Positions 1 to 64,000 of a stretch of DNA of 64,000 nucleotides are shown one piece after another; position 1 is the first letter of the stretch, and the number at the start of each line of letters is the position of its first letter. The stretch is from Planctomycetota bacterium. GTDB taxonomy: Bacteria; Planctomycetota; UBA1135. The stretch lies in NCBI GenBank assembly GCA_030748415.1, contig JASMMA010000001.1, positions 1-64,000 of the forward strand, read 5' to 3'. The notes under the pieces were generated by a model. It did not search any database, had not been told where the DNA came from, and saw only the letters and a program-made list of their open reading frames with translations. Position numbers and translations under genes: made by a program.

Positions 1-127
1 CTTTGTCAACGAGTCTCTTTGGGGGGTATTACAACTTTTTCTCTTTTTTTGACCCAATCGGGGGGGTCAGTGTCTTGGTGGGGGTGGGGGACTGGGTGCT
101 CAGGCCCTTCCTCTACTACCCGTAAAT
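1..127. other. G-rich non-coding start of window
   Basis: No gene is visible here. The stretch holds several long G-runs on the + strand (about 19-26, 61-66, 79-90 and 93-95) between T-rich segments. The last runs are close enough to form a G-quadruplex with one long loop in principle, but nothing links this to a function. It may be the 3' untranslated end of a gene lying outside the window. Confidence 0.4.
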
Positions 128-164
128 GAGGAGAGAGAATTACTTTCTCCTCTTTTCTTCTTTC
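128..164 (+). terminator. Possible intrinsic terminator upstream of eboE-like gene
   Basis: A 9-bp stem (128-136 with 144-152, one G-U pair) and a 7-base loop are followed by TTTTCTTCTTTC. The stem is purine-rich on one arm and weak in GC, so termination strength is uncertain. The same GAGGAGA-type stem recurs in the clear terminator after rplI, which supports the call. It would end transcription entering from the left of the window. Confidence 0.4.
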
Positions 165-186
165 ATGCTAAGTTGGAGACTGCTTC

Positions 187-1383
187 ATGGAAACTAGTCC
201 CTCCTCTCTTCGGCCTGAAGGTGTGACCGATTTGGTTCCCCGTTTGGCCCTATGCGGAAATGTATTTCCGGGTGACACGATGGGGAGTGTTTTTTCGGCA
301 TTGGACGGGCCCGCCCGCGAGTTCGCCGAACAGTTGCGTTCTCAGGGGTGGTTGCAACCGGTGGGATTTGGTTTGTATTTATCTGATTGTGCCGTCTCCG
401 AATTGGCCCGAACACCCAGCAAGCAAATGCGGCTCCTGAAATGTTTGGCGGATGCCGGTCTGGAACCCTGGACCGCGAATGCCTTCCCTTTTGGTGGATT
501 TCACTCAGCTTCCGTTAAGGAGGCCGCCTTCATGCCTGACTGGCGCGATTCTCGGCGTCCATCTTTTACTTGTCGGGTTGCCGAAGCATTGACTGGACTC
601 CTCATGCCTGGAGATCGGGGTTCGGTTTCGAGTTGTCCCCTGGGCTATGGCCCTGACGCTCGCCGCTCTCAGAAGAGTCTTGATTATCTGCGCCGCGCCC
701 AAGCAGGGTTGCTGCGCTTGGAAGAGCGAACAGGGGTGCGATTAACTTTAGGGCTGGAGCCCGAGCCAGATGGTTCCTTTGAGCGAGTGTCTGACCTTGC
801 GGATTGGTTGGCTACCCAGCTGTATATTGAGACTCCTATTGCTGACCGGCGAGTTGGGGTATGTTGGGATTTGTGTCATTCCGCCGTCGTGGGGGAGTCT
901 CCGGAAGAAGCTTTGGCCGCTTTAGCAAAGCACGGCATTCCCCTGAGCAAAGTTCAAATATCTTCGGCACTCTCCTTAGAGGGAGGAATCAATCCTGAGC
1001 AAATGCTCCGCCTTGAAGAACTTTGTGCTGATCCTTGGCTTCATCAAGTGCGGGGTACCCTTTCCGATGGTCGCCCCTTTGCCTACAGTGACCTTCCTCG
1101 CTTGCTGGAAAACCAAGCTGTTGTCGAAGCTATTGATACTCTTCGAGTGCATTGCCATGTCCCAGTCCATCAAACGGATTTTGGCGATGGCCTCACGGGC
1201 ACCCCCTGGAGGGAAGCTGTTACCCTTGCTCATCAAGCGGGTTGTCTTGATTTCGAGCTGGAAACCTACACGCTTTCAGCTCTTCCACCTGCGTATCTTG
1301 AGCGAGGGGGTCTTATTGGCACAATGACCGCTGAAATGTTGGTATGTGGGGCGGCCCTGTGGCCCGAATCGCCTGCGGTTTGA
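187..1383 (+). CDS. eboE: EboE-like TIM-barrel protein
   Basis: 398 aa. The protein resembles EboE, a xylose-isomerase-like TIM-barrel protein named for a role in metabolite traffic. I recognise the N-terminal pattern LALCGNVFPGDT, then NAFPFGGFH near residue 100, VKEAAFMPDW, and the SSCPLGYGP stretch near residue 150. Later acidic and histidine positions (LEPEPDG, VCWDLCH, VHCHVPVH) fit a metal-binding barrel. EboE normally sits in an ebo cluster with other eboABCDF genes; none of these is visible here, although the cluster could lie to the left. The start is supported by TTGGAG at 173-178. A perfect 9-bp inverted repeat follows the stop directly. The family assignment is from memory of its motifs; the chemistry is unknown. 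Confidence 0.72.
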   Translation: METSPSSLRPEGVTDLVPRLALCGNVFPGDTMGSVFSALDGPAREFAEQLRSQGWLQPVGFGLYLSDCAVSELARTPSKQMRLLKCLADAGLEPWTANAFPFGGFHSASVKEAAFMPDWRDSRRPSFTCRVAEALTGLLMPGDRGSVSSCPLGYGPDARRSQKSLDYLRRAQAGLLRLEERTGVRLTLGLEPEPDGSFERVSDLADWLATQLYIETPIADRRVGVCWDLCHSAVVGESPEEALAALAKHGIPLSKVQISSALSLEGGINPEQMLRLEELCADPWLHQVRGTLSDGRPFAYSDLPRLLENQAVVEAIDTLRVHCHVPVHQTDFGDGLTGTPWREAVTLAHQAGCLDFELETYTLSALPPAYLERGGLIGTMTAEMLVCGAALWPESPAV

Positions 1384-1390
1384 GTCCCGC

Positions 1391-1409
1391 AGAGAGCAGT
1401 CTGCTCTCT
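1391..1409 (+). other. Perfect inverted repeat after eboE-like gene
   Basis: Two 9-base arms (1391-1399 and 1401-1409) are separated by a single T, seven bases after the eboE-like stop. There is no T-tract, so it is not a classical terminator. Its right arm touches the -35 hexamer of the tRNA promoter. It could be a transcript-end hairpin or a protein-binding palindrome. Confidence 0.5.
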
Positions 1410-1437
1410 TGACTCGCTGGGGGGACTCTTTTATTCT
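1409..1437 (+). promoter_or_regulatory. Sigma-70-type promoter of tRNA-Glu
   Basis: TTGACT (1409-1414) and TATTCT (1432-1437) are separated by exactly 17 bases, close to the housekeeping consensus. The expected start near 1444 falls in a GC-rich discriminator (GCTCGGCCC), as is usual for stable-RNA promoters under stringent control. A 6-bp hairpin (1451-1456 with 1462-1467) lies in the tRNA leader. Confidence 0.75.
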
Positions 1438-1471
1438 GCTCGGCCCATTTCCGGGTAAGCCACCCGGGAAC

Positions 1472-1549
1472 GGCCCCATCGTCTAGTCTGGCCTAGGACA
1501 CCAGGTTTTCATCCTGGCAACAGGGGTTCAAATCCCCTTGGGGTCACCA
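1472..1549 (+). tRNA. tRNA-Glu (anticodon TTC)
   Basis: A full cloverleaf can be drawn: acceptor stem 1472-1478 with 1539-1545 (one G-U pair), D arm 1481-1499, anticodon stem 1501-1505 with 1513-1517, and T stem 1522-1526 with 1534-1538 around TTCAAAT. The anticodon TTC is at 1508-1510 and reads GAA/GAG. CCA is encoded at 1547-1549. It has its own promoter upstream and an intrinsic terminator directly downstream, so it is a single-gene transcription unit. Confidence 0.95.
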
Positions 1550-1553
1550 CCAC

Positions 1554-1584
1554 CCCGGCAATCGCAAGTTTGCCGGGTTTTTTT
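1554..1584 (+). terminator. Intrinsic terminator after tRNA-Glu
   Basis: A perfect 8-bp GC-rich stem (1554-1561 with 1570-1577) is followed by seven T (1578-1584). It starts four bases after the tRNA CCA. The end of the T-tract overlaps the stop codon of the convergent xerC gene (1583-1585 read on the minus strand). Confidence 0.9.
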
Positions 1585-2521
1585 ATTCCCCTTCTGCCAT
1601 TGGGTGGGCTTGTTGGTAGAGCTTGCGAAGGCCCTCAAGAGAGACATGCGTATAAATCTGAGTGGTCCCCAGGCTAGCGTGCCCTAAGAGTTCTTGAACC
1701 GTTCGCAGGTCAGCCCCCCGGCGCAGAAGATGAGTCGCAAAAGAGTGGCGAAGAGTGTGGGGAGAGCAGGCGCGATGAATTCCAGCCTTCTCCAAATAGC
1801 GTTGCAAAATCCTGCGCAGGGAACGATCAGAGAGACGCTTTCCTCGAGGATTCAGGAAGAGGGCCTCGCGGTTCAAGCGGCGGAGAGATTTTTGAGTGAG
1901 ATAATCTTGGAGCGCTTTCTTGGCAGGCCCACCAAGCATGGCCCAGCGTTCTTTTCTGCCCTTTCCACGCAACAGAACTCGGCCCCTCTTGAGGTCCAAA
2001 TCTTGCTCATCCAAGCCCACGAGTTCTGATGCTCGGCAACCAGTGGAGTACAAAACCTCAAGAAGGCCGCGGTCTCTTTTGCCCTCGGGATCATCCACCG
2101 AACTTGGAGAGGCGAGCAGTGCGTCAACCTCCTCCTCCTCTAGATAGCGTGGGAGCTTTCGGCTCTGCTTGGGTGCCTTCAGCGAGAGAGCAGGGTGCTG
2201 AGTGATATGGCCAGTTTCTTCCAACCAATGAAAGAAGGACCGAATCGAGGACAAGTGGCGGGCGATGCTGGCCGGACCTAAGCCCTGGGCAGAAAGGCCA
2301 GCAAGGTGGAGCCGTAGCCGTGCGGGGCGGACATGGGCAGGGGTCGCGGGTGGGGTTTTCGATTCAGCCAGGAATGAGAAGAGAGCACCCAGGTCCCGCT
2401 CGTAAGCGCGAAGGGTGTGGGGACTCATCTGCCGAACCTCTCGAATATGGCGCAGGAAGGCCTGACATTCTTTTTGCCAAACTTCGGGCAACTCCCGGGG
2501 TGGGTCCTCCTTTTTTGTCAT
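1583..2521 (-). CDS. xerC: Site-specific tyrosine recombinase XerC/XerD
   Basis: 312 aa from the ATG at 2521; a GTG nine codons further upstream is possible but would overlap pabB. The N-terminal SAM-like DNA-binding domain spans about residues 15-110 (MSPHTLRAYERDL). The catalytic domain carries the integrase set: Arg in GCRASELVGL, Lys in GKGRKER, HTLRHSFATHLL, LLGHASLGTTQIYTHV with the nucleophile Tyr. Length and the compact form match housekeeping Xer recombinases that resolve chromosome dimers at dif, rather than phage integrases. Whether it is XerC or XerD cannot be told from the sequence alone. It is divergent from pabB with only 21 bases between the two start codons. Confidence 0.88.
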   Translation of the reverse strand: MTKKEDPPRELPEVWQKECQAFLRHIREVRQMSPHTLRAYERDLGALFSFLAESKTPPATPAHVRPARLRLHLAGLSAQGLGPASIARHLSSIRSFFHWLEETGHITQHPALSLKAPKQSRKLPRYLEEEEVDALLASPSSVDDPEGKRDRGLLEVLYSTGCRASELVGLDEQDLDLKRGRVLLRGKGRKERWAMLGGPAKKALQDYLTQKSLRRLNREALFLNPRGKRLSDRSLRRILQRYLEKAGIHRACSPHTLRHSFATHLLRRGADLRTVQELLGHASLGTTQIYTHVSLEGLRKLYQQAHPMAEGE

Positions 2522-2542
2522 CGTGCGACATAATAGGGGGGC

Positions 2543-3955
2543 ATGCACCTACTCCAGACCCAGGTTCTTGGGACTTGTTCAGGCCCGCCACCTGAACAAC
2601 TCTTGAAAGCTCTTCCGAAGGGCACCCGCCCAGTGCTCTTGGATAGCTCTGATGGCTCTGGATGGTCCTTCTTGGCCTGGGATCCAGATTGCGTCCTAGA
2701 GGGCACCCTTTCCCCTGACTCAGATTCGCGCACTAGGTGGCCCCTCTCTAGGGAAGATCCGGGGCGGTTGCTGGAAGAAGCCACAGCGAACGAAATGTGG
2801 CAACCGTCAACCGAGCTACCAGGAGAAGCATGGGGCGGTGGGTGGATTGGTTGGATGTCGTTTGAATGCGGCCACGCCTGGGAGTCATTTCCCTGGACCG
2901 AGGCTCCATCCTGTTCCCTTCCCGATTTTTGTTTTGCCCGCTATCGAAAAGGGATCGCCTTTTCTCCCGATGGTGAGCTCCACTTATGTTTGACGCAAGA
3001 GTTGGGAAATGAAGAACTCTCTGAAAAAACAGAGCTACTGGATAGTTTCCAATCTTTGCTCCATAGCTGTGAGGGTCTATCTTCAGGTGGAGAAGAAGCT
3101 AATTGCGAAATGCTGGAAGGTTTACAGTCCTCCTCATCACCTGAGAGCTTTCAAGAAAAAGTTTCTTTGTTGCGCGATTGGATTGGTGCCGGTGAACTTT
3201 TTCAGGCAAACCTCTCCCATTTAATGGGGGCCCCTTTTCGTAAATCACCTCGCCTGCTTTATTCCCAAGTGCGCCAGGCGCAGGAAACTGCAATGAGTGC
3301 GTATTGGGAAAACGAAAAGGGGCACGCTCTTCTGTCTTGGTCGCCTGAGCGGTTTCTCAAGATTGATGGGGAGCAACTTCAGACCAGCCCCATAAAGGGG
3401 ACAGCACCCCGTGGTTTGACTCCGGTTGAGGACCAAGAACTCATCGCTGAGCTTGAAAGCAATGAAAAGGAGCGAGCCGAGCTAACTATGATTGTAGATA
3501 TGGCTCGCAATGACTTGGGCCGAGTTGCGAAATCTGGAAAGGTGCACGTTGTGTCGGCTGGAAAAGTTGAACACTTTTCCACTTTGCATCACCGAACCGC
3601 CCTTGTGAATGCTGAGTGGAATCCAAGCCAAGGGATTTCGGCTCTTTTTCGGTCTGCATTTCCACCTGCATCTGTAACAGGAGCCCCCAAAGTCCGAGCG
3701 CTCCAAGCTATTGCTGAACTGGAAAGAGAAAGTCGGGGCCCTTATTGCGGTAGCTTTGGAATTTGGCAGCCCGGAGTGAATCGCGGTGAGTTTTCGGTTT
3801 TAATTCGGACGGCCACATGCATGAGTGACCGCCTTCAGGTGCGAGTTGGGGCGGGAATCGTTTGGGATTCACAACCAGAAAAAGAATGGAATGAAACATT
3901 GCTCAAGGCGCGTTATTTGGAATGTGCTACACCCTCCATTCAATCGTGCCGATGA
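2543..3955 (+). CDS. pabB: Aminodeoxychorismate synthase component I
   Basis: 470 aa, chorismate-utilising enzyme family. The glutamine-tunnel N-terminal domain includes GGGWIGWMSFECG. The catalytic core includes LFQANLSHLM, PIKGTAPRG, MIVDMARNDLGRV, SVTGAPKVRA and YCGSFGIW. The Lys in PIKGT is diagnostic of PabB; anthranilate synthase has Ala there. The enzyme would convert chorismate to 4-amino-4-deoxychorismate for folate synthesis, with ammonia from a PabA-type amidotransferase that is not in this window. Its stop overlaps the pabC start (ATGA), so the two are translationally coupled. An AGGGGGG run ends one base before the ATG, closer than a normal ribosome-binding site. Confidence 0.93.
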   Translation: MHLLQTQVLGTCSGPPPEQLLKALPKGTRPVLLDSSDGSGWSFLAWDPDCVLEGTLSPDSDSRTRWPLSREDPGRLLEEATANEMWQPSTELPGEAWGGGWIGWMSFECGHAWESFPWTEAPSCSLPDFCFARYRKGIAFSPDGELHLCLTQELGNEELSEKTELLDSFQSLLHSCEGLSSGGEEANCEMLEGLQSSSSPESFQEKVSLLRDWIGAGELFQANLSHLMGAPFRKSPRLLYSQVRQAQETAMSAYWENEKGHALLSWSPERFLKIDGEQLQTSPIKGTAPRGLTPVEDQELIAELESNEKERAELTMIVDMARNDLGRVAKSGKVHVVSAGKVEHFSTLHHRTALVNAEWNPSQGISALFRSAFPPASVTGAPKVRALQAIAELERESRGPYCGSFGIWQPGVNRGEFSVLIRTATCMSDRLQVRVGAGIVWDSQPEKEWNETLLKARYLECATPSIQSCR

Positions 3956-4779
3956 GGCGACTTGTTGAAATCGTTTTGTTGAGAGGGAAGGTAGTTTCTC
4001 CGGAGACTCCCATTGTTCCTGGGAACGCTCTTGGCCTTTTACGCGGAGAGGGAGTATTTGAATCTTTTCTCGTTTCAAATGGTACTCCACCATCAAACCT
4101 GAGTCGCCATGCTGAACGATTGAGAACTTCAGCGGACTTGCTTCACCTTTCGGGAGAAGTGCCGAATTTAGAATCTGCGTTTGCCGAAATCCAACCTCAT
4201 GTTATGGAAGGGGATTGGCGTGTTCGCTTTTCTCTATACCGCTTGGACAAGGAGAATCTTCTTCCTGTTTGGACTGCGGGTCACGCCGCCCCGCCACCTC
4301 AGGAGGTTGACCTGTTCCTCTCTACGCTTTGCCGAGACCCAATGAACCCTCTGGCTCAAGCGAAAACGATTTCTCGCGCCGCCGAACAATGGGCAGCCCG
4401 AGCGGCTCAGGAAAGGGGGGCCTTTGATGCTCTACTTCCTTCAACGAATGGCGAACTCGCCGAATGCACGAGCGCCAATTTGCTTTTCTGGGACGGGTCC
4501 ACGCTTTGTACGCCTTCCTTGGACTGTGGCATTCTTGGGGGAACGACTCGGGCCGATTTACTGGAAAGATGCCTCAGGGTGGGGATTCCATACCAGGAGG
4601 GACACTTCCCACTGGATAGTTTGAAGAAAGCAGAGGAGCTCTTTGTGACCAATGCCGTTATTGGTGTTATTCCAGTTAGGAGGGTTCTGGGGCTTGGTCA
4701 GGAATTCCCTGGTGCTGGGGGCCCTTTTCTTCAAACCCTTCGGGGGGCTTATCTTGGGCGGAAGGTCTCCCCGTCTTGA
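3952..4779 (+). CDS. pabC: Aminodeoxychorismate lyase (class IV PLP)
   Basis: 275 aa from the ATG at 3952, which overlaps the pabB stop. It is a fold-type IV PLP enzyme like branched-chain aminotransferases and PabC. Visible landmarks are LRGEGVFESF near the N-terminus, Arg in LSRHAERLR, the PLP-binding Lys in AQAKTISRAAEQ, GELAECTSANLLFWDG, and LGGTTRADLLE for phosphate binding. The position after pabB strongly favours 4-amino-4-deoxychorismate lyase, which releases p-aminobenzoate and pyruvate. A D-amino-acid or branched-chain aminotransferase would be the alternative on sequence alone. Confidence 0.87.
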   Translation: MRRLVEIVLLRGKVVSPETPIVPGNALGLLRGEGVFESFLVSNGTPPSNLSRHAERLRTSADLLHLSGEVPNLESAFAEIQPHVMEGDWRVRFSLYRLDKENLLPVWTAGHAAPPPQEVDLFLSTLCRDPMNPLAQAKTISRAAEQWAARAAQERGAFDALLPSTNGELAECTSANLLFWDGSTLCTPSLDCGILGGTTRADLLERCLRVGIPYQEGHFPLDSLKKAEELFVTNAVIGVIPVRRVLGLGQEFPGAGGPFLQTLRGAYLGRKVSPS

Positions 4780-4801
4780 CCCGTCTCAACTGAATCGCGC
4801 C

Positions 4802-5629
4802 ATGATTTCTCTTCTTTTCCTCTTCCTTTCACAACCTGCAATCGCAGCTCCTGCGTGGGTACCGCAGGCAGTTTCTCAAGAAGATGTCCTTGAAGAAAAA
4901 ACTGCACTCTTTAAAAAAATCATCAAGGGTCGAGGGCAAGAACCTATGGCCATCAACCATATTGATGGTTTTGCCACTCTTTACTCCGAAGCCCAGGAGC
5001 GTCGTGAAGAAATCGAGGAAAGTTTGGAGTTCGACCCAAAGGAAACAAAAGTTCTGAAAGCCGAGCTGAAAGAGCTTCAAAAGAGGCAAAAAGAAATTGC
5101 TGAAATCGTCTGGTACTCATTCCGGAGAAAAAAGGAGACAAAGGAGCACCACACCCTTTGGAAAGCTGCTGTCTATGCATTTGGGCGAATGCCTCACCAC
5201 GGTGCCAAGTACTTATGGAAGGCCTTTGAAGACAAGCGATTCAATCGGGATGTTGAGTTCCGAGCATTATGTGTGAAGCAGGTTGGATTTACTCGTGACC
5301 TGAAACAAATCGAAGAACTATTAGATTTGCTGGACTACAAAGATGAGGTCGTCGCCGCTGCTTCAGGCGAGGCATTGTCTCAGTATCGCGAAGCTCCCGG
5401 TGATGTACGAAAAGAATGCACAAAGAGCTTGGTGAAAATGTTGGAGTCCTACCACAATGCATCCTTGGACCGCGAGGATAGTGGGGCTGTTCGAGAATAC
5501 CGAACTATTCGCGACCCCTTCCTTCGCGCTTTAACCACCTTTACAAACGAAAGTTTTCGCGATCCCCTTGAGTGGACTCGGTGGTGGAACAAAAACAAGA
5601 AGAAGCAGGAGCTATGGAAAGACAACTAA
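4802..5629 (+). CDS. Secreted HEAT-like repeat protein, function unknown
   Basis: 275 aa. The ATG at 4802 is chosen because it opens a clean signal peptide (MISLLFLFLSQPAIAAPA). An acidic, helical coiled-coil region (about residues 60-105) is followed by helical repeats of HEAT type (AVYAFGRMPHHGAKYLWKAF, FRALCVKQVGFTRDLKQIEE, VVAAASGEALSQYREAPGDV). The C-terminus DPLEWTRWWNKNKKK resembles endings of other secreted HEAT proteins. It is probably a periplasmic scaffold. It is the first of three unrecognised envelope genes lying between pabC and xseA, and it overlaps the next gene by 16 bases. No specific function is assigned. Confidence 0.7.
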   Translation: MISLLFLFLSQPAIAAPAWVPQAVSQEDVLEEKTALFKKIIKGRGQEPMAINHIDGFATLYSEAQERREEIEESLEFDPKETKVLKAELKELQKRQKEIAEIVWYSFRRKKETKEHHTLWKAAVYAFGRMPHHGAKYLWKAFEDKRFNRDVEFRALCVKQVGFTRDLKQIEELLDLLDYKDEVVAAASGEALSQYREAPGDVRKECTKSLVKMLESYHNASLDREDSGAVREYRTIRDPFLRALTTFTNESFRDPLEWTRWWNKNKKKQELWKDN

Positions 5630-6177
5630 TCATATTCTCCCTTTTGTTTGTGTTCTCTTGTGCGAAAAAAGAAGAAACACTCGAACTCATATTTCCTGAT
5701 TCCATGGTCTTGGTCTGGACAGGAGAAGCGGTTGGTGGAACCCGGATTTTGGTGGAGCAACCATTTGATGCTTTTGATTCGAGCTTCGTTTCAGAAAAGA
5801 AGGTCTTGTCTCAGGCTTTTGGTTTAACTGAGGGGGAGTATCTGGTTCGCCTCCATCTTGTTGGTGGAGATGGGCCCATTCAATCGTCAGGTATCTTGAA
5901 TTCCAATAGTGGGCAGTCCTTTGAAACATTCGGAAATCCTCCCCCTGCTTTATCTCCGCGTGCAAAAAGTTTGTGGATTGGTTTAGCCCAAGGTGGATCT
6001 TCTCCTTCCCCAAATCAGAACAGGCGAACCTTTTTGTTGAAAACCAATCGGGACGCTTTGCTGGGAGACCTTCAGTGGTTGAGGGGAGACGAGTCGATTG
6101 AATTAACGAGTCACATTTGGAACGGGAAACAGCGTCTAGATTACTTGGCTCCTGCCATGAATGAAAAAAATGGATAA
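5614..6177 (+). CDS. Putative lipoprotein, function unknown
   Basis: 187 aa. The start at 5614 is supported by AGCAGGAGCT directly upstream and gives a lipoprotein-type signal, MERQLIIFSLLFVFSC, with the lipidated Cys at 16. The mature part looks beta-rich (LELIFPDSMVLVWTGEAVGG, GEYLVRLHLVGG) with no motif I recognise. It starts inside the previous gene and ends inside the next one, so the three proteins at 4802-7489 are co-expressed and may act together at the envelope. Confidence 0.72.
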   Translation: MERQLIIFSLLFVFSCAKKEETLELIFPDSMVLVWTGEAVGGTRILVEQPFDAFDSSFVSEKKVLSQAFGLTEGEYLVRLHLVGGDGPIQSSGILNSNSGQSFETFGNPPPALSPRAKSLWIGLAQGGSSPSPNQNRRTFLLKTNRDALLGDLQWLRGDESIELTSHIWNGKQRLDYLAPAMNEKNG

Positions 6178-7489
6178 CCCTTATCCTGATTCGGAAAACG
6201 AAACATCTTTAGAGGCCCGTTCTCATTCAGGTGGCTCCAACCTGAAATTGCGAGATGTTCAAGTCTTAAATCGATCCTTTAAGCGCCTTGCTGAGGTGCA
6301 AGAGGCCCTGCTTGTTCAAATGGGAGAGATTGACAGGCTTCGTACTCGCCGTGAGCGATGGCTGACACCGCTTCTAGCCCTTGCGGGTTTCTCCGCCGCA
6401 GGTGCTGCAGGGTGGTTGGCTTGGGTCCAACAAAACCAGCCAGATAACCCACCAGAAATCCAGGTAATTGCTCCCCAGCAAGAGCCACCCACCATTGTTG
6501 TGCAACCGACACCAGTAACCGTTGAGGCCCCTGCCCAATCGAGCATTTCTCCCGGTGCATTCGAGCGCCTTCTTGGTGAATTGGATTCTCTTAGGGCCGA
6601 GAGCCGTGAAGATAGAAAGCGGATTGCTGAGCTCACGGAGCGTCTTTTTCAAAAGGAACAATCGGGCCTCGCCGAGATGGCTGCCATTGGACTGAATCCT
6701 GCGGCTGTAGATTCCCCCGCACCCTTAACACCTCAGGAACCAGAAGTTGCTGAAGCCTCTGTGAATTCGAGCCCTGCAGAACCACTTTTGAGCCCATGGA
6801 TTGGCGCCTTAAACGGACTGCTTGCTTTGGACGGTTATCCGCATTTTCGCTTCGAGCGAGGAGTGCGCGTAGAAGGGGAACCTGAAATCAGCGAGGTCAC
6901 ACTTTTGGTTTGGAATGTCGGTGGCATGCTGGATAGCGTTGTGAAAGCAGAAACTGCTCACTTTGAACTTCATCGAATGGCTGGTGACCTTGTTCTTAGA
7001 TTGGAGAACGGGAGCCGAACTCGTGCCGGTGCGCGCCACATTCTCCCCGAGCATGGGATTCGTTTTGATTTTTCAGATGTTGATGTGGAATCCTGGAGCC
7101 GCCATTTCCCAGAATTGGTGCCCGTTGGGGGTGCAGACCCTGACCTGATTCAGTCGGTTCGAGCAAACCTCGAAGCTCTCATCTCAGATAAACGACCTTC
7201 CGGCTATTACCGTGTTCCTGTTCTAGGGGATATCGATGGAGGTGTTTTGAAAATGGTGCAGGTGCACCGGTACGACGCTGCTGGACACCTGATGCGGACC
7301 CTTGATGCGGACTCACTTCAAGTTCGGCTCCACGGCAACGGTGATGTGGAACTTTTGTTTCGAGATGGAGTTATCGTAGAGGGTGGTGTTCGGCGGCCAT
7401 TTTTCGATGACCGATTTCGCGCCTATTTGCCTCGCCAGCCTCTGGATGATTGGCGCGCATCTGCAGTTCCCTTCGTAGAGGTCGAGTAG
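6161..7489 (+). CDS. Single-pass membrane protein with coiled coil, function unknown
   Basis: 442 aa. The N-terminus is polar with a short coiled coil (residues 30-65). One membrane segment follows (about 69-90, LTPLLALAGFSAAGAAGWLA), then a Pro/Gln/Val-rich linker, a second coiled coil (about 135-165, RLLGELDSLRAESREDRKRI) and a globular domain from about 210 to the end. The topology suggests cytoplasm-in, periplasmic domain out. Start could be the ATG at 6161 or at 6170; neither has a strong ribosome-binding site. It overlaps the lipoprotein gene and ends five bases before xseA. No family was recognised. Confidence 0.7.
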   Translation: MKKMDNPYPDSENETSLEARSHSGGSNLKLRDVQVLNRSFKRLAEVQEALLVQMGEIDRLRTRRERWLTPLLALAGFSAAGAAGWLAWVQQNQPDNPPEIQVIAPQQEPPTIVVQPTPVTVEAPAQSSISPGAFERLLGELDSLRAESREDRKRIAELTERLFQKEQSGLAEMAAIGLNPAAVDSPAPLTPQEPEVAEASVNSSPAEPLLSPWIGALNGLLALDGYPHFRFERGVRVEGEPEISEVTLLVWNVGGMLDSVVKAETAHFELHRMAGDLVLRLENGSRTRAGARHILPEHGIRFDFSDVDVESWSRHFPELVPVGGADPDLIQSVRANLEALISDKRPSGYYRVPVLGDIDGGVLKMVQVHRYDAAGHLMRTLDADSLQVRLHGNGDVELLFRDGVIVEGGVRRPFFDDRFRAYLPRQPLDDWRASAVPFVEVE

Positions 7490-7494
7490 CTCCC

Positions 7495-8709
7495 ATGGAA
7501 AGAGAGGAGGCCGTTGCCTGTAGCGTATCTGAAGCAGTTGAACGGGCATCCCTTGCATTAGATAGCCTGGATTCTTTTTGGATTGAGGGGGAAGTCTTTG
7601 GATATCGTGGACCTTATCGAGGGTCTGGACATTATTATTTCAAACTTCGAGATGATCATGCTCAACTAGAGGTCAAAATATGGAGCCGTGCTGCCAAGCG
7701 AGCATTGCAGTGTGATTTAGAGGAAGGCCGAAGGGTCCGCGCTTTGGGCAAGTTTGATATCTACTCAAAAAATGGATCCTTGTCTTTTATCCTTAACAGA
7801 GTTGAAGATGTTGGAGCCGGCGATCTCGCCCGAAAATTTGAAGAGATGCGTAAGCGACTCCAGGTCGAGGGCCTGTTTGATGACGACCGCAAAAAAGAGA
7901 TTCCAGTCCGCCCAAGGACGGTCGTTGTAATTACTGCACATCCATCAGCTGCATCTGCTGACTTCCTCAGAACATTAAAAGAACGAGGCACACCTGTTAG
8001 AGTTTTCCTTCGGCCAGCGCGTGTGCAAGGAGAGGGCGCTGCCGAAGAAATCGCAGCCGCTATCAAAGAGGGGATTGCCGCCAATCCGGATCTCATTGTC
8101 TTGACTCGAGGAGGCGGTTCCTTGGAAGATTTGTGGGCTTTCAACGAAGAGGTTTTGGTGCGGGCGGTTGCCGAATGCCCGTTCCCAATCCTGAATGCTG
8201 TTGGGCACGAAAGTGATACCACCCTTTGTGACTTCGTTGCCGATGAAAGAGCCAAGACTCCTACTGCTGCAGCCCATCGCTTGAGCGAAGGTTGGCTCGA
8301 TGCCCGCCGGGAAGTCCTGTCATTGGGTGAAGACTTGAGCGCAAGCTGGGAGCGTAGGCTGACAGCCCAGCGGCAAAAATTGGGTCTCCTTTGGAGAGAT
8401 TTGCGTGAGCAACGACCCGACAGAAGGGTAGAACGGAAGCGTTTTGGGTTGGACCAGGCAACTGCTGACCTCGTCCGTGCGATAGAAGGGCCCCTCCGCC
8501 GCTCATCCGAGACCCTTCGCCTCCTGCGCCAGCGGTTGGAAGCCGCTTCGCCAGAGGCTCTCTTGGAGCGCGGCTGGGCTTTGGTCGAGACGAAGGTGCA
8601 GCCCGGCTTCCTGAGAGATCCTTCAGCGGTTTCGGTGGGGGATTCTCTTCGGATTCGATTGGCAAAAGGAACTCTTGCCGCCAGAGTAGAGGAAGAGGGC
8701 CCCGCCTAG
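7495..8709 (+). CDS. xseA: Exodeoxyribonuclease VII large subunit
   Basis: 404 aa from the ATG at 7495. An N-terminal OB fold (FWIEGEVFGYRG, GHYYFKLRDDHAQLEVKIW) is followed by the catalytic core (VVVITAHPSAASADFL, IVLTRGGGSLEDLWAFNEE, NAVGHESDTTLCDFVADERAKTPTAAA), and a long helical C-terminal region for XseB binding. With XseB it degrades single-stranded DNA to oligonucleotides. The usual GVITS-type motif reads VVVITAHPSA here, otherwise the family signature is intact. It lies in the run xseA-xseB-ispA-dxs seen in many bacteria. Confidence 0.93.
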   Translation: MEREEAVACSVSEAVERASLALDSLDSFWIEGEVFGYRGPYRGSGHYYFKLRDDHAQLEVKIWSRAAKRALQCDLEEGRRVRALGKFDIYSKNGSLSFILNRVEDVGAGDLARKFEEMRKRLQVEGLFDDDRKKEIPVRPRTVVVITAHPSAASADFLRTLKERGTPVRVFLRPARVQGEGAAEEIAAAIKEGIAANPDLIVLTRGGGSLEDLWAFNEEVLVRAVAECPFPILNAVGHESDTTLCDFVADERAKTPTAAAHRLSEGWLDARREVLSLGEDLSASWERRLTAQRQKLGLLWRDLREQRPDRRVERKRFGLDQATADLVRAIEGPLRRSSETLRLLRQRLEAASPEALLERGWALVETKVQPGFLRDPSAVSVGDSLRIRLAKGTLAARVEEEGPA

Positions 8710-8770
8710 GGTAAGATTATTTCCCAAGAAGTGCTGTCCTTCTGGGACAATGTGTTTGCCCCAAGTACCC

Positions 8771-9025
8771 ATGACCCCTGAAAAGAAAAACACCGAAAAT
8801 TTTGAAGCTCGTCTAGACGACCTCGTCAAGCTGGTCAGTGGATTAGAAAGTGGCGAGCTCTCATTGGAGCAAAGCGTGGAGCAATTCTCGAAGGGGGTTC
8901 AACTCGTTTTGGATTTACAAAAGGGCTTGAACTCGCTCGAACAGAAAGTTGAGAACCTCAGCGAAACCCTCCAGCAAAGCCTTCAAGAAATCGAGGGAGA
9001 TTCCATTGACGACGACCAAGAGTAG
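8771..9025 (+). CDS. xseB: Exodeoxyribonuclease VII small subunit
   Basis: 84 aa from the ATG at 8771; an ATG at 8750 would add seven residues. It shows the small-subunit pattern FEARLDDLVKLVSGLESGELSLEQSVEQF, split here as FEARLDDLVKLVSGLE and ELSLEQSVEQFSKG, then a helical, acidic tail. Several copies bind the C-terminal helices of XseA. Its 3' end overlaps the likely ispA start by 20 bases. Confidence 0.92.
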   Translation: MTPEKKNTENFEARLDDLVKLVSGLESGELSLEQSVEQFSKGVQLVLDLQKGLNSLEQKVENLSETLQQSLQEIEGDSIDDDQE

Positions 9026-9899
9026 TTTCAGAGAATGGCTTGTTCATTGCTATCCTGTTATTGAGGATGCTCTCGAGCACTCTATTCAGAACACATCCCT
9101 TTCTTGTGCGCCCCGTGTTCTTCGCGAAGCATGTTCCTACGCACTACTCTCTGGCGGAAAGCGAATTCGTCCGGCACTCACTCTTTTGGCCTGTGAAGCC
9201 TGTGGTGGGGAAAGCAAACAAGCTCTTGATGCTGCAGTTGCATGTGAAATGATTCATGCCTATTCCTTAGTGCACGATGACCTCCCTTGTATGGACGACG
9301 ATAATCTTCGCCGCGGAAAGAAAACTGTGCATGTTGCATTTGGCGAAGCGGAAGCAGTATTGGTTGGGGATGCTCTTCAAGCGACAGCTTTTGAAATCCT
9401 CGCTTCGCAAAAGGACCCAGACAAAGCTAAGAAAATGCTCTATCACCTTGCAAGGGCTTCTGGGCCTTCAGGGATGGTTGGTGGCCAAATACTGGACATG
9501 GAGGCAGAAGAGAAAGAACTGTCCGTTGAGCAAGTTTCAGCAATTCACCGAGCCAAAACGGGTGCCCTTCTCGAGGCATCACTTTGTTTAGGCGCCATCG
9601 CCGGGAACGGCAACCCTGAACACTGGAAAGAGTTTGGTTGGTGCCTTGGGGCTCTATTCCAAGCAACCGACGATGTCCTTGATGCCACTCAAAGCACTGA
9701 AGACTTGGGCAAAACCGCTGGAAAAGATGCCGAGGCAAAGAAAGCGACTTTGGTTTCTTCTTGCGGGCTAGATGGTGCTCATGCTTTAGTTGAACAATGG
9801 GCCGCCCGCGCGGAAGCTGCTCTGGAATCTCTTTCGCTGACCCTCCATAAGGATATCCTTTTGGACCTACCTCGATTTCTCCGAGACCGGTGCCGATGA
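9006..9899 (+). CDS. ispA: Short-chain polyprenyl (farnesyl) diphosphate synthase
   Basis: 297 aa if translation begins at the TTG at 9006, chosen because GAGGGAGA sits five bases upstream; an ATG at 8949 would lie deep inside xseB. It has GGKRIRP, the first Asp-rich motif DDLPCMDDDNLRRG with the two-residue insertion typical of bacterial farnesyl synthases, and the second motif ATDDVLDAT. It would condense IPP with DMAPP and GPP to give FPP for undecaprenol and quinone chains. Its stop overlaps the dxs start (ATGA), tying precursor supply to elongation. Confidence 0.9.
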   Translation: MTTTKSSFREWLVHCYPVIEDALEHSIQNTSLSCAPRVLREACSYALLSGGKRIRPALTLLACEACGGESKQALDAAVACEMIHAYSLVHDDLPCMDDDNLRRGKKTVHVAFGEAEAVLVGDALQATAFEILASQKDPDKAKKMLYHLARASGPSGMVGGQILDMEAEEKELSVEQVSAIHRAKTGALLEASLCLGAIAGNGNPEHWKEFGWCLGALFQATDDVLDATQSTEDLGKTAGKDAEAKKATLVSSCGLDGAHALVEQWAARAEAALESLSLTLHKDILLDLPRFLRDRCR

Positions 9900-11833
9900 G
9901 TTCACTTCTACTTTCTGAAATTCAATCTCCTAAAGAGCTCCAAGGGCGCTCTTTAGAAGAATTGGAATCTTTGTGCGCTCAAATGCGGGCGGCGTTGGTT
10001 GAAAAAGTGTTACAGACTGGTGGGCACCTTGGCTCCAACCTTGGAGTTGTGGAATTAACCGTGGCCCTTCATTCGACCTTTGATTTCTTGCGCGATAAAA
10101 TTGTCTTTGATGTAAGCCATCAGTGTTACCCCCATAAAATGCTGACAGGTCGGTATTCTGGATTTGACCATTTGAGGCAAACAGATGGAATGTCGGGCTT
10201 CACGAACCGGTTTGAATCCGAGTACGATTCTCTTACTGCTGGGCACGCAGGAACGGCCATCTCCTTTGCCATGGGGCTTGCCGAAGGAATGAAGGCCTCA
10301 TCTTCCAAGCCCGATGACGACCCTTGGTCGGTCGCTTTTGTGGGGGATGCTGGAATTGCTTGCGGCGTAGCATTCGAAGGATTGAATCAAGCAGGGGAGA
10401 GAAAGCCTCGCTTGATTGTCGTTCTTAACGATAACGAATGGTCCATTTCTAAATCCGTAGGTGCGATGGCCCGGTATCTCTCTAGGATTCGTACTTCGAA
10501 AACCTTGCAAGGGACAGCCGACCGATTATTTTCGCTTGCTCATAAAATCCCATGGCTGGGAGAGCGCATAGAAGAGGTCGGAGAAGTTCTACGACATGTC
10601 ATGGTTCCTGGACATGTCTTTGAAGAGCTCGGTGTAAATTATGTGGGCCCATTAGATGGCCACGATCTCGACGGTTGCATGGAAGCTTTCAAGCGAATGA
10701 AGAGGCTTGGTGGCGTTCATTTGGTGCACTTTCTTACTGAAAAAGGGCGAGGCTATAAGCCTGCTGGTTCCGATGATGAGCGCGCCCATGGAGTAAAACC
10801 TTCAGGAGCTCCAACGATGAAGGTGGCCCGACCTTGGAAGACCCCCAACCCTACCCGAAAAGCCTACACCCAGTTTTTTTCGGACTCGATGTGCAAGATT
10901 GGCGAGAGAGATTCTCGGGTGATGGCTGTAACTGCTGCCATGCCGAGCGGAACTGGACTCGATGATTTTGCAGAACGTTGGCCGGAGCGCTTTTTTGATA
11001 CCGGAATCACCGAGCAGCATGCCGTTGCTCTTGCGGGCGGCATGGCAACAGCTGGGAAACGGCCCGTGTGTGCAATCTACAGCACCTTTTTGCAACGGGC
11101 ATATGACCAAGTATTTCAAGAAGTTGCCCTTCAGGAAGAGGACGTGATTCTTGCTTTGGATCGTGCGGGTTTGGTGGGTCAGGACGGTCCCACTCATCAA
11201 GGGCTTTATGACCTTGCGTTTTTGCGCACAATTCCGGGAATTCAGCTAGCCTCACCTCGCGATGGTGCCGACCTGCACCGCATGATGGAAACTGCCTTGG
11301 AGTGTGGTGGGCCATGGTCCTTGCGCTGGCCTCGTGGCTCAGTTGTTTACGAACTTGGTACTCCAGTTGACTTGAGGCCGGACATGATTCCAGGGACAGC
11401 CGAGCGCCTGCGCGATGGCTCAGATGGTGTTGTCTTTGCACTAGGTGCCATGGTTGAAAACGCCCTCGACGCAGCTTCTGTTCTTGCCGAGGGAGGGATT
11501 CATCTGGAAGTTTGGGATGCGCGTTTTTGTCGCCCTTTGGATGTGGGTGCAATCCTTGATGCAGCCCGCCGCCAGCCCTTTATGGCAACAGTGGAAGAAC
11601 ATGCCCTCCAGGGCGGTTTCGGGTCCGCAGTTTCTGAACTCCTCACGGACCGGGAAATGAAGATTCCTTTGTCAAGGCATGGAGTTGAGGATCGTTTCAT
11701 TCCACATGCAAGTTCCCGCGAGGAACAGCTTCAAGAGTGTGGTCTTTCTGTTGAAGAACTGGTCAAGTCATGGCAAGCCCGAATCCAGGAAACTCAAGAA
11801 ATCCAAACTCCTAACCGGGAGCCTTCCTCGTGA
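9896..11833 (+). CDS. dxs: 1-deoxy-D-xylulose-5-phosphate synthase
   Basis: 645 aa, full length. TPP-binding and catalytic landmarks: GGHLGSNLGVVELTVALH, DVSHQCYPHKMLTGR, GHAGTAISFAMG, the GDG-type motif GDAGIACGVAFEGLNQ, VLNDNEWSISKSVG, and in the pyrimidine domain FDTGITEQHAVALAGG. The transketolase C-terminal domain follows. It makes DXP from pyruvate and glyceraldehyde 3-phosphate, the first step of the MEP isoprenoid pathway. Start and stop overlap ispA and nadK by four bases each. Confidence 0.95.
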   Translation: MSSLLLSEIQSPKELQGRSLEELESLCAQMRAALVEKVLQTGGHLGSNLGVVELTVALHSTFDFLRDKIVFDVSHQCYPHKMLTGRYSGFDHLRQTDGMSGFTNRFESEYDSLTAGHAGTAISFAMGLAEGMKASSSKPDDDPWSVAFVGDAGIACGVAFEGLNQAGERKPRLIVVLNDNEWSISKSVGAMARYLSRIRTSKTLQGTADRLFSLAHKIPWLGERIEEVGEVLRHVMVPGHVFEELGVNYVGPLDGHDLDGCMEAFKRMKRLGGVHLVHFLTEKGRGYKPAGSDDERAHGVKPSGAPTMKVARPWKTPNPTRKAYTQFFSDSMCKIGERDSRVMAVTAAMPSGTGLDDFAERWPERFFDTGITEQHAVALAGGMATAGKRPVCAIYSTFLQRAYDQVFQEVALQEEDVILALDRAGLVGQDGPTHQGLYDLAFLRTIPGIQLASPRDGADLHRMMETALECGGPWSLRWPRGSVVYELGTPVDLRPDMIPGTAERLRDGSDGVVFALGAMVENALDAASVLAEGGIHLEVWDARFCRPLDVGAILDAARRQPFMATVEEHALQGGFGSAVSELLTDREMKIPLSRHGVEDRFIPHASSREEQLQECGLSVEELVKSWQARIQETQEIQTPNREPSS

Positions 11834-12744
11834 CTTCTTCAAACAAGAGCGGCAACGGAAAAAAAAGACCAGTAGGAATTTGTTGGGGAGACAAAATCCA
11901 TTTCCCAACATCACGAAAGCCCCGAATCCTAATATTGGGTGATCCACTCAAGCCCAGGACTCAGAAGATGGTGGATGAGATTGTTGCTCACCTTGGCAAT
12001 CGCGCCAAGATTGTGGGGGTTGAACTCAAACGGAGTTTGGAACCGATTGACGTCCATGCCGACTTGGTCATTGTCTTGGGCGGAGACGGGGCAATGCTTG
12101 CAACTTCCCACCGTTTGGGCCGTCGTGATATTCCCGTTATGGGGATTAACATTGGCAGAATTGGATTTTTGACTGCCTTCTCTCCTGAGCGCTCATTGAA
12201 AGCCCTTGACCGAATTCTCGCGGGCGAAGGATCTTGTGAAGCGCACGCCATGATGCGTGCGACGATTCGTCGCAATAAAGAAATCATTCTGGATACTCGC
12301 ATTTTGAATGAAGTTGCTGTTGTTCGTGCGTGGGGTGCGAGCATGGTCGAGGTTGATTTGACCGTTGACCGTCGCCCCGTTTGTACTTATCGAAGCGATG
12401 GGCTCATTGTTTCAACAGCAACAGGTTCCACGGCATACTCAATGTCCGCCGGGGGCCCGGTTTTATCTCCACGATTGGATGCATGGGTTGTAACTCCCAT
12501 TGCCCCTCATTCATTGAACCAGCGCCCCGTTGTTTTGCCGGGCAGTCGAGTTGCAAAGTTAAGAATCCATAGCGAATGTGGCTTCACCGCTGACGGCCAT
12601 GAAGAACAACGCCTTCTACCTGATGACACTATCCATGTCTCTCCGAGTAAGCGCAAGTTTCACTTGGTTGTAGAGCCCGAGGGAAACTTTTTTGCCCGAT
12701 TGCGTTCAAAATTACTCTGGGGCGAAAGTCCAGGGCCGGGATAA
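11830..12744 (+). CDS. nadK: NAD kinase
   Basis: 304 aa, starting at a GTG that overlaps the dxs stop (GTGA). The family signatures are intact: VLGGDGAMLATSH, GINIGRIGFLTAF, LNEVAVVRA, DGLIVSTATGSTAYSMSAGGP and TPIAPHSLNQRPVVLP. It phosphorylates NAD to NADP. The N-terminal 30 residues (rich in Lys and Ser) precede the conserved fold. NADP supply fits the MEP pathway, whose reductoisomerase needs NADPH. Expression is likely coupled to dxs. Confidence 0.93.
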   Translation: MTSSNKSGNGKKRPVGICWGDKIHFPTSRKPRILILGDPLKPRTQKMVDEIVAHLGNRAKIVGVELKRSLEPIDVHADLVIVLGGDGAMLATSHRLGRRDIPVMGINIGRIGFLTAFSPERSLKALDRILAGEGSCEAHAMMRATIRRNKEIILDTRILNEVAVVRAWGASMVEVDLTVDRRPVCTYRSDGLIVSTATGSTAYSMSAGGPVLSPRLDAWVVTPIAPHSLNQRPVVLPGSRVAKLRIHSECGFTADGHEEQRLLPDDTIHVSPSKRKFHLVVEPEGNFFARLRSKLLWGESPGPG

Positions 12745-12755
12745 ATTAAAGACTC

Positions 12756-13805
12756 ATGACCGCCCCTCCTCTCGAAGACCGCCCAGTCTTTATAGTTGGC
12801 CCCAGCCGCTCCGGGACTACCTTGTTGAGGGCCATGTTTGGTCACCATCCTGATTTGCATATCACTGCTGAAACGCATTGGTTTGATGATCTCAGAACCA
12901 AAGTCCTTTCGGATTCAATGAGTCAAGAACAGAAACGCTCTTGTGAAGATTGGTTCTTGTCTCTGTCTCACCGGCCATTTGGCCACCAAGGAAACCCGGA
13001 TGAGGGTTGGATGAGCCGCAAGGACTTACAACAGGAAGTCGAGAAACTTGGAGGCGGGGCAGACGCATACTTTGAGGGCTACTGTCGCCTAGATGCTGCC
13101 AAGCAAAGCAAAAAGCGGTGGGGGGAGAAAACTCCTCGACATGTATTTAGGATATCTGAAATTCTGGAAGCCTTCCCGAATGCTCAGGTAATCTGCATGG
13201 CGCGTGACCCTCGGGGTGTTGTTGCCAGCTACCGAGACTGGAAGAGCCAAGGCGGGCACGATTTCGAAAAAGACCCTGAGCACTCAAAAGCATTAGAGGA
13301 AGAGCATCAACGGACTCGTGCTTCTTACCATCTTTTGATTGCTACTCTGCTTTGGAGTAGCACCATTAAGGCATCATTGGCTGCAATCAAGAAACACGGG
13401 TCTGCTCGCGTGATGCTTTTGCGTTACGAGGATCTGGTACTGGAACCCGAAAAAACAAACAATGCTGTTTGTGATTGGTTGGGCATGGAACCCAATCCAC
13501 ATATGCTTGAAGTGCCCATGGTGAATTCATCTTTTGAAAAATATGACACGGGTGGCGGAATAAACCGAGCGCCTGTTGAAGGCTGGAAGAAGCGACTCTC
13601 AAAGGCTGAGGTTGGAACGATTCAATGTGCCTGCAAGAAAACCATGAAAGCTGCAGGTTATACCCTTGAACCTTCAGGGCTTTGGCAAATCTATGCCTTG
13701 AAACAGTGGCTAGGTTTGCCGTTTGCAGTTTTACGCGCCGCCAGAGCGAATCGCAACCGTGTTGGGAGTTTGCCAGCTTACATCTGGCGTCGCTTGCGGT
13801 CCTGA
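12756..13805 (+). CDS. Sulfotransferase family protein
   Basis: 349 aa. The 5'-phosphosulfate loop is FIVGPSRSGTTLL at the N-terminus, and the 3'-phosphate region is QVICMARDPRGVVASY near residue 150, with RYEDLVLEP downstream. This is the PAPS-dependent sulfotransferase fold, single domain, no signal peptide. The acceptor cannot be predicted; carbohydrate or lipid sulfation is common for the family. It follows nadK with an 11-base gap and converges on the GDH-like gene; a 6-bp palindrome (13806-13820) without T-tract lies between them. Confidence 0.82.
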   Translation: MTAPPLEDRPVFIVGPSRSGTTLLRAMFGHHPDLHITAETHWFDDLRTKVLSDSMSQEQKRSCEDWFLSLSHRPFGHQGNPDEGWMSRKDLQQEVEKLGGGADAYFEGYCRLDAAKQSKKRWGEKTPRHVFRISEILEAFPNAQVICMARDPRGVVASYRDWKSQGGHDFEKDPEHSKALEEEHQRTRASYHLLIATLLWSSTIKASLAAIKKHGSARVMLLRYEDLVLEPEKTNNAVCDWLGMEPNPHMLEVPMVNSSFEKYDTGGGINRAPVEGWKKRLSKAEVGTIQCACKKTMKAAGYTLEPSGLWQIYALKQWLGLPFAVLRAARANRNRVGSLPAYIWRRLRS

Positions 13806-13814
13806 GCTTAAGAA

Positions 13815-15128
13815 TTAAGCGTAGATACCACGCAACTTGTCGAAGTAGGAAACCCGTTCGACTCCCACGATACAGGTCGCGAGGCGGAGACCAACTTTGT
13901 GCTTGCCCGCGATTTTTCTGGCGCGGTGGTAGGCCTCAAGGACCATGCGGTCGAGTCGGCCTTGAACACGCTTCTCGGACCACTTGTAGCCCATTCGGTT
14001 TTGAACCCACTCAAAGTAACCAATGATGGCGGCTCCAGAATTCCCAAGGAGATCAGGGATAAGGGGAATGCCCTGGTCGGAAAGAAGTTTGTCAGCTTTT
14101 GAGGATGTTGGACCATTTGATGCTTCCACGATGAGCTTTGCACGAATCGTGTTTGCATTTTTTCCAGTGATTTGTTTGGAGACAGCGGCCGGGACGAGAA
14201 CATCGCACTCTAAAGCGAGAAGTTCTGCTTCTTGGATGGGTTCAGTTCCAGGGGAACCCAGGACGGAACCTGTCTCTTTGCGATGTTTAATGACAGCCTC
14301 AACATCTAGACCCTGAGCAGAAAAAACTGAGCCACGGATATCTCCGGTAGCTAAGATTTTGTGGCCTCTTTGCGATAACTCTCGCATGACTTGAGAACCA
14401 ACCACGCCAGCTCCAGTGACTACAACCTTGGCGGACCCTTGATGGCCCATTTCTTTGAGTCGTTGTTCCATGAGGACACGAACGCCTCGCCCCACTGCAT
14501 AATCTCGGCCCAATGTGCCACCCAATCCGTGCGGCTTGCCAAGCACCACTGCGTTGTCGGTGTGGCGAGCGTGCATGGAGTAGGTGTCTAGACACCAGGC
14601 CATAATTTGTTCATCACAATGAAGGTCGGGAGTGAGAAGGCCTCGCTCAGGACCAATGAAGTCTAAAACGCCAGCAGTGTAGCGACGAACAACGGCCTCG
14701 GTGGTTTTGCGGTCATGCTTTCGTGGGTCAAAGTCGATTCCACCCATTGCTCCGCCAAAAGGCACATTGATGGCGGCGCATTTCCATGTTGTCCAGGCCG
14801 CCAGAGCGCGAAGTTCTTCTCGGCGAAGGTTGGTGTCGAGGCGAAGCCCACCCAAGCATGGCCCCAAGGATAAGTTGTGCCGAATGCGAAAGCCGTTAAA
14901 AACATGGATGTCACCATCGGGATCGGTGATGGGGATAGCGAACTTGAATTCACGATCAGGTCGCCGAAGAACCATGTAAGCGTCTGGAGGCATGGCCAAA
15001 ATGGCGGCTGCCTCGTCGAACCGCTCCATCATGGAAGAGAAGGGATCGTCTTCGTCGAGGGCAGGGGTTGGAGCTTGTGGTTCGTCCAAGTTGGGAAGAT
15101 CTGGAAGGTCCATGTTTGAATCAGGCAT
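13815..15128 (-). CDS. Glutamate dehydrogenase-like protein lacking active-site lysines
   Basis: 437 aa, Glu/Leu/Phe/Val dehydrogenase family, clearly paralogous to the upstream gene. The dinucleotide fold motif [10 protein letters not shown] is intact. In the substrate domain GPAKGG has become GPCLGG (Lys to Leu at 92) and FGGGKGG has become FGGAMGG (Lys to Met at 128). Lys116 (TTWKCA) and Asp168 (TPDLH) remain. The two missing lysines bind the substrate carboxylate and serve catalysis in GDHs, so this protein is very likely inactive alone. The NAGG loop is also changed ([14 protein letters not shown]). Its start overlaps the stop of the active gene by eight bases, which points to co-translation and a regulatory or structural subunit role. 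An acidic, Pro-rich 30-residue N-terminal extension is present. Confidence 0.85.
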
Positions 15129-16395
15129 AAAGACCTCTCATTTGAAGGCAATAAGCAACACGGTCAATCGCAACGCAGTAAGCGCCAATCCTGGGGGTGG
15201 TGTCATGCGTGTTGGCAGCTTCTACGACATCGTTAAAAGCCTTCACCATGATGGTTTCCATTCGGTTAAGGACCACATCTTTTTCCCAGAAGTAACCCAT
15301 ACGGTCTTGGACCCATTCAAAGTAAGAAACCGTGACACCTCCGGCATTAGCCAAGATGTCTGGGGCAATGAAGACGCCATTCTCAGCAAGGACTCGGTCA
15401 GCGTCTGCAGTGGTAGGACCATTTGCGCCTTCAACGATAACTTTGGCTTGGATGTTAGCTGCGTTATTTGAAGTGATTTGGTTTTCCGTCGCCGCAGGAA
15501 CGAGAACATCGCAATCAAGAGTGAGGAGTTCTGAGTTTTCAAGCCGTTCTGCGCCAGGAAAGCCTTCAAGTGTTCCATTCTCTTGAAGCCACTCCAAAAC
15601 AGCGGGCATGTCTAACCCGGTTTCGTTATGGATTGCGCCGTACATGTCAGAAATGGCAGTAACTTTGTGACCCATTTCGTGCAAGAAGAGGGCACCCAGG
15701 CCACCCACATTTCCGGCGCCTTGCACCACAATGCGGGAGCCTTTTTCAGGAAGACCAAGATGTTTTAGAGACTCGCGGACCGTTAGTGCGACTCCAAGAC
15801 CAGTTGCTTCGCGGCGACCTTGAGAACCCCCCAAGCCAATGGGCTTGCCTGTTACGACAGCAGTATTGGTTGCACGAGTATGCATGGAGTAAGTGTCCAT
15901 GAACCAGGCCATGATTTGCTCATTCGTATTCATGTCTGGCGCTGGCACATCTCGCTCAGGACCAATGAGGTCAATCAGGCTAGAGGCATACCGCCGAGTC
16001 ATTCGTTCTAACTCATTCTGCGACATTCGCCGAGGGTCGCAGATGATGCCACCTTTGCCACCGCCAAATGGAACATTCACAACAGCACATTTCCAGGTCA
16101 TCCATGCGGCAAGCGCACGAACTTCATCTAGTGAAACATCAGGTGCGTAACGGACACCTCCCTTTGCAGGGCCACGAGCAACAGAATGTTGAACTCGATA
16201 ACCCGTAAAAACGCGTAAGGAACCGTCATCCATTTGGACGGGAATACTTGTTGCGATTTCCTGGGCTGGGGTTTCCAGGACTTTAGCTAGGCCAGAGTCC
16301 AGACCGAGGAAGCCAGAGGCCAACTCAAACCTTCGTTGCATTTGAACGAATGGGTTGGACTCTTGACCCGGAGGCGCCGAGGGAGGATTCGACAT
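15121..16395 (-). CDS. gdhA: Glutamate dehydrogenase (Glu/Leu/Phe/Val family)
   Basis: 424 aa with all active-site positions: Lys78 in [10 protein letters not shown], Lys102 in MTWKCAVVN, Lys114 in FGGGKGGI, Asp154 in [10 protein letters not shown], and the NAD(P) loop [24 protein letters not shown] near residue 345 is typical of glutamate rather than leucine dehydrogenases. It interconverts glutamate and 2-oxoglutarate plus ammonia. The upstream gap to the divergent kinase gene is 150 bases and contains an operator-like inverted repeat. The next gene downstream encodes an inactive paralogue. Confidence 0.92.
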
Positions 16396-16441
16396 GGTGG
16401 CTTTGGCCGGATGGGGGGGATTTCAGCCTGTTTGGCGGAAA

Positions 16442-16470
16442 AGGTTACACCGATGAGACAAAAATGTGAA
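16442..16470 (-). promoter_or_regulatory. Candidate promoter of the gdh pair
   Basis: On the minus strand TTCACA (16465-16470) and TAACCT (16442-16447) are 17 bases apart, about 50 bases before the gdhA start. The -35 is good and the -10 poor (3 of 6), so this is tentative. The -35 lies inside the inverted repeat described separately. Confidence 0.35.
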
Positions 16471-16486
16471 CATTTCTGACATTTTT
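16460..16486. promoter_or_regulatory. Operator-like inverted repeat between gdhA and LPS kinase
   Basis: Perfect 8-base arms (16460-16467 and 16479-16486) flank an 11-base centre. Read inward it gives TGTGAACATTTCTGACA, which resembles a CRP/FNR-family half-site pair but has a 17-base span that does not fit either consensus exactly. It covers the candidate -35 of gdhA and lies 60 bases before the divergent kinase gene. Confidence 0.4.
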
Positions 16487-16545
16487 CTTCCTAGGGGGCT
16501 TCTGGGAGTTGAGTCGCTCGCCCGCATCCGCAGGATAGGGGCTGA

Positions 16546-17298
16546 ATGAGCAATCCCCCCCCTCTCCATTTTTCTGCCGATGGGCGCCCCATCGCCGAAG
16601 AATTGGGGATTGATGGCCTAGATTCCGCTTTCGAACTTCAGGGGGATTTATTGCGGAAGGCGGAGAATCGCACAACCCTCAAGGTGCTTTCCCGGTCGGG
16701 GCCCGTCATTTTGAAACGGTACGACGCAACAAAAGGCCCTTGGCCTCTCTGGGGCCCATCTTCCGCCCAAAGGGAGTGGGACACCCTCCAAGCCCTCAAT
16801 GACTTAGGCTTCCCCGTTCCCACGCCCTTAGGCTGGGGTTCTGAGCGCCGCCAGGGAGGGCGATCCTTTTTGATGATGGGCTATCTTCCTGGCAAAGACA
16901 TGAAGTCCTTGCTTTTGGACAACACCACTGCCTCCTGGAGAAATGAAATGCCCGAGCGCTTGGGTGAATTGACTCGGCGTTTCCATGGCCTTGGTTTTTT
17001 TCATCGGGATTACTATTTGAATCACTTTCTATTGGATTTGTCTTCCCCAGAATTCACATTGAACATGTTGGATTTGCAACGAGTTGGCCGCGGTCGCCCT
17101 CCTAGAAAGAGGTGGTTTGTAAAAGATTTGGCCAGCCTCGCGAGCTCATGCCCTTCATCGGTACGCCAAACAGAGAGGTTGCGCTTTCTATTGGCTTACT
17201 TTGGGAAGAAAAAAGTGGATTCAGAAGTCCGCAGCTGGATTGCCCCAATATTGAAGAAAGAGGCTTTGATTCGCAATCATCTACCCAAGTTTCCTTAA
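16546..17298 (+). CDS. LPS (Kdo/heptose) kinase, WaaP/InaA-like
   Basis: 250 aa. It is a small protein-kinase-fold enzyme: VILKRYD holds the ATP-binding Lys, FLMMGYLPGKD the hinge, and HRDYYLNHFLL the catalytic loop, followed by LDLQRVGRG as the metal-binding Asp segment. HRDxYLNHF is typical of the WaaP/RfaP/InaA group, which phosphorylate sugars of the LPS inner core. Whether it acts on heptose or Kdo is not decidable. It is the first gene of a + strand run with mvaB and an enoyl-CoA hydratase, which are functionally unrelated. Confidence 0.78.
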   Translation: MSNPPPLHFSADGRPIAEELGIDGLDSAFELQGDLLRKAENRTTLKVLSRSGPVILKRYDATKGPWPLWGPSSAQREWDTLQALNDLGFPVPTPLGWGSERRQGGRSFLMMGYLPGKDMKSLLLDNTTASWRNEMPERLGELTRRFHGLGFFHRDYYLNHFLLDLSSPEFTLNMLDLQRVGRGRPPRKRWFVKDLASLASSCPSSVRQTERLRFLLAYFGKKKVDSEVRSWIAPILKKEALIRNHLPKFP

Positions 17299-17308
17299 AC
17301 TGAAAGAT

Positions 17309-18172
17309 ATGGTTTCCAAAATTCGGATTCATGAGGTTGCTCCTCGGGATGGACTTCAAAATGAGGCCATCGTTTTGGGGACCGCAGTAAAGGTAGATTT
17401 GATTCAGAAATTGCTCCAAGCGAGTCCAGATTCCATCGAGGTGACTTCCTTCGTTAGGCCGGACAAATTACCTCAACTAGCCGATGCTCTTGATTTAATC
17501 CCTCAATTGCCGAACTCCTCAGGGACAAAGTATTTTGCTTTGGTTCCAAACAGGCGTGGATTGGAGCGCTTCCTCGAGACCCCATTAAAGGGAGCAACCG
17601 TATTAGTATCAACAACCGACGAGCACAGTCTTGCAAATGTTGGAATGCCCAGGCTTGAGGCCTTGCGTGAAACATGTTCGATGATTCGAGATGCCCGGAA
17701 GGAAGGTGTCGCAATCCGTGCATATGTATCGATGGCATTTGGGTGCCCCTTAGGCGGAGCGGTTGAACCTGAAGTTGTTCGAGATACTGTCGCGGCTTTT
17801 TCCGAAGCAGAAGCAGAGCTAGTTGTTCTTGCCGATACCTGGGGGCGAGGCGAGCCCGCCTCGGTTGAAGCCTTGCTCGAGATTTCTAGAACCCAACTCC
17901 AACTGGAAAGGCTTGGCTTGCACATGCACGACACCTATGGGAATGCCCTTTCCAACTGCCAGAGGGGAATCGAGATGGGTGTGACTCATTTTGATGCTTC
18001 GGTGGGGGGCTGTGGCGGCTGCCCTTTTGCCCCAGAGGCTTCCGGAAACCTAGATACAAGGTCTTTGTGTCAACTGATTGAATCCCTTGGCTTCGAGCAC
18101 TCTTTGCAAATCGACTCCTTGGAGGAATCCGCTCATTTTCTTCAGCAAGCCCTCGGGGCTAATCTGACCTAG
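17309..18172 (+). CDS. mvaB: Hydroxymethylglutaryl-CoA lyase
   Basis: 287 aa, DRE-TIM metallolyase. EVAPRDGLQNE holds the catalytic Arg and metal Asp, SMAFGCPLGG and HMHDTYGNALSN the remaining metal/substrate positions, and GGCGGCPFAPEASGN the flexible loop with the conserved Cys. It cleaves HMG-CoA to acetyl-CoA and acetoacetate, the last step of leucine breakdown. The downstream gene would supply the preceding hydration step. Methylcrotonyl-CoA carboxylase genes are not in this window. Ten bases separate it from the kinase gene. Confidence 0.92.
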   Translation: MVSKIRIHEVAPRDGLQNEAIVLGTAVKVDLIQKLLQASPDSIEVTSFVRPDKLPQLADALDLIPQLPNSSGTKYFALVPNRRGLERFLETPLKGATVLVSTTDEHSLANVGMPRLEALRETCSMIRDARKEGVAIRAYVSMAFGCPLGGAVEPEVVRDTVAAFSEAEAELVVLADTWGRGEPASVEALLEISRTQLQLERLGLHMHDTYGNALSNCQRGIEMGVTHFDASVGGCGGCPFAPEASGNLDTRSLCQLIESLGFEHSLQIDSLEESAHFLQQALGANLT

Positions 18173-18191
18173 AGTCCAGCACCCCATACCC

Positions 18192-18965
18192 ATGTCTCAA
18201 GAAAATACTGTCCTGTTCCAACGCGAAGGAGAGATAGCGCGAATCACCTTAAATCGTCCCGATGTTCGAAACGCAATCTCATCCGCGGTTCTTGCACGAC
18301 TACAGGAGGTGTTTTCCGAAATTAGGAATGACTCTGAAATCAGAGTGGTTGTTCTTACAGGTGCTGGCGATTCCTGCTTTTGCTCGGGCGCGGACCTAAA
18401 AGAACGGAAAACTTTTTCGGAAGAGCAAGTTCGTGAGTTTGTAATCCAAATAAGGAATACCATGAATGAGCTTGCCTCTTTGCCACAGCCAACGATTGCA
18501 TTCCTTAATGGTCATGCCTTTGGTGGTGGACTAGAGATGACCCTTGCTTGCGATTTTCGGATATTGGTTCCGAATGCCTCCATTGGCCTTACGGAAACCA
18601 GCCTCGCCATCATTCCTGGGGCTGGCGGATGTGCACGACTTCCCCGCCTGATTGGGCTTGCCAAGGCAAAGGAGATGGTCCTTACTGCCCGAAAACTATG
18701 TGCAGAGGAAGCCCTTGCGTGGGGCCTTGTTACGCAATTAGGCGGCAATGAAGAAGTCCAGGAATTGAGTGATACTCTTCGAGCTAATGGACCCTTAGCT
18801 GTGCAAGCTGCGAAAGAAGCCCTGGATGGAGGAGTGGGTTGCTCACTCGGTGCAGCACTCCAACTTGAGGCCGAGTGTTATGAAAAAATTGTCCCCACCC
18901 AAGACCGAACGGAAGCCCTCCTAGCCTTTTCAGAGAAGCGGCCCCCTCGTTTTGAGGGTCGCTGA
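18192..18965 (+). CDS. liuC: Enoyl-CoA hydratase, probably methylglutaconyl-CoA hydratase
   Basis: 257 aa, crotonase fold. The oxyanion-hole stretches are CSGADLKERK and NGHAFGGGLEMTLACDFRI, and the catalytic glutamates fall in FGGGLEM and GLTETSLAIIPGAGG. LTETSLAIIPGAGG followed by RLPRLIG is characteristic of AUH/LiuC-type hydratases. Next to HMG-CoA lyase it most likely hydrates 3-methylglutaconyl-CoA to HMG-CoA. A general short-chain enoyl-CoA hydratase is the alternative. Confidence 0.83.
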   Translation: MSQENTVLFQREGEIARITLNRPDVRNAISSAVLARLQEVFSEIRNDSEIRVVVLTGAGDSCFCSGADLKERKTFSEEQVREFVIQIRNTMNELASLPQPTIAFLNGHAFGGGLEMTLACDFRILVPNASIGLTETSLAIIPGAGGCARLPRLIGLAKAKEMVLTARKLCAEEALAWGLVTQLGGNEEVQELSDTLRANGPLAVQAAKEALDGGVGCSLGAALQLEAECYEKIVPTQDRTEALLAFSEKRPPRFEGR

Positions 18966-18986
18966 GAATAGTTACACTTTGTAGGC

Positions 18987-20936
18987 ATGAACTCAGAAGC
19001 TCCTTCCGCCGAATACCGCCCTGTTGCGAACGCAGTCGGCTTTGCAGTCGCCTTTAGTCTTTGGGCGGTTGCAGTCTCGGCACCCTCACTTACGCGCCCC
19101 GTTCTTCCGGCCTTGCTCCTTCTGCTGGGAATTCCAGCCCTGATAGCTGCACCATTAGCCTGGTTGGGTTCTCGAAGCTTTCCAGCCCGGATGGCTGCCG
19201 CAATCGCGGCCCTTGTCGGGGCCGCCCCATTTCTGGGGGCTGCTGTTTCTCCCATGGCGGCCTTGCCTCTCTTGGGGTGGTTCGGGGTTTTAGGTCTCCC
19301 AATCTTCACAGCCCTTGCCGCGATTCGAGTTCAAAGACTCATTCTTGTTTTGGGCTTCATTGTCTTTGCCTGGTTCGGACAACCCCCGATTGTTCCTTCC
19401 AACGCCAAGGTTGAGCCTGTGGTTCTCATGGGCATCGACGCAGGCACCTGGGACCAAATCAATCCCATGATTGAGAATGGCGAACTTCCCAACTTGGCCC
19501 GAGTCGTTCACGAAGGGGCAAGTGGGCAGTTGACCTCTGAAGACCCCAGCCTTTCCCCTCGAGTTTGGAGCATTATGTCCACAGGTGTATCGGCCGAGGA
19601 ACACGGTGTCCTAGACTTCGAGTGCGATCGCTTTGATTTGAAAAAGGGGCGGTTCTGGGATTCAGCAGCCGAAGCTGGTGCTCGTGTGGGTCTCATGGAG
19701 TGGCACATCACTTGGCCTCCAGATGAGAGGCCTGGCTTTGGTATTCCTGGCTGGCTGGCACGGGGCTATGAAACTCACCCCAAAGAAGCGGGTTTCCTGA
19801 AACGCCTAGAGCGTGCTGGCAAAACGGGTCGTTCTTTCTTTTCTTTGGAACTAGCCTCTGATGTTCTGTCCGCATTTGCCGTGTCTTCTGCTGATAATGT
19901 CTGGCGCAGTCTGAGGGATGGTGTTGAAGCCATTGAGCATCGAAAAAACCGAGAAGACATGTACTGGAGAGTCAAACTGATTCAGGCTCGATTGCAGTCT
20001 GATCTTTATATGACTTTAATGGCCCGTGAACAATGTGGGTTCTCCGCACTTATTCTTTACCCAGTTGATTCCCTTGGGCATGCCTATTGGCGGTGGCATG
20101 AACCGTCCGCTTTTAACGATATTGACCCAGAGCTCCTTGCACTTCGTAAAGATGTAATTCGTGACGCCTACCGTGAGGCGGACTTACAGCTAGGTCGGCT
20201 CTTGGAACGAATCGATTTCAGCCGAGCGCGTTTGGTTATTGTTTCCGACCACGGAATGGAAGCGATTACCCGGACAGGAAAAGAGGTCATGACTGCCCGA
20301 ATCAATGCTTCAACTTTGGCATCGCTTTTGGGAATGGAAGGCCGACTGAATAATGCGGTTGCTGGAAAGCAACTCGTGCTCTCAAGTGCGATTGGTGGGC
20401 AGGAAGGTATTCAAGACCTTGCCAAGGTTCACCAAATACTCTCGGAAGCACATGTAGCTGGCGAACCTGACTCAAAGCCCTTCAGGCTAGAGGCCTTCCG
20501 ACCTGAAGCGGGGACTGTTGTCGTGGATTACCGCCCATCGATTCTGGGAACCATCCAGAATAAAATTATCATTTCAGGTGAAAGCCTAGATGTTAGTAGC
20601 GTATTTAGGGAAGAGCACCGGACAGGCACCCATACATTAAAGGGGATTATTGCTATGCTTGGGCCAGGAATTCAGCCGGGTTCTAAAATTGAAGGTGCTG
20701 ACCTTTACGATGTCGCACCAACCCTGCTCCACCTGATGGGATTGGAAGTTCCCTCTGACTTGCCGGGTCGCGTTCTTACAGAGGCCTTGTACCCCAAGTA
20801 TCTTCAATCGAACCCTGTGAAAAACATCCCTGGTGGCTTGCCTATGCCTCCTCCGGTAAAAAAGATTGGCGGGGACAAGGGAATGCTCCAAGAAAACCTT
20901 GAGCTCCTTGGGTACACCGAGGGCGACGAAGAGTAG
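18987..20936 (+). CDS. Membrane-anchored phosphodiesterase, alkaline phosphatase superfamily
   Basis: 649 aa. About five hydrophobic segments fill residues 12-130 (for example VLPALLLLLGIPALIAAPLA). A type I phosphodiesterase/nucleotide pyrophosphatase domain follows: LMGIDAGTWD holds the first metal Asp, LSPRVWSIMSTG the nucleophile segment, YPVDSLGHAYW and VSDHGMEA further metal ligands, and TGTHTLKGIIAMLGPGI the last His. The active site would be periplasmic if the five segments place it outside. Substrate is unknown; lipid or glycan phosphate transfer is possible. It ends six bases from the convergent ettA stop. Confidence 0.78.
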   Translation: MNSEAPSAEYRPVANAVGFAVAFSLWAVAVSAPSLTRPVLPALLLLLGIPALIAAPLAWLGSRSFPARMAAAIAALVGAAPFLGAAVSPMAALPLLGWFGVLGLPIFTALAAIRVQRLILVLGFIVFAWFGQPPIVPSNAKVEPVVLMGIDAGTWDQINPMIENGELPNLARVVHEGASGQLTSEDPSLSPRVWSIMSTGVSAEEHGVLDFECDRFDLKKGRFWDSAAEAGARVGLMEWHITWPPDERPGFGIPGWLARGYETHPKEAGFLKRLERAGKTGRSFFSLELASDVLSAFAVSSADNVWRSLRDGVEAIEHRKNREDMYWRVKLIQARLQSDLYMTLMAREQCGFSALILYPVDSLGHAYWRWHEPSAFNDIDPELLALRKDVIRDAYREADLQLGRLLERIDFSRARLVIVSDHGMEAITRTGKEVMTARINASTLASLLGMEGRLNNAVAGKQLVLSSAIGGQEGIQDLAKVHQILSEAHVAGEPDSKPFRLEAFRPEAGTVVVDYRPSILGTIQNKIIISGESLDVSSVFREEHRTGTHTLKGIIAMLGPGIQPGSKIEGADLYDVAPTLLHLMGLEVPSDLPGRVLTEALYPKYLQSNPVKNIPGGLPMPPPVKKIGGDKGMLQENLELLGYTEGDEE

Positions 20937-20942
20937 GCCGCG

Positions 20943-22634
20943 CTAAAGGCCAATTTTTCGGTATTTTCCGGCTTTTGACTCTGGGCCAATGCCTTCTTCC
21001 GCTTGCCTTTCTTCGAGCCATTCGGTGTAATCGGTATAGTTTCCATGGAAAAAGGAAACATCTCCATCGCCTTCAAATGCAAGAATGTGAGTACAAATCC
21101 TATCTAGGAAATACCGATCGTGGCTCACAATAAACATGCAGCCAGGGTAGTGTTCGATAGCCTCCTCAAGGACGCGAGTTGTGGGCAGGTCCAAATCATT
21201 GGTGGGTTCGTCAAGAATGATGAGGTTTCCACCAACACGTAACATTTTCGCTAACTGAACCCGGTTCCTTTGCCCCCCGGAAAGTTTGCCTACCAGTTTC
21301 TCTTGGTCACCGCCTTTGAAATTAAAACGGGATACATAGGCCCGAGATTGGATTTCTCCTGCACCAAAGGGAAGGAACTCATTTCCGTCAGAGATTTCTT
21401 CGAAGACACTCTTTCCATCAGAGAGTTCAGCTCGGCGCTGATCCACAAAGCAAACATCAACTGTGGAACCTATTTCAATGGTGCCAGAATCGGGGTCGTC
21501 CAGGCCGGCAATTAACTTCATCAAAGTTGTTTTGCCCGCGCCGTTTGGCCCAATCACTCCCACAAGGGCAGCGGGCGGGAGTTCTAGAGACAAATCCTTC
21601 AGGAGCACTTGCTCACCATAGGCTTTATTGATTTTGTCCAGAATCAGAACCTTGTTCCCGAGCCTTGGACCGGATGGAATCATCAGGTCAATCGTCTCTG
21701 GCCGTAGGTTTTCTTGTTCATCGCATAACTGCTCGTAACGGGTCAGTCGAGCTTTGTTCTTTTTGCCTCGTGCCTTTGGGTTTTGGCGAACCCATGCCAG
21801 TTCCGATTTCAAGCGCTTCCGGCGCTTATCTTGCTGGCGATCGCTTTTTTCCAATTCCTTTTCTTTGATTTCAAGGTAGTTGGAGTAGTTGCCTTTGTAA
21901 GGAGAAGCGACACCCTTTTCTACTTCAAGCATCCATTCTGCAACATTGTCAAGGAAATAGCGGTCGTGAGTAATCACAATGACCAATCCCTTGTATGCAG
22001 CAAGGTGGTGTTCCAGCCAAGCAGTCGTATTAGCGTCGAGGTGGTTGGTTGGTTCATCCAATAACAAGATGTCCGGCGATTCAATCAAGGTTTTGCAGAG
22101 AGCTACTCGCCGAGCTTCACCACCCGAAAGGACCCCACACATCCTGTCCATGGGGGGCAAGTCGAGAGCTGCAGCACTCACTTCAAGCAAACGGTCAACT
22201 TCCCACATGTTATGAGCGTCGATTTCATTCTGAAGGTGCTCAAATTCTGCACTCATCTTTTCGAGCTCGGCTTCATCAGTAATCTCGCCCATCAACCCGC
22301 AAATTTCGTTGTAGCGGTCAAGGATTCCATGGATATGGGCTACGGCCTCATCAAGAACCTCTTTCACCGACTTGTCGGCGTCAAGCGTGGGTTCCTGTGG
22401 AACATAGCCGAGCGACTTGTCGGGCATAATGATTCGATTGCCCTCGAACTCTGAATCTTGGCCGGCAAGAATTCTAAGCAAAGTGGTTTTACCCGAACCA
22501 TTTGAACCAATCACACCGATTTTTGCCTCAGCAAAAAATGTGAGTGTGATGTCCTTTAGAACATGATGGCGCTCATAAAACTTATTGAGGCCCAGAACTT
22601 GAAGTGCGTATTGGGGAGTCGTTTCGGACGCCAT
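20943..22634 (-). CDS. ettA: Energy-dependent translational throttle protein (ABC-F)
   Basis: 563 aa, two ABC domains without membrane segments. Walker A motifs are GSNGSGKTTL and GPNGAGKTTL; signature motifs are LSGGEARRVAL and LSGGQRNRVQL; Walker B motifs are LLLDEPTNHLD and IILDEPTNDLD. The linker between them is charged and carries the EttA-type stretch WVRQNPKARGKKNKARL. EttA binds the ribosomal E site and gates the first elongation cycle according to ATP/ADP ratio. Length and linker fit EttA better than Uup or drug-resistance ABC-F proteins. Confidence 0.92.
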   Translation of the reverse strand: MASETTPQYALQVLGLNKFYERHHVLKDITLTFFAEAKIGVIGSNGSGKTTLLRILAGQDSEFEGNRIIMPDKSLGYVPQEPTLDADKSVKEVLDEAVAHIHGILDRYNEICGLMGEITDEAELEKMSAEFEHLQNEIDAHNMWEVDRLLEVSAAALDLPPMDRMCGVLSGGEARRVALCKTLIESPDILLLDEPTNHLDANTTAWLEHHLAAYKGLVIVITHDRYFLDNVAEWMLEVEKGVASPYKGNYSNYLEIKEKELEKSDRQQDKRRKRLKSELAWVRQNPKARGKKNKARLTRYEQLCDEQENLRPETIDLMIPSGPRLGNKVLILDKINKAYGEQVLLKDLSLELPPAALVGVIGPNGAGKTTLMKLIAGLDDPDSGTIEIGSTVDVCFVDQRRAELSDGKSVFEEISDGNEFLPFGAGEIQSRAYVSRFNFKGGDQEKLVGKLSGGQRNRVQLAKMLRVGGNLIILDEPTNDLDLPTTRVLEEAIEHYPGCMFIVSHDRYFLDRICTHILAFEGDGDVSFFHGNYTDYTEWLEERQAEEGIGPESKAGKYRKIGL

Positions 22635-22678
22635 GGCGCCGGCATTCTATCGGCGTGCTTCTGCGAAAGGTGGATTGC

Positions 22679-23134
22679 CTACTTTGAATCCCCGGCGCGT
22701 TCCGTTTTTTTCATGGCGGCTCGAATCTCCTTCGCAGAAATGAGGGGGCCGCGTCCGGCACCGGGGCTAAAGTCAGCGACTTCATTTTCCCAAGCTTCTG
22801 GAGATTCAAGATTCTCCTCCCAAAAGGGCCAAGTCGCGCATTGGACAGGTTTTGCTTCGTGAACTTGGCAGAGTCCGTCTTGAAGGAAAATGCAGGCGCC
22901 ATTTTCAAACCTCAAGCTTCGGTAACCAGCATCCACCAAGTCGGTATATTTTTGAGTGAAGGCCGCCACAGCCAAGCCCAAGTGTTGAGCGAGCTTTCGC
23001 CTCTCGTGAATGTTCACATAGACATACTGGTAGTGCTCTCGCGCCAAGCAGCACTTGCCACACCCAGTACATTCGAAGGCGAGGCCCTCAGCCCACCAGG
23101 GGCTTTCTTCTAGAGTTTCTTTTCTTTCCTCCAT
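22679..23134 (-). CDS. YkgJ-family cysteine cluster protein
   Basis: 151 aa. The cluster FECTGCGKCC near residue 20, then NGACIFLQDGLCQVHEAKP and VQCATWPFWEEN, match the YkgJ/Zn- or Fe-chelating family, in which eight or so Cys bind a metal or Fe-S centre. The biological role is not established for this family. It is in the same direction as ettA with a 44-base gap, and divergent from the sigma-54 activator gene with 25 bases between start codons. Confidence 0.82.
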   Translation of the reverse strand: MEERKETLEESPWWAEGLAFECTGCGKCCLAREHYQYVYVNIHERRKLAQHLGLAVAAFTQKYTDLVDAGYRSLRFENGACIFLQDGLCQVHEAKPVQCATWPFWEENLESPEAWENEVADFSPGAGRGPLISAKEIRAAMKKTERAGDSK

Positions 23135-23159
23135 TCGGGTTTAGGATACCGTTTACCAC

Positions 23160-25067
23160 ATGAACCCCCTCCGCATTCTTCTTGAACGAGATGGCATCCA
23201 AAGGGAAGTCACTCTTGAGGGAGAATCTGCCCTAATTGGGCGCGGGCAGGAGTGTGATGTTCATTTGGAAGACCCCATGACCTCAAGGAAGCATTGCCGA
23301 ATTGAGCGATTGGGCTCTGAGACTTTTGTGGTGGATTTGGACTCGGCGAATGGCACCTGGGTCGGCGGAGAGAAGGTCCAGCGGAGACCCATCCTTCCTG
23401 GCGATTGTGTTGTGGTGGGTTCTACTACGATTTCAATCCAAGGGGGTGGACTTTCCGACCGAATAACGGCCATTGAATCTACCCAGACCCAATCTGTCAG
23501 TCGAGAAAAGGATTCCCTTCAAACGGTTTTGAGCGTTTTGCATGCCCTTCGCCACGAGGGTTCCTTGGAGCGGGCTTCCACCCTTTTGATTGACGCTTCC
23601 GTTTCTTTGTCTAGAGCCGAGCGAGGCTTCGTTTTTCTGGTCGAGAACGGGAACATTGACCTAGCCATTGGGCGAAACTTTGCTCGAGAACCCGTTCCAG
23701 CACCAGAGAAGAAGCTATCTCGCACTCTGCTGGAACGCGCCATGGACCATGACGGGCCACTTCTTATTCGGGATGCAGCTCATGATGGAGATTTTGCAGG
23801 GGTTGCCAGCATTTCTGACTTGGGTCTCCGCTCCTTATTGGCGATTCCTCTTCGGCATGGTGGCGATTTGTTGGGTGTTCTGATGGTAGATCACCGCATG
23901 GCCTCCGGTGCTTTCAAACAAGAGGAACTTGTCCTCCTGAACGGCTTAGCCGACGCTGCCTCAACTGCACTGGGTGCTGTTCGAGACCGAAGTCGAAGCG
24001 CTAAGTTGCGCCGTCAGGTCTCCCGTCTAAAACGCCAACTCGGCCGCCGGGTCCAAGCAGAGTCTGAAGAAGAAAGGCGGTTGGCTGGCCTGAAGTCCTT
24101 ACGATTTGGAAACATTGTTGGTGCATCTCCTCAGCTTTCAGAGCTGTTTCGAGACATGGAACGTCTTATGGAGTCTGATGCTTCGATCCTGATTCAAGGT
24201 GAAAGCGGTTCCGGTAAAGAACTTGTTGCTCGTGCCATCCACGACGGTGGGTTGCGATCTGGCAAGCCTTTTGTCGTTGAGAATTGCGGCGCCTTGCCCG
24301 ACACTCTTCTGGAGTCAGAACTTTTCGGACATTTAAAAGGCGCGTTTACAGGTGCAACTTGTGACAAAAAGGGCCGCTTTGAAGAGGCCCATCGAGGGAC
24401 TCTTTTTTTGGATGAAGTTGGCGAAATGTCTGAGGCAATGCAGCAGCGCCTTCTGCGAGTCCTTGAGAATGGTGAAATCCGCCGTCTTGGTTCTTCTGAA
24501 ATCAAGCAGGTTGATGTTCGAATCATTGCCGCAACCAATCGGGACCTTAGGACGGAAGTGGATGAGGGCCGGTTCCGCGAAGACCTATTTTTCCGTCTGA
24601 ATGTACTGCTTTTGGAATTGCCGCCATTACGAGACCGCGATGGTGACATTCCTCTTCTTGCAGAACATTTCCTTGCCTTAGAAGGGGCCGAACTGGGCCG
24701 CCCTCGTAGAACTTTGACCCCAGGTGCAGTTGCGCACCTTGAATCTCTTGCTTGGCCAGGAAATGTTCGACAGCTTCATAACGAAATGAGGCGCCTTTCA
24801 CTTATGGGAGAGGGCGAAATTCAGCCTGAAGAGTTATCTTCTGAGCTTGCACCTTTGTCCTCGCTCGAAGAGGAAGTAACGGACTCTACTGGCACTCTCC
24901 CCGAACGCATCGGGCGCTTGGAAAAACTCTGGATTCAAGAATCTTTAGACCGCCAGCATGGAAACCGCACCAAGGCTGCGAAAGAGCTTGGACTCACCCG
25001 TTACACACTGCTTCGAAAAATCGAAAAGTATGAAATGGATGGGGGCAAGGGGGCGCCACCAGAGTGA
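23160..25067 (+). CDS. FHA-GAF sigma-54-dependent transcriptional activator
   Basis: 635 aa. Order of domains: FHA (about 20-95, LIGRGQECDVHLEDP, SRKHC, SANGTW), which reads phospho-Thr; GAF (about 120-275); a basic coiled linker; AAA+ ATPase (about 318-545) with Walker A GESGSGKE at 347-354, GAFTGA at 394-399 and LFLDEVGEM; and a Fis-type helix-turn-helix (about 595-630, NRTKAAKELGLTRYTLL). The intact GAFTGA shows it can contact sigma-54. It overlaps the following Ser/Thr kinase gene by four bases (GTGA). The likely circuit is that the kinase phosphorylates itself or a partner, the FHA domain binds it, and transcription follows. Confidence 0.92.
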   Translation: MNPLRILLERDGIQREVTLEGESALIGRGQECDVHLEDPMTSRKHCRIERLGSETFVVDLDSANGTWVGGEKVQRRPILPGDCVVVGSTTISIQGGGLSDRITAIESTQTQSVSREKDSLQTVLSVLHALRHEGSLERASTLLIDASVSLSRAERGFVFLVENGNIDLAIGRNFAREPVPAPEKKLSRTLLERAMDHDGPLLIRDAAHDGDFAGVASISDLGLRSLLAIPLRHGGDLLGVLMVDHRMASGAFKQEELVLLNGLADAASTALGAVRDRSRSAKLRRQVSRLKRQLGRRVQAESEEERRLAGLKSLRFGNIVGASPQLSELFRDMERLMESDASILIQGESGSGKELVARAIHDGGLRSGKPFVVENCGALPDTLLESELFGHLKGAFTGATCDKKGRFEEAHRGTLFLDEVGEMSEAMQQRLLRVLENGEIRRLGSSEIKQVDVRIIAATNRDLRTEVDEGRFREDLFFRLNVLLLELPPLRDRDGDIPLLAEHFLALEGAELGRPRRTLTPGAVAHLESLAWPGNVRQLHNEMRRLSLMGEGEIQPEELSSELAPLSSLEEEVTDSTGTLPERIGRLEKLWIQESLDRQHGNRTKAAKELGLTRYTLLRKIEKYEMDGGKGAPPE

Positions 25068-27484
25068 ACCCTTCGCCCAATCTGCCCCTACCAAAAGGGT
25101 TTCGCCGAATTCGTCGCTTAGGGGGCTCTGCCCTCAGTGAAGTCCATTTGGTGAAGGATGGCGATGGTGAACCATTCGCTCTAAAAATCCTGCTTCCAAG
25201 TGTTGCTCGAGATTCAAGAATCTTAGAACGCTGGAAGCGCGAAGCAATCCTGCTCTCTGAGATTCATCACCCCAATTTGGTTCGCTCTCACGGTTCATTG
25301 GAAATTGAAGGGCGCCCGGCTTTGCTTTTGGAATACATCGAAGGCCCCAATCTGCGAGACCGTTTGCGGGTAGGTTCCTTGGAGTGGGAACAAACGGCAC
25401 GAATTGGGGTTCAGATATCTCGCGCACTTGAAGCTCTCCACAAGCATGGCGCCATTCACCGGGATGTTAAACCTCATAACATTCTTCTGCACCCTAGGCG
25501 AGGTGCCGTATTAGCTGACTTGGGGCTCGTTCGTCGCCAGGAGGACCCAGAACTTACTGCCCCCGGCGCACCTTTGGGGTCACCGGCGTATATGAGCCCC
25601 GAACAAGTCCAGGACCCAAGTTCCATTGGACCTTCCGCCGATGTTTATTCCCTAGCCGCAAGCTTGCACCACTGCTTGTGTGGTGAACCTCCTTTTATTG
25701 GGAAGGGAGTTGCTGAAGTATTACACCGGGTGGTGCACGAAGCACCTTCGAAACTACCGGAAGAAGTTCCAGAACCTTTCCGCAAAGTCATGAGTTTGGC
25801 AATGGCAAAGGACCCAGAGACTCGGTATCCCCGTGCGATTGATTTTCGAAATGACCTATCAAGAGTATTAACAGGGTTTGCGCCCAAGCTGATTACTCAT
25901 ATTCGGCGTCGTGCACAGTTAAGGGCTTTCCTCGGTGTATGTGCGGCTTCGGTTTTGGCCTTCCTCGGGTGGACATTTTGGCCAAAAGTCAACCCCGAAT
26001 CCCAGCGAGCGATAGATGTTACGGAGCTTGTTTCAGCGAAAACTTCCACCGATCCCGCAACGAACCCAACGACACCTGTTGCCTCTCCACCCCTGGCAGA
26101 CTGGGAGGAGTGGGCGTCTCCTTTTCGAACTCGGTTTACGAGGAGTTTGGCCCATCAAGAGCTTCGCGAGGCTTGGGCAACGGTTCTTGAATTAAAGAAC
26201 GCTCCAATTCCTGTTCACGCAGACGAGCCTTTTCTTTCGGCTCGAGATGCCATGATTGAACAGCTTGAAGAAACTTTGCTCTTGCGCGCAGAGGACATTG
26301 CCGTTCAGGCGGAGCATATTCTGGACCAAGAAAGGAAGTTATTCCGAGAGCATTTGAAGTACAGAGATTTTTTCCAACTCCCACCCCCAGATACTTGGAA
26401 GGAAAATGTTCAGAAACGATGGAAGGATGCCCTTCTTCCTGTTTCGGAGCTCCCCCTAAGCCCGGGTGGGGTTTCACTCGAGCGACTATTGATTGCATCT
26501 ACGGCCTCGCTGGAAAAGGAATGGAACCAGAGAGCGACCCGAATTGTCGAATCCCGATTACCAGAGTTTCGGCTTCAAATGCACAAGCTCATTCGCGAAA
26601 AGAAATGGAATGATGCGTGGCGAATGTGGGGAGATTTCCATCCCCGGTTTCTTGTTGTTTCAAGCATTGCCCGAAGAGAGAACAAAAGGATGCAAGAACT
26701 CCAGTCTCTTTCTTCCCAAGATATCTATGAGACTCCCTTATGGAAATTAGACCTAAATTTTGAGGGCGAACCCGGAAAACGCGAGTGGTTGTTTGCCCAT
26801 TTGCTTTGGAGTCGGCAAGAAGATGGTACAGCTCTTTCGCATATGCGAGCTGCAGTGGCAAGTGGGCTTGCCGGTGATTGGGCACCCAGTGAATGGCTTT
26901 TGGAATGGTCGATTCCCCGTGGAGAAACCGCTCCTAATCTCGATTCCGAAGAGAAACTTCCTCCCCAAGAAGTTCCTGAAGAGGAGATTAGGCCGGTGGA
27001 ACAAGACTCTCTTGGGGAAATGATTGCACGCTGGCAAGAGGCTGATCCTTCTATTGAGTTTCAGCGTTCGGGGCAAACAGCCACCTTTTCTTGGAAGAAC
27101 CCTAACTGGGTTGGCACATGGAGCCGTTCCCTTCCTTGGAACTCGGTTTGGTGGGAGGTAGAAGCATGGGGTATTGAGTGGTCCCTCGGCCTCAAAGAAA
27201 GAATCCCCGCCTTTGTTCATGTTTTTGGAGTTGCAGACTTGGAAAAAACATCTGAGGTGGCATTGCCCAACTTACGCGTCGGCGAGAAGGCGAACCCGGG
27301 CCTGGGGATTGTTCAAGGAATAGCTCAATCCCTAGTTTGGGAAGGGGGCTTCCTTCGCTTGGATGGCCTTCAAGTAGCTAAGGTCGATTTCCCCACAGGT
27401 GGTCGGCGTTTGAAACTGAAAGCTTCTGCGCAACCTTCTTTCAGTCTTTCGAATATCTGGATTCGGGTTCGATACTCGCGTTAA
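25064..27484 (+). CDS. Membrane Ser/Thr protein kinase
   Basis: 806 aa from a GTG overlapping the previous stop. The Hanks-type kinase domain covers about residues 12-272: glycine-rich loop LGGSALSEVHLV, ATP Lys in FALKIL, catalytic loop HRDVKPHNILL, DLG in place of DFG (LADLGLVRR), and GSPAYMSPEQVQ. A membrane segment at about 288-308 (FLGVCAASVLAFLGWTFW) leads to a 490-residue outer part that I do not recognise: helical, then Trp-rich beta strands near the end (WVGTWSRSLPWNSVWW). The outer part could sense an envelope signal. The stop codon shares TTAA with the convergent transporter gene. Confidence 0.9.
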   Translation: MNPSPNLPLPKGFRRIRRLGGSALSEVHLVKDGDGEPFALKILLPSVARDSRILERWKREAILLSEIHHPNLVRSHGSLEIEGRPALLLEYIEGPNLRDRLRVGSLEWEQTARIGVQISRALEALHKHGAIHRDVKPHNILLHPRRGAVLADLGLVRRQEDPELTAPGAPLGSPAYMSPEQVQDPSSIGPSADVYSLAASLHHCLCGEPPFIGKGVAEVLHRVVHEAPSKLPEEVPEPFRKVMSLAMAKDPETRYPRAIDFRNDLSRVLTGFAPKLITHIRRRAQLRAFLGVCAASVLAFLGWTFWPKVNPESQRAIDVTELVSAKTSTDPATNPTTPVASPPLADWEEWASPFRTRFTRSLAHQELREAWATVLELKNAPIPVHADEPFLSARDAMIEQLEETLLLRAEDIAVQAEHILDQERKLFREHLKYRDFFQLPPPDTWKENVQKRWKDALLPVSELPLSPGGVSLERLLIASTASLEKEWNQRATRIVESRLPEFRLQMHKLIREKKWNDAWRMWGDFHPRFLVVSSIARRENKRMQELQSLSSQDIYETPLWKLDLNFEGEPGKREWLFAHLLWSRQEDGTALSHMRAAVASGLAGDWAPSEWLLEWSIPRGETAPNLDSEEKLPPQEVPEEEIRPVEQDSLGEMIARWQEADPSIEFQRSGQTATFSWKNPNWVGTWSRSLPWNSVWWEVEAWGIEWSLGLKERIPAFVHVFGVADLEKTSEVALPNLRVGEKANPGLGIVQGIAQSLVWEGGFLRLDGLQVAKVDFPTGGRRLKLKASAQPSFSLSNIWIRVRYSR

Positions 27485-28695
27485 ACGAGATTCATTCGAG
27501 CCATCGGCCGAACGAAGCGAAGGAACAGGGCGGTAATCGCCATGATGCCTGCCATCACAGGAAAGGTCTCCATTCCCCGTAAGCCTATTCCGCTGAGCCC
27601 TTCTTTGACTAAGCTTGCACCCACAATAAAAATCCAGTCCATCATTTGGCTGGCGCCTTGAATGCGGCCCTTTTCAGTGGGAGCTGGTAAAGATTGGAGA
27701 ATGGCCTTCAGGGGAATGAGGTAGAAGCCCATAAAGAAGTTGGAAGCAAGACATCCCACCCAAACAACCCAAGGGTTGTGAGGCCCCCAGTAAACGAAAC
27801 AGTAACCCACTGCCATGGCTGCGGCGCCTCGGGTGACGAAACTTGGGCGTGGTCGGTGCCGACTTAAGCGACCTGCACAGAGGCTGCCCAAACCCACGGA
27901 GATAGAAAGGGATGCAAGACCGGCAGTCCAAAGGCCTTCGCTGATATGAGAGAATCCTGTTCCCACTTCATTCCATGCGAACAGGCCGAGCCCACCCACC
28001 AACCAAAAGATTCCATGGCCAAAAATGGCTGGAAGTAAACCGGCAGTTTTCGAAGCTAGTCGAAGCCCTACTCTCAGACGAGTTAGGGGATTGAAATGAA
28101 GACAGCGCTTAGGGTCTGCGGCGGGTGGGGGTTCAATTCCGTGTGCAACCCAAACGCCAATCAGCGCAATCACGGTGAAGAGAAGGCCCGCGACCCATAG
28201 ATGTTCGCTCAATCCCATTTTGAGGAAGCCAGCGGAGCCTGTTCCCAAAAGAATTCCCACCATGACGGAAGCTTGAAGGAATCCGTTTGCATCAGATAGT
28301 TTTTTATCCGAAACTAACTCTGGAACAATTCCGTATTTGGCCGGACCAAGGAAAGCACTCTGCATTCCCATAAGAAACAGCGCCACTAGACCGAGTACCA
28401 AATCTCCTCGCCATAAAGAAAAAGTCGCAAGGGCCATCACTCCGGCTTCAACCCACTTTGTGTATAGAAGTAGATTCCTCTTGGATGTTCGGTCTGCTAA
28501 GTCGCCAGCAAATACTGCAAATAAAAGAAAAGGAAGTGCAAAAACCAAACCTGCGCGGGCTTGCGGGTCTCCTGTCATGCTCTCGTTCGCCAAGGCAAGG
28601 AGGAGGACCGTTTGTTTGAAAGCATTGTCATTGAAAACAGTCAGGAACTGAGTAATGACTAATAAGCGAAACGAACGCGGAAATGAATTAGGCAT
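27481..28695 (-). CDS. MFS transporter, LplT-like lysophospholipid carrier
   Basis: 404 aa with about 12 hydrophobic segments. FLTVFNDNAFKQTVLL at the N-terminus and SAFLGPAKYGIVPELV after helix 4 are typical of LplT and of the MFS half of LplT-Aas fusions, which flip lysophosphatidylethanolamine inward for re-acylation. It shares its operon with psd, which makes phosphatidylethanolamine, and that supports a phospholipid role. No acyltransferase gene is beside it. Start overlaps the preceding gene by eight bases; the stop codon overlaps the convergent kinase stop within TTAA. Confidence 0.77.
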   Translation of the reverse strand: MPNSFPRSFRLLVITQFLTVFNDNAFKQTVLLLALANESMTGDPQARAGLVFALPFLLFAVFAGDLADRTSKRNLLLYTKWVEAGVMALATFSLWRGDLVLGLVALFLMGMQSAFLGPAKYGIVPELVSDKKLSDANGFLQASVMVGILLGTGSAGFLKMGLSEHLWVAGLLFTVIALIGVWVAHGIEPPPAADPKRCLHFNPLTRLRVGLRLASKTAGLLPAIFGHGIFWLVGGLGLFAWNEVGTGFSHISEGLWTAGLASLSISVGLGSLCAGRLSRHRPRPSFVTRGAAAMAVGYCFVYWGPHNPWVVWVGCLASNFFMGFYLIPLKAILQSLPAPTEKGRIQGASQMMDWIFIVGASLVKEGLSGIGLRGMETFPVMAGIMAITALFLRFVRPMARMNLV

Positions 28696-29296
28696 TCTTG
28701 AGTTTTGAAATCCGAGCCAGAATTTCTGAACATGTTTCCGGCGGCCAGCTCAAAGAGTCGGCATCCGCGGTTAATCGGTTTTTACTAATGGATAGTCGGA
28801 GGCAAATACGAAAATGAGATTCCCATTGTTTCCAGCATCGGTCCGCAGCCAATAGAAGGACTGCAAGTCGTTCTCGGTGCTCGATAGGGAGAAGTGAGCG
28901 ATTCATGACTCTTCCGTAGGCGTGGTCTCGAACCCAAGCGGCGAGAGTGGAATCTAATTGGTCTAAAAAAGGAAGAACGAAATCAGCGTCGTTTCCATAA
29001 AGTTCACGGAAAAAGGATTCGCCTGTGTCCCGGCAGGCTGGGTGATGAGGGATTTCGGTTTTTCCCTTTCCCTTCAAAATAGGTTCAAGCGCTGAAAGTG
29101 CACGAACCATGGAGGGGAAGCCGCGGAAGAGGTGCATAAAACGCAAAACTTCACGGACATGTTCGGGGGATGACAGCTGGGCAAGCTCCTTTCCTGCTCT
29201 CAAGGTATCTTCTTCCAAGCCGGCATCAGCTGCCGCACAAAGTTTGGCGCATGCGGCGAATTGATTCTCCGAGATTGATGGGGGGGATGTACTCAT
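28688..29296 (-). CDS. Carboxymuconolactone decarboxylase (CMD)-family protein
   Basis: 202 aa from the ATG at 29296, which overlaps the psd stop (ATGA). The all-helical protein shows the two-repeat CMD layout: VREVLRFMHLFRGFPSMVRAL in the first repeat (here EVLRFMHLFRGFPSMVRAL) and GESFFRELYGND, AWVRDHAYGRVMNRS, HRERLAVLLLAADR in the second. The CxxC pair of AhpD-type members is absent, so peroxidase activity is unlikely. The reaction cannot be named; the link to psd and the LplT-like gene is positional only. Confidence 0.68.
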   Translation of the reverse strand: MSTSPPSISENQFAACAKLCAAADAGLEEDTLRAGKELAQLSSPEHVREVLRFMHLFRGFPSMVRALSALEPILKGKGKTEIPHHPACRDTGESFFRELYGNDADFVLPFLDQLDSTLAAWVRDHAYGRVMNRSLLPIEHRERLAVLLLAADRCWKQWESHFRICLRLSISKNRLTADADSLSWPPETCSEILARISKLKNA

Positions 29297-30186
29297 TCCT
29301 TCGCCATGAGGAGGGTCGAGCGGGCGAGGCAGGAATCGCCTAAGTTGAGTTGGCACTTCAGATGGGGTGGTGCAAAGACCACGACAGTCGAGCCGAATTC
29401 AAAGCGCCCAAGTTCATCGCCGGCAGAGAGAGTGTGAGCAGGATGGTATGTTCGGGAGCCGGGAGCAAGAGGCGAAAGGCCCAGTGTTTTGTCAAAGCAG
29501 AACCGCATTTGCCCTACATTGAGTGCGCCCACGAAAAGCAAGCCAATCCATTGGTCCTCGGAGTCTCGGCAATGGAGAAGGATTCGTCGATTTTTGCTGA
29601 GGACTCTCATTCGCCGGCGAACAAGGCTCGGATCCACAGGTAGAAGGTCGCCTGGACAGGTCACTGCACTTTCGATGCGCAGGTCGCAGGGGGCGTGATA
29701 GCGGTGATAGTCGCGTGGGGCCAAATAGATTTGAAGGGCCTGATAGCCCTGGAGCTTTGAAAAATCCACTCCGGGTAGCATCTCAGAAACGGAGTATGGG
29801 GTCCCCTTCATGAGGAAAGTGCCTTCGGAGCAAAGGGCGACCCGCTCGACGAGGATTCCATCTGATGGGGAAAGCCAGCCAGGGGTTTCTGGAATAGGTC
29901 GGCACCCTTTTGGGAGAGGGCGGGTGAATAAATCTAGAAAAGTGGAAAAAGTCCGAAGGTCCTCAGGGAGGGTTTTGGGGTCCACGCCGAGGCGCTTTCC
30001 GATAGATTTCCATAAGGGGCGTCGGAGGGGCTTAGGGATAGTAAGGCGAGCCAAGCCCCCAGCAAGGGAGGACATGAGCTTCCGAGGAAAGCCCGGCAAG
30101 GTGCAGATGAAGCGGGGGTCAGGCACGGTTAGAAACTCAGCATAGGCCTCCCAAAGAGGGTGAAAAAGCAGGGCTATACTCTCCAC
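29293..30186 (-). CDS. psd: Phosphatidylserine decarboxylase proenzyme
   Basis: 297 aa. The self-cleaving site is FEFGSTVVVF: GST with Ser becoming the pyruvoyl group; Phe replaces the more usual Leu of LGST. Partners for cleavage are Asp in SPSDGILV and His in PRDYHRYHAP. Processing would give a large beta chain and a short alpha chain of about 40 residues. It turns phosphatidylserine into phosphatidylethanolamine at the inner membrane. The start is a GTG that lies only nine bases from the divergent glmU ATG; a start further inside cannot be excluded. It leads an operon with a CMD protein and an LplT-like carrier. Confidence 0.88.
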   Translation of the reverse strand: MESIALLFHPLWEAYAEFLTVPDPRFICTLPGFPRKLMSSLAGGLARLTIPKPLRRPLWKSIGKRLGVDPKTLPEDLRTFSTFLDLFTRPLPKGCRPIPETPGWLSPSDGILVERVALCSEGTFLMKGTPYSVSEMLPGVDFSKLQGYQALQIYLAPRDYHRYHAPCDLRIESAVTCPGDLLPVDPSLVRRRMRVLSKNRRILLHCRDSEDQWIGLLFVGALNVGQMRFCFDKTLGLSPLAPGSRTYHPAHTLSAGDELGRFEFGSTVVVFAPPHLKCQLNLGDSCLARSTLLMAKE

Positions 30187-30195
30187 GGAAAAACC

Positions 30196-31458
30196 ATGTC
30201 TTCCTCTGAGCTACATGTCCTCGTTTTGGCCGGCGGTGAGTCCACTCGAATCCGTACAGGTCGCCCTAAGGCCCTCCTTGACCTTTGTGGCCGCCCACTC
30301 CTTGAATGGGTTCTCTCGGCGGCTGAAGAAGTCGCCTCCGGTTCCCGCATCCTTCTCCTTGGGCCCACTCATCAGGAGTCTATTGAAACTTGGCTCGATG
30401 GGTCACCCTGCGAGAATTGGAAGGTTGCGATTCAACCCGAAGCAAATGGAACCGGAGATGCTGTCCGATGCGCTTTGGAGCACCTTCCAGAAACGGGCCG
30501 CCTTCTCATTCTTTGCGGAGACACACCTTCCCTTCAACCGGAAACTCTCGCCTTTCTTGCGGAACAAGAAAATGGGGCCATGCTTTCCTCCATTGTGGAA
30601 GACCCATCTGGATATGGCCGATTAGCGCGAGATAAAGAAGGCAACCTGATTGGGATTGTGGAAGAAGCGGACTGCGATGAAGAAACTCTTGCAGTTCAGG
30701 AGATTAATGCCGGTGTCTATGTCTTGGATCTTTCTGCTCTGCGGAAAGCAATTGCAAACCTAGACACAGACAATGCCCAGGGAGAGTTTTATCTGACCGA
30801 TGCCGCACTTTCGGTGCTGAGCGAAACGGATGGTGCTGTTGTAACCATTGAAGGTGAGGATGAAATCCTTGGCGTGAATACTCTTGTGGACCACGCGCGC
30901 GCTGCCCGCATTTTGCGAGAGTGGATTCTTGGCGAACACATGCTTTCGGGCGTTCAAGTAGATGATCCCGCTTCCACTTTTATTGAGCATGGCGTTGAAA
31001 TCGCCCCAGGAGCGCGCATTTTGCCATTTACGGTCATTCGCAAAGGTTGCAAGGTGGGTGCGGATTGCTCCATTGGCCCCTTTGCTCACCTGCGCGGCGC
31101 CACTCAAATGGCGGACAAGTCCGAGCTTGGCAATTTTGTTGAAGCAAAAAATGCTCAGATGGGTGAAGGGGCAAAGGCCAAGCATCTCACCTATCTTGGT
31201 GACACCACCGTTGGTTCACGAGCAAATATTGGCTGTGGAACGATAACCGCAAATTACGACGGTACAGCAAAGCATCGCACTGAAATCGGTTCCCGTGCAT
31301 TTATTGGTTCCGGGACTGTTTTGGTTGCCCCCGTCAAAGTTGGTGATGGCGCAACGACTGGTGCTGGGGCTGTCGTTCTTAGCAATCGCGATGTTCCCGA
31401 TGGCGAAGTGGTCATCGGCATTCCTGCAAAATCTCTTGGCAAATCAACCAAAGCCTGA
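30196..31458 (+). CDS. glmU: Bifunctional GlmU (uridyltransferase/acetyltransferase)
   Basis: 420 aa from the ATG at 30196; a GTG at 30160 would overlap psd. The N-terminal nucleotidyltransferase has VLVLAGGESTRI, PKALLDLCGRPLLEW and LCGDTPSL. The C-terminal left-handed beta helix (from about 240) has ARILPFTVIRKG, NFVEAKNAQMG, HLTYLGDTTVG and NIGCGTITANYDG with the acetyltransferase His. It makes UDP-GlcNAc, the shared precursor for peptidoglycan and lipid A, which is used again by lpxA and lpxC 9 kb downstream. A TATACT box at 30175-30180 may belong to its promoter. prs follows after one base. Confidence 0.92.
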   Translation: MSSSELHVLVLAGGESTRIRTGRPKALLDLCGRPLLEWVLSAAEEVASGSRILLLGPTHQESIETWLDGSPCENWKVAIQPEANGTGDAVRCALEHLPETGRLLILCGDTPSLQPETLAFLAEQENGAMLSSIVEDPSGYGRLARDKEGNLIGIVEEADCDEETLAVQEINAGVYVLDLSALRKAIANLDTDNAQGEFYLTDAALSVLSETDGAVVTIEGEDEILGVNTLVDHARAARILREWILGEHMLSGVQVDDPASTFIEHGVEIAPGARILPFTVIRKGCKVGADCSIGPFAHLRGATQMADKSELGNFVEAKNAQMGEGAKAKHLTYLGDTTVGSRANIGCGTITANYDGTAKHRTEIGSRAFIGSGTVLVAPVKVGDGATTGAGAVVLSNRDVPDGEVVIGIPAKSLGKSTKA

Positions 31459-31459
31459 C

Positions 31460-32407
31460 ATGGTCATCACAGACGATCGTTTCAAAGTACTCACCGGCAC
31501 TGCTCACCCCGACCTTGCTCGGGAAATCTGCTCCCTTTTGGACATTCCACTAACCTCGGCCCATGTCGGTCGGTTTCCAGATGGTGAAATCGACATAAAA
31601 ATCAATGAGGATATGAGAGGAGGAGATGTATTCGTTGTCCAGCCAACTTCCCCTCCGGTAAACGATTCCATCATGGAGTTGATGTTCCTTGCGGACTGTT
31701 TGCGCCGCGCCAGCGCGGACCGCATTACAGCGGTCATTCCTTACTTCGGCTATGCCCGGAAAGATCGAAAAGACGAAGGGCGGGTTCCTATTTCCGCCAA
31801 AGTCATCGCGAACATGCTGGTTGGTTCGGGCGTGAGTCGCGTTTTGACCATCGATCTCCACGCCCAGCAGATTCAGGGCTTTTTTGACATCCCTGTGGAC
31901 CACTTGTGGGCGCGAACCGCTCTGGAGGCGGGCGCCCAAGACCTTGACGCTTCTCGCCTAGTGGTTTGTTCACCAGATGTGGGTGGTGTCAAGCTCTCTA
32001 GAGCCTGGGCACGCTCTCTGGATGTCCCCCTGGCAATCGTGGACAAGCGCCGGACAAGCGGCGAGACCGTTGTCATGGAGAATATCATTGGGGATGTCGA
32101 GGGAAAAGATGTCCTTTTGACCGATGACATGATTTCCACAGCCGGCACCATTACCGAGGCCGCCCGCATTTTGAAGGACAAAGGGGCGGAAAAGGTCTTT
32201 ATTGCGGCTACCCATGCCGTTTTCTGCGGGCCGGCAATCGAAAGGTTGAACAATTCTCCAGTGGAAGCAATCTATGTTTCTAATACAATACCCCTTCGTG
32301 GTGACCGCCCCGACCGCTTGAAAGTGGTATCTGTCGCCCCGTTACTGGCCCGGGCCATCTCCCGGATTCACCGAGAAGAATCGGTTAGTGCCCTGTTCGA
32401 AGACTGA
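31460..32407 (+). CDS. prs: Ribose-phosphate pyrophosphokinase
   Basis: 315 aa. Motifs of PRPP synthase: GRFPDGEIDIKI, DLHAQQIQGFF, the flexible loop with KRRTSGE, and the PRPP-binding loop LLTDDMISTAGTI. It makes PRPP from ribose 5-phosphate and ATP for nucleotides, His, Trp and NAD. The ATG at 31460 follows the glmU stop by one base; glmU-prs is a common bacterial pair. Family length is matched exactly. Confidence 0.95.
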   Translation: MVITDDRFKVLTGTAHPDLAREICSLLDIPLTSAHVGRFPDGEIDIKINEDMRGGDVFVVQPTSPPVNDSIMELMFLADCLRRASADRITAVIPYFGYARKDRKDEGRVPISAKVIANMLVGSGVSRVLTIDLHAQQIQGFFDIPVDHLWARTALEAGAQDLDASRLVVCSPDVGGVKLSRAWARSLDVPLAIVDKRRTSGETVVMENIIGDVEGKDVLLTDDMISTAGTITEAARILKDKGAEKVFIAATHAVFCGPAIERLNNSPVEAIYVSNTIPLRGDRPDRLKVVSVAPLLARAISRIHREESVSALFED

Positions 32408-32431
32408 ACAGAGCCCCAATTAGTAACTGTA

Positions 32432-33082
32432 ATGCACACCCTCGAGACCCAACCCCGTACCCAGTCTGGAACTCGCGTCGCTTTAAAAGAGCGGACTGCA
32501 GGCCGGACCCCTGCCACTCTTTCTGGAGATGGCCAAGACACCATCCACTTCACCTTAGACACCCATGCTTTTGAAGGCCTTATCCGCCACCATGAGAAAA
32601 TCATGGATTTGGATTTAGGAGATAAGAAACAACGCGTTTTGGTGAAGTCTGTTCAGTGGGATTACATGGGTGACATCATCCAGCATGTTGATTTCATTCG
32701 GCTCGTGAAGGGTGTTGCGATTGAGGTGACTGTGACCATTGAGTTCATCGGTCAACCCAAAGGCCTCCTCAAAGGTGAACTCACGAAGGTCATGCAGGAC
32801 CTAGAAATTCGCTGTATTCCATCCGCGGTTCCAGAAACGGTTTCTTTGAACATTACGGATCTGGATGTGGATGAGTCGATTACCGCTAGCGAAATCGAAC
32901 TCCCTGAGGGCGTTGAGCTTGCTTGCGAACCCGATGCTTTGGTTTGTGTCATTCATCCCCGCCGTGAAGAGCCAGAAGAAGATGAAGGTGCAGCTGAAGA
33001 CCTTGATGGCGAGGATGGAACTGAGCCAGAAGTCATTGGTAAGGGCAAATCTGATGAAGATCAGCCCGAAGCAGACGAATAG
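32432..33082 (+). CDS. rplY: 50S ribosomal protein L25 (CTC family) with acidic tail
   Basis: 216 aa. The N-terminal L25 domain binds 5S rRNA (TRVALKERTAGRTPATLSG is the recognisable start region); the TL5/CTC-type beta domain follows (VEVTVTIEF-like IEVTVTIEFIGQPKG). After about residue 175 the protein becomes a strongly acidic, disordered tail (for example EEPEEDEGAAEDLDGEDG). The glmU-prs-rplY-pth order is widely conserved. The acidic tail is shared in style with S6 and L9 downstream. Confidence 0.92.
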   Translation: MHTLETQPRTQSGTRVALKERTAGRTPATLSGDGQDTIHFTLDTHAFEGLIRHHEKIMDLDLGDKKQRVLVKSVQWDYMGDIIQHVDFIRLVKGVAIEVTVTIEFIGQPKGLLKGELTKVMQDLEIRCIPSAVPETVSLNITDLDVDESITASEIELPEGVELACEPDALVCVIHPRREEPEEDEGAAEDLDGEDGTEPEVIGKGKSDEDQPEADE

Positions 33083-33103
33083 CCAGTTTCGACTCGCTCC
33101 GGT

Positions 33104-33736
33104 ATGATTCCTGACCCTCCTCCGGGTGCCAGCCCCCAAAAGGCTGAATCCAAACTGGAGGGTCCTCGGCTCCTAGTTGGCTTGGGCAACCCCGGCAAAG
33201 AATATGTCGGCACTCGCCACAATGTCGGCTTTGCAGCCGTCGATCTTTTAGCTGAACGCCTTGGTGTTCAGTTTGATGTTCTCCTGAGTGGGGGAAAGCG
33301 GTTCGGCCGTTTTGCCCAGTCTTCGGATGGAAGGTTTGCCCTTCTTCAACCAACGACCTACATGAATCTCAGTGGGGCAGCAGTTTCTATAGCTTTAGAG
33401 TTGTTGGAAACTCAAGCTCATTCGCTCTTTGTCTTAACGGACGACTTTCACCTCCCAGTTGGCGCTCTGCGCATCCGGGCCGCCGGTAGTTCTGGTGGCC
33501 ACAATGGACTTCGTTCCATTGAGGAACATTTGGGTACTTCTGATTTTCCTCGCCTTCGAATGGGCGTTGGTGAGCCAGGAGAAGATTCGGTGGACTTTGT
33601 CCTTTCTCCCTTTCGTCGCGCAGAACAGCCAGTCATTCAGGAAACCTTGGAAATGGCATCCTTTGCGGCGGAAGACTGGGTTGGAGGTGCCTCTATTGAA
33701 GAGCTCTCGGCCCGATTCAACCGCCGCTCGCCATAG
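33104..33736 (+). CDS. pth: Peptidyl-tRNA hydrolase
   Basis: 210 aa; the conserved core begins at residue 21 (RLLVGLGNPGKEYVGTRHN with the catalytic His). PTTYMNLSG, LTDDFHLPVG with the catalytic Asp, GSSGGHNGLRSI and RLRMGVGEPG complete the signature. It frees peptides from tRNAs that drop off ribosomes. The first 20 residues are Pro-rich and not part of the family, so the true start may be internal. It lies 21 bases after rplY. Confidence 0.93.
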   Translation: MIPDPPPGASPQKAESKLEGPRLLVGLGNPGKEYVGTRHNVGFAAVDLLAERLGVQFDVLLSGGKRFGRFAQSSDGRFALLQPTTYMNLSGAAVSIALELLETQAHSLFVLTDDFHLPVGALRIRAAGSSGGHNGLRSIEEHLGTSDFPRLRMGVGEPGEDSVDFVLSPFRRAEQPVIQETLEMASFAAEDWVGGASIEELSARFNRRSP

Positions 33737-33778
33737 GCGGAGTCCATAACTGAAACCGGTGTGACCGGAAAGGCACTC

Positions 33779-34300
33779 ATGACATACGAAACACATACAT
33801 ACCAGGCCATGTTCCTGCTGGAGAACGATGAAGTTCGCCAAAAGGGATTCAATGCCGTGCGCGATGAAGTCCAAGCGACTCTCGAGAAGCACGGAGTTAC
33901 TGTGAAAGTTCTTCGCCTTTGGGGTGAGCAACAGCTCGCTTACAAAATCGGACAGCGAAGCCGCGCCACCTACTTGTTGGCTTGGTTGGAAGCTTCAGGC
34001 GAAGCCGTGAACTCGGCGAAAAAGGACTTCTATCTTGTCGGCTCTGTTTTCCGTTGCTTTTTCCTTCGTGAAGACGCAATTCCAGAAGATGAGCTTTCTC
34101 AGGGGATTTTGGATGTCGCCGATGGCGAATTGGTAATCCCAGAAGAAGTGGAAGAGATTGTAGAAGAGGAACCTTGGGAAGAGCCAGAAGAGGCTCAAGA
34201 GATTCAAGAGGAATCAAAGGAGCAAGCCGAAGAACCAACCGAAGAAAAGGCTGAAGAAAAGGCTGAAGAGCCTGTTGCCGCAACTGAGGAGGACAAGTGA
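33779..34300 (+). CDS. rpsF: 30S ribosomal protein S6 with long acidic tail
   Basis: 173 aa from the ATG at 33779, preceded by GGAAAGG at good spacing. Residues 1-100 are the S6 fold (TYQAMFLLEND, RLWGEQQLAYKIGQRSRATY, FLREDAIP). From about residue 115 to the end runs a Glu-rich low-complexity tail with short repeats (EEKAEEKAEEP). Many S6 proteins have short acidic tails that receive added glutamates, but about 60 residues is long. rpsF, rpsR and rplI overlap and form the standard S6-S18-L9 cluster. Confidence 0.94.
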   Translation: MTYETHTYQAMFLLENDEVRQKGFNAVRDEVQATLEKHGVTVKVLRLWGEQQLAYKIGQRSRATYLLAWLEASGEAVNSAKKDFYLVGSVFRCFFLREDAIPEDELSQGILDVADGELVIPEEVEEIVEEEPWEEPEEAQEIQEESKEQAEEPTEEKAEEKAEEPVAATEEDK

Positions 34301-34503
34301 TGACTGAAATTCAAGAAACACGCCCTGCAAAGCCAACTCACTTTGACTTCAAAGACATCGAGACTTTGCAACGCTTCATTTCCCCACAAGGGAAAATTCA
34401 CAGCCGTCAGCGCACGGGCTTAAACGCTCGTCAGCAACGCCGCCTCAAGAACGCCGTCAAGCACGCGCGTTTCCTAGCCCTTCTGCCTTACGTAAACCGA
34501 TGA
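34300..34503 (+). CDS. rpsR: 30S ribosomal protein S18
   Basis: 67 aa. The ATG at 34300 is preferred over a GTG three bases earlier, since GAGGAGG (34286-34292) is then seven bases upstream. Typical S18 sequence: FKDIETLQRFISPQGKI, RTGLNARQQRRLKNAVKHAR and FLALLPYV. The Cys-containing N-terminal Zn motif of some S18 proteins is missing (zinc-independent form). It overlaps rpsF by one base and rplI by four, so translation of all three is coupled. Confidence 0.95.
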   Translation: MTEIQETRPAKPTHFDFKDIETLQRFISPQGKIHSRQRTGLNARQQRRLKNAVKHARFLALLPYVNR

Positions 34504-35039
34504 AAACCAAAGTCATTCTTAGACAAGATATTCCCGCTCTGGGGCATGTTGGGGATACCGTTGAGGTAAGCGCTGGCTATGCCAGGAACTTCCTTCTACC
34601 CAGAGAAATGGCCTACCCTTGGTCAAGCGATGCCACGCTTCGAGTTGAAAAGGACCGGGTAATTGCTCAAGAGAAACGCGATGCCCTAGAAGCTGAATTT
34701 TCTCAACTCACTCAGCGTGTGGGAGATGTGCAATTAACTTACGAGGAGATGGTTTCCTTAGAAGGTCACCTTTACGGTTCAGTGAACGCTCACCGGATTG
34801 CTGAAACCCTTCAAGAGCAAGGTCTCAACATCGAAGAACGTAATGTTCGCCTTCCGGAACCCATTCGGGTTGCGGGGGAGTACGAAGTTCCGATTCACAT
34901 CCATGGGGACTTGGAGACAAAAATCAAGGTCTGGGTTGTTGCCGTTCAGGATCCTGACGCTGTCGCTCTCGAAGAGGAAGCTGATGAGTCAGAGGAATCC
35001 TCTTCTGAGGGCCCCGAAGAGGCACCTGCCGAAGCCTAA
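34500..35039 (+). CDS. rplI: 50S ribosomal protein L9 with acidic tail
   Basis: 179 aa. The N-terminal domain has VILRQDIPALGHVGDTVEVS and GYARNFLLPREMA, followed by the long connecting helix and the C-terminal rRNA-binding domain (SLEGHLYGSVNAHRIAE, IHIHGDLETKIKVWVV). The last 25 residues are an acidic Ser/Glu tail (EEEADESEESSSEGPEEAP). A strong intrinsic terminator follows 22 bases after the stop, so this gene ends the glmU-to-rplI transcript. Confidence 0.94.
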   Translation: MKTKVILRQDIPALGHVGDTVEVSAGYARNFLLPREMAYPWSSDATLRVEKDRVIAQEKRDALEAEFSQLTQRVGDVQLTYEEMVSLEGHLYGSVNAHRIAETLQEQGLNIEERNVRLPEPIRVAGEYEVPIHIHGDLETKIKVWVVAVQDPDAVALEEEADESEESSSEGPEEAPAEA

Positions 35040-35061
35040 TCCCTTTGGTTTTCGGCCAAAC

Positions 35062-35100
35062 AAGGAGGAGAGGAGAGAACCCTTTCCTCCTTAGTTTTTT
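35062..35100 (+). terminator. Intrinsic terminator after rplI
   Basis: A 12-bp stem (35062-35073 with 35081-35092, one G-U pair) and a 7-base loop are followed by AG and six T (35095-35100). It separates the ribosomal-protein genes from dnaB. dnaB should therefore have its own promoter in 35101-35142, where a TATTCT box at 35127-35132 is the only -10-like element and no matching -35 is evident. Confidence 0.87.
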
Positions 35101-35142
35101 GCTTCGGCCAAGACCCAGTGCGAGGCTATTCTGTTAACGGAA

Positions 35143-36477
35143 ATGAACGACTCATCCCCCGCTAGTTCCCTTCAGAGCCCCTATGACCTAGAGGCCGAAA
35201 AATGTGTTTTGGGAAGCGTCTTGCGTGACCCCAGGTGCGCAGCTGAAGTGACGGCGAAGTTGGCTTTGGATGATTTTTACCTTCCTCGCCACCGAGAGAT
35301 TTATGGGATATGTGTCAGCCTAGACCAACGAAGCGCCGGCTCTTGTGACCCTGTAACGGTTGCCCACGAGATTGACCGATTGGGTCGGTCTGAAGAGCTA
35401 GGTGGGAGGCATTACCTGGAAGAGATGATGCTTTCGGTTCCATCCCTTGCCTATCTTGAGAACCATATTCATATCGTTCGTGACCTCGCGATTCGCCGCG
35501 CCTTACTCGAGGCCACTGAAAAAGTTCAGCAACGCGTTTCTGAAGGCGCAGAAGATGTTCGCGAATTATTAGACCAAGCTGAACAAGCTGTCTTTCAAGT
35601 TGGTGACCGCCTTGTAGAAGGGGAAATCGTTTCGGCAAAGGAGTTGATTCGACAAAACTTGGATCGCATTCTGTCTCCTGATGGAGAACAGCAAGGGCTG
35701 AAAACGGGCTTTATTGACTTAGATGAAAGGCAGGGGTTCCGCCCAGGCGACCTTGTTGTTCTCGCAGCTCGACCTTCTATGGGGAAAACTGCATTCGCCC
35801 TGAACATTTTGGAACGGGTTGCCCTTTCAGGGAAAACCACCCTGTTGTTCTCTTTAGAAATGCCGGCGGATCAAATTATCCTTCGCCTTATCTCGAGCAA
35901 TGCCAAAGTTAAACATGACAAGATGCGGAAGGGTAAGCTCGACCCAGCTGATACCAAACGAGTCATTTATGCCGCTGATCAACTTGGGAACGCTTCTTTC
36001 CATATCGACGACACTTCCCAACCTTCTCTTGCGGAGATTCGGGCCAAAGCTCGCCGCTTAAAGCGAGATGCCGATTTGTCCCTTATTGTCGTTGATTATC
36101 TTCAGCTTCTGTCCATCTCAGGTTCTGAAAGCCGCCAACAAGAAGTTTCGACCATATCTCGAAACCTAAAGGCCCTTGCCCGGGACCTTCGAGTTCCGGT
36201 TCTTGCCTTAGCGCAGTTAAATCGAAAGGCCGAAGATCGAACCGATCACCGCCCGTTATTGTCGGACCTTCGCGAATCTGGTTCCATTGAACAAGATGCT
36301 GACATGGTGATGTTGTTGTATCGAGAAGAGTATTACAAAAAAGAAGAGTCGGAAAGGGCGGGTTTGGCTGACATCATCATTGCCAAAAATCGAAACGGGT
36401 CCACAGGCGATTTGACCTTGCGGTTTACTAAGGAACTCATGCGTTTTGAGAACGCTGTTGCTGAGCCTGCGTTTTAG
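35143..36477 (+). CDS. dnaB: Replicative DNA helicase DnaB
   Basis: 444 aa. N-terminal primase-interacting helical domain (LEAEKCVLGSVLRDP), then a RecA-type ATPase with Walker A ARPSMGKTAFALN, Walker B IVVDYLQLL, the arginine/glutamine stretch LAQLNRKAE and LSDLRESGSIEQDAD, ending in IIAKNRNGSTGDLTL with the Arg finger region. It is the hexameric replication-fork helicase. No intein or insertion is present. The rpsF-rpsR-rplI-dnaB order is conserved across bacteria. Confidence 0.95.
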   Translation: MNDSSPASSLQSPYDLEAEKCVLGSVLRDPRCAAEVTAKLALDDFYLPRHREIYGICVSLDQRSAGSCDPVTVAHEIDRLGRSEELGGRHYLEEMMLSVPSLAYLENHIHIVRDLAIRRALLEATEKVQQRVSEGAEDVRELLDQAEQAVFQVGDRLVEGEIVSAKELIRQNLDRILSPDGEQQGLKTGFIDLDERQGFRPGDLVVLAARPSMGKTAFALNILERVALSGKTTLLFSLEMPADQIILRLISSNAKVKHDKMRKGKLDPADTKRVIYAADQLGNASFHIDDTSQPSLAEIRAKARRLKRDADLSLIVVDYLQLLSISGSESRQQEVSTISRNLKALARDLRVPVLALAQLNRKAEDRTDHRPLLSDLRESGSIEQDADMVMLLYREEYYKKEESERAGLADIIIAKNRNGSTGDLTLRFTKELMRFENAVAEPAF

Positions 36478-36488
36478 TTGAGAAGGCC

Positions 36489-38960
36489 ATGATTATTTCT
36501 TCGTGCCTGCTCACTTTCTCGGCAATTCCTTTCTTCTCATTCCCGCCGGCTCTTTGCGCTCAAGAGCCAGTAGCTGGAATAGAGATTGTTGAGGTTGTTA
36601 TTCAAGGAGCAGGTGACCGTGAAGCGGCCATTCGCGCTGCACTTAGGATGCGGCCTGGTGTGATCCTGACCCCTGAAATTCTCCGTCGGGACCAGGAGTT
36701 TTTATGGAAACGGATGCGCATTCGACTTCTTAAAGTGGAGAAGGAGCGATTGGCTGATGGTGGTCTCCGAATTTTCATTCAAGTGGAAACGACCTCTGCG
36801 ATGCGTCGCGTTCTTTTTGAGGGCAACCTTGAATTGGAAAGAGATGAGCTCCTTTTGGCCGCAGGGATTTCCTCGGCTCAGTCCGTAGATCGTGCAAGGA
36901 TTCCCATTCTTGTCCAAGATTTGCAGGCTCACTACCGTGACCAGGGCTATGCCCATGTCTCGATTGTTCCTGTTGTTCATGAAGAGCTGAGCCAGCTTGT
37001 GCTTCATGTTGATGAGGGCCCTTTGGTTAAAGTTGATTCAGTAACCTTTGAAGGAAACACAGCATTTCCGGCTAAGTCTTTTATGGGTATTGGAGAAAGC
37101 CTGACATCCAACATGGAAGGGAGTTCAGGCCTTTTCTTTTTTCCTGGTGCGACCTATACCGATGGAATTTTCGACCGTGACCTAGTTGCCTTGGAGGAAC
37201 TTTATCGAGACTACGGCTATTTGGATATTCAGGTTCGCGTGGGTGAAGTGACCTTTTCTGATGACTTGGAAAGAGCCCAGATTCAGTTTCAAGTTGAGGA
37301 AGGCCCCCAGTACAAAGTTCGAAAGTTAATCTTTCAAAATGAATTGGGTGGACCCCTAAACTTTTCAGATGAAGAATTAATAAAAGTCGTTGGCCTTCGA
37401 CCTGGACAAGTTTATGAAAAGGCCAGAGTTGCAGCAGACGAGTCAGCTCTTCGCCGTTTTTACGGTGAAAAAGGGCATCCTTCTAGTCGTCGCGCCAAAG
37501 GAAGTGCTGAAGATTTCTTTTCTTTTTCCCCACCTGAAGGTAAGCCCCGTGTTCTCGCCGACCCCAACCAAGCTGTTGTGGATGTAATCTACTCGATTCG
37601 GGAAGGCCGAAAAATGAGAATTCGAGACATTCTCGTTGCCGGGAATACGCGCACAAAAGACCGTGTTATTCGGCGAATGATTTCTTTGGAGCCGGGCGAC
37701 TTAGCCAATGGCTCTGAGGCTATTCGGTCTTGGCGCCGCATCCTTGGAACGAACTGGTTTCAAGACCCAGATACTCGCCAGCCCTATGTGGATTGGCGGT
37801 TTCTTGAAACCGAACGCCCGGGTTGGGTTGACTTGCGGTATGAGGTGGCAGAAGGCCAAACGGGGCGCGCTCTCTTTGGTGGGGGAATCAACAGTAACAC
37901 GGGTGCCTTCTTATCTGTTCAATTCCAAAAGGACAACTTTGATATTTCGAAGCCCCCAACATCTTGGGGAACTGCAGTTCAGGAAATCTTGAATGGAGAT
38001 GCATTCACGGGTGCCGGTCAAAGCTTGCGGGCATTCGTTGCTCCTGGGCGAGAGTTCAGCACCTACTCTTTGGATTTTACGGAACCTGACCTGTTTCTAG
38101 ATCATATTGACCGGCTGAGTTTAAATGTGAAAGGTTTCAAAACGTTTCATTACCTTCGAACTCATAGCGAACAACGAACCGCCGGAAGTTTTCGCCTTGG
38201 TCGGCACTTTGGTCGCCATCTTTCCATTTGGGCTGGGCCTGAAATGGGCAGCGTGGCCCTTTCAAACCCTGACCCTGGGGCTCCCCAGGCGGTCGTGGAC
38301 ATTGTCGGTAAGCATACTTTGAACACGGTTTCCGCAGGACTACTCTTTAATTCTGTTGCGAACCCATTTTCACCGGTGGATGGTCTCAAGATTCGATTGA
38401 GCCATAAATTTGCTGGGGGGACACTAGGGGGAGATTGGGATTTTCAGTCCACGGACGCATTGGTGGAAAAATATTATCCCCTTGGCTATGACCGCCTTGA
38501 CCGCCCTTGGATTGCAGCTCTTATCGGCCGATTGCGTTTCGCTCGAGAATCGGGCGACCTGGATGCAATCCCCTACACCGAAAGATTCTTCTTGGGCGGA
38601 CAGGGGACTTTGCGAGGATTTGATTTCCGAGGGGCTGGTCCTCGCCATGGGAGATTTCCTTTGGGCGGTGAAGCCGCATGGAACGCTTCCCTTGAAGTGC
38701 GTGCGCCTCTTTTGTCATCTCGTGTACGAGACACCGTGGATGAAGTTGAATACGCAAGGGGAGCTTTTTGGATTGACGCTGGTGCACTTGGAAATGGAAT
38801 GGAGGACTTTGCCTCTACTCGGATTGCCGCTGGCGTTGGCGTGCGTATCCGTTTGCCGATGATGCCCCAAATGCCCTTGGCGCTTGATTTCGGATGGCCC
38901 ATTAAAAGTGAGTCATTCGATGAAACTTCTGTCTTCACCTTCTCTCTTGGTAACTTCTAA
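36489..38960 (+). CDS. bamA: Outer-membrane assembly factor BamA
   Basis: 823 aa. A signal peptide (about 1-24, ending PALCAQE) is followed by five POTRA repeats to about residue 450 (for example VRVLFEGN-like MRRVLFEGNLELERDE, VDSVTFEGNTAF, IRDILVAGNTRTKD) and a 16-strand barrel domain. The barrel has the conserved loop-6 Arg motif as LRGFDF within GGQGTLRGFDFRGAGP. It inserts beta-barrel proteins into the outer membrane. NFDISKPP followed by FTGAGQSLRAFVAPG at the start of the barrel is a pattern I associate with planctomycete BamA proteins. It begins 11 bases after dnaB and overlaps the Skp-like gene by one base. Confidence 0.92.
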   Translation: MIISSCLLTFSAIPFFSFPPALCAQEPVAGIEIVEVVIQGAGDREAAIRAALRMRPGVILTPEILRRDQEFLWKRMRIRLLKVEKERLADGGLRIFIQVETTSAMRRVLFEGNLELERDELLLAAGISSAQSVDRARIPILVQDLQAHYRDQGYAHVSIVPVVHEELSQLVLHVDEGPLVKVDSVTFEGNTAFPAKSFMGIGESLTSNMEGSSGLFFFPGATYTDGIFDRDLVALEELYRDYGYLDIQVRVGEVTFSDDLERAQIQFQVEEGPQYKVRKLIFQNELGGPLNFSDEELIKVVGLRPGQVYEKARVAADESALRRFYGEKGHPSSRRAKGSAEDFFSFSPPEGKPRVLADPNQAVVDVIYSIREGRKMRIRDILVAGNTRTKDRVIRRMISLEPGDLANGSEAIRSWRRILGTNWFQDPDTRQPYVDWRFLETERPGWVDLRYEVAEGQTGRALFGGGINSNTGAFLSVQFQKDNFDISKPPTSWGTAVQEILNGDAFTGAGQSLRAFVAPGREFSTYSLDFTEPDLFLDHIDRLSLNVKGFKTFHYLRTHSEQRTAGSFRLGRHFGRHLSIWAGPEMGSVALSNPDPGAPQAVVDIVGKHTLNTVSAGLLFNSVANPFSPVDGLKIRLSHKFAGGTLGGDWDFQSTDALVEKYYPLGYDRLDRPWIAALIGRLRFARESGDLDAIPYTERFFLGGQGTLRGFDFRGAGPRHGRFPLGGEAAWNASLEVRAPLLSSRVRDTVDEVEYARGAFWIDAGALGNGMEDFASTRIAAGVGVRIRLPMMPQMPLALDFGWPIKSESFDETSVFTFSLGNF

Positions 38961-39541
38961 TGAAGAACATGTCCCTGAAACTTTCTCTCCCTCTTGTAAT
39001 ACTCCTTATGTCCGGTTATTTGCTAGCTGACCGTTCAGCCCAAGAGCCAAATCTGGGAGTTCGTTATGTTTCTATTGCAAAGTGTCTGGAGGGCTTCAAA
39101 TCAGCCCAAGAAGAACTTCAAAGAATGAGAGAGGCCTTTTCTGCCAAAAGTGAGCGCCTTATGCTCAGAGAAGCCTCTAACCGCGAAAAAGAAGGAGAAC
39201 TCATGGTGATGGATCCAAACAGTGAAGAATTCGCGGAGGCTCGTCATCAACTTCAGCAAGACAAACTAAGCCTGAAGCAAGATGAAGAATTTCTTGCGGA
39301 CTTGGTTGCTCAAAGACAGGGCGAATTGTTTTTGCGCGCCTATAAAGCCATACAGAAGGCCGCCGCTGAATTGGGCGCCCGGGAAGGGTTTAGCTCGATT
39401 ATGTTTAGCCCTGGCGATTTCTCCCAAATGCCCATGGATATGGGAGCGCTGAATAGCATTGAGAGCAAGGATGTCCTTTGGGCCAACCCAAACTACGATG
39501 TAACTTCTTCAATCGTATCCATCCTGAACGGAGAGGGTTAG
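38960..39541 (+). CDS. skp: OmpH/Skp-like periplasmic chaperone
   Basis: 193 aa. A signal peptide (about 1-24) leads into VRYVSIAKCLEGFKSAQEEL, a long helical hairpin rich in charge (residues 60-140), and a hydrophobic-capped C-terminal part. The layout matches OmpH/Skp, which form jellyfish-like trimers that hold unfolded barrel proteins for BamA. Sequence identity to the family is carried mainly by the pattern and by the bamA-skp-lpx order. It uses a TAATG start-stop overlap with bamA. Confidence 0.83.
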   Translation: MKNMSLKLSLPLVILLMSGYLLADRSAQEPNLGVRYVSIAKCLEGFKSAQEELQRMREAFSAKSERLMLREASNREKEGELMVMDPNSEEFAEARHQLQQDKLSLKQDEEFLADLVAQRQGELFLRAYKAIQKAAAELGAREGFSSIMFSPGDFSQMPMDMGALNSIESKDVLWANPNYDVTSSIVSILNGEG

Positions 39542-39579
39542 GTCTTGCTTCTCCCTCTCGGCAGCGTTCTACTTTAGAA

Positions 39580-40875
39580 ATGGCGCGCACTCAAAGGAGC
39601 CTGAAAGCCCACGTGAACATTGAGGGGGTCGCTCTCCATTCAGGGGAGCCCGTTAAAGTACGCCTTGAGCCTGCTCCAACTGGCACAGGAATTGTTTTTC
39701 GGCGGAGTGATGTTGACGAGCCTGCGGATATTCCAGCCCTCCCTGATTATCTTGTTCATTCCTCTCGTCGCACGATTCTGAGGCGCGGTGGGTCTGAGGT
39801 CGGGATGGTTGAGCACTTGCTTTCTATTGCGATAGGTCTGCAGATTGACAACATGTTCGTCACTGTAGATGGTCCCGAACTCCCCGGCATGGATGGCTCC
39901 ACTTTAGGGTATGGGGAGTTGATTCAGAAGGTGGGTGTTGTGGAGCAAAAAACAGAGCGCCAAACACTTCGTTTGGAGAAACCTGTCTTTGTCCGAAATG
40001 AAGGAGGAGCGGAAATCATTGCCTTGCCACCAAGCGGGGAAGGCCTTTCCATTCGTTACACGCCGGGACACCCTGTCGGCGTGGACAATAGCACTGTTTT
40101 CTTCAATTCGGCAACGGACGATTATATAAATGATATTGCCCCCGCTAGGACTTTTGTGCGAGCAGAGGAAGTCGAAAAGCTTCTCGCCGAAGGTTATGGT
40201 CAAGGCGCCACCGCCGAGAATACTCTCGTGTTGGGTGGTGATTCCGCTCCTGAGATGCGTATTGAGCAAGAGCCCACTCGCCACAAGATTGCCGACTTGA
40301 TGGGTGATTTAGGTTTGTTGGGCGCTGATTTGAATGCGGATATTGTTGCGACTCGAAGTGGGCACGGTTTGAACCAAGGACTGGTAAGAGAACTTCGTTC
40401 GATTCTTGAAGAGGAAGAGATTGGTTTGGATGAACTTCCTGAAGGTGGATATGACATCCGGGATATTGTTCGGGTCATTCCTCATCGCTATCCATTCCTT
40501 TTGGTGGATAGAGTTATTCGTGTTGAGGGCACTCGCCGTGCAGTTGGCCTGAAAAATGTAACCATTAACGAAGAATTTTTTCAGGGGCACTGGCCCGAAC
40601 ATCCTGTGATGCCTGGCGTTTTGCAATTGGAAGCCATGGCCCAAGTCGCAGGAATTCTTTTGCTCCGAAAACTGGAACATTCGGGGAAAATCGCAGTTCT
40701 GGCCAGCATAGATAAGGTCCGGTTTCGTGGCTCTGTTGTCCCTGGGGATCAACTTCGAATCGAAGTTGAAACTCTTCGCCTGAATCGAAATAGAGGTCAG
40801 GTAGTAGGGGTTACGAAGGTAGGGCGCCGCCTTGCTGCCGAGGCTACCCTTTCATTCGCCCTCGTAGACGCATGA
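39580..40875 (+). CDS. lpxC/fabZ: Fused LpxC deacetylase and FabZ dehydratase
   Basis: 431 aa from the ATG at 39580. Residues 1-275 are LpxC: RRTILRRG, VEHLLSI with Glu78 and His79, HKIADLMGDL with zinc ligands His235 and Asp239, and GHGLN with His262. Residues 290-431 are FabZ: IPHRYPFLLVD with His302 and VLQLEAMAQVAG with Glu351. LpxC removes acetate from UDP-3-acyl-GlcNAc, the committed step of lipid A; FabZ dehydrates 3-hydroxyacyl-ACP. Both draw on the 3-hydroxyacyl pool, so fusion would fix their ratio. Such fusions are known from Bacteroidetes and some other phyla. It overlaps lpxA by four bases. Confidence 0.94.
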   Translation: MARTQRSLKAHVNIEGVALHSGEPVKVRLEPAPTGTGIVFRRSDVDEPADIPALPDYLVHSSRRTILRRGGSEVGMVEHLLSIAIGLQIDNMFVTVDGPELPGMDGSTLGYGELIQKVGVVEQKTERQTLRLEKPVFVRNEGGAEIIALPPSGEGLSIRYTPGHPVGVDNSTVFFNSATDDYINDIAPARTFVRAEEVEKLLAEGYGQGATAENTLVLGGDSAPEMRIEQEPTRHKIADLMGDLGLLGADLNADIVATRSGHGLNQGLVRELRSILEEEEIGLDELPEGGYDIRDIVRVIPHRYPFLLVDRVIRVEGTRRAVGLKNVTINEEFFQGHWPEHPVMPGVLQLEAMAQVAGILLLRKLEHSGKIAVLASIDKVRFRGSVVPGDQLRIEVETLRLNRNRGQVVGVTKVGRRLAAEATLSFALVDA

Positions 40876-41690
40876 GCACAAAAATTCACCCTACCTCCCA
40901 TATTGCCCCAGGGGCCGAGTTGGACTCTGGAGTTGTTGTTGGTCCCTTTTGCCATGTCGGCCACAAGGTCGAAATTGGAGCCGACACTGTTTTAGGTCCC
41001 CATGTGGTGATTCAAGGTAAAACCACAATTGGACAACGAAACCGTTTTATGGGCCAAGCGAGCATTGGCGGCTTGCCCCAAGACTTGAAATACGCAGGCG
41101 AGGATTCTGCATTGGTTTTAGGCGATGACAATGTCGTTCGCGAGTTCGTCACCATCAACATTGGCACCGCTGCAGGGTCGTGGGTAACCACTCTCGGGGA
41201 TCGGAACTTGCTCATGGCTTGTGCACACATTGCGCACGATTGCGTTCTTGAAGATGACATCATTGTTGGAAATAATGTTTTAATGGCTGGTCATGTTCGA
41301 GTGGAGTCTCAAGCAATTGTCTCCGGAGGTTCTGCATTGAATCATTTCGTGACGGTTGGCACTTTGGCAATGGTTGGCGGGATGGCTCGAATTATTAAAG
41401 ATGTCCCCCCATATATGGTCGTGGAAGGAAGCCCTGGGCGCGTTCGAGGTGTTAATTCGGTTGGTCTCAACCGGAAAAAGACCTCCCCAGAATCTGTCGC
41501 TCAAATGCGAGACGCCTACCGCCGCCTTTATGCTGACGAGACCCCCACTTCACTTGCGATTCAAGAAATGGAGACGCGTGGAGACTGGTGTCCCGAGGTA
41601 CTGCGTTTGATTGCTTTTCTTCGAGATATGGAACGGGGATATCAAGGCCGTTATCGTGAATCTTTGCGGCGGCCACCCGCGGAAGCCTAA
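40872..41690 (+). CDS. lpxA: UDP-GlcNAc acyltransferase LpxA
   Basis: 272 aa, left-handed beta helix of hexapeptide repeats, then a helical C-terminal domain. IHPTSHIAPGAELDSGVVVG opens the helix; IGGLPQDLKYAGE, REFVTINIGTA, the catalytic His in ACAHIAHDCVLED, and VEGSPGRVRGVNSVGLNRK are LpxA landmarks. It transfers a 3-hydroxyacyl chain from ACP to UDP-GlcNAc (or a 3-amino analogue), the first step of lipid A. Translation is coupled to lpxC/fabZ. The next gene is an oxidoreductase two bases downstream. Confidence 0.94.
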   Translation: MSTKIHPTSHIAPGAELDSGVVVGPFCHVGHKVEIGADTVLGPHVVIQGKTTIGQRNRFMGQASIGGLPQDLKYAGEDSALVLGDDNVVREFVTINIGTAAGSWVTTLGDRNLLMACAHIAHDCVLEDDIIVGNNVLMAGHVRVESQAIVSGGSALNHFVTVGTLAMVGGMARIIKDVPPYMVVEGSPGRVRGVNSVGLNRKKTSPESVAQMRDAYRRLYADETPTSLAIQEMETRGDWCPEVLRLIAFLRDMERGYQGRYRESLRRPPAEA

Positions 41691-41692
41691 CC

Positions 41693-42691
41693 ATGGCGAC
41701 TTTAAAGGCCTGCGTCGTTGGAGTGGGGCATCTTGGCCGCCACCATGCTCGAATTCTTTCCGAACTCCCTCAGATTAATCTAGTTGGAATCGTTGAGCCC
41801 GACCAAGTTCGAGGGAAAGAGCTGGCAGAGCGCTATTCCTGCTCCTGGTACCCCAAAATATCGGATTTGCCAGCTCGCGTAGATTTTGCAGTCATCGCTG
41901 TTCCTACGGTTTTGCATCAAAGCTGCGCTTCACCTTTTTTGAAAGCGGGCGTTTCTGTTTTGATTGAAAAGCCGATGGCCCCCGATCCTGAAATATGTCG
42001 GCAGATATTGGATGAAGCCACGGCGCATGGCGCCATGGTAGGGGTTGGGCATGTTGAGCGTTTTAATCCAGCAGTTCGCCGCGCAATGGAGTTAGGGATT
42101 CAGCCACGTTTCGTCGAGGCGCACCGCCTTGCACCCTATACCTTCCGCTCTACAGATGTTGGAGTGGTTCTTGATTTAATGATTCATGACATTGACCTCC
42201 TTCTAGCCTGGGTAGGTAATGTGCCTGATAGCGTTGATGCCGTTGGTGGACAGACCTTGTCTTCAACTGAAGACATTTGTTCAGCCCGACTCAAGTTTCC
42301 TTCAGGGGTGACGGCAAACTTGACCGCTTCCCGCCTTTCTTTGAAACCCATGCGGCGCTTTCGCGTTTTCGGTCCGGACTGTTATGTCTCGGTGGATAGC
42401 CAGGATAGGTATGCTCTCTTGGTTCAGAAGTCGAGCAAGTTTCAACCTGAGGCGATTGCGCAAGCTGCTAAATCCGACAACCCTTCCCAGGCCTTTCAAG
42501 AGTTGCTTCACACCGAAGAACTTCAGCTCGACGAAGACGAACCATTGCGGGCCGAGCTTTGTGCCTTTGCTGAAGCTGTTGAAAAGGGAACGGACCATCC
42601 AGTCTCTGGGATGGATGGTCTTCGCGCAGTAGAGACTGCTTTCCGCATTCGGGAGTCCTTAGAGGAATCCCATTGGACTCTGGATTCTTAG
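41693..42691 (+). CDS. Gfo/Idh/MocA-family oxidoreductase (possibly GnnA-like)
   Basis: 332 aa. The NAD-binding fold starts with VVGVGHLGRHHARIL, has VLIEKPMAPD as the conserved EKP motif, and GHVERFNPAVRR and MIHDIDLLLAW in the substrate domain. It starts two bases after lpxA in a lipid A operon. In some bacteria an oxidoreductase of this family, GnnA, oxidises the 3-OH of UDP-GlcNAc before GnnB aminates it, giving amide-linked lipid A. No GnnB aminotransferase is adjacent here; the aminotransferase at 53781-55112 belongs to a different fold class. A role on UDP-GlcNAc is therefore plausible but unproven. Confidence 0.8.
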   Translation: MATLKACVVGVGHLGRHHARILSELPQINLVGIVEPDQVRGKELAERYSCSWYPKISDLPARVDFAVIAVPTVLHQSCASPFLKAGVSVLIEKPMAPDPEICRQILDEATAHGAMVGVGHVERFNPAVRRAMELGIQPRFVEAHRLAPYTFRSTDVGVVLDLMIHDIDLLLAWVGNVPDSVDAVGGQTLSSTEDICSARLKFPSGVTANLTASRLSLKPMRRFRVFGPDCYVSVDSQDRYALLVQKSSKFQPEAIAQAAKSDNPSQAFQELLHTEELQLDEDEPLRAELCAFAEAVEKGTDHPVSGMDGLRAVETAFRIRESLEESHWTLDS

Positions 42692-42699
42692 CGGCAGGG

Positions 42700-45600
42700 T
42701 TAGGAAAGAAGCTTTCGTTCGGCTCGCCAGGACCAAAGCACAGGTACTAAGAACATGCTCATGAGAGCAATGGCCATACCACCAAAGGAGGGGATTGCCA
42801 TGGGAATCATGACCTCGGCACCTTTCCCAGTTGAGCTGAGAACTGGGAGAAGAGCAAGCAAAGTGGTTGCTGATGTCATGAGACATGGGCGCACTCGCCG
42901 AAGCCCCGCATGAACGACTGCTTCTCGCACGCCTTGAACGGTGCCAGGTTTTTCCTGGTTGAAAGTTTGGCGTAAGTAAGTCGCCATGACGACACCATCA
43001 TCAGTTGCAATTCCAAAGAGGGCAAGGAAACCAACCCAGACAGCAATTGAAAGATTGATAGGGTGTACAGCAAAGACTTCCCTCAGGGATTGCCCAAAGA
43101 GTTGAATGTCCAAGAACCAGGGTTGTGAGTACAAGCCCAACAGAATGAAACCACCTGCCCAAGCGACGATTACACCACTAAATACAATTGCGGAAGTTGA
43201 AACGCTTCTGAATTGAAGGTGCAAGACCATTAAGATGAGCAAGAGTGCGAGTGGAAGAACAATAGAAAGTGTTCTTTGTGCATGCACTTGGTTTTTCCAG
43301 CTCCCATCGAACACATAAGAGACACCGGATGGCAATAAAAGCTCACCTTTGCTTTGGGCTTGAAGCAAATGTTCGCGAGCAGCTTCCACAGCTTTGACTT
43401 CGCTCCAACCGGGGTGCTTGTCGAAGACAACATATGCGGTAAGGAAGGTGTCCTCTGTTTTTAGAACTTGAGGACCCCGGACATAGTCCACATTTGCGAC
43501 TTGCTCCAAGGTGACATGGGCACCAGTGGGGGCCAGGATGTGCAAATCTTGAATGGCTTCCAGGGAGTCTCGAGTCTCACGGGCGTAGCGCAATGTGATG
43601 GGGTAGCGTTCTCGCCCTTGGGCTGTCGTTCCCAAAGATTTTCCTCCAACGGCAATCGCCAAAGACTGGTGGATGTCCGCAACATTCAGCCCAAAACGAG
43701 CGGCTGCTTCGCGGTCCACGGATACTTCCAAGTAGGGCTTACCAACGACACGGTCGGCTGCAACCGTATTGGCCTCTACCCCCTCGGCTTCGCGGAGAGA
43801 AGCCTCGATATCTAATGCTGCCCGCTCAAGGGAGATTAGGTTGGGTGCTTTCACTTTGACTCCCATGGGAGCCCGCATCCCACTTTGGAGCATGACAATC
43901 CTTGTCGAAATGGGCTGAAGGAGAGGGGCGGAAGTTGAACCGGGAACCTCCGCGGCTTTTTGGATTTCTTTCCAGATATCTTCCTTCGTGCGAATGTGCT
44001 CCCTCCATTGGCGGATACGGTTACCATCCGAGTCGGTTCCAAACTCAGGTTTGTAATGAATGACCGATTCAACCATGGACAAGGGTGCCGGATCCAAAGC
44101 ACTTTCAACTCGCCCAATTTTTCCAATAACTTGAGTCACTTCGGGAATGGACTCAATTGATTGGTCCATTTTTGAAAGCGCATCCAGGGATTCTCCCATG
44201 CCTGCATGAGGCATTGTCGTTGGCATGTAGAGGAAGGAGCCTTCATCTAGTTGAGGCATGAATTCCTGGCCGCTGTTTTTCCAGACCCAACCCCCAGCAG
44301 CAAGTACGATTGTAGGAGAAACAAGGAAAAGAAGTTTGTTGCTCAAGCACCATCGCAGTATGGATTCATAGCGCTTATGGAAGAGCTCGAATCCCCACAA
44401 AAGGCCAAATGAGGTGCAAAAAACAAAAATGGAGTTTGTTAGAAGACCTGCAGTCGGTCCCAGCGGTTGCCAATGCTCCGCCAAAAGTAAACCAGAGAAA
44501 ATAAGTATTGCCCATGAAAGCGGACCTCGTCGCCCATCATTTTTTTGCTTTCTAGATGGTTTCCAACGATGGAAAAGGAAAGCCAAAACGGGTACTAGAA
44601 GAAGAGAAATGAACAGTGAGCCGAGAAGAGCGTATGTTTTTGTGAAAGCAAGGGGCTTAAATAATCGGCCTTCAGCGCCCGTCATTGTGAATACAGGCAA
44701 GAAGCCAATAACAGTTGTTGCAACAGCAGTCATGACAGCGGAACCAACTTCTGTTGCGGCGGACGCAATGGTTTGAATGCTGTTCTCTCCTTCAGGTGCC
44801 TCCTCTAGGCGTTTTTGAATGTTTTCAACAAGGACAATGCCCATATCAACCATGGTCCCGATTGCAATTGCGATTCCGGCGAGAGCCACAACATTGGCCT
44901 CCACTCCAGTCCACTTCATCCCCAAAAATGCGCAGAGGACTGCCAATGGGAGCACTAGTGAAAGCATGAAGGAACTTCGAAGGTTGGCCAACATGAAGAC
45001 AACTACCAAGATGGTGACCAAAATCTCTTCGCTGAGGGCTCGCTTGAGAGTGTCTAAAGTCTCATTAATGAGCTCTGACCTGTCATAGAAAGGAATGATG
45101 TGAAGTTTGGAAACACGACCATCTTTGAGTGTCTTTCGTGGTAGGCCATTTTCAATTTCTTTAATGGTCTCTTTTACCGCTTGAATCGTGGCCATTGGAT
45201 TTGCGCCGAAACGAGAAACCACGACTCCACCTACGGCCTCATTGCCGCCTTTGTCCAGGGCACCTCTTCGAAGAGCAGGTCCAAGTTGAATCGTTGCGAC
45301 ATCTTGAAGACGAACTGGAATGCCATCCTGAGTCACTCGTACGACTGCTTCCTCTAAATCAGAAGTATCCTCAACCCATCCTAGCCCGCGAACAAGGTAT
45401 TCCACCGCGTTGACCTCAATCGTGCGAGCGCCAACCTCTTGGTTGGAAGAGCGAACGGCGCGCATCACTTGAGATAGTTCAACCCCGTGAGCTCTCATGG
45501 AGTCGGGGTCAACTTCAACTTGAAACTCACGCCGGAATCCCCCAACCGATGCGACTTCGGCGACACCATCTGCGGCCATTAAGGCATAGCGAACGTGGAA

Positions 45601-46137
45601 ATCTTGAACGGTTCTCAGTTCGTCAAGATCCCAGCCACCTGTTGGATTTCCGTCCCCGTCTCGGCCCTCAAGTGTGTACCAGAAAACTTGTCCAAGTGCT
45701 GTGGCGTCCGGGCCCAGTGCTGGTGTGACATCATTAGGAAGTAAGCCCGAGGGAAGGGAGTTTAACTTTTCTAGGATACGCGAACGTGACCAATAAAACT
45801 CGACATCCTCTTCAAATACAACATAGATTGTTGAAAAACCCATCATGGAGAAAGAGCGCACCGTCCGAACTCCTGGGACACCTAGGAGCGATGTCGTGAG
45901 CGGATAGGTAATCTGATCTTCCATATCCTGAGGACTTCTTCCTGGCCAGGCAGTGAAAACAATCTGCTGGTTTTCCCCTAGGTCTGGAATGGCATCTACA
46001 GGGACAGGGTCCCTTGGAATAAAGGAGGGCCCCCAATTGAATGGGCTGACCCCAACTCCCCATATTGCAAGAATGAGGACACCCGTTAAGACGAGAAGCC
46101 TCTGGTCCAGGCAGAAGGTGATGAATCGGTGAAGCAT
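42700..46137 (-). CDS. cusA: Heavy-metal efflux RND pump (CusA/CzcA type)
   Basis: 1145 aa from the ATG at 46137. Twelve membrane segments and two large periplasmic loops; DPVPVDAIPDLGENQQIVF, WPGRSPQDMEDQITYPL, ALAGIAIAIGTMVDMGIVL in helix 4 and FMPQLDEGSFLYMPTT are HME-RND signatures. The helix-4 form is nearer to CusA than to CzcA. By my alignment from memory only the second of the three Cu-binding Met of E. coli CusA is kept (VMLQSGMRAPMG), so the metal is uncertain. An extra hydrophobic stretch lies between helices 6 and 7 (about 530-600). It is the last gene of a four-gene efflux operon. Confidence 0.88.
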   Translation of the reverse strand: MLHRFITFCLDQRLLVLTGVLILAIWGVGVSPFNWGPSFIPRDPVPVDAIPDLGENQQIVFTAWPGRSPQDMEDQITYPLTTSLLGVPGVRTVRSFSMMGFSTIYVVFEEDVEFYWSRSRILEKLNSLPSGLLPNDVTPALGPDATALGQVFWYTLEGRDGDGNPTGGWDLDELRTVQDFHVRYALMAADGVAEVASVGGFRREFQVEVDPDSMRAHGVELSQVMRAVRSSNQEVGARTIEVNAVEYLVRGLGWVEDTSDLEEAVVRVTQDGIPVRLQDVATIQLGPALRRGALDKGGNEAVGGVVVSRFGANPMATIQAVKETIKEIENGLPRKTLKDGRVSKLHIIPFYDRSELINETLDTLKRALSEEILVTILVVVFMLANLRSSFMLSLVLPLAVLCAFLGMKWTGVEANVVALAGIAIAIGTMVDMGIVLVENIQKRLEEAPEGENSIQTIASAATEVGSAVMTAVATTVIGFLPVFTMTGAEGRLFKPLAFTKTYALLGSLFISLLLVPVLAFLFHRWKPSRKQKNDGRRGPLSWAILIFSGLLLAEHWQPLGPTAGLLTNSIFVFCTSFGLLWGFELFHKRYESILRWCLSNKLLFLVSPTIVLAAGGWVWKNSGQEFMPQLDEGSFLYMPTTMPHAGMGESLDALSKMDQSIESIPEVTQVIGKIGRVESALDPAPLSMVESVIHYKPEFGTDSDGNRIRQWREHIRTKEDIWKEIQKAAEVPGSTSAPLLQPISTRIVMLQSGMRAPMGVKVKAPNLISLERAALDIEASLREAEGVEANTVAADRVVGKPYLEVSVDREAAARFGLNVADIHQSLAIAVGGKSLGTTAQGRERYPITLRYARETRDSLEAIQDLHILAPTGAHVTLEQVANVDYVRGPQVLKTEDTFLTAYVVFDKHPGWSEVKAVEAAREHLLQAQSKGELLLPSGVSYVFDGSWKNQVHAQRTLSIVLPLALLLILMVLHLQFRSVSTSAIVFSGVIVAWAGGFILLGLYSQPWFLDIQLFGQSLREVFAVHPINLSIAVWVGFLALFGIATDDGVVMATYLRQTFNQEKPGTVQGVREAVVHAGLRRVRPCLMTSATTLLALLPVLSSTGKGAEVMIPMAIPSFGGMAIALMSMFLVPVLWSWRAERKLLS

Positions 46138-46141
46138 GGGC

Positions 46142-47950
46142 CTAGTAGTCTTGGTTTTGCTCAGAGGACAGGGGGTCAATCACGCGACGCATTTCTCCGC
46201 AGCGCAACATGGATGCACCAAAATAAGGATTGGCAAGCCGGTCTTCGATTTGGAGCCATTCAGCGCCTGTGTTCTCAAAGGCCATTGGACAGAAGAAGAC
46301 TTTAAGTTCGGGCCCACCATCTACGTAACCGAAGCGGTCAAGTGCTGCAATTAAACCTTTACTCGCATGTTCAAAGCTTGCGCGCAGATCTTCGATTCCT
46401 TTTGAGTTCTTCATTCCGAGGCCACCATTGTTCATTTTTGCCGCAAGTGGACTCCAAAGCTCGGTAATTGTTTCGGACAATTCCAATGAAGAAGCAGATT
46501 CCAGTTCGGAAAGGAATCCGGCGACTTCTTTTGACGCGGTATCAAAGTCATCGTTGGCCAAAGCCACTCGAATTGCCAGATAAGGAGTTGCAATTCGACT
46601 TAATGCTTCTTGGAAAGCTTGTGGGACATCTAGGGACATGTCGGCGATTTCACTACCCATGGACATCATGCTTGGCTTTGCCAAGATTTGAAGAGAAGAG
46701 TCCAGCTTGAAGGCGCCGCGAGTCACAATAATTTCCCCTTCTTCAAGACCATCTAGAACGACATAGTGTTCTCCCGCCCTTGGTCCGAGAAGAATCTCCC
46801 GCCCTTCAAAAATTGTTTTTTCTTCTGTTAAGACCTTTAGGTAAACCACTGCTCGGGTGCCCGTCATTAAGGGTGCGGTGCGTGGAATCAAGAGGGGTAG
46901 AGGGCGCGCTGTGCTCCGAGTTACCTGGCCGTTGGAGTCCAGGGCCGCGTTGACAACACCACGAATAAACATGCCAGGCTTGAGGAGCCCCTTTTTGTTT
47001 TCTATTTGAACGCGAACCATCACCGTGCGAGTTCGGAGGTCAAGGGTGGGCTCAATAAAACTAATCTTGCCCATAAATGCCATCCCTGGAAGGGCATCTG
47101 CCTCAAGACTGACCTCTTGGCCAGTTTCTAGGAAGGCGAGGTCAGATTCGTGGGCTTCCAGTTCTGCCCAGAGGTGTTTTGGGTCTGCAACGGAGAAGAG
47201 TCTTTGCCCTCGCTTAACCCATTCACCTTCTTCAGCGAAAACTTCAACGCTCACGCCTGAAACATTTGCGTAAAGAGTGGCCTGCTCTTGGGCGCCCCCA
47301 GCGTATTGAAGGGCTTCCACATCTTCTTTGTTCATTCCTAAAGCAATGAGCCGAGAAAGTGCTGATTCAACGGTTTCCCGGGCTGTTCTTTTCAATGAAT
47401 CTCCGGGCGCCTTTCGTAACCTTTGGGCTGCTTTGATGGATTCCAAATACTCTTGTTGAGCCGAAATGAGTTCAGGACTCCAAATCACGGCAACGGATTG
47501 ACCTTCTTGAACCAATTCTCCTTCATAACTGATTTGCATGGAGTCCAATCTTCCCCCGGCCCATGCAGTAACAGTTTCAAATCGAGTTTCGTCCCAGTTG
47601 AGCTTCCCCACAATTCTTAAAGCCATGCTTGCTTCTCCACGAACCACCTCAGTAGTTTGGATTTCGGCAAGGGCCATTGCTTCTGTCGTGAGAGCGACTT
47701 GGTTTTCTTCTAAATTCCCTGCATTAGGGTCAACGGGAATCAGGTCCATTCCACAAATGGGACAGGGAACTGGCTTGGGGAGTTGGAACTGAGGGTGCAT
47801 CGAGCAAGTCCAAAGAACCGAATCTGCTTCCTTGTTTGTGTCCGATTCTGATGAGGATCCGGTAGGGAATACCGACTCGCAACGGGCCATAAGGAAGCCT
47901 GCAAGCAAGGCCGGAAGAATGAAACGGAGGTTTAGGAGGAGTTTTTTCAT
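46142..47950 (-). CDS. cusB: Efflux membrane fusion protein with two metal-binding domains
   Basis: 602 aa, longer than a standard CusB. An N-terminal membrane/signal segment (about 8-24) is followed by a heavy-metal-binding domain (CSMHPQ and PCPICGMDLIP, residues 50-73), the adaptor core (YEGELVQEGQSVAVIWSPEL, AEEGEWVKRGQRLFSV), and a C-terminal DUF3347-like domain from about 465 with a Cys/Met site near the end (FFCPMAFENTGAEWLQ, MLRCGEM). Both end domains bind Cu-type metals in related proteins, which suggests it captures periplasmic metal and hands it to the pump. Signal Cys at 24 has Arg before it, so lipidation is doubtful. It overlaps the upstream gene by four bases. Confidence 0.87.
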   Translation of the reverse strand: MKKLLLNLRFILPALLAGFLMARCESVFPTGSSSESDTNKEADSVLWTCSMHPQFQLPKPVPCPICGMDLIPVDPNAGNLEENQVALTTEAMALAEIQTTEVVRGEASMALRIVGKLNWDETRFETVTAWAGGRLDSMQISYEGELVQEGQSVAVIWSPELISAQQEYLESIKAAQRLRKAPGDSLKRTARETVESALSRLIALGMNKEDVEALQYAGGAQEQATLYANVSGVSVEVFAEEGEWVKRGQRLFSVADPKHLWAELEAHESDLAFLETGQEVSLEADALPGMAFMGKISFIEPTLDLRTRTVMVRVQIENKKGLLKPGMFIRGVVNAALDSNGQVTRSTARPLPLLIPRTAPLMTGTRAVVYLKVLTEEKTIFEGREILLGPRAGEHYVVLDGLEEGEIIVTRGAFKLDSSLQILAKPSMMSMGSEIADMSLDVPQAFQEALSRIATPYLAIRVALANDDFDTASKEVAGFLSELESASSLELSETITELWSPLAAKMNNGGLGMKNSKGIEDLRASFEHASKGLIAALDRFGYVDGGPELKVFFCPMAFENTGAEWLQIEDRLANPYFGASMLRCGEMRRVIDPLSSEQNQDY

Positions 47951-49278
47951 TGGTCAAGGAATTTGGTTCCGCTGAGTGCAGAAATTTCAGCAAGCGCTAT
48001 GGTGCGGTCAGCTTCGGCGCGCAAAACCGCCAGTTCGGAGTTGAGGAGTGTTCGTTGGGTGTCCAGGAAATCTAGAAAAGAAGCATTCCCGGCTTGGTAG
48101 GAAACCATGGTGGATTCCAAGGCTTGATGCCCCTTAGGAATCAGGCCATTTTTGTGGAGGTCATAGCCTCGCTCTGCATCTCGCAACTGGAAGAACTTGG
48201 CTTCTAGCTTTGAGCGAAACGAGTTAACAGTTTGAATCTTTTGAGAACGGGTTGCGGCGAGAATTGCAGTTGCTTTCCTAATGCGGGACTTTCGGGAGTG
48301 TTGTTGGATAGGGAGCTCAATACCAACCCCTAGCGCGAAGGCGTCTTTGCCTGAATCACTTCCAGAACCGTTGTCTTGGATGCCAGTCCAGTCCACGCCA
48401 ATTGATAAATTCGGAAGCAAACCCAATTTTGCGACTTCTACATTTACTTGATGGCTTTGGACTAAAAAGTCAAGAGCGCGAAGGCTTGGGTTGTTCTGTT
48501 CCAGGCTCCTCAGGAGTTGAGTGGAATCAAAAATAAAGGTTGGAAGAATGGAGTCCTTGGGCCATTCCACTACATGAGCTGGTGCGCGATTTAATAATGT
48601 GTTCATCTCTGCAAGAAGTGGCAATTGGCGGTCCTTGAGGCTTGCCAAGCTTTCTTCCAGAAGTGCCAATTCGATTTGAATTTTGAGCAGGCTTCCGTGA
48701 GTGGCAGCGCCATCTTCCCATCGTTTGCGCACGACACTTTCCATTTCGCTTAAAAGATCTAAGTGCGCTTGAGTGAACTGAATGCTTGAAGAAAGCCAGG
48801 AATTCTCTGCGCAGAGTTTGCGCAACATTGCTCGTAAGTCGAGTTCCTTAGCCAGGTAATCTTCTCTGGCGGCCTCGGCTTGTAGGGCTGCGGCTTGAGC
48901 GGCGAGGTTTAAGGTGCCAGGCCATGGGAATGCCTGTTGAAGTGAAAGGCGATTATTTGTTGAGCCTTCTTTTGTCTCTAAAGAACTAAGAAATAAACCC
49001 ACTTGAAGCTTTGGGTCTGGAAGGCCACCCGCCTGAGGGATGACCTCAATGGCAGCGCGCCATTTTTGCCAAGAGGCAAAAAGACCGGGGTTTTGAAAGC
49101 GTGCCCTTTGGAATAGTGCCTCGAAAGAGCCCTCCGCCGCCTGAGAGGTCGTCTGCGGCGATTGAAGAAAGCCAATTTCCAGGGTGGACCATTCTTCAAC
49201 TTGTGTTGTGTAAGATGAAAGTGGGGCCGAGCATGCGGCTAACAGGGTTAGGCCGGTAAGGAAGAAACGGGATTGCAT
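47947..49278 (-). CDS. cusC: TolC-family outer-membrane efflux lipoprotein
   Basis: 443 aa. Lipoprotein signal MQSRFFLTGLTLLAAC with Cys16 as the likely lipidation site. The mature part carries two helical-hairpin repeats of the outer-membrane efflux family, with recognisable stretches LPDPKLQVGLFLSSLE, LSLQQAFPWPG and VELPIQQ-like IELPIQQHSR. It would form the trimeric exit duct for the RND pump. A 94-base gap with an imperfect inverted repeat separates it from the Cys-rich gene upstream. Confidence 0.88.
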   Translation of the reverse strand: MQSRFFLTGLTLLAACSAPLSSYTTQVEEWSTLEIGFLQSPQTTSQAAEGSFEALFQRARFQNPGLFASWQKWRAAIEVIPQAGGLPDPKLQVGLFLSSLETKEGSTNNRLSLQQAFPWPGTLNLAAQAAALQAEAAREDYLAKELDLRAMLRKLCAENSWLSSSIQFTQAHLDLLSEMESVVRKRWEDGAATHGSLLKIQIELALLEESLASLKDRQLPLLAEMNTLLNRAPAHVVEWPKDSILPTFIFDSTQLLRSLEQNNPSLRALDFLVQSHQVNVEVAKLGLLPNLSIGVDWTGIQDNGSGSDSGKDAFALGVGIELPIQQHSRKSRIRKATAILAATRSQKIQTVNSFRSKLEAKFFQLRDAERGYDLHKNGLIPKGHQALESTMVSYQAGNASFLDFLDTQRTLLNSELAVLRAEADRTIALAEISALSGTKFLDQ

Positions 49279-49342
49279 GGGTGTTTTCTCTGCATGAGGA
49301 AGGTGGCATGTTTGGACACGCCGAAAGAAATGAGGAACTCAA

Positions 49343-49364
49343 TGGATGCATATAAATGCACCCA
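49343..49364. other. Inverted repeat before cusC-like gene
   Basis: TGG-N-TGCAT, four bases, ATGCA-N-CCA forms an imperfect 22-base inverted repeat in the gap between the Cys-rich gene and the outer-membrane gene. It could be an RNA hairpin that tunes expression within the operon or a regulator site. No T-tract follows on the minus strand. Confidence 0.35.
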
Positions 49365-49372
49365 GAACTCAC

Positions 49373-49756
49373 TCAGCAGAGATACACGCAATAAAGCAGA
49401 TTCAAGGACCGTGGCGGAGGGCGAGGAATCTGAGGGCTAAAACAGGAACTTGTGGAATCCAGAACTGGCGCCAAGCTATTACTGGAGTCCCTTTGAAGGG
49501 CGGACTCGGGTGTTGGCACTTTCGTGTCCTCGCATTGACGAGGAAGGCTTGGCTTTTGAGATTCCTGAGAGGGTGCTTTTTGGGCTTTGCAGCAACACCC
49601 TTTTTGAAGGCGAGGAGCCTCAGGAGCAGATGGAGCCGAGTCAACAAAGGCCTTGCAGCCGCAAGCGCAGGCTTTTGCGCAATACGAAGTCCCCCAAGCC
49701 TGACTGCTCGGTAAGAGCAGGAGGAGTATGGCAAGAAGGGCGAAAATGCGAGACAT
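49373..49756 (-). CDS. Small secreted Cys-rich protein heading the metal-efflux operon
   Basis: 127 aa. A clear signal peptide (MSRIFALLAILLLLLPSSQA) is followed by about eleven Cys in 107 residues, clustered as CAKACACGC (26-34) and GCCCK (54-56), then a Pro/Ser-rich tail. No family was recognised. Cys spacing of this kind suggests periplasmic metal binding, in keeping with the efflux genes it precedes. No strong ribosome-binding site is visible. An overlapping frame on the other strand has no signal or SD and is discounted. Confidence 0.6.
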   Translation of the reverse strand: MSRIFALLAILLLLLPSSQAWGTSYCAKACACGCKAFVDSAPSAPEAPRLQKGCCCKAQKAPSQESQKPSLPRQCEDTKVPTPESALQRDSSNSLAPVLDSTSSCFSPQIPRPPPRSLNLLYCVYLC

Positions 49757-49770
49757 CTGAATCAGTAGTT

Positions 49771-49786
49771 TACCCTATGGTAGGGG
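49771..49786. promoter_or_regulatory. Candidate metal-regulator palindrome (CsoR-like)
   Basis: TACCCTATGGTAGGGG lies 15 bases before the Cys-rich gene start and 18 bases before trmB. TACC-N4-GGTA is symmetric, and the run TACCCTA resembles copper-sensing CsoR operators. No CsoR, CueR or CopY gene is in the window. Short match, so tentative. Confidence 0.3.
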
Positions 49787-49804
49787 ATTGGGGATAATCA
49801 AAGC

Positions 49805-50767
49805 GTGAAAGCTCGCCCCTCCCTCTTGCAAGAATACGAGTGGATTCCCTCCCTGTCAGAGAAAATGCCCCCCGATTGGTCGGCCGCATTCACCCGCCCT
49901 GCACCGCTTGCAGTGGAAGTTGGATTTGGGTCTGGGGAATATCTCGCATGGTGGGCCGAGTCCCAGCCAAAATGGAATTTTGTTGGAATAGAACTCCCTC
50001 AGGAGGGAATTCAGAAGGCGTGCCGCGAGTTTCATTTACGCAAACTAAGCAATGCAATGGTTGTTCGAGGAGATGCTCGTTATCTCCTTCGAGAACTTTT
50101 TGCCTCAGCTTCACTAGAAAAAGTGCTCATGCAATTTCCGATGCCTTGGCCCAAAGAAAAGCATGCGAAGCATCGAGTGAGCAGTCCGCAGTTCGCGGAA
50201 ACTCTTGTTGATGTTCTTCGACCTGGCGGTGAGTTCGAACTTGTAACGGACCAAGACTGGTATGCCCACGCTGCTCACGATTTTCTTTCTGGCCGGGAAG
50301 AGTTTTCAGTTCAACCATTAGAAACCAACCCCGCAAGACCATTCAAAACACGCTACGAAGAAAAGTGGATAAAAGAAGGCAGGTCCTTTTTTCGAGTTGT
50401 AGCAACAACCAAATATTCTTCTTCTTCCAAGCGCCTGTTCCGACTAAACCAAATGTACCACGCTCACCTTGAATCCATGCCTTCTGACGACACCATTTGC
50501 ACCCTTTCTGGTGCTCGATTCCAGGAGGCAACTGCAGTTGGGGAAATTAAAGAATGCTTGCGCGGAGAAGACAGTTGGTTATTAAAAGTGGTCACTGCTG
50601 ATGACTCCTTTACTCAGTTTTTCTTTGTACGAATCGTGAAACGAAAAAATGGTGGCGCATTGATTAAAGTTGAAGATCACCAAAGACCTTACCCAACAGA
50701 AGCGGTGAATTTTCTAGTTCGCTCGTTAGCGAAAGGGTGTAAGCAAAAGGCTCTTAAAGAGAAGTAA
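49805..50767 (+). CDS. trmB: tRNA (guanine-N7-)-methyltransferase with C-terminal extension
   Basis: 320 aa, GTG start. The SAM site is VEVGFGSGEYLAWWA; FVGIELPQEGIQKA, VRGDARYLL, MQFPMPWPKEKHAKHR, LVTDQDWYA and TRYEEK follow. This is TrmB, which makes m7G46 in tRNA. The signature FPDPW reads FPMPW, so the usual Asp is replaced by Met, while the later Asp, Thr and Glu positions are kept. About 100 residues beyond residue 215 have no match in short TrmB proteins; Aquifex-type TrmB also has a long C-terminus. It converges on and overlaps the minus-strand gene by 14 bases. Confidence 0.83.
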   Translation: MKARPSLLQEYEWIPSLSEKMPPDWSAAFTRPAPLAVEVGFGSGEYLAWWAESQPKWNFVGIELPQEGIQKACREFHLRKLSNAMVVRGDARYLLRELFASASLEKVLMQFPMPWPKEKHAKHRVSSPQFAETLVDVLRPGGEFELVTDQDWYAHAAHDFLSGREEFSVQPLETNPARPFKTRYEEKWIKEGRSFFRVVATTKYSSSSKRLFRLNQMYHAHLESMPSDDTICTLSGARFQEATAVGEIKECLRGEDSWLLKVVTADDSFTQFFFVRIVKRKNGGALIKVEDHQRPYPTEAVNFLVRSLAKGCKQKALKEK

Positions 50768-52193
50768 AGCCCACAAATATTTTTGGATACGGATTCACAG
50801 AGCCCCTTGCAGCCTCATAGGCCAGAGCGAGGATTCTGTTGGAGTAAATAGAACTTCGATTCATTTCCAGTAGATCTACGGAAACTCTTCTTGGGCCAAT
50901 TCCTTTTAATTGTGGGAAATATTCCATGCCGGCAACCGTGCCAAACTGAAATGCTGAAATGGATGGGGTTTGTCCAGCCAAATAGTGGTTTGAAAAGAGA
51001 TAACGAAGATTCTTGCCTGTTAAAGGAATGGGAAGAGCGGCTTGCCAGCCGGGCAGGTTGGAGAAGCCTGAGTCGGAAATGGTGACAGAACCAGTAGTGG
51101 ATGGATTCAAATATTCCAAGTCTTTGCAGAAGAGGGTCGCATCGTCAGCCACAGCATCAAAAACTTCTCCCCAAGAGAGGGATACGGAATTTCTAGAATC
51201 TGCGTGAGATGTCGAGAGCATTGGCCGCCGCTGTTTGCTTGAAGTAGTCAACCCATAGAAGACATTTGTCTCTAAAGCTATCGGGCAGCCAGAGGAAAGG
51301 GAAAAACGAGTCACTTGAATGAAGCCTAAGTCAGTGGGTGCACCTTGATGCCCAGCGAGTTTGAAGTTTTCCCAAGCCAAAACAAGGTTGCCATAATCGT
51401 CCGAGACAGCATCAGGCAAGACTCGTCCACCCACTAGCCCAGCAGGATGATCGTCCATGCAGACATCCTGGACTAAGGTCTGAGGTTGGGTGAAATTTGG
51501 AGGGGAAACAGAAAAGTCCATTCCTGTGAGGCGAATTTCATATTCTCTTTCGGAGCCAGAAATGGAGGTTGAATGTGAATAAACGGCTGCCACTTGGGAG
51601 GGGAAACCAGTCGTGGGGTCCACACGAACAAGATCGGGCATGATTCCAGCATCTCCGCTAGTGAGCCCATCCTCAACAACCCAGCCTATACCTGAAAAAG
51701 AGTCTGGGCGGTTGATTCGAATAGGGCCCTGGGGGTGAACAGATATCTCAACAGCTTCTAGACGAGAATTTCCAGATATCAACTCAATGCGAGGCCATGT
51801 TACAACAAAATTATTACCTTGGGCGATGATGTCCGGCTTGTGGCATTTTTCGTCAGAGCCAATCGAGAAGGCATTTGGGTCCCCCAAGGTAATTACAGAA
51901 GATTTGCTGGGAACAGACCAGGTAGTAAGGGAAGTGCGGCGCATGAAAACACCTTGGACACCACTCCGAAATTTTCGGGGTGAGGATCCGTTTATTTTTA
52001 TCTGGGCATCCCAGACGACAAACGCGTCTCCGCGGCTGTTCAATGCCACCACTGCATGGTCTGCTGTGTATGCATTTTTCATCGGAAGCGAAGTGAAGTC
52101 GTTCAATTGGATAATGTTCTGGGCATAGAGGGCCCCGCTCGGCAAACACAAGGCCAGCCCAGTTAGAATCATGGAGAAGACAGGAATTTGCAT
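50754..52193 (-). CDS. Secreted protein of unknown function, tandem copy 2
   Basis: 479 aa from the ATG at 52193, which gives a signal peptide ending GALYAQ; an upstream frame extension lacks one. The protein is beta-rich and repeats a pattern of KPDIIAQGNNFVVTW, RVLPDAVSDDYGNLVLAWEN and MLSTSHADSRNSVSLSWGE, which reads like blades of a beta propeller (exported repeat ending in a Trp). It is a paralogue of the gene immediately upstream, with the same motifs in the same order. No catalytic motif is evident. Its end overlaps trmB by 14 bases tail to tail. Confidence 0.72.
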   Translation of the reverse strand: MQIPVFSMILTGLALCLPSGALYAQNIIQLNDFTSLPMKNAYTADHAVVALNSRGDAFVVWDAQIKINGSSPRKFRSGVQGVFMRRTSLTTWSVPSKSSVITLGDPNAFSIGSDEKCHKPDIIAQGNNFVVTWPRIELISGNSRLEAVEISVHPQGPIRINRPDSFSGIGWVVEDGLTSGDAGIMPDLVRVDPTTGFPSQVAAVYSHSTSISGSEREYEIRLTGMDFSVSPPNFTQPQTLVQDVCMDDHPAGLVGGRVLPDAVSDDYGNLVLAWENFKLAGHQGAPTDLGFIQVTRFSLSSGCPIALETNVFYGLTTSSKQRRPMLSTSHADSRNSVSLSWGEVFDAVADDATLFCKDLEYLNPSTTGSVTISDSGFSNLPGWQAALPIPLTGKNLRYLFSNHYLAGQTPSISAFQFGTVAGMEYFPQLKGIGPRRVSVDLLEMNRSSIYSNRILALAYEAARGSVNPYPKIFVGFTSL

Positions 52194-52298
52194 TAGAGGA
52201 ATCAATGGAGAATACCACAAATCTGGCCCTTTGTTGGCTGTGATATTCCCAATGCCCTGCGGTTCCCAGGACAACTGCGCCAAGGCCCTCAAGGGAAC

Positions 52299-53714
52299 TT
52301 AGCCCTCGAAAACGCGAATATAGAGAATATCCCTCGATGAGGAAGCATCTGGAGCTTCCCATGTAGCAGCGAGGATGGAACGCGAATCTTCAAGCTCCCC
52401 TGCAGCAACAGAGGGTCTGGTTGCGGGAACCGTTGAAGTTGTCAGGAGGGAAACTTCCGGTTCTGGGCTGGGGTCACCATTCCAAAAACTTAGGCTGTAA
52501 TTCCCTTCGGTCAAAAAGCAGGTGCTTTGGCCCCCATGAATTGCCGGGAGAGGAAATTTGTGATGAAGATTGGGGAGATTTGGGAAGGGGAGCTCAGTTA
52601 CAGCCGGTTGGCCAGCGGTCAAGTTGGTCATATCCAGAAGAAGAACAGTTGTGTCCCAATCTCCAAGCGCATTTCCATTCGTTGTGTCGAAGCCAACTCC
52701 CCAACTAGCCAAAAGAGTATTAGGGCTTCCAGCTTCAGTTGAGAGGTTGGGTCGCCTTCGAATTTGGTAGTCCTGCCGGCCATCTAAAGGCGGGGAGGTT
52801 GAGGGCAGGCCAGCTGTTGGGTCTGAAAAGGAAGCGATGTGAATGCTACCAAGGCGAGAATTGGTGCCTGTACCGTCATCTTCGAGGGCTTCCCAGATAA
52901 CTACCAGATTGCCATCATCGTCACCAACGGCATCGGGAAGAATTCGCCCACTTAAGTCGCTAGCATTCCAATCAAAAGGAACATCATCAACTAAAGAGTG
53001 CGGCCCCGTGAAGGAAGTTAAATCATTGGGATTCACCCCCAGAAACTGAACAGAGTACTCGAATTCAATTGTTCCGATGCTTCGAGCTGTTTCTGAGGTG
53101 TAAACAACACCAATCGAGTATGGAGAGGATTGATCCAATCGAGCGAGGGCAGGCATGCATCCCGCTCTTCCCGGGACAACAAGTGAATCCAATGGAAAGC
53201 CAACCCCCGCAGAACTCGTGTCAAGTGTCCAGCCGGAGGAATCCTTTCGAATGGAAGCACACTCAATGATGCCAGTGCGAGCCGGATTTGTTTGAAGATC
53301 ACTTTGATCCAAGCGAGTCCAAACGACAAAGAAATCGTCTCCTATTGCAACGATGTCCGGCTTTTTGCATTCTTCCTGGTCTGCGGAAGGGAGGACTCCT
53401 TGTGGAGAACCGAGCACGAGAACACTTGAACGAGAAGGGCAGTCCCATTGTCCCTCGCCCATGTACTCCAAAACCACTGCTTCAACTTGCCACGGCCCAT
53501 CCGGATAGTTGCTTCGAGTTTGAAATGCGACACATAAATCGTTGGAGTCATTGAATGCAACGACGCCGTGGTCCGACTCACCGTAGCCAAAGGACGGAAC
53601 GGCAAATTCTGCATTTCCGCAAAACGAAAGTTTGGTAGTTGTCTCCTCGTCAGAACCACTGCGCGTACAGGTCATCAGAGCGATAACCAAAGTAAGGGTG
53701 GAGAGATAGCGCAT
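52299..53714 (-). CDS. Secreted or lipid-anchored protein of unknown function, tandem copy 1
   Basis: 471 aa from the ATG at 53714 (a TTG six codons earlier is possible). MRYLSTLTLVIALMTC suggests a signal with Cys16 as a possible lipidation site, though MTC is not ideal. Matches to the next gene: KKPDIVAIGDDFFVVWTRL, SGRILPDAVGDDDGNLVVIW and RRPNLSTEAGSPNTLLASWG. Between them the sequences differ widely, so the duplication is old. A 10-base palindrome CCCCTAGGGG (53758-53767) and a hairpin (53725-53742) lie upstream. Confidence 0.72.
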   Translation of the reverse strand: MRYLSTLTLVIALMTCTRSGSDEETTTKLSFCGNAEFAVPSFGYGESDHGVVAFNDSNDLCVAFQTRSNYPDGPWQVEAVVLEYMGEGQWDCPSRSSVLVLGSPQGVLPSADQEECKKPDIVAIGDDFFVVWTRLDQSDLQTNPARTGIIECASIRKDSSGWTLDTSSAGVGFPLDSLVVPGRAGCMPALARLDQSSPYSIGVVYTSETARSIGTIEFEYSVQFLGVNPNDLTSFTGPHSLVDDVPFDWNASDLSGRILPDAVGDDDGNLVVIWEALEDDGTGTNSRLGSIHIASFSDPTAGLPSTSPPLDGRQDYQIRRRPNLSTEAGSPNTLLASWGVGFDTTNGNALGDWDTTVLLLDMTNLTAGQPAVTELPFPNLPNLHHKFPLPAIHGGQSTCFLTEGNYSLSFWNGDPSPEPEVSLLTTSTVPATRPSVAAGELEDSRSILAATWEAPDASSSRDILYIRVFEG

Positions 53715-53780
53715 GAGGTTCGTCAGGTGCAAGGGTGCACTTATCCGATTCTAGACGCCCCTAGGGGGAGAGATACAAGT

Positions 53781-55112
53781 TCAAGAAAGAGAAGATAGTG
53801 CTTTTCGAAGCTTTGGGAGGGAATTTTGGATGTCCTCGACCCCTACTGCCCCAATACTTCCCCTGAACCAACCATCCAAGTCTTGGGGCTCGACACCAAA
53901 GGCAGAGAAGCCGACTAAAGCAAAAGATGCTTCTTGGAGAAGGAAGGAACGAATCGCTTCGTTGTTTTCTAGGACAGTTCCTTCGGCCGTTTTCATGCCG
54001 GCAAGCCGGAATTGAAGGGACATATAAATTGCGCCCTGTGGTTCAATAAAATCGACAGGGAACCCTTCTTCCTTGAGCGTTTGCATAACATCTCGCAGGG
54101 CGTCCAGGCGTTTGCGAACTTGCCCTATCATTTCTCGATCCCAAGAATCTACAGCGTCGGTATCCAAGAGGAAATTTGCAGTTGCCTGCTGAACCGGCTT
54201 TGGAGCCCAGGCACCGACATGAGTAAGAAGAGCTGTCATTTTTTGAGCGATGGCTGGGGGACCAAACATCCAACCACAACGCAAGCCAGTTGCAGCGCAA
54301 CCTTTGGAAATGCCATCAGTGTGAATCACAAATGGAGCACACTCTGGAACCAGTTGGACGGGAGAATAATGATCGTGACCGGGGAAAACTAAAGAGCGAT
54401 AAATTTGGTCAAACAATAAAAATAGGGGTTTCTCATTTGTCTTTTCTCGCCGCAGGTTTTCTTCAACAAGAAGGGTCCCAAAGTTTGCAACAATTTCTTT
54501 GGGCATGACTCCTCCGGAGGGGTTCTGAGGAGTGTTCAAAACTAAGAGCCGAGCTTCGGAAATATAGGGACTTAGGTGGTCAACCGTGGGCTGAAATGCA
54601 GTGTCCGGGCCGCAGGGGACACCTTTGACACGGACTTGTGATGTGTCTCGATAGTTGTGATTGTTCCAGGAGGGGAGTGGGAATAGAACCAGTTCGCCGG
54701 GATCCACGAGCAAGCGGTAAGTGGAATACAAAGTTGGTCGCCCGCCGCTCACAATTGTGATGCCATCTAAGGGGTATTCCATGCCCTGCGTGCGTGCAAT
54801 GTGTTGCCGTACAGCATCTCGAAGTTCCCATAGTCCAGCAGGTGGTGGATAGTTTGTGTCTCCTTGGCCGATGGCGGCAAGAAGCTCTTGGGTAAGCTTT
54901 GGTGGAATCGGAAATTGAGTCGGGGAAAAATCCCCTACGGTCATGTTTGCTACATCAATCCCCTTTCCAAGGAGCTCTCGGATTTCATTTGCAACCTGCA
55001 AAATAGAGGAACCAAGCATGGACCGAGCCATAGTAGAAAACCCGCGTTCGGCGGCTGATGAACCGCAATCGTTGGGGATGCACACAAGTTGCTGGGGGGT
55101 CTTCAGGGTCAC
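53781..55112 (-). CDS. Class I/II PLP aminotransferase
   Basis: 443 aa from a GTG at 55112; an ATG at 55031 (416 aa) is also plausible because family similarity starts about there (MARSMLGSSILQVANEI). PLP fold type I: YPPPAGLWELRDAV, VSGGRPTLYSTYRLL, NTPQNPSGG with the conserved Asn, FDQIYRSLVF with Asp and Tyr, DGISKGCAATGLRCGW with the PLP Lys, and the C-terminal GSIGAVG region. Aspartate/alanine-type substrates are most common in this group. The last strand motif FRGSIG replaces the usual RxxxA, so substrate is open. Nine bases after the amidohydrolase gene. Confidence 0.82.
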   Translation of the reverse strand: MTLKTPQQLVCIPNDCGSSAAERGFSTMARSMLGSSILQVANEIRELLGKGIDVANMTVGDFSPTQFPIPPKLTQELLAAIGQGDTNYPPPAGLWELRDAVRQHIARTQGMEYPLDGITIVSGGRPTLYSTYRLLVDPGELVLFPLPSWNNHNYRDTSQVRVKGVPCGPDTAFQPTVDHLSPYISEARLLVLNTPQNPSGGVMPKEIVANFGTLLVEENLRREKTNEKPLFLLFDQIYRSLVFPGHDHYSPVQLVPECAPFVIHTDGISKGCAATGLRCGWMFGPPAIAQKMTALLTHVGAWAPKPVQQATANFLLDTDAVDSWDREMIGQVRKRLDALRDVMQTLKEEGFPVDFIEPQGAIYMSLQFRLAGMKTAEGTVLENNEAIRSFLLQEASFALVGFSAFGVEPQDLDGWFRGSIGAVGVEDIQNSLPKLRKALSSLS

Positions 55113-55121
55113 CCCTGAATT

Positions 55122-58100
55122 CTACCTTCGCGGGGCTTGCTCGAGGGGAGGAGTCATGAACTCAATTCTTTCCTGGTAACGATCTCGGAGGCGAGTCTGT
55201 TCAGAACTCAGCTCCACCTCCGCGCCCCCCAGCCACATCCGGCGAATCTGACCATCATTGTCCAAGGGGTCGCCTTCGGCCAGGAAGAAGTTGGCAGCTT
55301 TGCCCACCTCGATGGAGCCGGTATAGGCACTTATTCCAAGAGCTTCAGCAGCACCCAAGCTAAGAAAGTGAAGAGCATTATTGGGGCCAGCGCCATGAGC
55401 TCCTGCGGTGGCAGCTTGGAATGGAAGATTCCGAGCTACATGGGTATCGCCCGTACGAAGACCGACCTTGCAACCGCTTGCTTCAAGGATGCCCGCGCTT
55501 CGGTACGGGGAATCAAAGGGGTCATTTTCATTTCGAGGCAGGCTATGGACGGAACCCAGCAGAACGCGAGCCTGGTCAGCACCCAGAAAACCGGCAATTT
55601 TCCAGGCACCCATTGCCCCAGAGTAAATGGGGTCAAGGTTGCGTTCCTTGGCCCAATTTCGAGCGGCCATTAAAGTGAACGGGCCGTTTGCATCCAGAAT
55701 AACCGGCTTATTCCCTAAGGCGTAGGGGAGCAATGCTTCGAGTTTGGGGTTTCGTTGAAAGCGAGACCAAGCAATACCTCCAGCTTCTTTTGCTTCCTCA
55801 AGGCTCTTTCCGTATTCCAGAGAATCGTCCATCCATCGGTCAAGCTCATCCAATTTTGATGGCTTAGAAGGCGCATCTCCTGGTTTGGCTTTCTTGACTC
55901 CTGGAAAAGAAATGTGAAGAGCAATATCTGGAAGGACCACCATTTCCTCTGTTGTGTCGCCATCCATTTGAATGAGAGCAGCCTGGCCACGGATGCGCCC
56001 TGAGACTGTGCTGGAAAGAGCGTGGCCAATACCAGACATCCGAGTGACTCGAATATGTCGGCTGTCAGAATGAATAGCTGAGGCAATCGAGAGGTCGGGG
56101 TGATCTTTACCCGTTTCGCGGTCATCGCGGGAGGACCGGACCTGCTCAACCTCCATGAGGCCAATTTGATCTCCCGTATTGATGAAGGTGGGGTATAGCC
56201 CCATTCCTTTCCCATCGATCATTTCGGTGTGAGCAGGAAGAGAGCCGTCGTAGCTTGCGCCCAGCCAGAGAATTCGGCCATCTTGAATATGAACTGCGCC
56301 TGGAACCGGGGGAGAAGTAGGTGATGCCGCAGAGTGAATGACCACATTGTGAATAAACTGAGAAATGCCTTGTCCTTGGCGAGTCCAAGGTCCCCAGTCG
56401 AGAGGTGTTTCTATGGGGATGGAATTTGATTCTGTTTCCCCTCGGAGCTTTTCCGCAAAAGACGAGCAAGAGAGGGCATATTCTTCCCAGCGAGAATCTG
56501 TTTCTTCATTCCGTTCGAAAAGTGTTCTGCCCCGCGCAAGGGTGAGGGTGCAGCGAGACCAAGTTGATAAGGGTGGACCGTCAAATGCGGTAATCGTTCC
56601 GTCTTTGCCAACTTCCAATGAGCCTAATCGTTCTTCAACATGAAGCTGCTTGGCACCATTGAGGGTGCAGAGCGCCAAACATTCTTCAATAGAAAGTTGG
56701 CCGTAGCGCAATGACTTCCCTGCTTCGGTGTTTAGCCGGCGAATCATTTCATCGGAGTCCGAGTTGATTGTTGTTGTTACACCCGCCCGAGTGAGTAGGG
56801 CAACATTCCAGGGAATGGCATCATAAACCTCAAACTTATAAGCCCACCAGTCGGAGAATGTTGAAGCCATAGCACCGTAGGCGGCGATTTCAGGTGCCAA
56901 CTTGTAACCTTCGAGAACATGCTGGAAAGTGGGGCGCCGAATACCAAACTCTTCACAGATACCTAGGAACATTTGAAGTTCGTCAGCGCGGTAGGAATGG
57001 CATTGAATGTGAATTTTGCCAGCAAGAATGTCGGCCAATGTTTCCAAGCGAACATCTCGGCGGAAAGATGGAAGATCGCCGGCCTCGAAAGCAGATTTTC
57101 GACGAGCATAATCTTGGGCTGCCGTGAAGGCACGCCGATAAACAGCTTGAACACCCATCCTTGAGTCGGGAAACCGCCTCCCCCAATTGTCTGACCAGTT
57201 GGATTGTTTGACATTTTCCCCCAAAGCAAACTTGATTCCCTGAGGAGCTCCAGGCAACCGTAAGCCGGCTTGAGTGGGTTCCCAGTAATTGAGTTCCCAA
57301 ACGGCGGCTTGACCGCCAATGGGGTTGGCAGAGCCATGCAAGGATTGAACAACGGCGGTTCCACCCGCAGCGGCACGCCAGATTCCCACATCTTCGGTCC
57401 GAATCATGTCGTCAACGCTACATTCGGCGGAAATGGACACAGAGCCTTCATTAATCCCGTCTAAGGAAAGGTGGGAATGAGGGTCAATGACTCCCGGAGT
57501 GATGTGCCAACCGACTGCGTTGATTGTGGGAACGGATTTAAGAGTTGAGATGGATGGTCCAATGCCAGCAATTCTTCCACCTTGAATCAAAAGATCCCCA
57601 ACATAAGGAGCTTCGCCGGTCATAGGGTAGAGAGTGCTCCCCTTAAGAAGTACATCGCCCTTCAATATGTGCTGGGGTGTGCGGTCTGCTTTGGTTTCGA
57701 CAAGCCATTCTGGGTGACCCAGCTCAAAGTCTTTGGAGGAAGCTTGGTCATCGGCCTCCTCGGTCTTGTCCGTTTGCGTTACAGCCTCTTTTTCAGGGGA
57801 ACCCATTCGGGTTACCGATGCGTCCATGTCATGCCCAAATGCACTGATACTTCCAGAGCCGGCGTTCCCAGCGATTGTAAAATTGGCCGTCATTTCGGCT
57901 GGAATGTCAGGAGGTGTAAATGTGAAAGTAACGGAGTTCCCAGAATAGGAGATACCTGTTGCAGCTTCTCGCTCAGAAGGGTCCTCAGGGTCAAACATAA
58001 GGACGGAGGATTCTTCACTAGAGAGAGCGATTCCGAATTTTTGTTCTCCCATGGGAGTTTCTAAATGAACAAGCCAGTCACCGGCTATGGACGGAGAAGT

Positions 58101-59402
58101 TTCGTTCGAATCCCCCTCTTTGCTTTTCTCATTTTCTTCTTCATCTAACTTGTATTCCCAGCCTTGTCCATCAACAAACACCCATGCAAGTTGCGGATCG
58201 GCAGGGTCGAATGGGCCGCGGCTAATCAACAAATCGGCAGCGTTCTCGCGCCAAGGAAGCTCAAGATTTAGAATGTTGGACAAGTCTGAGCTCAAGGCTT
58301 GGTGAAGCTCTTTTGCTGGAAGGCCCGCTTCTTTCAATTGTTTGAGAGCTTTTTGGAAGTTCGCAGACTTGCCCTTCGGGACTAATGCGCAGCGAACTCC
58401 AGATTCGCGAAGAAGAAGGAAATCTCGGACACTATTTTGGTGGTCCAAGCGCTCTTCAGCTCGAAGTTTGGCTGGGGGTTGCCAGTAAGGGCGCTCATCA
58501 AGGCCTACAATTCCAAGATCTTCATCGCTCTTGGGTGTTTCCTCGTAATCAAGAACAAAAAGAACGGAAACATTTTGTCTCTTCAGGCGTTCTGAGTGTT
58601 TCCAAGAATCAATCCCGCCAAGAATGACAGCCGGCCAATCATTCTTGAAGTTCTCAAGCAAATCCAATACATTTTCAGTTTCTCTTGAAGAATTTGCTAG
58701 GAAAATACCCGGCCGCAATGAGTCCAGGTCAGGGTCTGCCTTTTTGCGCCATCTTGTATTCCATTCTTGGTCTAGGAATGCTTGGCGAAGAGTCGCCAGT
58801 ACAGCCATTGATGTTCGTGGATACCCGCCACCCATATTGTTTTTAAGAGCGTAAACGGGAAGTCCTTCCCGTTGAAGGAGGGCGTTACCAAGAGGTTCTC
58901 CATTTAGGGAAAGCCATGCTGCATGTCCCCTTAAGATGCCGTTCTTGGGTAGAGCATAAGCGGAAGTGAATCCAGCATTGCGCCAGTCTTTGCCCGCGGC
59001 AGGATCCCAGTCCAAAAAATCAGAAACATGGAGCCAAGCACGGAGGGCATGGCGGGACCCTCGCTCCATTCCAACGATGGGGCCTGTTTTCGGGTCGGTG
59101 GCTGTTTCCTTATAGGGGCTTTCCGGAAGATCGGAAGTGGTGATTTTTAAATTGCCATGCAGCATTCCGGGATACAAAATCCAATCGTCTTCCGCCTGAA
59201 TAACTGTTAGGCCAGCCTCTGGTTGCGAGGCTGGTGCGATTTGATATTCACCATCCTGAATGAGAATATTGGAGATTTCCGCAGGCTGATCTGGGAAAGC
59301 AAGTTGAATGTTCCGGATAAGGAATGGACCTTGCTGAGGGTCATCGGAGCCTGGGTCAACGAAAAGGGGAAGAAGGGCAATGGCAAGTGTAGTGGCGAGC
59401 AT
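55122..59402 (-). CDS. Very large secreted protein with three amidohydrolase-like modules
   Basis: 1426 aa from the ATG at 59402, with signal peptide MLATTLAIALLPLFVD. Module 1 (about 25-400): the spot where amidohydrolases have HxH reads YPGMLHGNLK (77-86). A beta-rich insert follows (about 439-532, GDWLVHLETPMGEQKFGIAL). Module 2 (about 580-965) keeps the metal site: GVIDPHSHL with His642 and His644, His802 in IQCHSY, His828 in FQHVLEGY, and Asp882 in TINSDSDE. Module 3 (about 1020-1420) reads YPTFINTGDQIG (1070-1081), again without HxH. The active module looks like imidazolonepropionase/cyclic-amide hydrolases. Substrate is unknown. Divergent from the next gene with 25 bases between starts. 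Confidence 0.83.
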   Translation of the reverse strand: MLATTLAIALLPLFVDPGSDDPQQGPFLIRNIQLAFPDQPAEISNILIQDGEYQIAPASQPEAGLTVIQAEDDWILYPGMLHGNLKITTSDLPESPYKETATDPKTGPIVGMERGSRHALRAWLHVSDFLDWDPAAGKDWRNAGFTSAYALPKNGILRGHAAWLSLNGEPLGNALLQREGLPVYALKNNMGGGYPRTSMAVLATLRQAFLDQEWNTRWRKKADPDLDSLRPGIFLANSSRETENVLDLLENFKNDWPAVILGGIDSWKHSERLKRQNVSVLFVLDYEETPKSDEDLGIVGLDERPYWQPPAKLRAEERLDHQNSVRDFLLLRESGVRCALVPKGKSANFQKALKQLKEAGLPAKELHQALSSDLSNILNLELPWRENAADLLISRGPFDPADPQLAWVFVDGQGWEYKLDEEENEKSKEGDSNETSPSIAGDWLVHLETPMGEQKFGIALSSEESSVLMFDPEDPSEREAATGISYSGNSVTFTFTPPDIPAEMTANFTIAGNAGSGSISAFGHDMDASVTRMGSPEKEAVTQTDKTEEADDQASSKDFELGHPEWLVETKADRTPQHILKGDVLLKGSTLYPMTGEAPYVGDLLIQGGRIAGIGPSISTLKSVPTINAVGWHITPGVIDPHSHLSLDGINEGSVSISAECSVDDMIRTEDVGIWRAAAGGTAVVQSLHGSANPIGGQAAVWELNYWEPTQAGLRLPGAPQGIKFALGENVKQSNWSDNWGRRFPDSRMGVQAVYRRAFTAAQDYARRKSAFEAGDLPSFRRDVRLETLADILAGKIHIQCHSYRADELQMFLGICEEFGIRRPTFQHVLEGYKLAPEIAAYGAMASTFSDWWAYKFEVYDAIPWNVALLTRAGVTTTINSDSDEMIRRLNTEAGKSLRYGQLSIEECLALCTLNGAKQLHVEERLGSLEVGKDGTITAFDGPPLSTWSRCTLTLARGRTLFERNEETDSRWEEYALSCSSFAEKLRGETESNSIPIETPLDWGPWTRQGQGISQFIHNVVIHSAASPTSPPVPGAVHIQDGRILWLGASYDGSLPAHTEMIDGKGMGLYPTFINTGDQIGLMEVEQVRSSRDDRETGKDHPDLSIASAIHSDSRHIRVTRMSGIGHALSSTVSGRIRGQAALIQMDGDTTEEMVVLPDIALHISFPGVKKAKPGDAPSKPSKLDELDRWMDDSLEYGKSLEEAKEAGGIAWSRFQRNPKLEALLPYALGNKPVILDANGPFTLMAARNWAKERNLDPIYSGAMGAWKIAGFLGADQARVLLGSVHSLPRNENDPFDSPYRSAGILEASGCKVGLRTGDTHVARNLPFQAATAGAHGAGPNNALHFLSLGAAEALGISAYTGSIEVGKAANFFLAEGDPLDNDGQIRRMWLGGAEVELSSEQTRLRDRYQERIEFMTPPLEQAPRR

Positions 59403-59427
59403 AGGAGGGATGGTATCCTCCCCCCAA

Positions 59428-59814
59428 ATGAGTACAGCCTTCTTCGTGTTGAATCTGCTTCTTGTAGTAGCTTGTCTGTTCGCAACCATTCACGCGGGCC
59501 GTCAAAAGGTTCGCGCCGCTCACTATCGATGGGCAGGGGCAATGATTGTTCTTTTGGCTGGGGCCATTGTTCAGGCGGAGATGATTGGGCGCGACTGGGT
59601 TTTTGAAGAAATCCCGAAACAAGTTCACCTCGTAATTGCCAGCTCAGCGTTAATTGCTTTCCCCCTTGTGGCCTGGAGTGGAATCCGGCTCGCCACTGGC
59701 GGGAATCGAGGAACGCATCAGCGCTTCGTATTTTTGTTTATTGCTTTAGTTGTCGGCGCAATTTTGACCGCCCTCTGGATGTTCCATGGGGCTACCCGTA
59801 TTATTGCTGAGTAA
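59428..59814 (+). CDS. Four-helix membrane protein, possibly DUF420-like
   Basis: 128 aa from the ATG at 59428. Four hydrophobic helices at about 4-22, 33-52, 68-88 and 100-120, with histidines at helix edges (RAAHYRWAG, KQVHLVIAS, THQRFVFLF). This spacing resembles DUF420 membrane proteins tied to haem/cytochrome oxidase assembly, but the match is by pattern only. It ends four bases before the lipoprotein gene and likely shares its transcript. Confidence 0.6.
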   Translation: MSTAFFVLNLLLVVACLFATIHAGRQKVRAAHYRWAGAMIVLLAGAIVQAEMIGRDWVFEEIPKQVHLVIASSALIAFPLVAWSGIRLATGGNRGTHQRFVFLFIALVVGAILTALWMFHGATRIIAE

Positions 59815-59818
59815 CCTG

Positions 59819-62800
59819 ATGAAACCGACAAGTATCTTTTTGGGGATTCCCCTCTTGCTCTTTTTTTCTTGTGGCCAGGAAGGGGGCGAGGAAATGGTTT
59901 CCATGGGTGGTATTCAACAAGAGGGGGTTTTGATTCAAAAACAAGATTGGCAATTGCCCGTTTGGGCGGAGGACAATCTCAAGCGGAGAGACCCAGGATA
60001 TGACCGTTGGAAAACGGAGGTTTTGCATGGCAGCGCCAAAAAATCCCTCAAGGCTATTTTTCATCACGCCCTTGGGGTCGCAACCGAAGAGGAACCCACC
60101 TGGGACCAACTTTTAGCTCACGAGTTTGGTGCTTTGCTTCCTCTTGTTCCTGAAAAGAAGAGCCGCTTACATGATGGAGCAGGCATTTTGGTGGAGAGGG
60201 GGAAGGAGTTTTCTTCAGATATACTTGGGAAGGAGAACCTAAAAACCCAGTTTCAAAATTTACTTTCCGTTTTTCAGAACACCAAAAAGACCCATCTTTT
60301 TTTCAAATACCTTGAAGTCAAGTTAATCGGAGAAAATCAATTCGAAACCCAGGCGGTTATTCATTTAGATGATTTGAGTTCAAAACCTTATTCTCAACTC
60401 AATCTGGAATGGCAACTTGGCTGGGAGATTGCCAAAGACGGTGAAACCTTGCGCTTGCAGTCTGTCCGGCCCCGCTCCTGGGAATGGGTTCAAACATCCG
60501 GCCCGCTCTTCTCTGAAGTTACCCAAGCAGTTTTGGGTGATGTCCCTCAATTTAAGGAAGAGATTATGACGGGCGTTGGGGGTTACCAATGGCGCACCGA
60601 CCAGATGCTGGGCAACTCCTACATAGGGGCACAAGGCGTTGCAGTCGGAGATGTGAATGGCGATGGATTCGATGATATTTTTATGCCGCAACAAGGTGGT
60701 ATTCCCAATCGCCTTTACTTGCGGCGTCCTGATGGTGCACTTCAAGATGCAACTGAGTTGGCCGGACTTTCCTTCTTGGACAACACGAGGAGTGCACTCA
60801 TTTTAGATTTTGATAACGATGGCGATCAAGACATCGCTCTTGCAGTAGGCCCAAATCTCTTGATTGGTTGGAATAATGGGACGGGGGCATTTTCAGAATT
60901 TACACCCCTAACAGGCGTAGGGCCAGAGGATGTTTATTCAATGGTGTCTGCCGATGCAGACAAGGATGGGGACTTAGATATTTACTGCTGTCGCTATGTT
61001 CAGGACGGCCTCATTGGTGGAGTCCCTACCCCGTATCACGATGCAGACAACGGTGCGCCCAATATGTACTGGCAAAACGATGGGAACCACCAGTTTTCAC
61101 TTGCAACCGATAGGGTTGGCTTTGGGCACAACAACTCCAAATTTAGCTTAGCCGCTTTGTGGGAAGATTTTGATCAAGATGGTGACCCGGATTTGTATGT
61201 CACCAACGACTTTGGAAAAAACAACCTCTACCTCAACGAAGGGGGTCACTTTCGGGATGTCGCCCAAGAACGAGGAGCGGAGGATTTAGCCGCTGGCATG
61301 GGAGTGACATGTGAGGACTTTGATCTAGATGGAGATATGGACTTATATGTGAGCAACATGTTCTCTTCTGCAGGTCAAAGGATTGTTCCTCAAACTGAGC
61401 AATTTATGGGTGGTGAAAACACGGATGTTCATCAGCATTACCAACGCCATGCAAGGGGCAACACCTTGCTTTCAAATAACGGTGCTGGATTCTTCGAAGA
61501 CTCAACCGACACATCAGGTGCGGCAATAGGGGGATGGGCCTGGGGTGCAAAGTCTGTTGATTTCAATAACGATGGCTTTGCAGACATTTATTCGCCGAAT
61601 GGTTTTGTAACAAATCCTGATAAAGATGACTTGTGAAGTTTTTTCTGGCGACGCGTGACGTCGCAAAGCCCAGCTGAAGCGGGTGATGCTCCTGATGAAT
61701 ACAAGCAAGCTTGGGCGAGTATTCAACACATGGTGATGAATGAGGGCGCCTCATGGAGCGGCCGAGAAGCCAATCGCCTATTCTTGAATTTGGGGGAACT
61801 TCGCTTCGCAGATGTATCTTCTGTGGGGACGGTTGATTTCAAAGGGGATGGCCGTGCTTTAGCAGTCTTGGACTGGGACGATGATGGTCGCCAAGATCTG
61901 GTATTGAAAAGCCGGACCGCCCCCCGGTTGAGGGTTCTGAGAAATGAAATTCAAAACCCCGGCAACTTTATTAATGTGCAACTCGTGGGCGTAACTTCAA
62001 ATCACGATGCGATTGGTGCTCGTGTAATTCTTCAAGCTGGTGGAAAGACTTTCCGCAAAACCCTTTATGGGGGGGAAGGATACTTGGCGCAATCATCAAA
62101 AAGGTTGCACTTTGGAATTGGAGAGGCAAAAACCGTTCAAAAATTGACGGTTCTGTGGCCGGATGGAACGACGGACTCATTCGAGAACATTCCTGCCGGC
62201 TCTCGTCTGGGGATTGTCCAGGGCGAGGACCTTCCATTTATTTTGCCTGAGCGTCGTGCTCCTCGATTTGCTTCTGCGGAATCCAAAACCTTGCACCCAG
62301 AAGGTGGCACCGTCCGCCGCGTTCCCCTTGGGGAGAAAATTCCTCTTTCCCCATGGGGGATCCCGCCTTGGAAGGGCAAAGCAAACCGCAAAGTTGAAAA
62401 TTTAAGTGGGGGGCCTGTTCTCTTGAATATTTGGAGCACTACCTGCCGTGCATGCCTACTCGAACTCGAAGATTTTAAAGAAAATCAAGCACGAATTAAA
62501 AAAAGCGGTTTGCGAATTGTCCCGCTTTGCGCAGATGAAGCCGACTCCCTTGAGCGTGCGAAATCATACCTAGAAGAGTTTGGTCTTCTCAGTGATGCTG
62601 GCTGGGCAGACGACCAATTTAAATCTTCTCTGAAGGCTTTGCTCGATGTTTTATTAGGCCCAAATAGCGGAAGCCCCTTGCCCACTTCCTTGCTGTTGGA
62701 TTCAAAAGGGCAGTTGGTTGCCATTTATCCGGGCCCGGTGGAAATGAGCCGCCTTCTCCAGGATGTTTCTCTGTTGAAAGAGATGGATTCAGGTAATCTG

Positions 62801-62929
62801 CTGGATTCACTTCTCCTAGGAGGCAAACGAATTATCCGGAAGCCTCGTAACTGGAATGGACTTGCCGACGGTTTCCGAGACGCTGGCCTGAAGCGCCTGG
62901 AAGATTATTACCGACGACTTTCGCAGTAG
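59819..62929 (+). CDS. FG-GAP/ASPIC/thioredoxin-like lipoprotein with in-frame TGA (candidate selenoprotein)
   Basis: 1036 aa if the TGA at 61634-61636 is read through as residue 606. Lipoprotein-type signal MKPTSIFLGIPLLLFFSC. From about 270 there are FG-GAP repeats with Ca-binding loops (DVNGDGFDDIF, DFDNDGDQDIA, DADKDGDLDIY, DFDQDGDPDLY, DFDLDGDMDLY, DFNNDGFADIY, DWDDDGRQDLV). An ASPIC/UnbV domain spans about 712-802 (FINVQLVGVTSNHDAIGARV). A TlpA-like redoxin domain follows with CRAC at 876-879 (LLNIWSTTCRACLLEL). The TGA splits the family stretch DDL-x-SFFWRRV, and the frame resumes at once. A separate downstream gene starting at the GTG 61655 has no ribosome-binding site and would begin mid-domain. 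Alternatives are a nonsense mutation or base error. The end overlaps the convergent Fe-S gene by 22 bases. Confidence 0.8.
61634..61673 (+). promoter_or_regulatory. TGA codon plus SECIS-like hairpin
   Basis: After the TGA (61634-61636) a perfect 6-bp stem forms between 61648-61653 (GCGACG) and 61659-61664 (CGTCGC), closing a 5-base loop CGTGA (61654-61658). The loop begins 17 bases after the TGA and has G as its second base. An outer 3-bp pairing (61645-61647 with 61671-61673) can extend it past a bulge. These values fall within the usual limits for bacterial SECIS elements: 16-37 bases to the loop, upper stem of at least 4 bp, and G in the first two loop bases. Confidence 0.55.
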
Positions 62930-64000
62930 GATTCTGCGAGCAATGAAATCGGATGCTTTACGGGAAGCGGGTTTTTAGAATCACGACTCCCGGAGTCCAA
63001 GCGCATCTGGCAACCAGGATTGCTGGAAAGGATGATGTCCGCCTCCGCCGCTTGGATATGTTCCATTTTGCGACGAGTTACTTCATCTGAAATTTTTGGA
63101 CTCCTGATAAAGTTGATTCCTCCTGCACCACAACACAAGCCGGACTCTTTTAGTGGTAGCAAGTTGAGCTTCGGGATGGAAGCAAGGAGGGAAGGAACCT
63201 CATCGGTGCTCCCAAGGACATGCTGTAAGTGGCACGGGGGATCCCAAGCCACGCGAATTGGAAGGGGCTCTGGGGTTCCACGAAGCCCTCGCTGATGCAA
63301 GAAAAGGAGAGGCTCTTCAATGTTGGAAGAGTCACTGAGGTTTTCTTTTATGTGAGCGGCGCAACCGGCTGCCGGAATCAAAATGGCATCTAGGGGTTCT
63401 GGGAAGGCCGCCAAAGTAAGTTCAGCAAGGTGTCTAGCTTTTTCGCCCATTCCCGAATGTGCATGAATCGCGCCGCAGCAAACGGGTTGGGGAGGAGCCA
63501 CTACATCGAATCCCTGTTCCTGAAGTAGGGCAATCGTGTCTTTTAGGGTGGAGCCAAATAAACCTGGCTGAGTGCAACCCAAGTGAATGCCTACCTTTCC
63601 CCGAACGGCACCCTTTGCCGGCCATTGTTGGCCAGGTTTCGGATGAAAAGAAGTTGGGCGGGTAGGGATAGCCGAGAGCATTCCGCGAAGGGGCTGTGGG
63701 CTGAATTTTTCTAATACTGTCGCGATGTGTAAACCTCGCAATAAGCGCAAGCAGAGGGCAAGCAGGCGAACGATTATTCTTGAGGAGAAGGCGACCGAGA
63801 GAAAACCACGAAGAAATAGATTTGCTTGTCCCTCTCGCGATTGGCTCAGTAGGGAGCCGTACTCAACTCCAGAGGGGCAAGCGGTCTCGCAGGCACGACA
63901 AAGGAGGCAATCATCAAGGTGAATCTTGGTGTCACTAGGAGAAAGGCGTCCCTCTTCGTTGGCCCGCATGAGGAATAGCCGCCCTCGAGGGGATTTGGTT
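62908..64000 (-). CDS. glcF: GlcF-like Fe-S oxidoreductase subunit (5' end outside window)
   Basis: Partial: the frame stays open to 64000, and the residues before the internal ATG at 63969 (SPRGRLFLMRANEEGR) are typical interior sequence of the family, so the true start and the first 4Fe-4S motif lie beyond the edge. Visible are the second cluster CLLCRACETACPSG and two CCG domains, with CCGAIHAHSG and LCCGAGGINF. This is the iron-sulfur subunit of glycolate oxidase or a related 2-hydroxyacid dehydrogenase, which passes electrons from a flavin subunit to quinone. GlcD/GlcE partners would be expected past the window. Confidence 0.82.
   Translation of the reverse strand, partial: TKSPRGRLFLMRANEEGRLSPSDTKIHLDDCLLCRACETACPSGVEYGSLLSQSREGQANLFLRGFLSVAFSSRIIVRLLALCLRLLRGLHIATVLEKFSPQPLRGMLSAIPTRPTSFHPKPGQQWPAKGAVRGKVGIHLGCTQPGLFGSTLKDTIALLQEQGFDVVAPPQPVCCGAIHAHSGMGEKARHLAELTLAAFPEPLDAILIPAAGCAAHIKENLSDSSNIEEPLLFLHQRGLRGTPEPLPIRVAWDPPCHLQHVLGSTDEVPSLLASIPKLNLLPLKESGLCCGAGGINFIRSPKISDEVTRRKMEHIQAAEADIILSSNPGCQMRLDSGSRDSKNPLPVKHPISLLAESYCESRR

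Follow-up and report, generated by a model that had tools for sequence, protein, structure and literature searches.

A probable selenocysteine codon in a CRTAC1-like FG-GAP/ASPIC/redoxin gene of Planctomycetota, and the recurrence of TGA and SECIS-like hairpins in related bacterial proteins

The locus considered here raises a simple question, namely whether the single TGA that interrupts a long gene of a Planctomycetota genome ends translation or is read as selenocysteine (Sec). The gene lies in a window of 64,000 nucleotides, this being the whole stretch of DNA that was analysed, and its features are collected in Table 1. A preliminary description had proposed an otherwise open frame of 1036 codons broken by one TGA, coding that continues for 430 codons into ASPIC and thioredoxin-like domains, one protein on either side of the TGA, and ordinary use of TGA as a stop elsewhere. 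All of these points stood. In the frame 59786–62929, which offers an upstream start at 59786 (1047 codons) besides the ATG at 59819, TGA 61634–61636 is the sole stop before the end; Pfam recognises UnbV_ASPIC and AhpC-TSA beyond it; homologues without TGA cross the site in one open frame; and 15 of the 37 long ORFs listed for the window terminate with TGA. The residues flanking the site read NPDKDDL-U-SFFWRRVTSQSP. A mechanical ORF caller cuts the gene into 59786–61636 and 61655–62929, and plain ORF callers split such selenoprotein genes in two in the same way. The TGA is almost certainly decoded as Sec, a reading to which a probability of roughly 0.9 is given, since the TGA is conserved, the SECIS hairpin covaries, the codons under the hairpin are locked and the Sec machinery is complete.

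Table 1. Coordinates of the predicted selenoprotein gene, its parts and the Sec machinery genes of the same genome (window positions, or contig C11 where given)
Feature	Position	Strand	Remarks
Predicted selenoprotein gene, 1036 codons read through TGA	59819..62929	+	Homologues along most of the length
Probable export signal, lipobox-like FFSC at its end	59819..59872	+	By eye
FG-GAP beta-propeller region, running to the Sec codon	60635..61633	+	Pfam FG-GAP_3, FG-GAP; model pLDDT 93.2
In-frame TGA, probable Sec codon	61634..61636	+	U617 from 59786, U606 from 59819
Bacterial SECIS hairpin (predicted), stem GCGACG/CGTCGC, loop CGTGA	61648..61664	+	Within the codons for WRRVTSQ
UnbV_ASPIC domain	62009..62209	+	Pfam; P0001 residues 742-808
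TlpA/ResA-like redoxin domain	62390..62722	+	Pfam AhpC-TSA; ResA/TlpA matches; P0001 residues 869-979
CRAC (CxxC of the redoxin domain)	62444..62455	+	Kept in 75/79 redoxin-bearing, C-terminus-complete Sec members
selA	C11:134554-135873		Above curated cut-off
selB	C11:98536		Above curated cut-off
selD (L185)	C11:138568-139491		One in-frame TGA; above curated cut-off
tRNA-Sec	C11:139604-139695		71.1 bits, above curated cut-off

The behaviour of the TGA column across homologues is the first line of evidence. A search of 61 genomes, comprising the window's own and 60 relatives, gave 22 top match rows with one TGA each as their sole stop, followed by row 23 (G003:C60), in which a TAG accompanies the one TGA, and row 24 (G058:C86), which has no TGA; two of the top match rows span only part of the protein. 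Among the 30 loci fetched from this search, the aligned codon is TGA in 25, and in the remaining five it is GAG (L039, L040, L043), GCG (L045) or GCC (L046). The alignment of the column that had been suggested at the outset was extended to all loci fetched and scored 98 Sec, 6 Cys and 28 other residues in 132 rows, a count that leaves out gapped rows, requires Trp four residues on in non-TGA rows, covers recognisable members only, favours TGA and includes a few near-copies (L048 repeats L036). Among the best 80 of at least 396 confirmed loci, named records place TGA sites in Planctomycetota (5), Verrucomicrobiota (10 sites, from 9 loci) and Acidobacteriota (2), and one further record is unplaced. 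Sequence comparison thus indicates that TGA, accompanied by its own predicted hairpin, is shared by roughly a hundred related proteins in no fewer than three bacterial phyla. When the three states are mapped on a tree of 116 rows, 15 changes are required, compared with a mean of 27.2 when shuffled, and Sec has therefore been gained or lost repeatedly.

The residues found in place of Sec are Glu, Ala, Gln, Asp, Asn, His, Ser, Arg and Cys. A random residue accompanied by frame damage had been named beforehand as a sign against recoding; the residue does vary, but the frame stays open and undamaged. The closest non-Sec homologues (L039, L040) have Glu, and among close ones Ala, Gln and Asp occur as well. 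Cys is clear in L075 (Myxococcota), L090 (Verrucomicrobiota), L211, L217 and L218, all members of a distant clade with motifs that include DYCTEYWRH and DFCVSFWCH, and the sixth Cys row, L121, is doubtful. The suggestion that CRTAC1-type homologues often have Cys at this position, as DLCSFFWR, was therefore right in one part only: Cys homologues do exist at the Sec position (6 of the 132 rows, the five clear ones in the distant clade), but DLCSFFWR occurs in none of the homologues aligned. The codon preceding the TGA, 61631–61633, is TTG in 18 of 19 orthologues, the median codon identity of Leu in the gene being 0.39, and an effect of this 5' context on UGA decoding is possible. Members with two Sec residues were also considered. 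Six double-TGA rows occur among the matches listed, and in the three inspected (L165, L174, L181) the match ends at or close to the second TGA, which can thus be read as the true stop. As a separate observation, two TGA members lie close together on one stretch, as adjacent copies, in L053, L264 and L269.

The second line of evidence is the hairpin that follows the TGA. It is composed of GCGACG (61648–61653), CGTGA (61654–61658) and CGTCGC (61659–61664), with 11 nt between TGA and stem and 17 nt between TGA and loop. The rules for bacterial SECIS elements in the available text of PMC13188914 comprise a loop of 3–9 nt, a stem of 4–16 bp, G in the first two loop positions, a spacing of 16–37 nt and a minimum free energy of at most −7.5 kcal/mol. 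The window hairpin, with a 5-nt loop (CGUGA), a 6-bp stem, a spacing of 17 nt and −9.6 kcal/mol, falls within all of these published limits, which bears out the initial proposal that it resembles a bacterial SECIS. Energy folding of the single sequence was tried as a test and proved uninformative: the hairpin is not shown in a 70-nt fold (z 0.24), it is present in a 40-nt fold (−9.6 kcal/mol, z −0.32), and a 32-nt fold gives z −1.09. The hairpin is unremarkable by energy, and the support for it is comparative. A search of Rfam at the site returned one chance lncRNA match, under its gathering score.

In the comparative analysis, the hairpin shares one register in 76 of 93 distinct TGA sequences, and 59 of these, differing in the first 29 nt, were aligned. 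Over the six pairs, 99.7% of cells are paired versus 87.0% after shuffling (0 of 500 shuffles as high), a percentage inflated by the register-based choice of sequences, which affects both-side changes less. Such changes occur in four of the six pairs and amount to 40 cells versus 10.3 shuffled, with a covariation score of 0.447 versus 0.189; sliding the partner strand by 1–3 columns abolishes the signal. Further pair types show no excess (8 versus 7.5 shuffled). Moreover, RNAalifold recovers the same helix from this alignment unprompted. In other words, the SECIS structure is kept in homologues by compensatory changes. Within the loop, GT occupies a fixed pair of positions in 59/59 aligned sequences, and it is present in 98 of 100 tallied TGA sites.

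A SECIS filter, set after the hairpins had been seen (stem of at least 5 pairs, loop G then G/U, spacing 16–37 nt), was passed by 91 of the 93 distinct TGA members, the two failures being L052 and L170, compared with an average of 14.6 and at most 23 over 100 synonymous-shuffle sets; 8 of 34 non-TGA homologues passed it as well. Stem strength alone, a cruder test applied per sequence, gave a mean z of 1.9, with many single sequences non-significant. At the codon level, the hairpin codons CGC GTG ACG TCG are identical in 19/19 orthologues; the median codon identity in the same gene is 0.58 for Arg, 0.43 for Val, 0.74 for Thr (3 positions) and 0.45 for Ser. The strongest codon-level constraint lies directly after the TGA.

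The third line of evidence is the presence of the decoding machinery. The search for selA, selB, selC and selD proposed beforehand found all four above cut-offs in the window's genome (G000; 2.46 Mb, 68 contigs, 90.6% complete). As the window is C11:1–64000, selA, selB, selD and tRNA-Sec lie on its own contig, and selD, judged from its in-frame TGA, is probably a selenoprotein itself. In a phylum draw of 392 genomes, at least 84 have, among the matches listed, one with a TGA at any position inside it, and selA is above cut-off in 79 of these 84 versus 160 of the 308 others (Fisher p 2.5e-14, ignoring kinship). Of the five exceptions, G203, G224, G262 and G307 have no match and G321 a weak one. 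Among the first 61 genomes, those with TGA members but without selA are G016 and G022, and G012 and G020 have fragments below cut-off. All of these genomes, from both sets, are drafts, and a real absence is possible. All 16 genomes of the named-record TGA loci L049–L064, at least one of which looks already present in the phylum draw, have selA; the 4/4 non-TGA genomes tested alongside have it too, and selA is therefore not specific to TGA carriers.

Against this background, the selenium-free readings of the site can be weighed. If the TGA were a true stop, the propeller would form one product, and the ASPIC–redoxin part would be either separate or a dying frame. The splitting of the gene by a mechanical ORF caller speaks for such a stop, but non-TGA homologues have a sense codon there and stay in frame across the site, the ASPIC–redoxin part is conserved, a covarying hairpin follows the TGA, and neither TAA nor TAG stands in the column among the sites tallied. 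Termination is thus very improbable, and the in-frame UGA flanked by conserved coding sequence before and after it is one of the features by which selenoproteins are recognised. Ordinary suppression of UGA by a near-cognate tRNA, such as that for Trp, would also yield the long product, and it is rated slightly lower still: no Trp codon occupies the column among the sites tallied, the sense residues seen there being those listed above, the hairpin conforms to the rules for bacterial SECIS elements, and TGA-match genomes are enriched for selA (kinship ignored). A sequencing error, an assembly artefact or a pseudogene might be suspected in a draft genome of 68 contigs. However, the TGA is present in the same-genus genome G001 and in all of the top 23 match rows, it stands at the exact column in 25 of 30 loci, and codon constraint is strongest just after it. 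Since the TGA is found in many separate genomes, a sequencing error is very unlikely, and a defect of any of these kinds can be regarded as negligible.

Decoding as Sec is what the comparison favours, and, given the conservation of the Sec site, the SECIS and the machinery, insertion of Sec is judged near certain, as far as computation can show. SelB with Sec-tRNA would bind the stem-loop just 3' of UGA 61634–61636, and the ribosome would insert selenocysteine instead of terminating. The product would be a CRTAC1-like protein of about 115 kDa at full length, built of an FG-GAP propeller, an ASPIC domain and a C-terminal TlpA/ResA-like redoxin domain, with Sec placed between propeller and ASPIC.

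The membership of the protein in the CRTAC1/ASPIC group is indicated by FG-GAP repeats and UnbV_ASPIC, both above Pfam gathering scores. In the C-terminal part, AhpC-TSA reaches 33.2 bits (cut-off 26) and Redoxin 26.3, slightly below its cut-off of 26.6; the NCBIfam models matched, TlpA and ResA, score far under their cut-offs, and for this reason the redoxin is assigned at domain level only. The protein is probably exported, to judge from its N-terminal sequence. The same-genus orthologue has LSAC at the lipobox-like position, and by eye such a pattern occurs in 5 of the 18 N-termini compared. An AlphaFold2 model from 59 sequences has a mean pLDDT of 93.2 and a pTM of 0.91. In this model, Sec (modelled as Cys) starts helix 606–616, after strand 601–604. 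The first position of a helix lowers the pKa of a selenol. The best solved-structure match to the model is murine CRTAC1 (PDB 9etn), and for the C-terminal domain ResA and TlpA. Five alignment columns that track Sec passed the thresholds, the clearest being 529 and 658. Ala529 (94%) and Ser658 (91%), in P0001 numbering, are kept in Sec members and mostly changed in non-Sec members, where 658 is often Asn. Residues 529 and 658 are candidates for the Sec pocket.

The window's genome holds further members of the family. In a covariance-model scan of it, with a model built partly from the window site, only that site and a paralogue on contig C65 stood out. The C65 paralogue (L163:1950; G000:C65:30949; L163/L253) is a second family member with TGA; the register of its 6-bp hairpin is slightly shifted, and its CxxC is CSAC in the C-terminal part. 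In a third paralogue, L186 (C22), Asn occupies the site and a redoxin match is lacking. Elsewhere in the window, on the minus strand at 42700–47950, lies an RND efflux pair, consisting of an AcrB-family transporter and an HlyD/CusB-type protein that carries a heavy-metal binding domain.

How Sec is used is a question on which the redoxin domain bears. The preliminary description had proposed that Sec pairs with the CRAC of the redoxin in one chain, and this was examined with a redoxin HMM of our own (E < 1e-5, complete C-terminus required). Where the redoxin was recognised and the C-terminus complete, 75 of 79 Sec members retain CxxC versus 2 of 16 non-Sec members, with the reservation that this HMM may miss degenerate domains, because 54 of the 59 alignment rows behind it are Sec sequences with CxxC. 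The association has a Fisher p of 1.6e-11, ignoring kinship; with five independent pairs on the tree, a mean of 2.9 are for it, 0 against and 2.1 equal (median p 0.25, from 5 pairs only). Non-Sec redoxins mostly have D..S or V..S in place of CxxC. The exceptions are L241–L244, with Sec and without CxxC, and L228 and L120, with CxxC and without Sec. L241, L242, L243 and L244 belong to one genus group (G039, G045, G060), in which TGA and hairpin are kept and the redoxin is degenerate.

Ten complete Sec members have no redoxin match and a short C-terminus that ends soon after ASPIC, and no stand-alone redoxin gene was found beside them within stretches of 4.7–7.5 kb. Sec must therefore also work without a redoxin domain, its partner perhaps being elsewhere. 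An idea drawn from Pfam alone, that Sec is kept in redoxin-less paralogues, proved partly wrong, as L064 and L163/L253 have a CxxC unseen by Pfam. Thus, of the proposed pairing within one chain, the joint loss of Sec and CxxC speaks for it and the ten redoxin-less members against it.

These ten members would also suit a different role, in which Sec would bind a metal or a substrate within the propeller and take no part in redox exchange with the redoxin CxxC. The replacements, often Glu, Gln or Asp and not Cys, point the same way, as does the finding of no conserved resolving Cys between residues 284 and 820, where the best column reaches 0.64. Against it stand the joint loss of Sec and CxxC and the presence of Cys at the site in the distant DYCTEYW-type clade; a ligand role is considered rather unlikely. 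Sec–CxxC exchange is favoured to a moderate degree as the likeliest mechanism in redoxin-bearing members. The likeliest job of the protein would then be a redox step at the propeller, where the selenol would be oxidised and then regenerated by the chain's own CxxC. We infer export, a nucleophilic selenol and a relay to CxxC as the elements of this scheme.

The family appears to be new. The initial suspicion that it is absent from standard selenoprotein lists agrees with Table 1 of PMC13188914 (2026), in which 119 prokaryotic selenoprotein families, including those credited to two Haft papers, contain by name no FG-GAP, ASPIC or CRTAC1 entry. Judged by titles and abstract openings, the papers listed in the literature searches include none on a CRTAC1-like selenoprotein family, and the family is new as far as the literature compared reaches, which comprises the available parts of PMC13188914, PMC12013277, PMC4807772 and PMC12758564. 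CRTAC1/ASPIC proteins are numerous in the genomes searched, and one literature search gave no functional study of bacterial ones among the matches listed. The available text of PMC12013277 names selenoproteins lacking Cys homologues as a caveat of deep-Sep. Cys-based discovery may likewise miss the present family, because Glu, Ala or Gln stands at the site in the close relatives that lack Sec.

We incline slightly to the broader view that these proteins form a large unlisted class of exported selenoenzymes, often with more than one paralogue per genome, whose propeller Sec works with the CxxC of the same chain, both being lost together in some lineages. If true, many genes of Planctomycetota, Verrucomicrobiota and Acidobacteriota would be selenium-dependent. 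A catalytic-looking Sec with its own SECIS provides a precise site to probe in CRTAC1/ASPIC proteins.

The predicted protein can be compared with several known systems. Like canonical selenoproteins of the formate dehydrogenase type, it combines an in-coding UGA with a stem-loop bearing G-U in its loop, a spacing of 17 nt and selA/B/C/D in the genome; it differs from them in fold, its Sec belonging to a probably exported propeller protein. With CRTAC1 (cartilage acidic protein 1; murine, PDB 9etn) it shares an FG-GAP propeller followed by ASPIC. The fold match has E 2.4e-26 and a TM-score of 0.71 by target length, and the sequence match covers P0001 residues 661–796; the CRTAC1 sequence alignments listed do not include the Sec site. 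The chain of 9etn, with 551–586 residues, is shorter than the 1036 of the window protein, whose redoxin finds its matches in ResA/TlpA. These thiol-disulfide oxidoreductases, with their CxxC, are of the same kind as the C-terminal domain. In contrast to the UGC-containing TlpA/redoxin selenoprotein families in the available text of PMC13188914 (2026), the Sec of the window protein lies 270 residues upstream of the redoxin.
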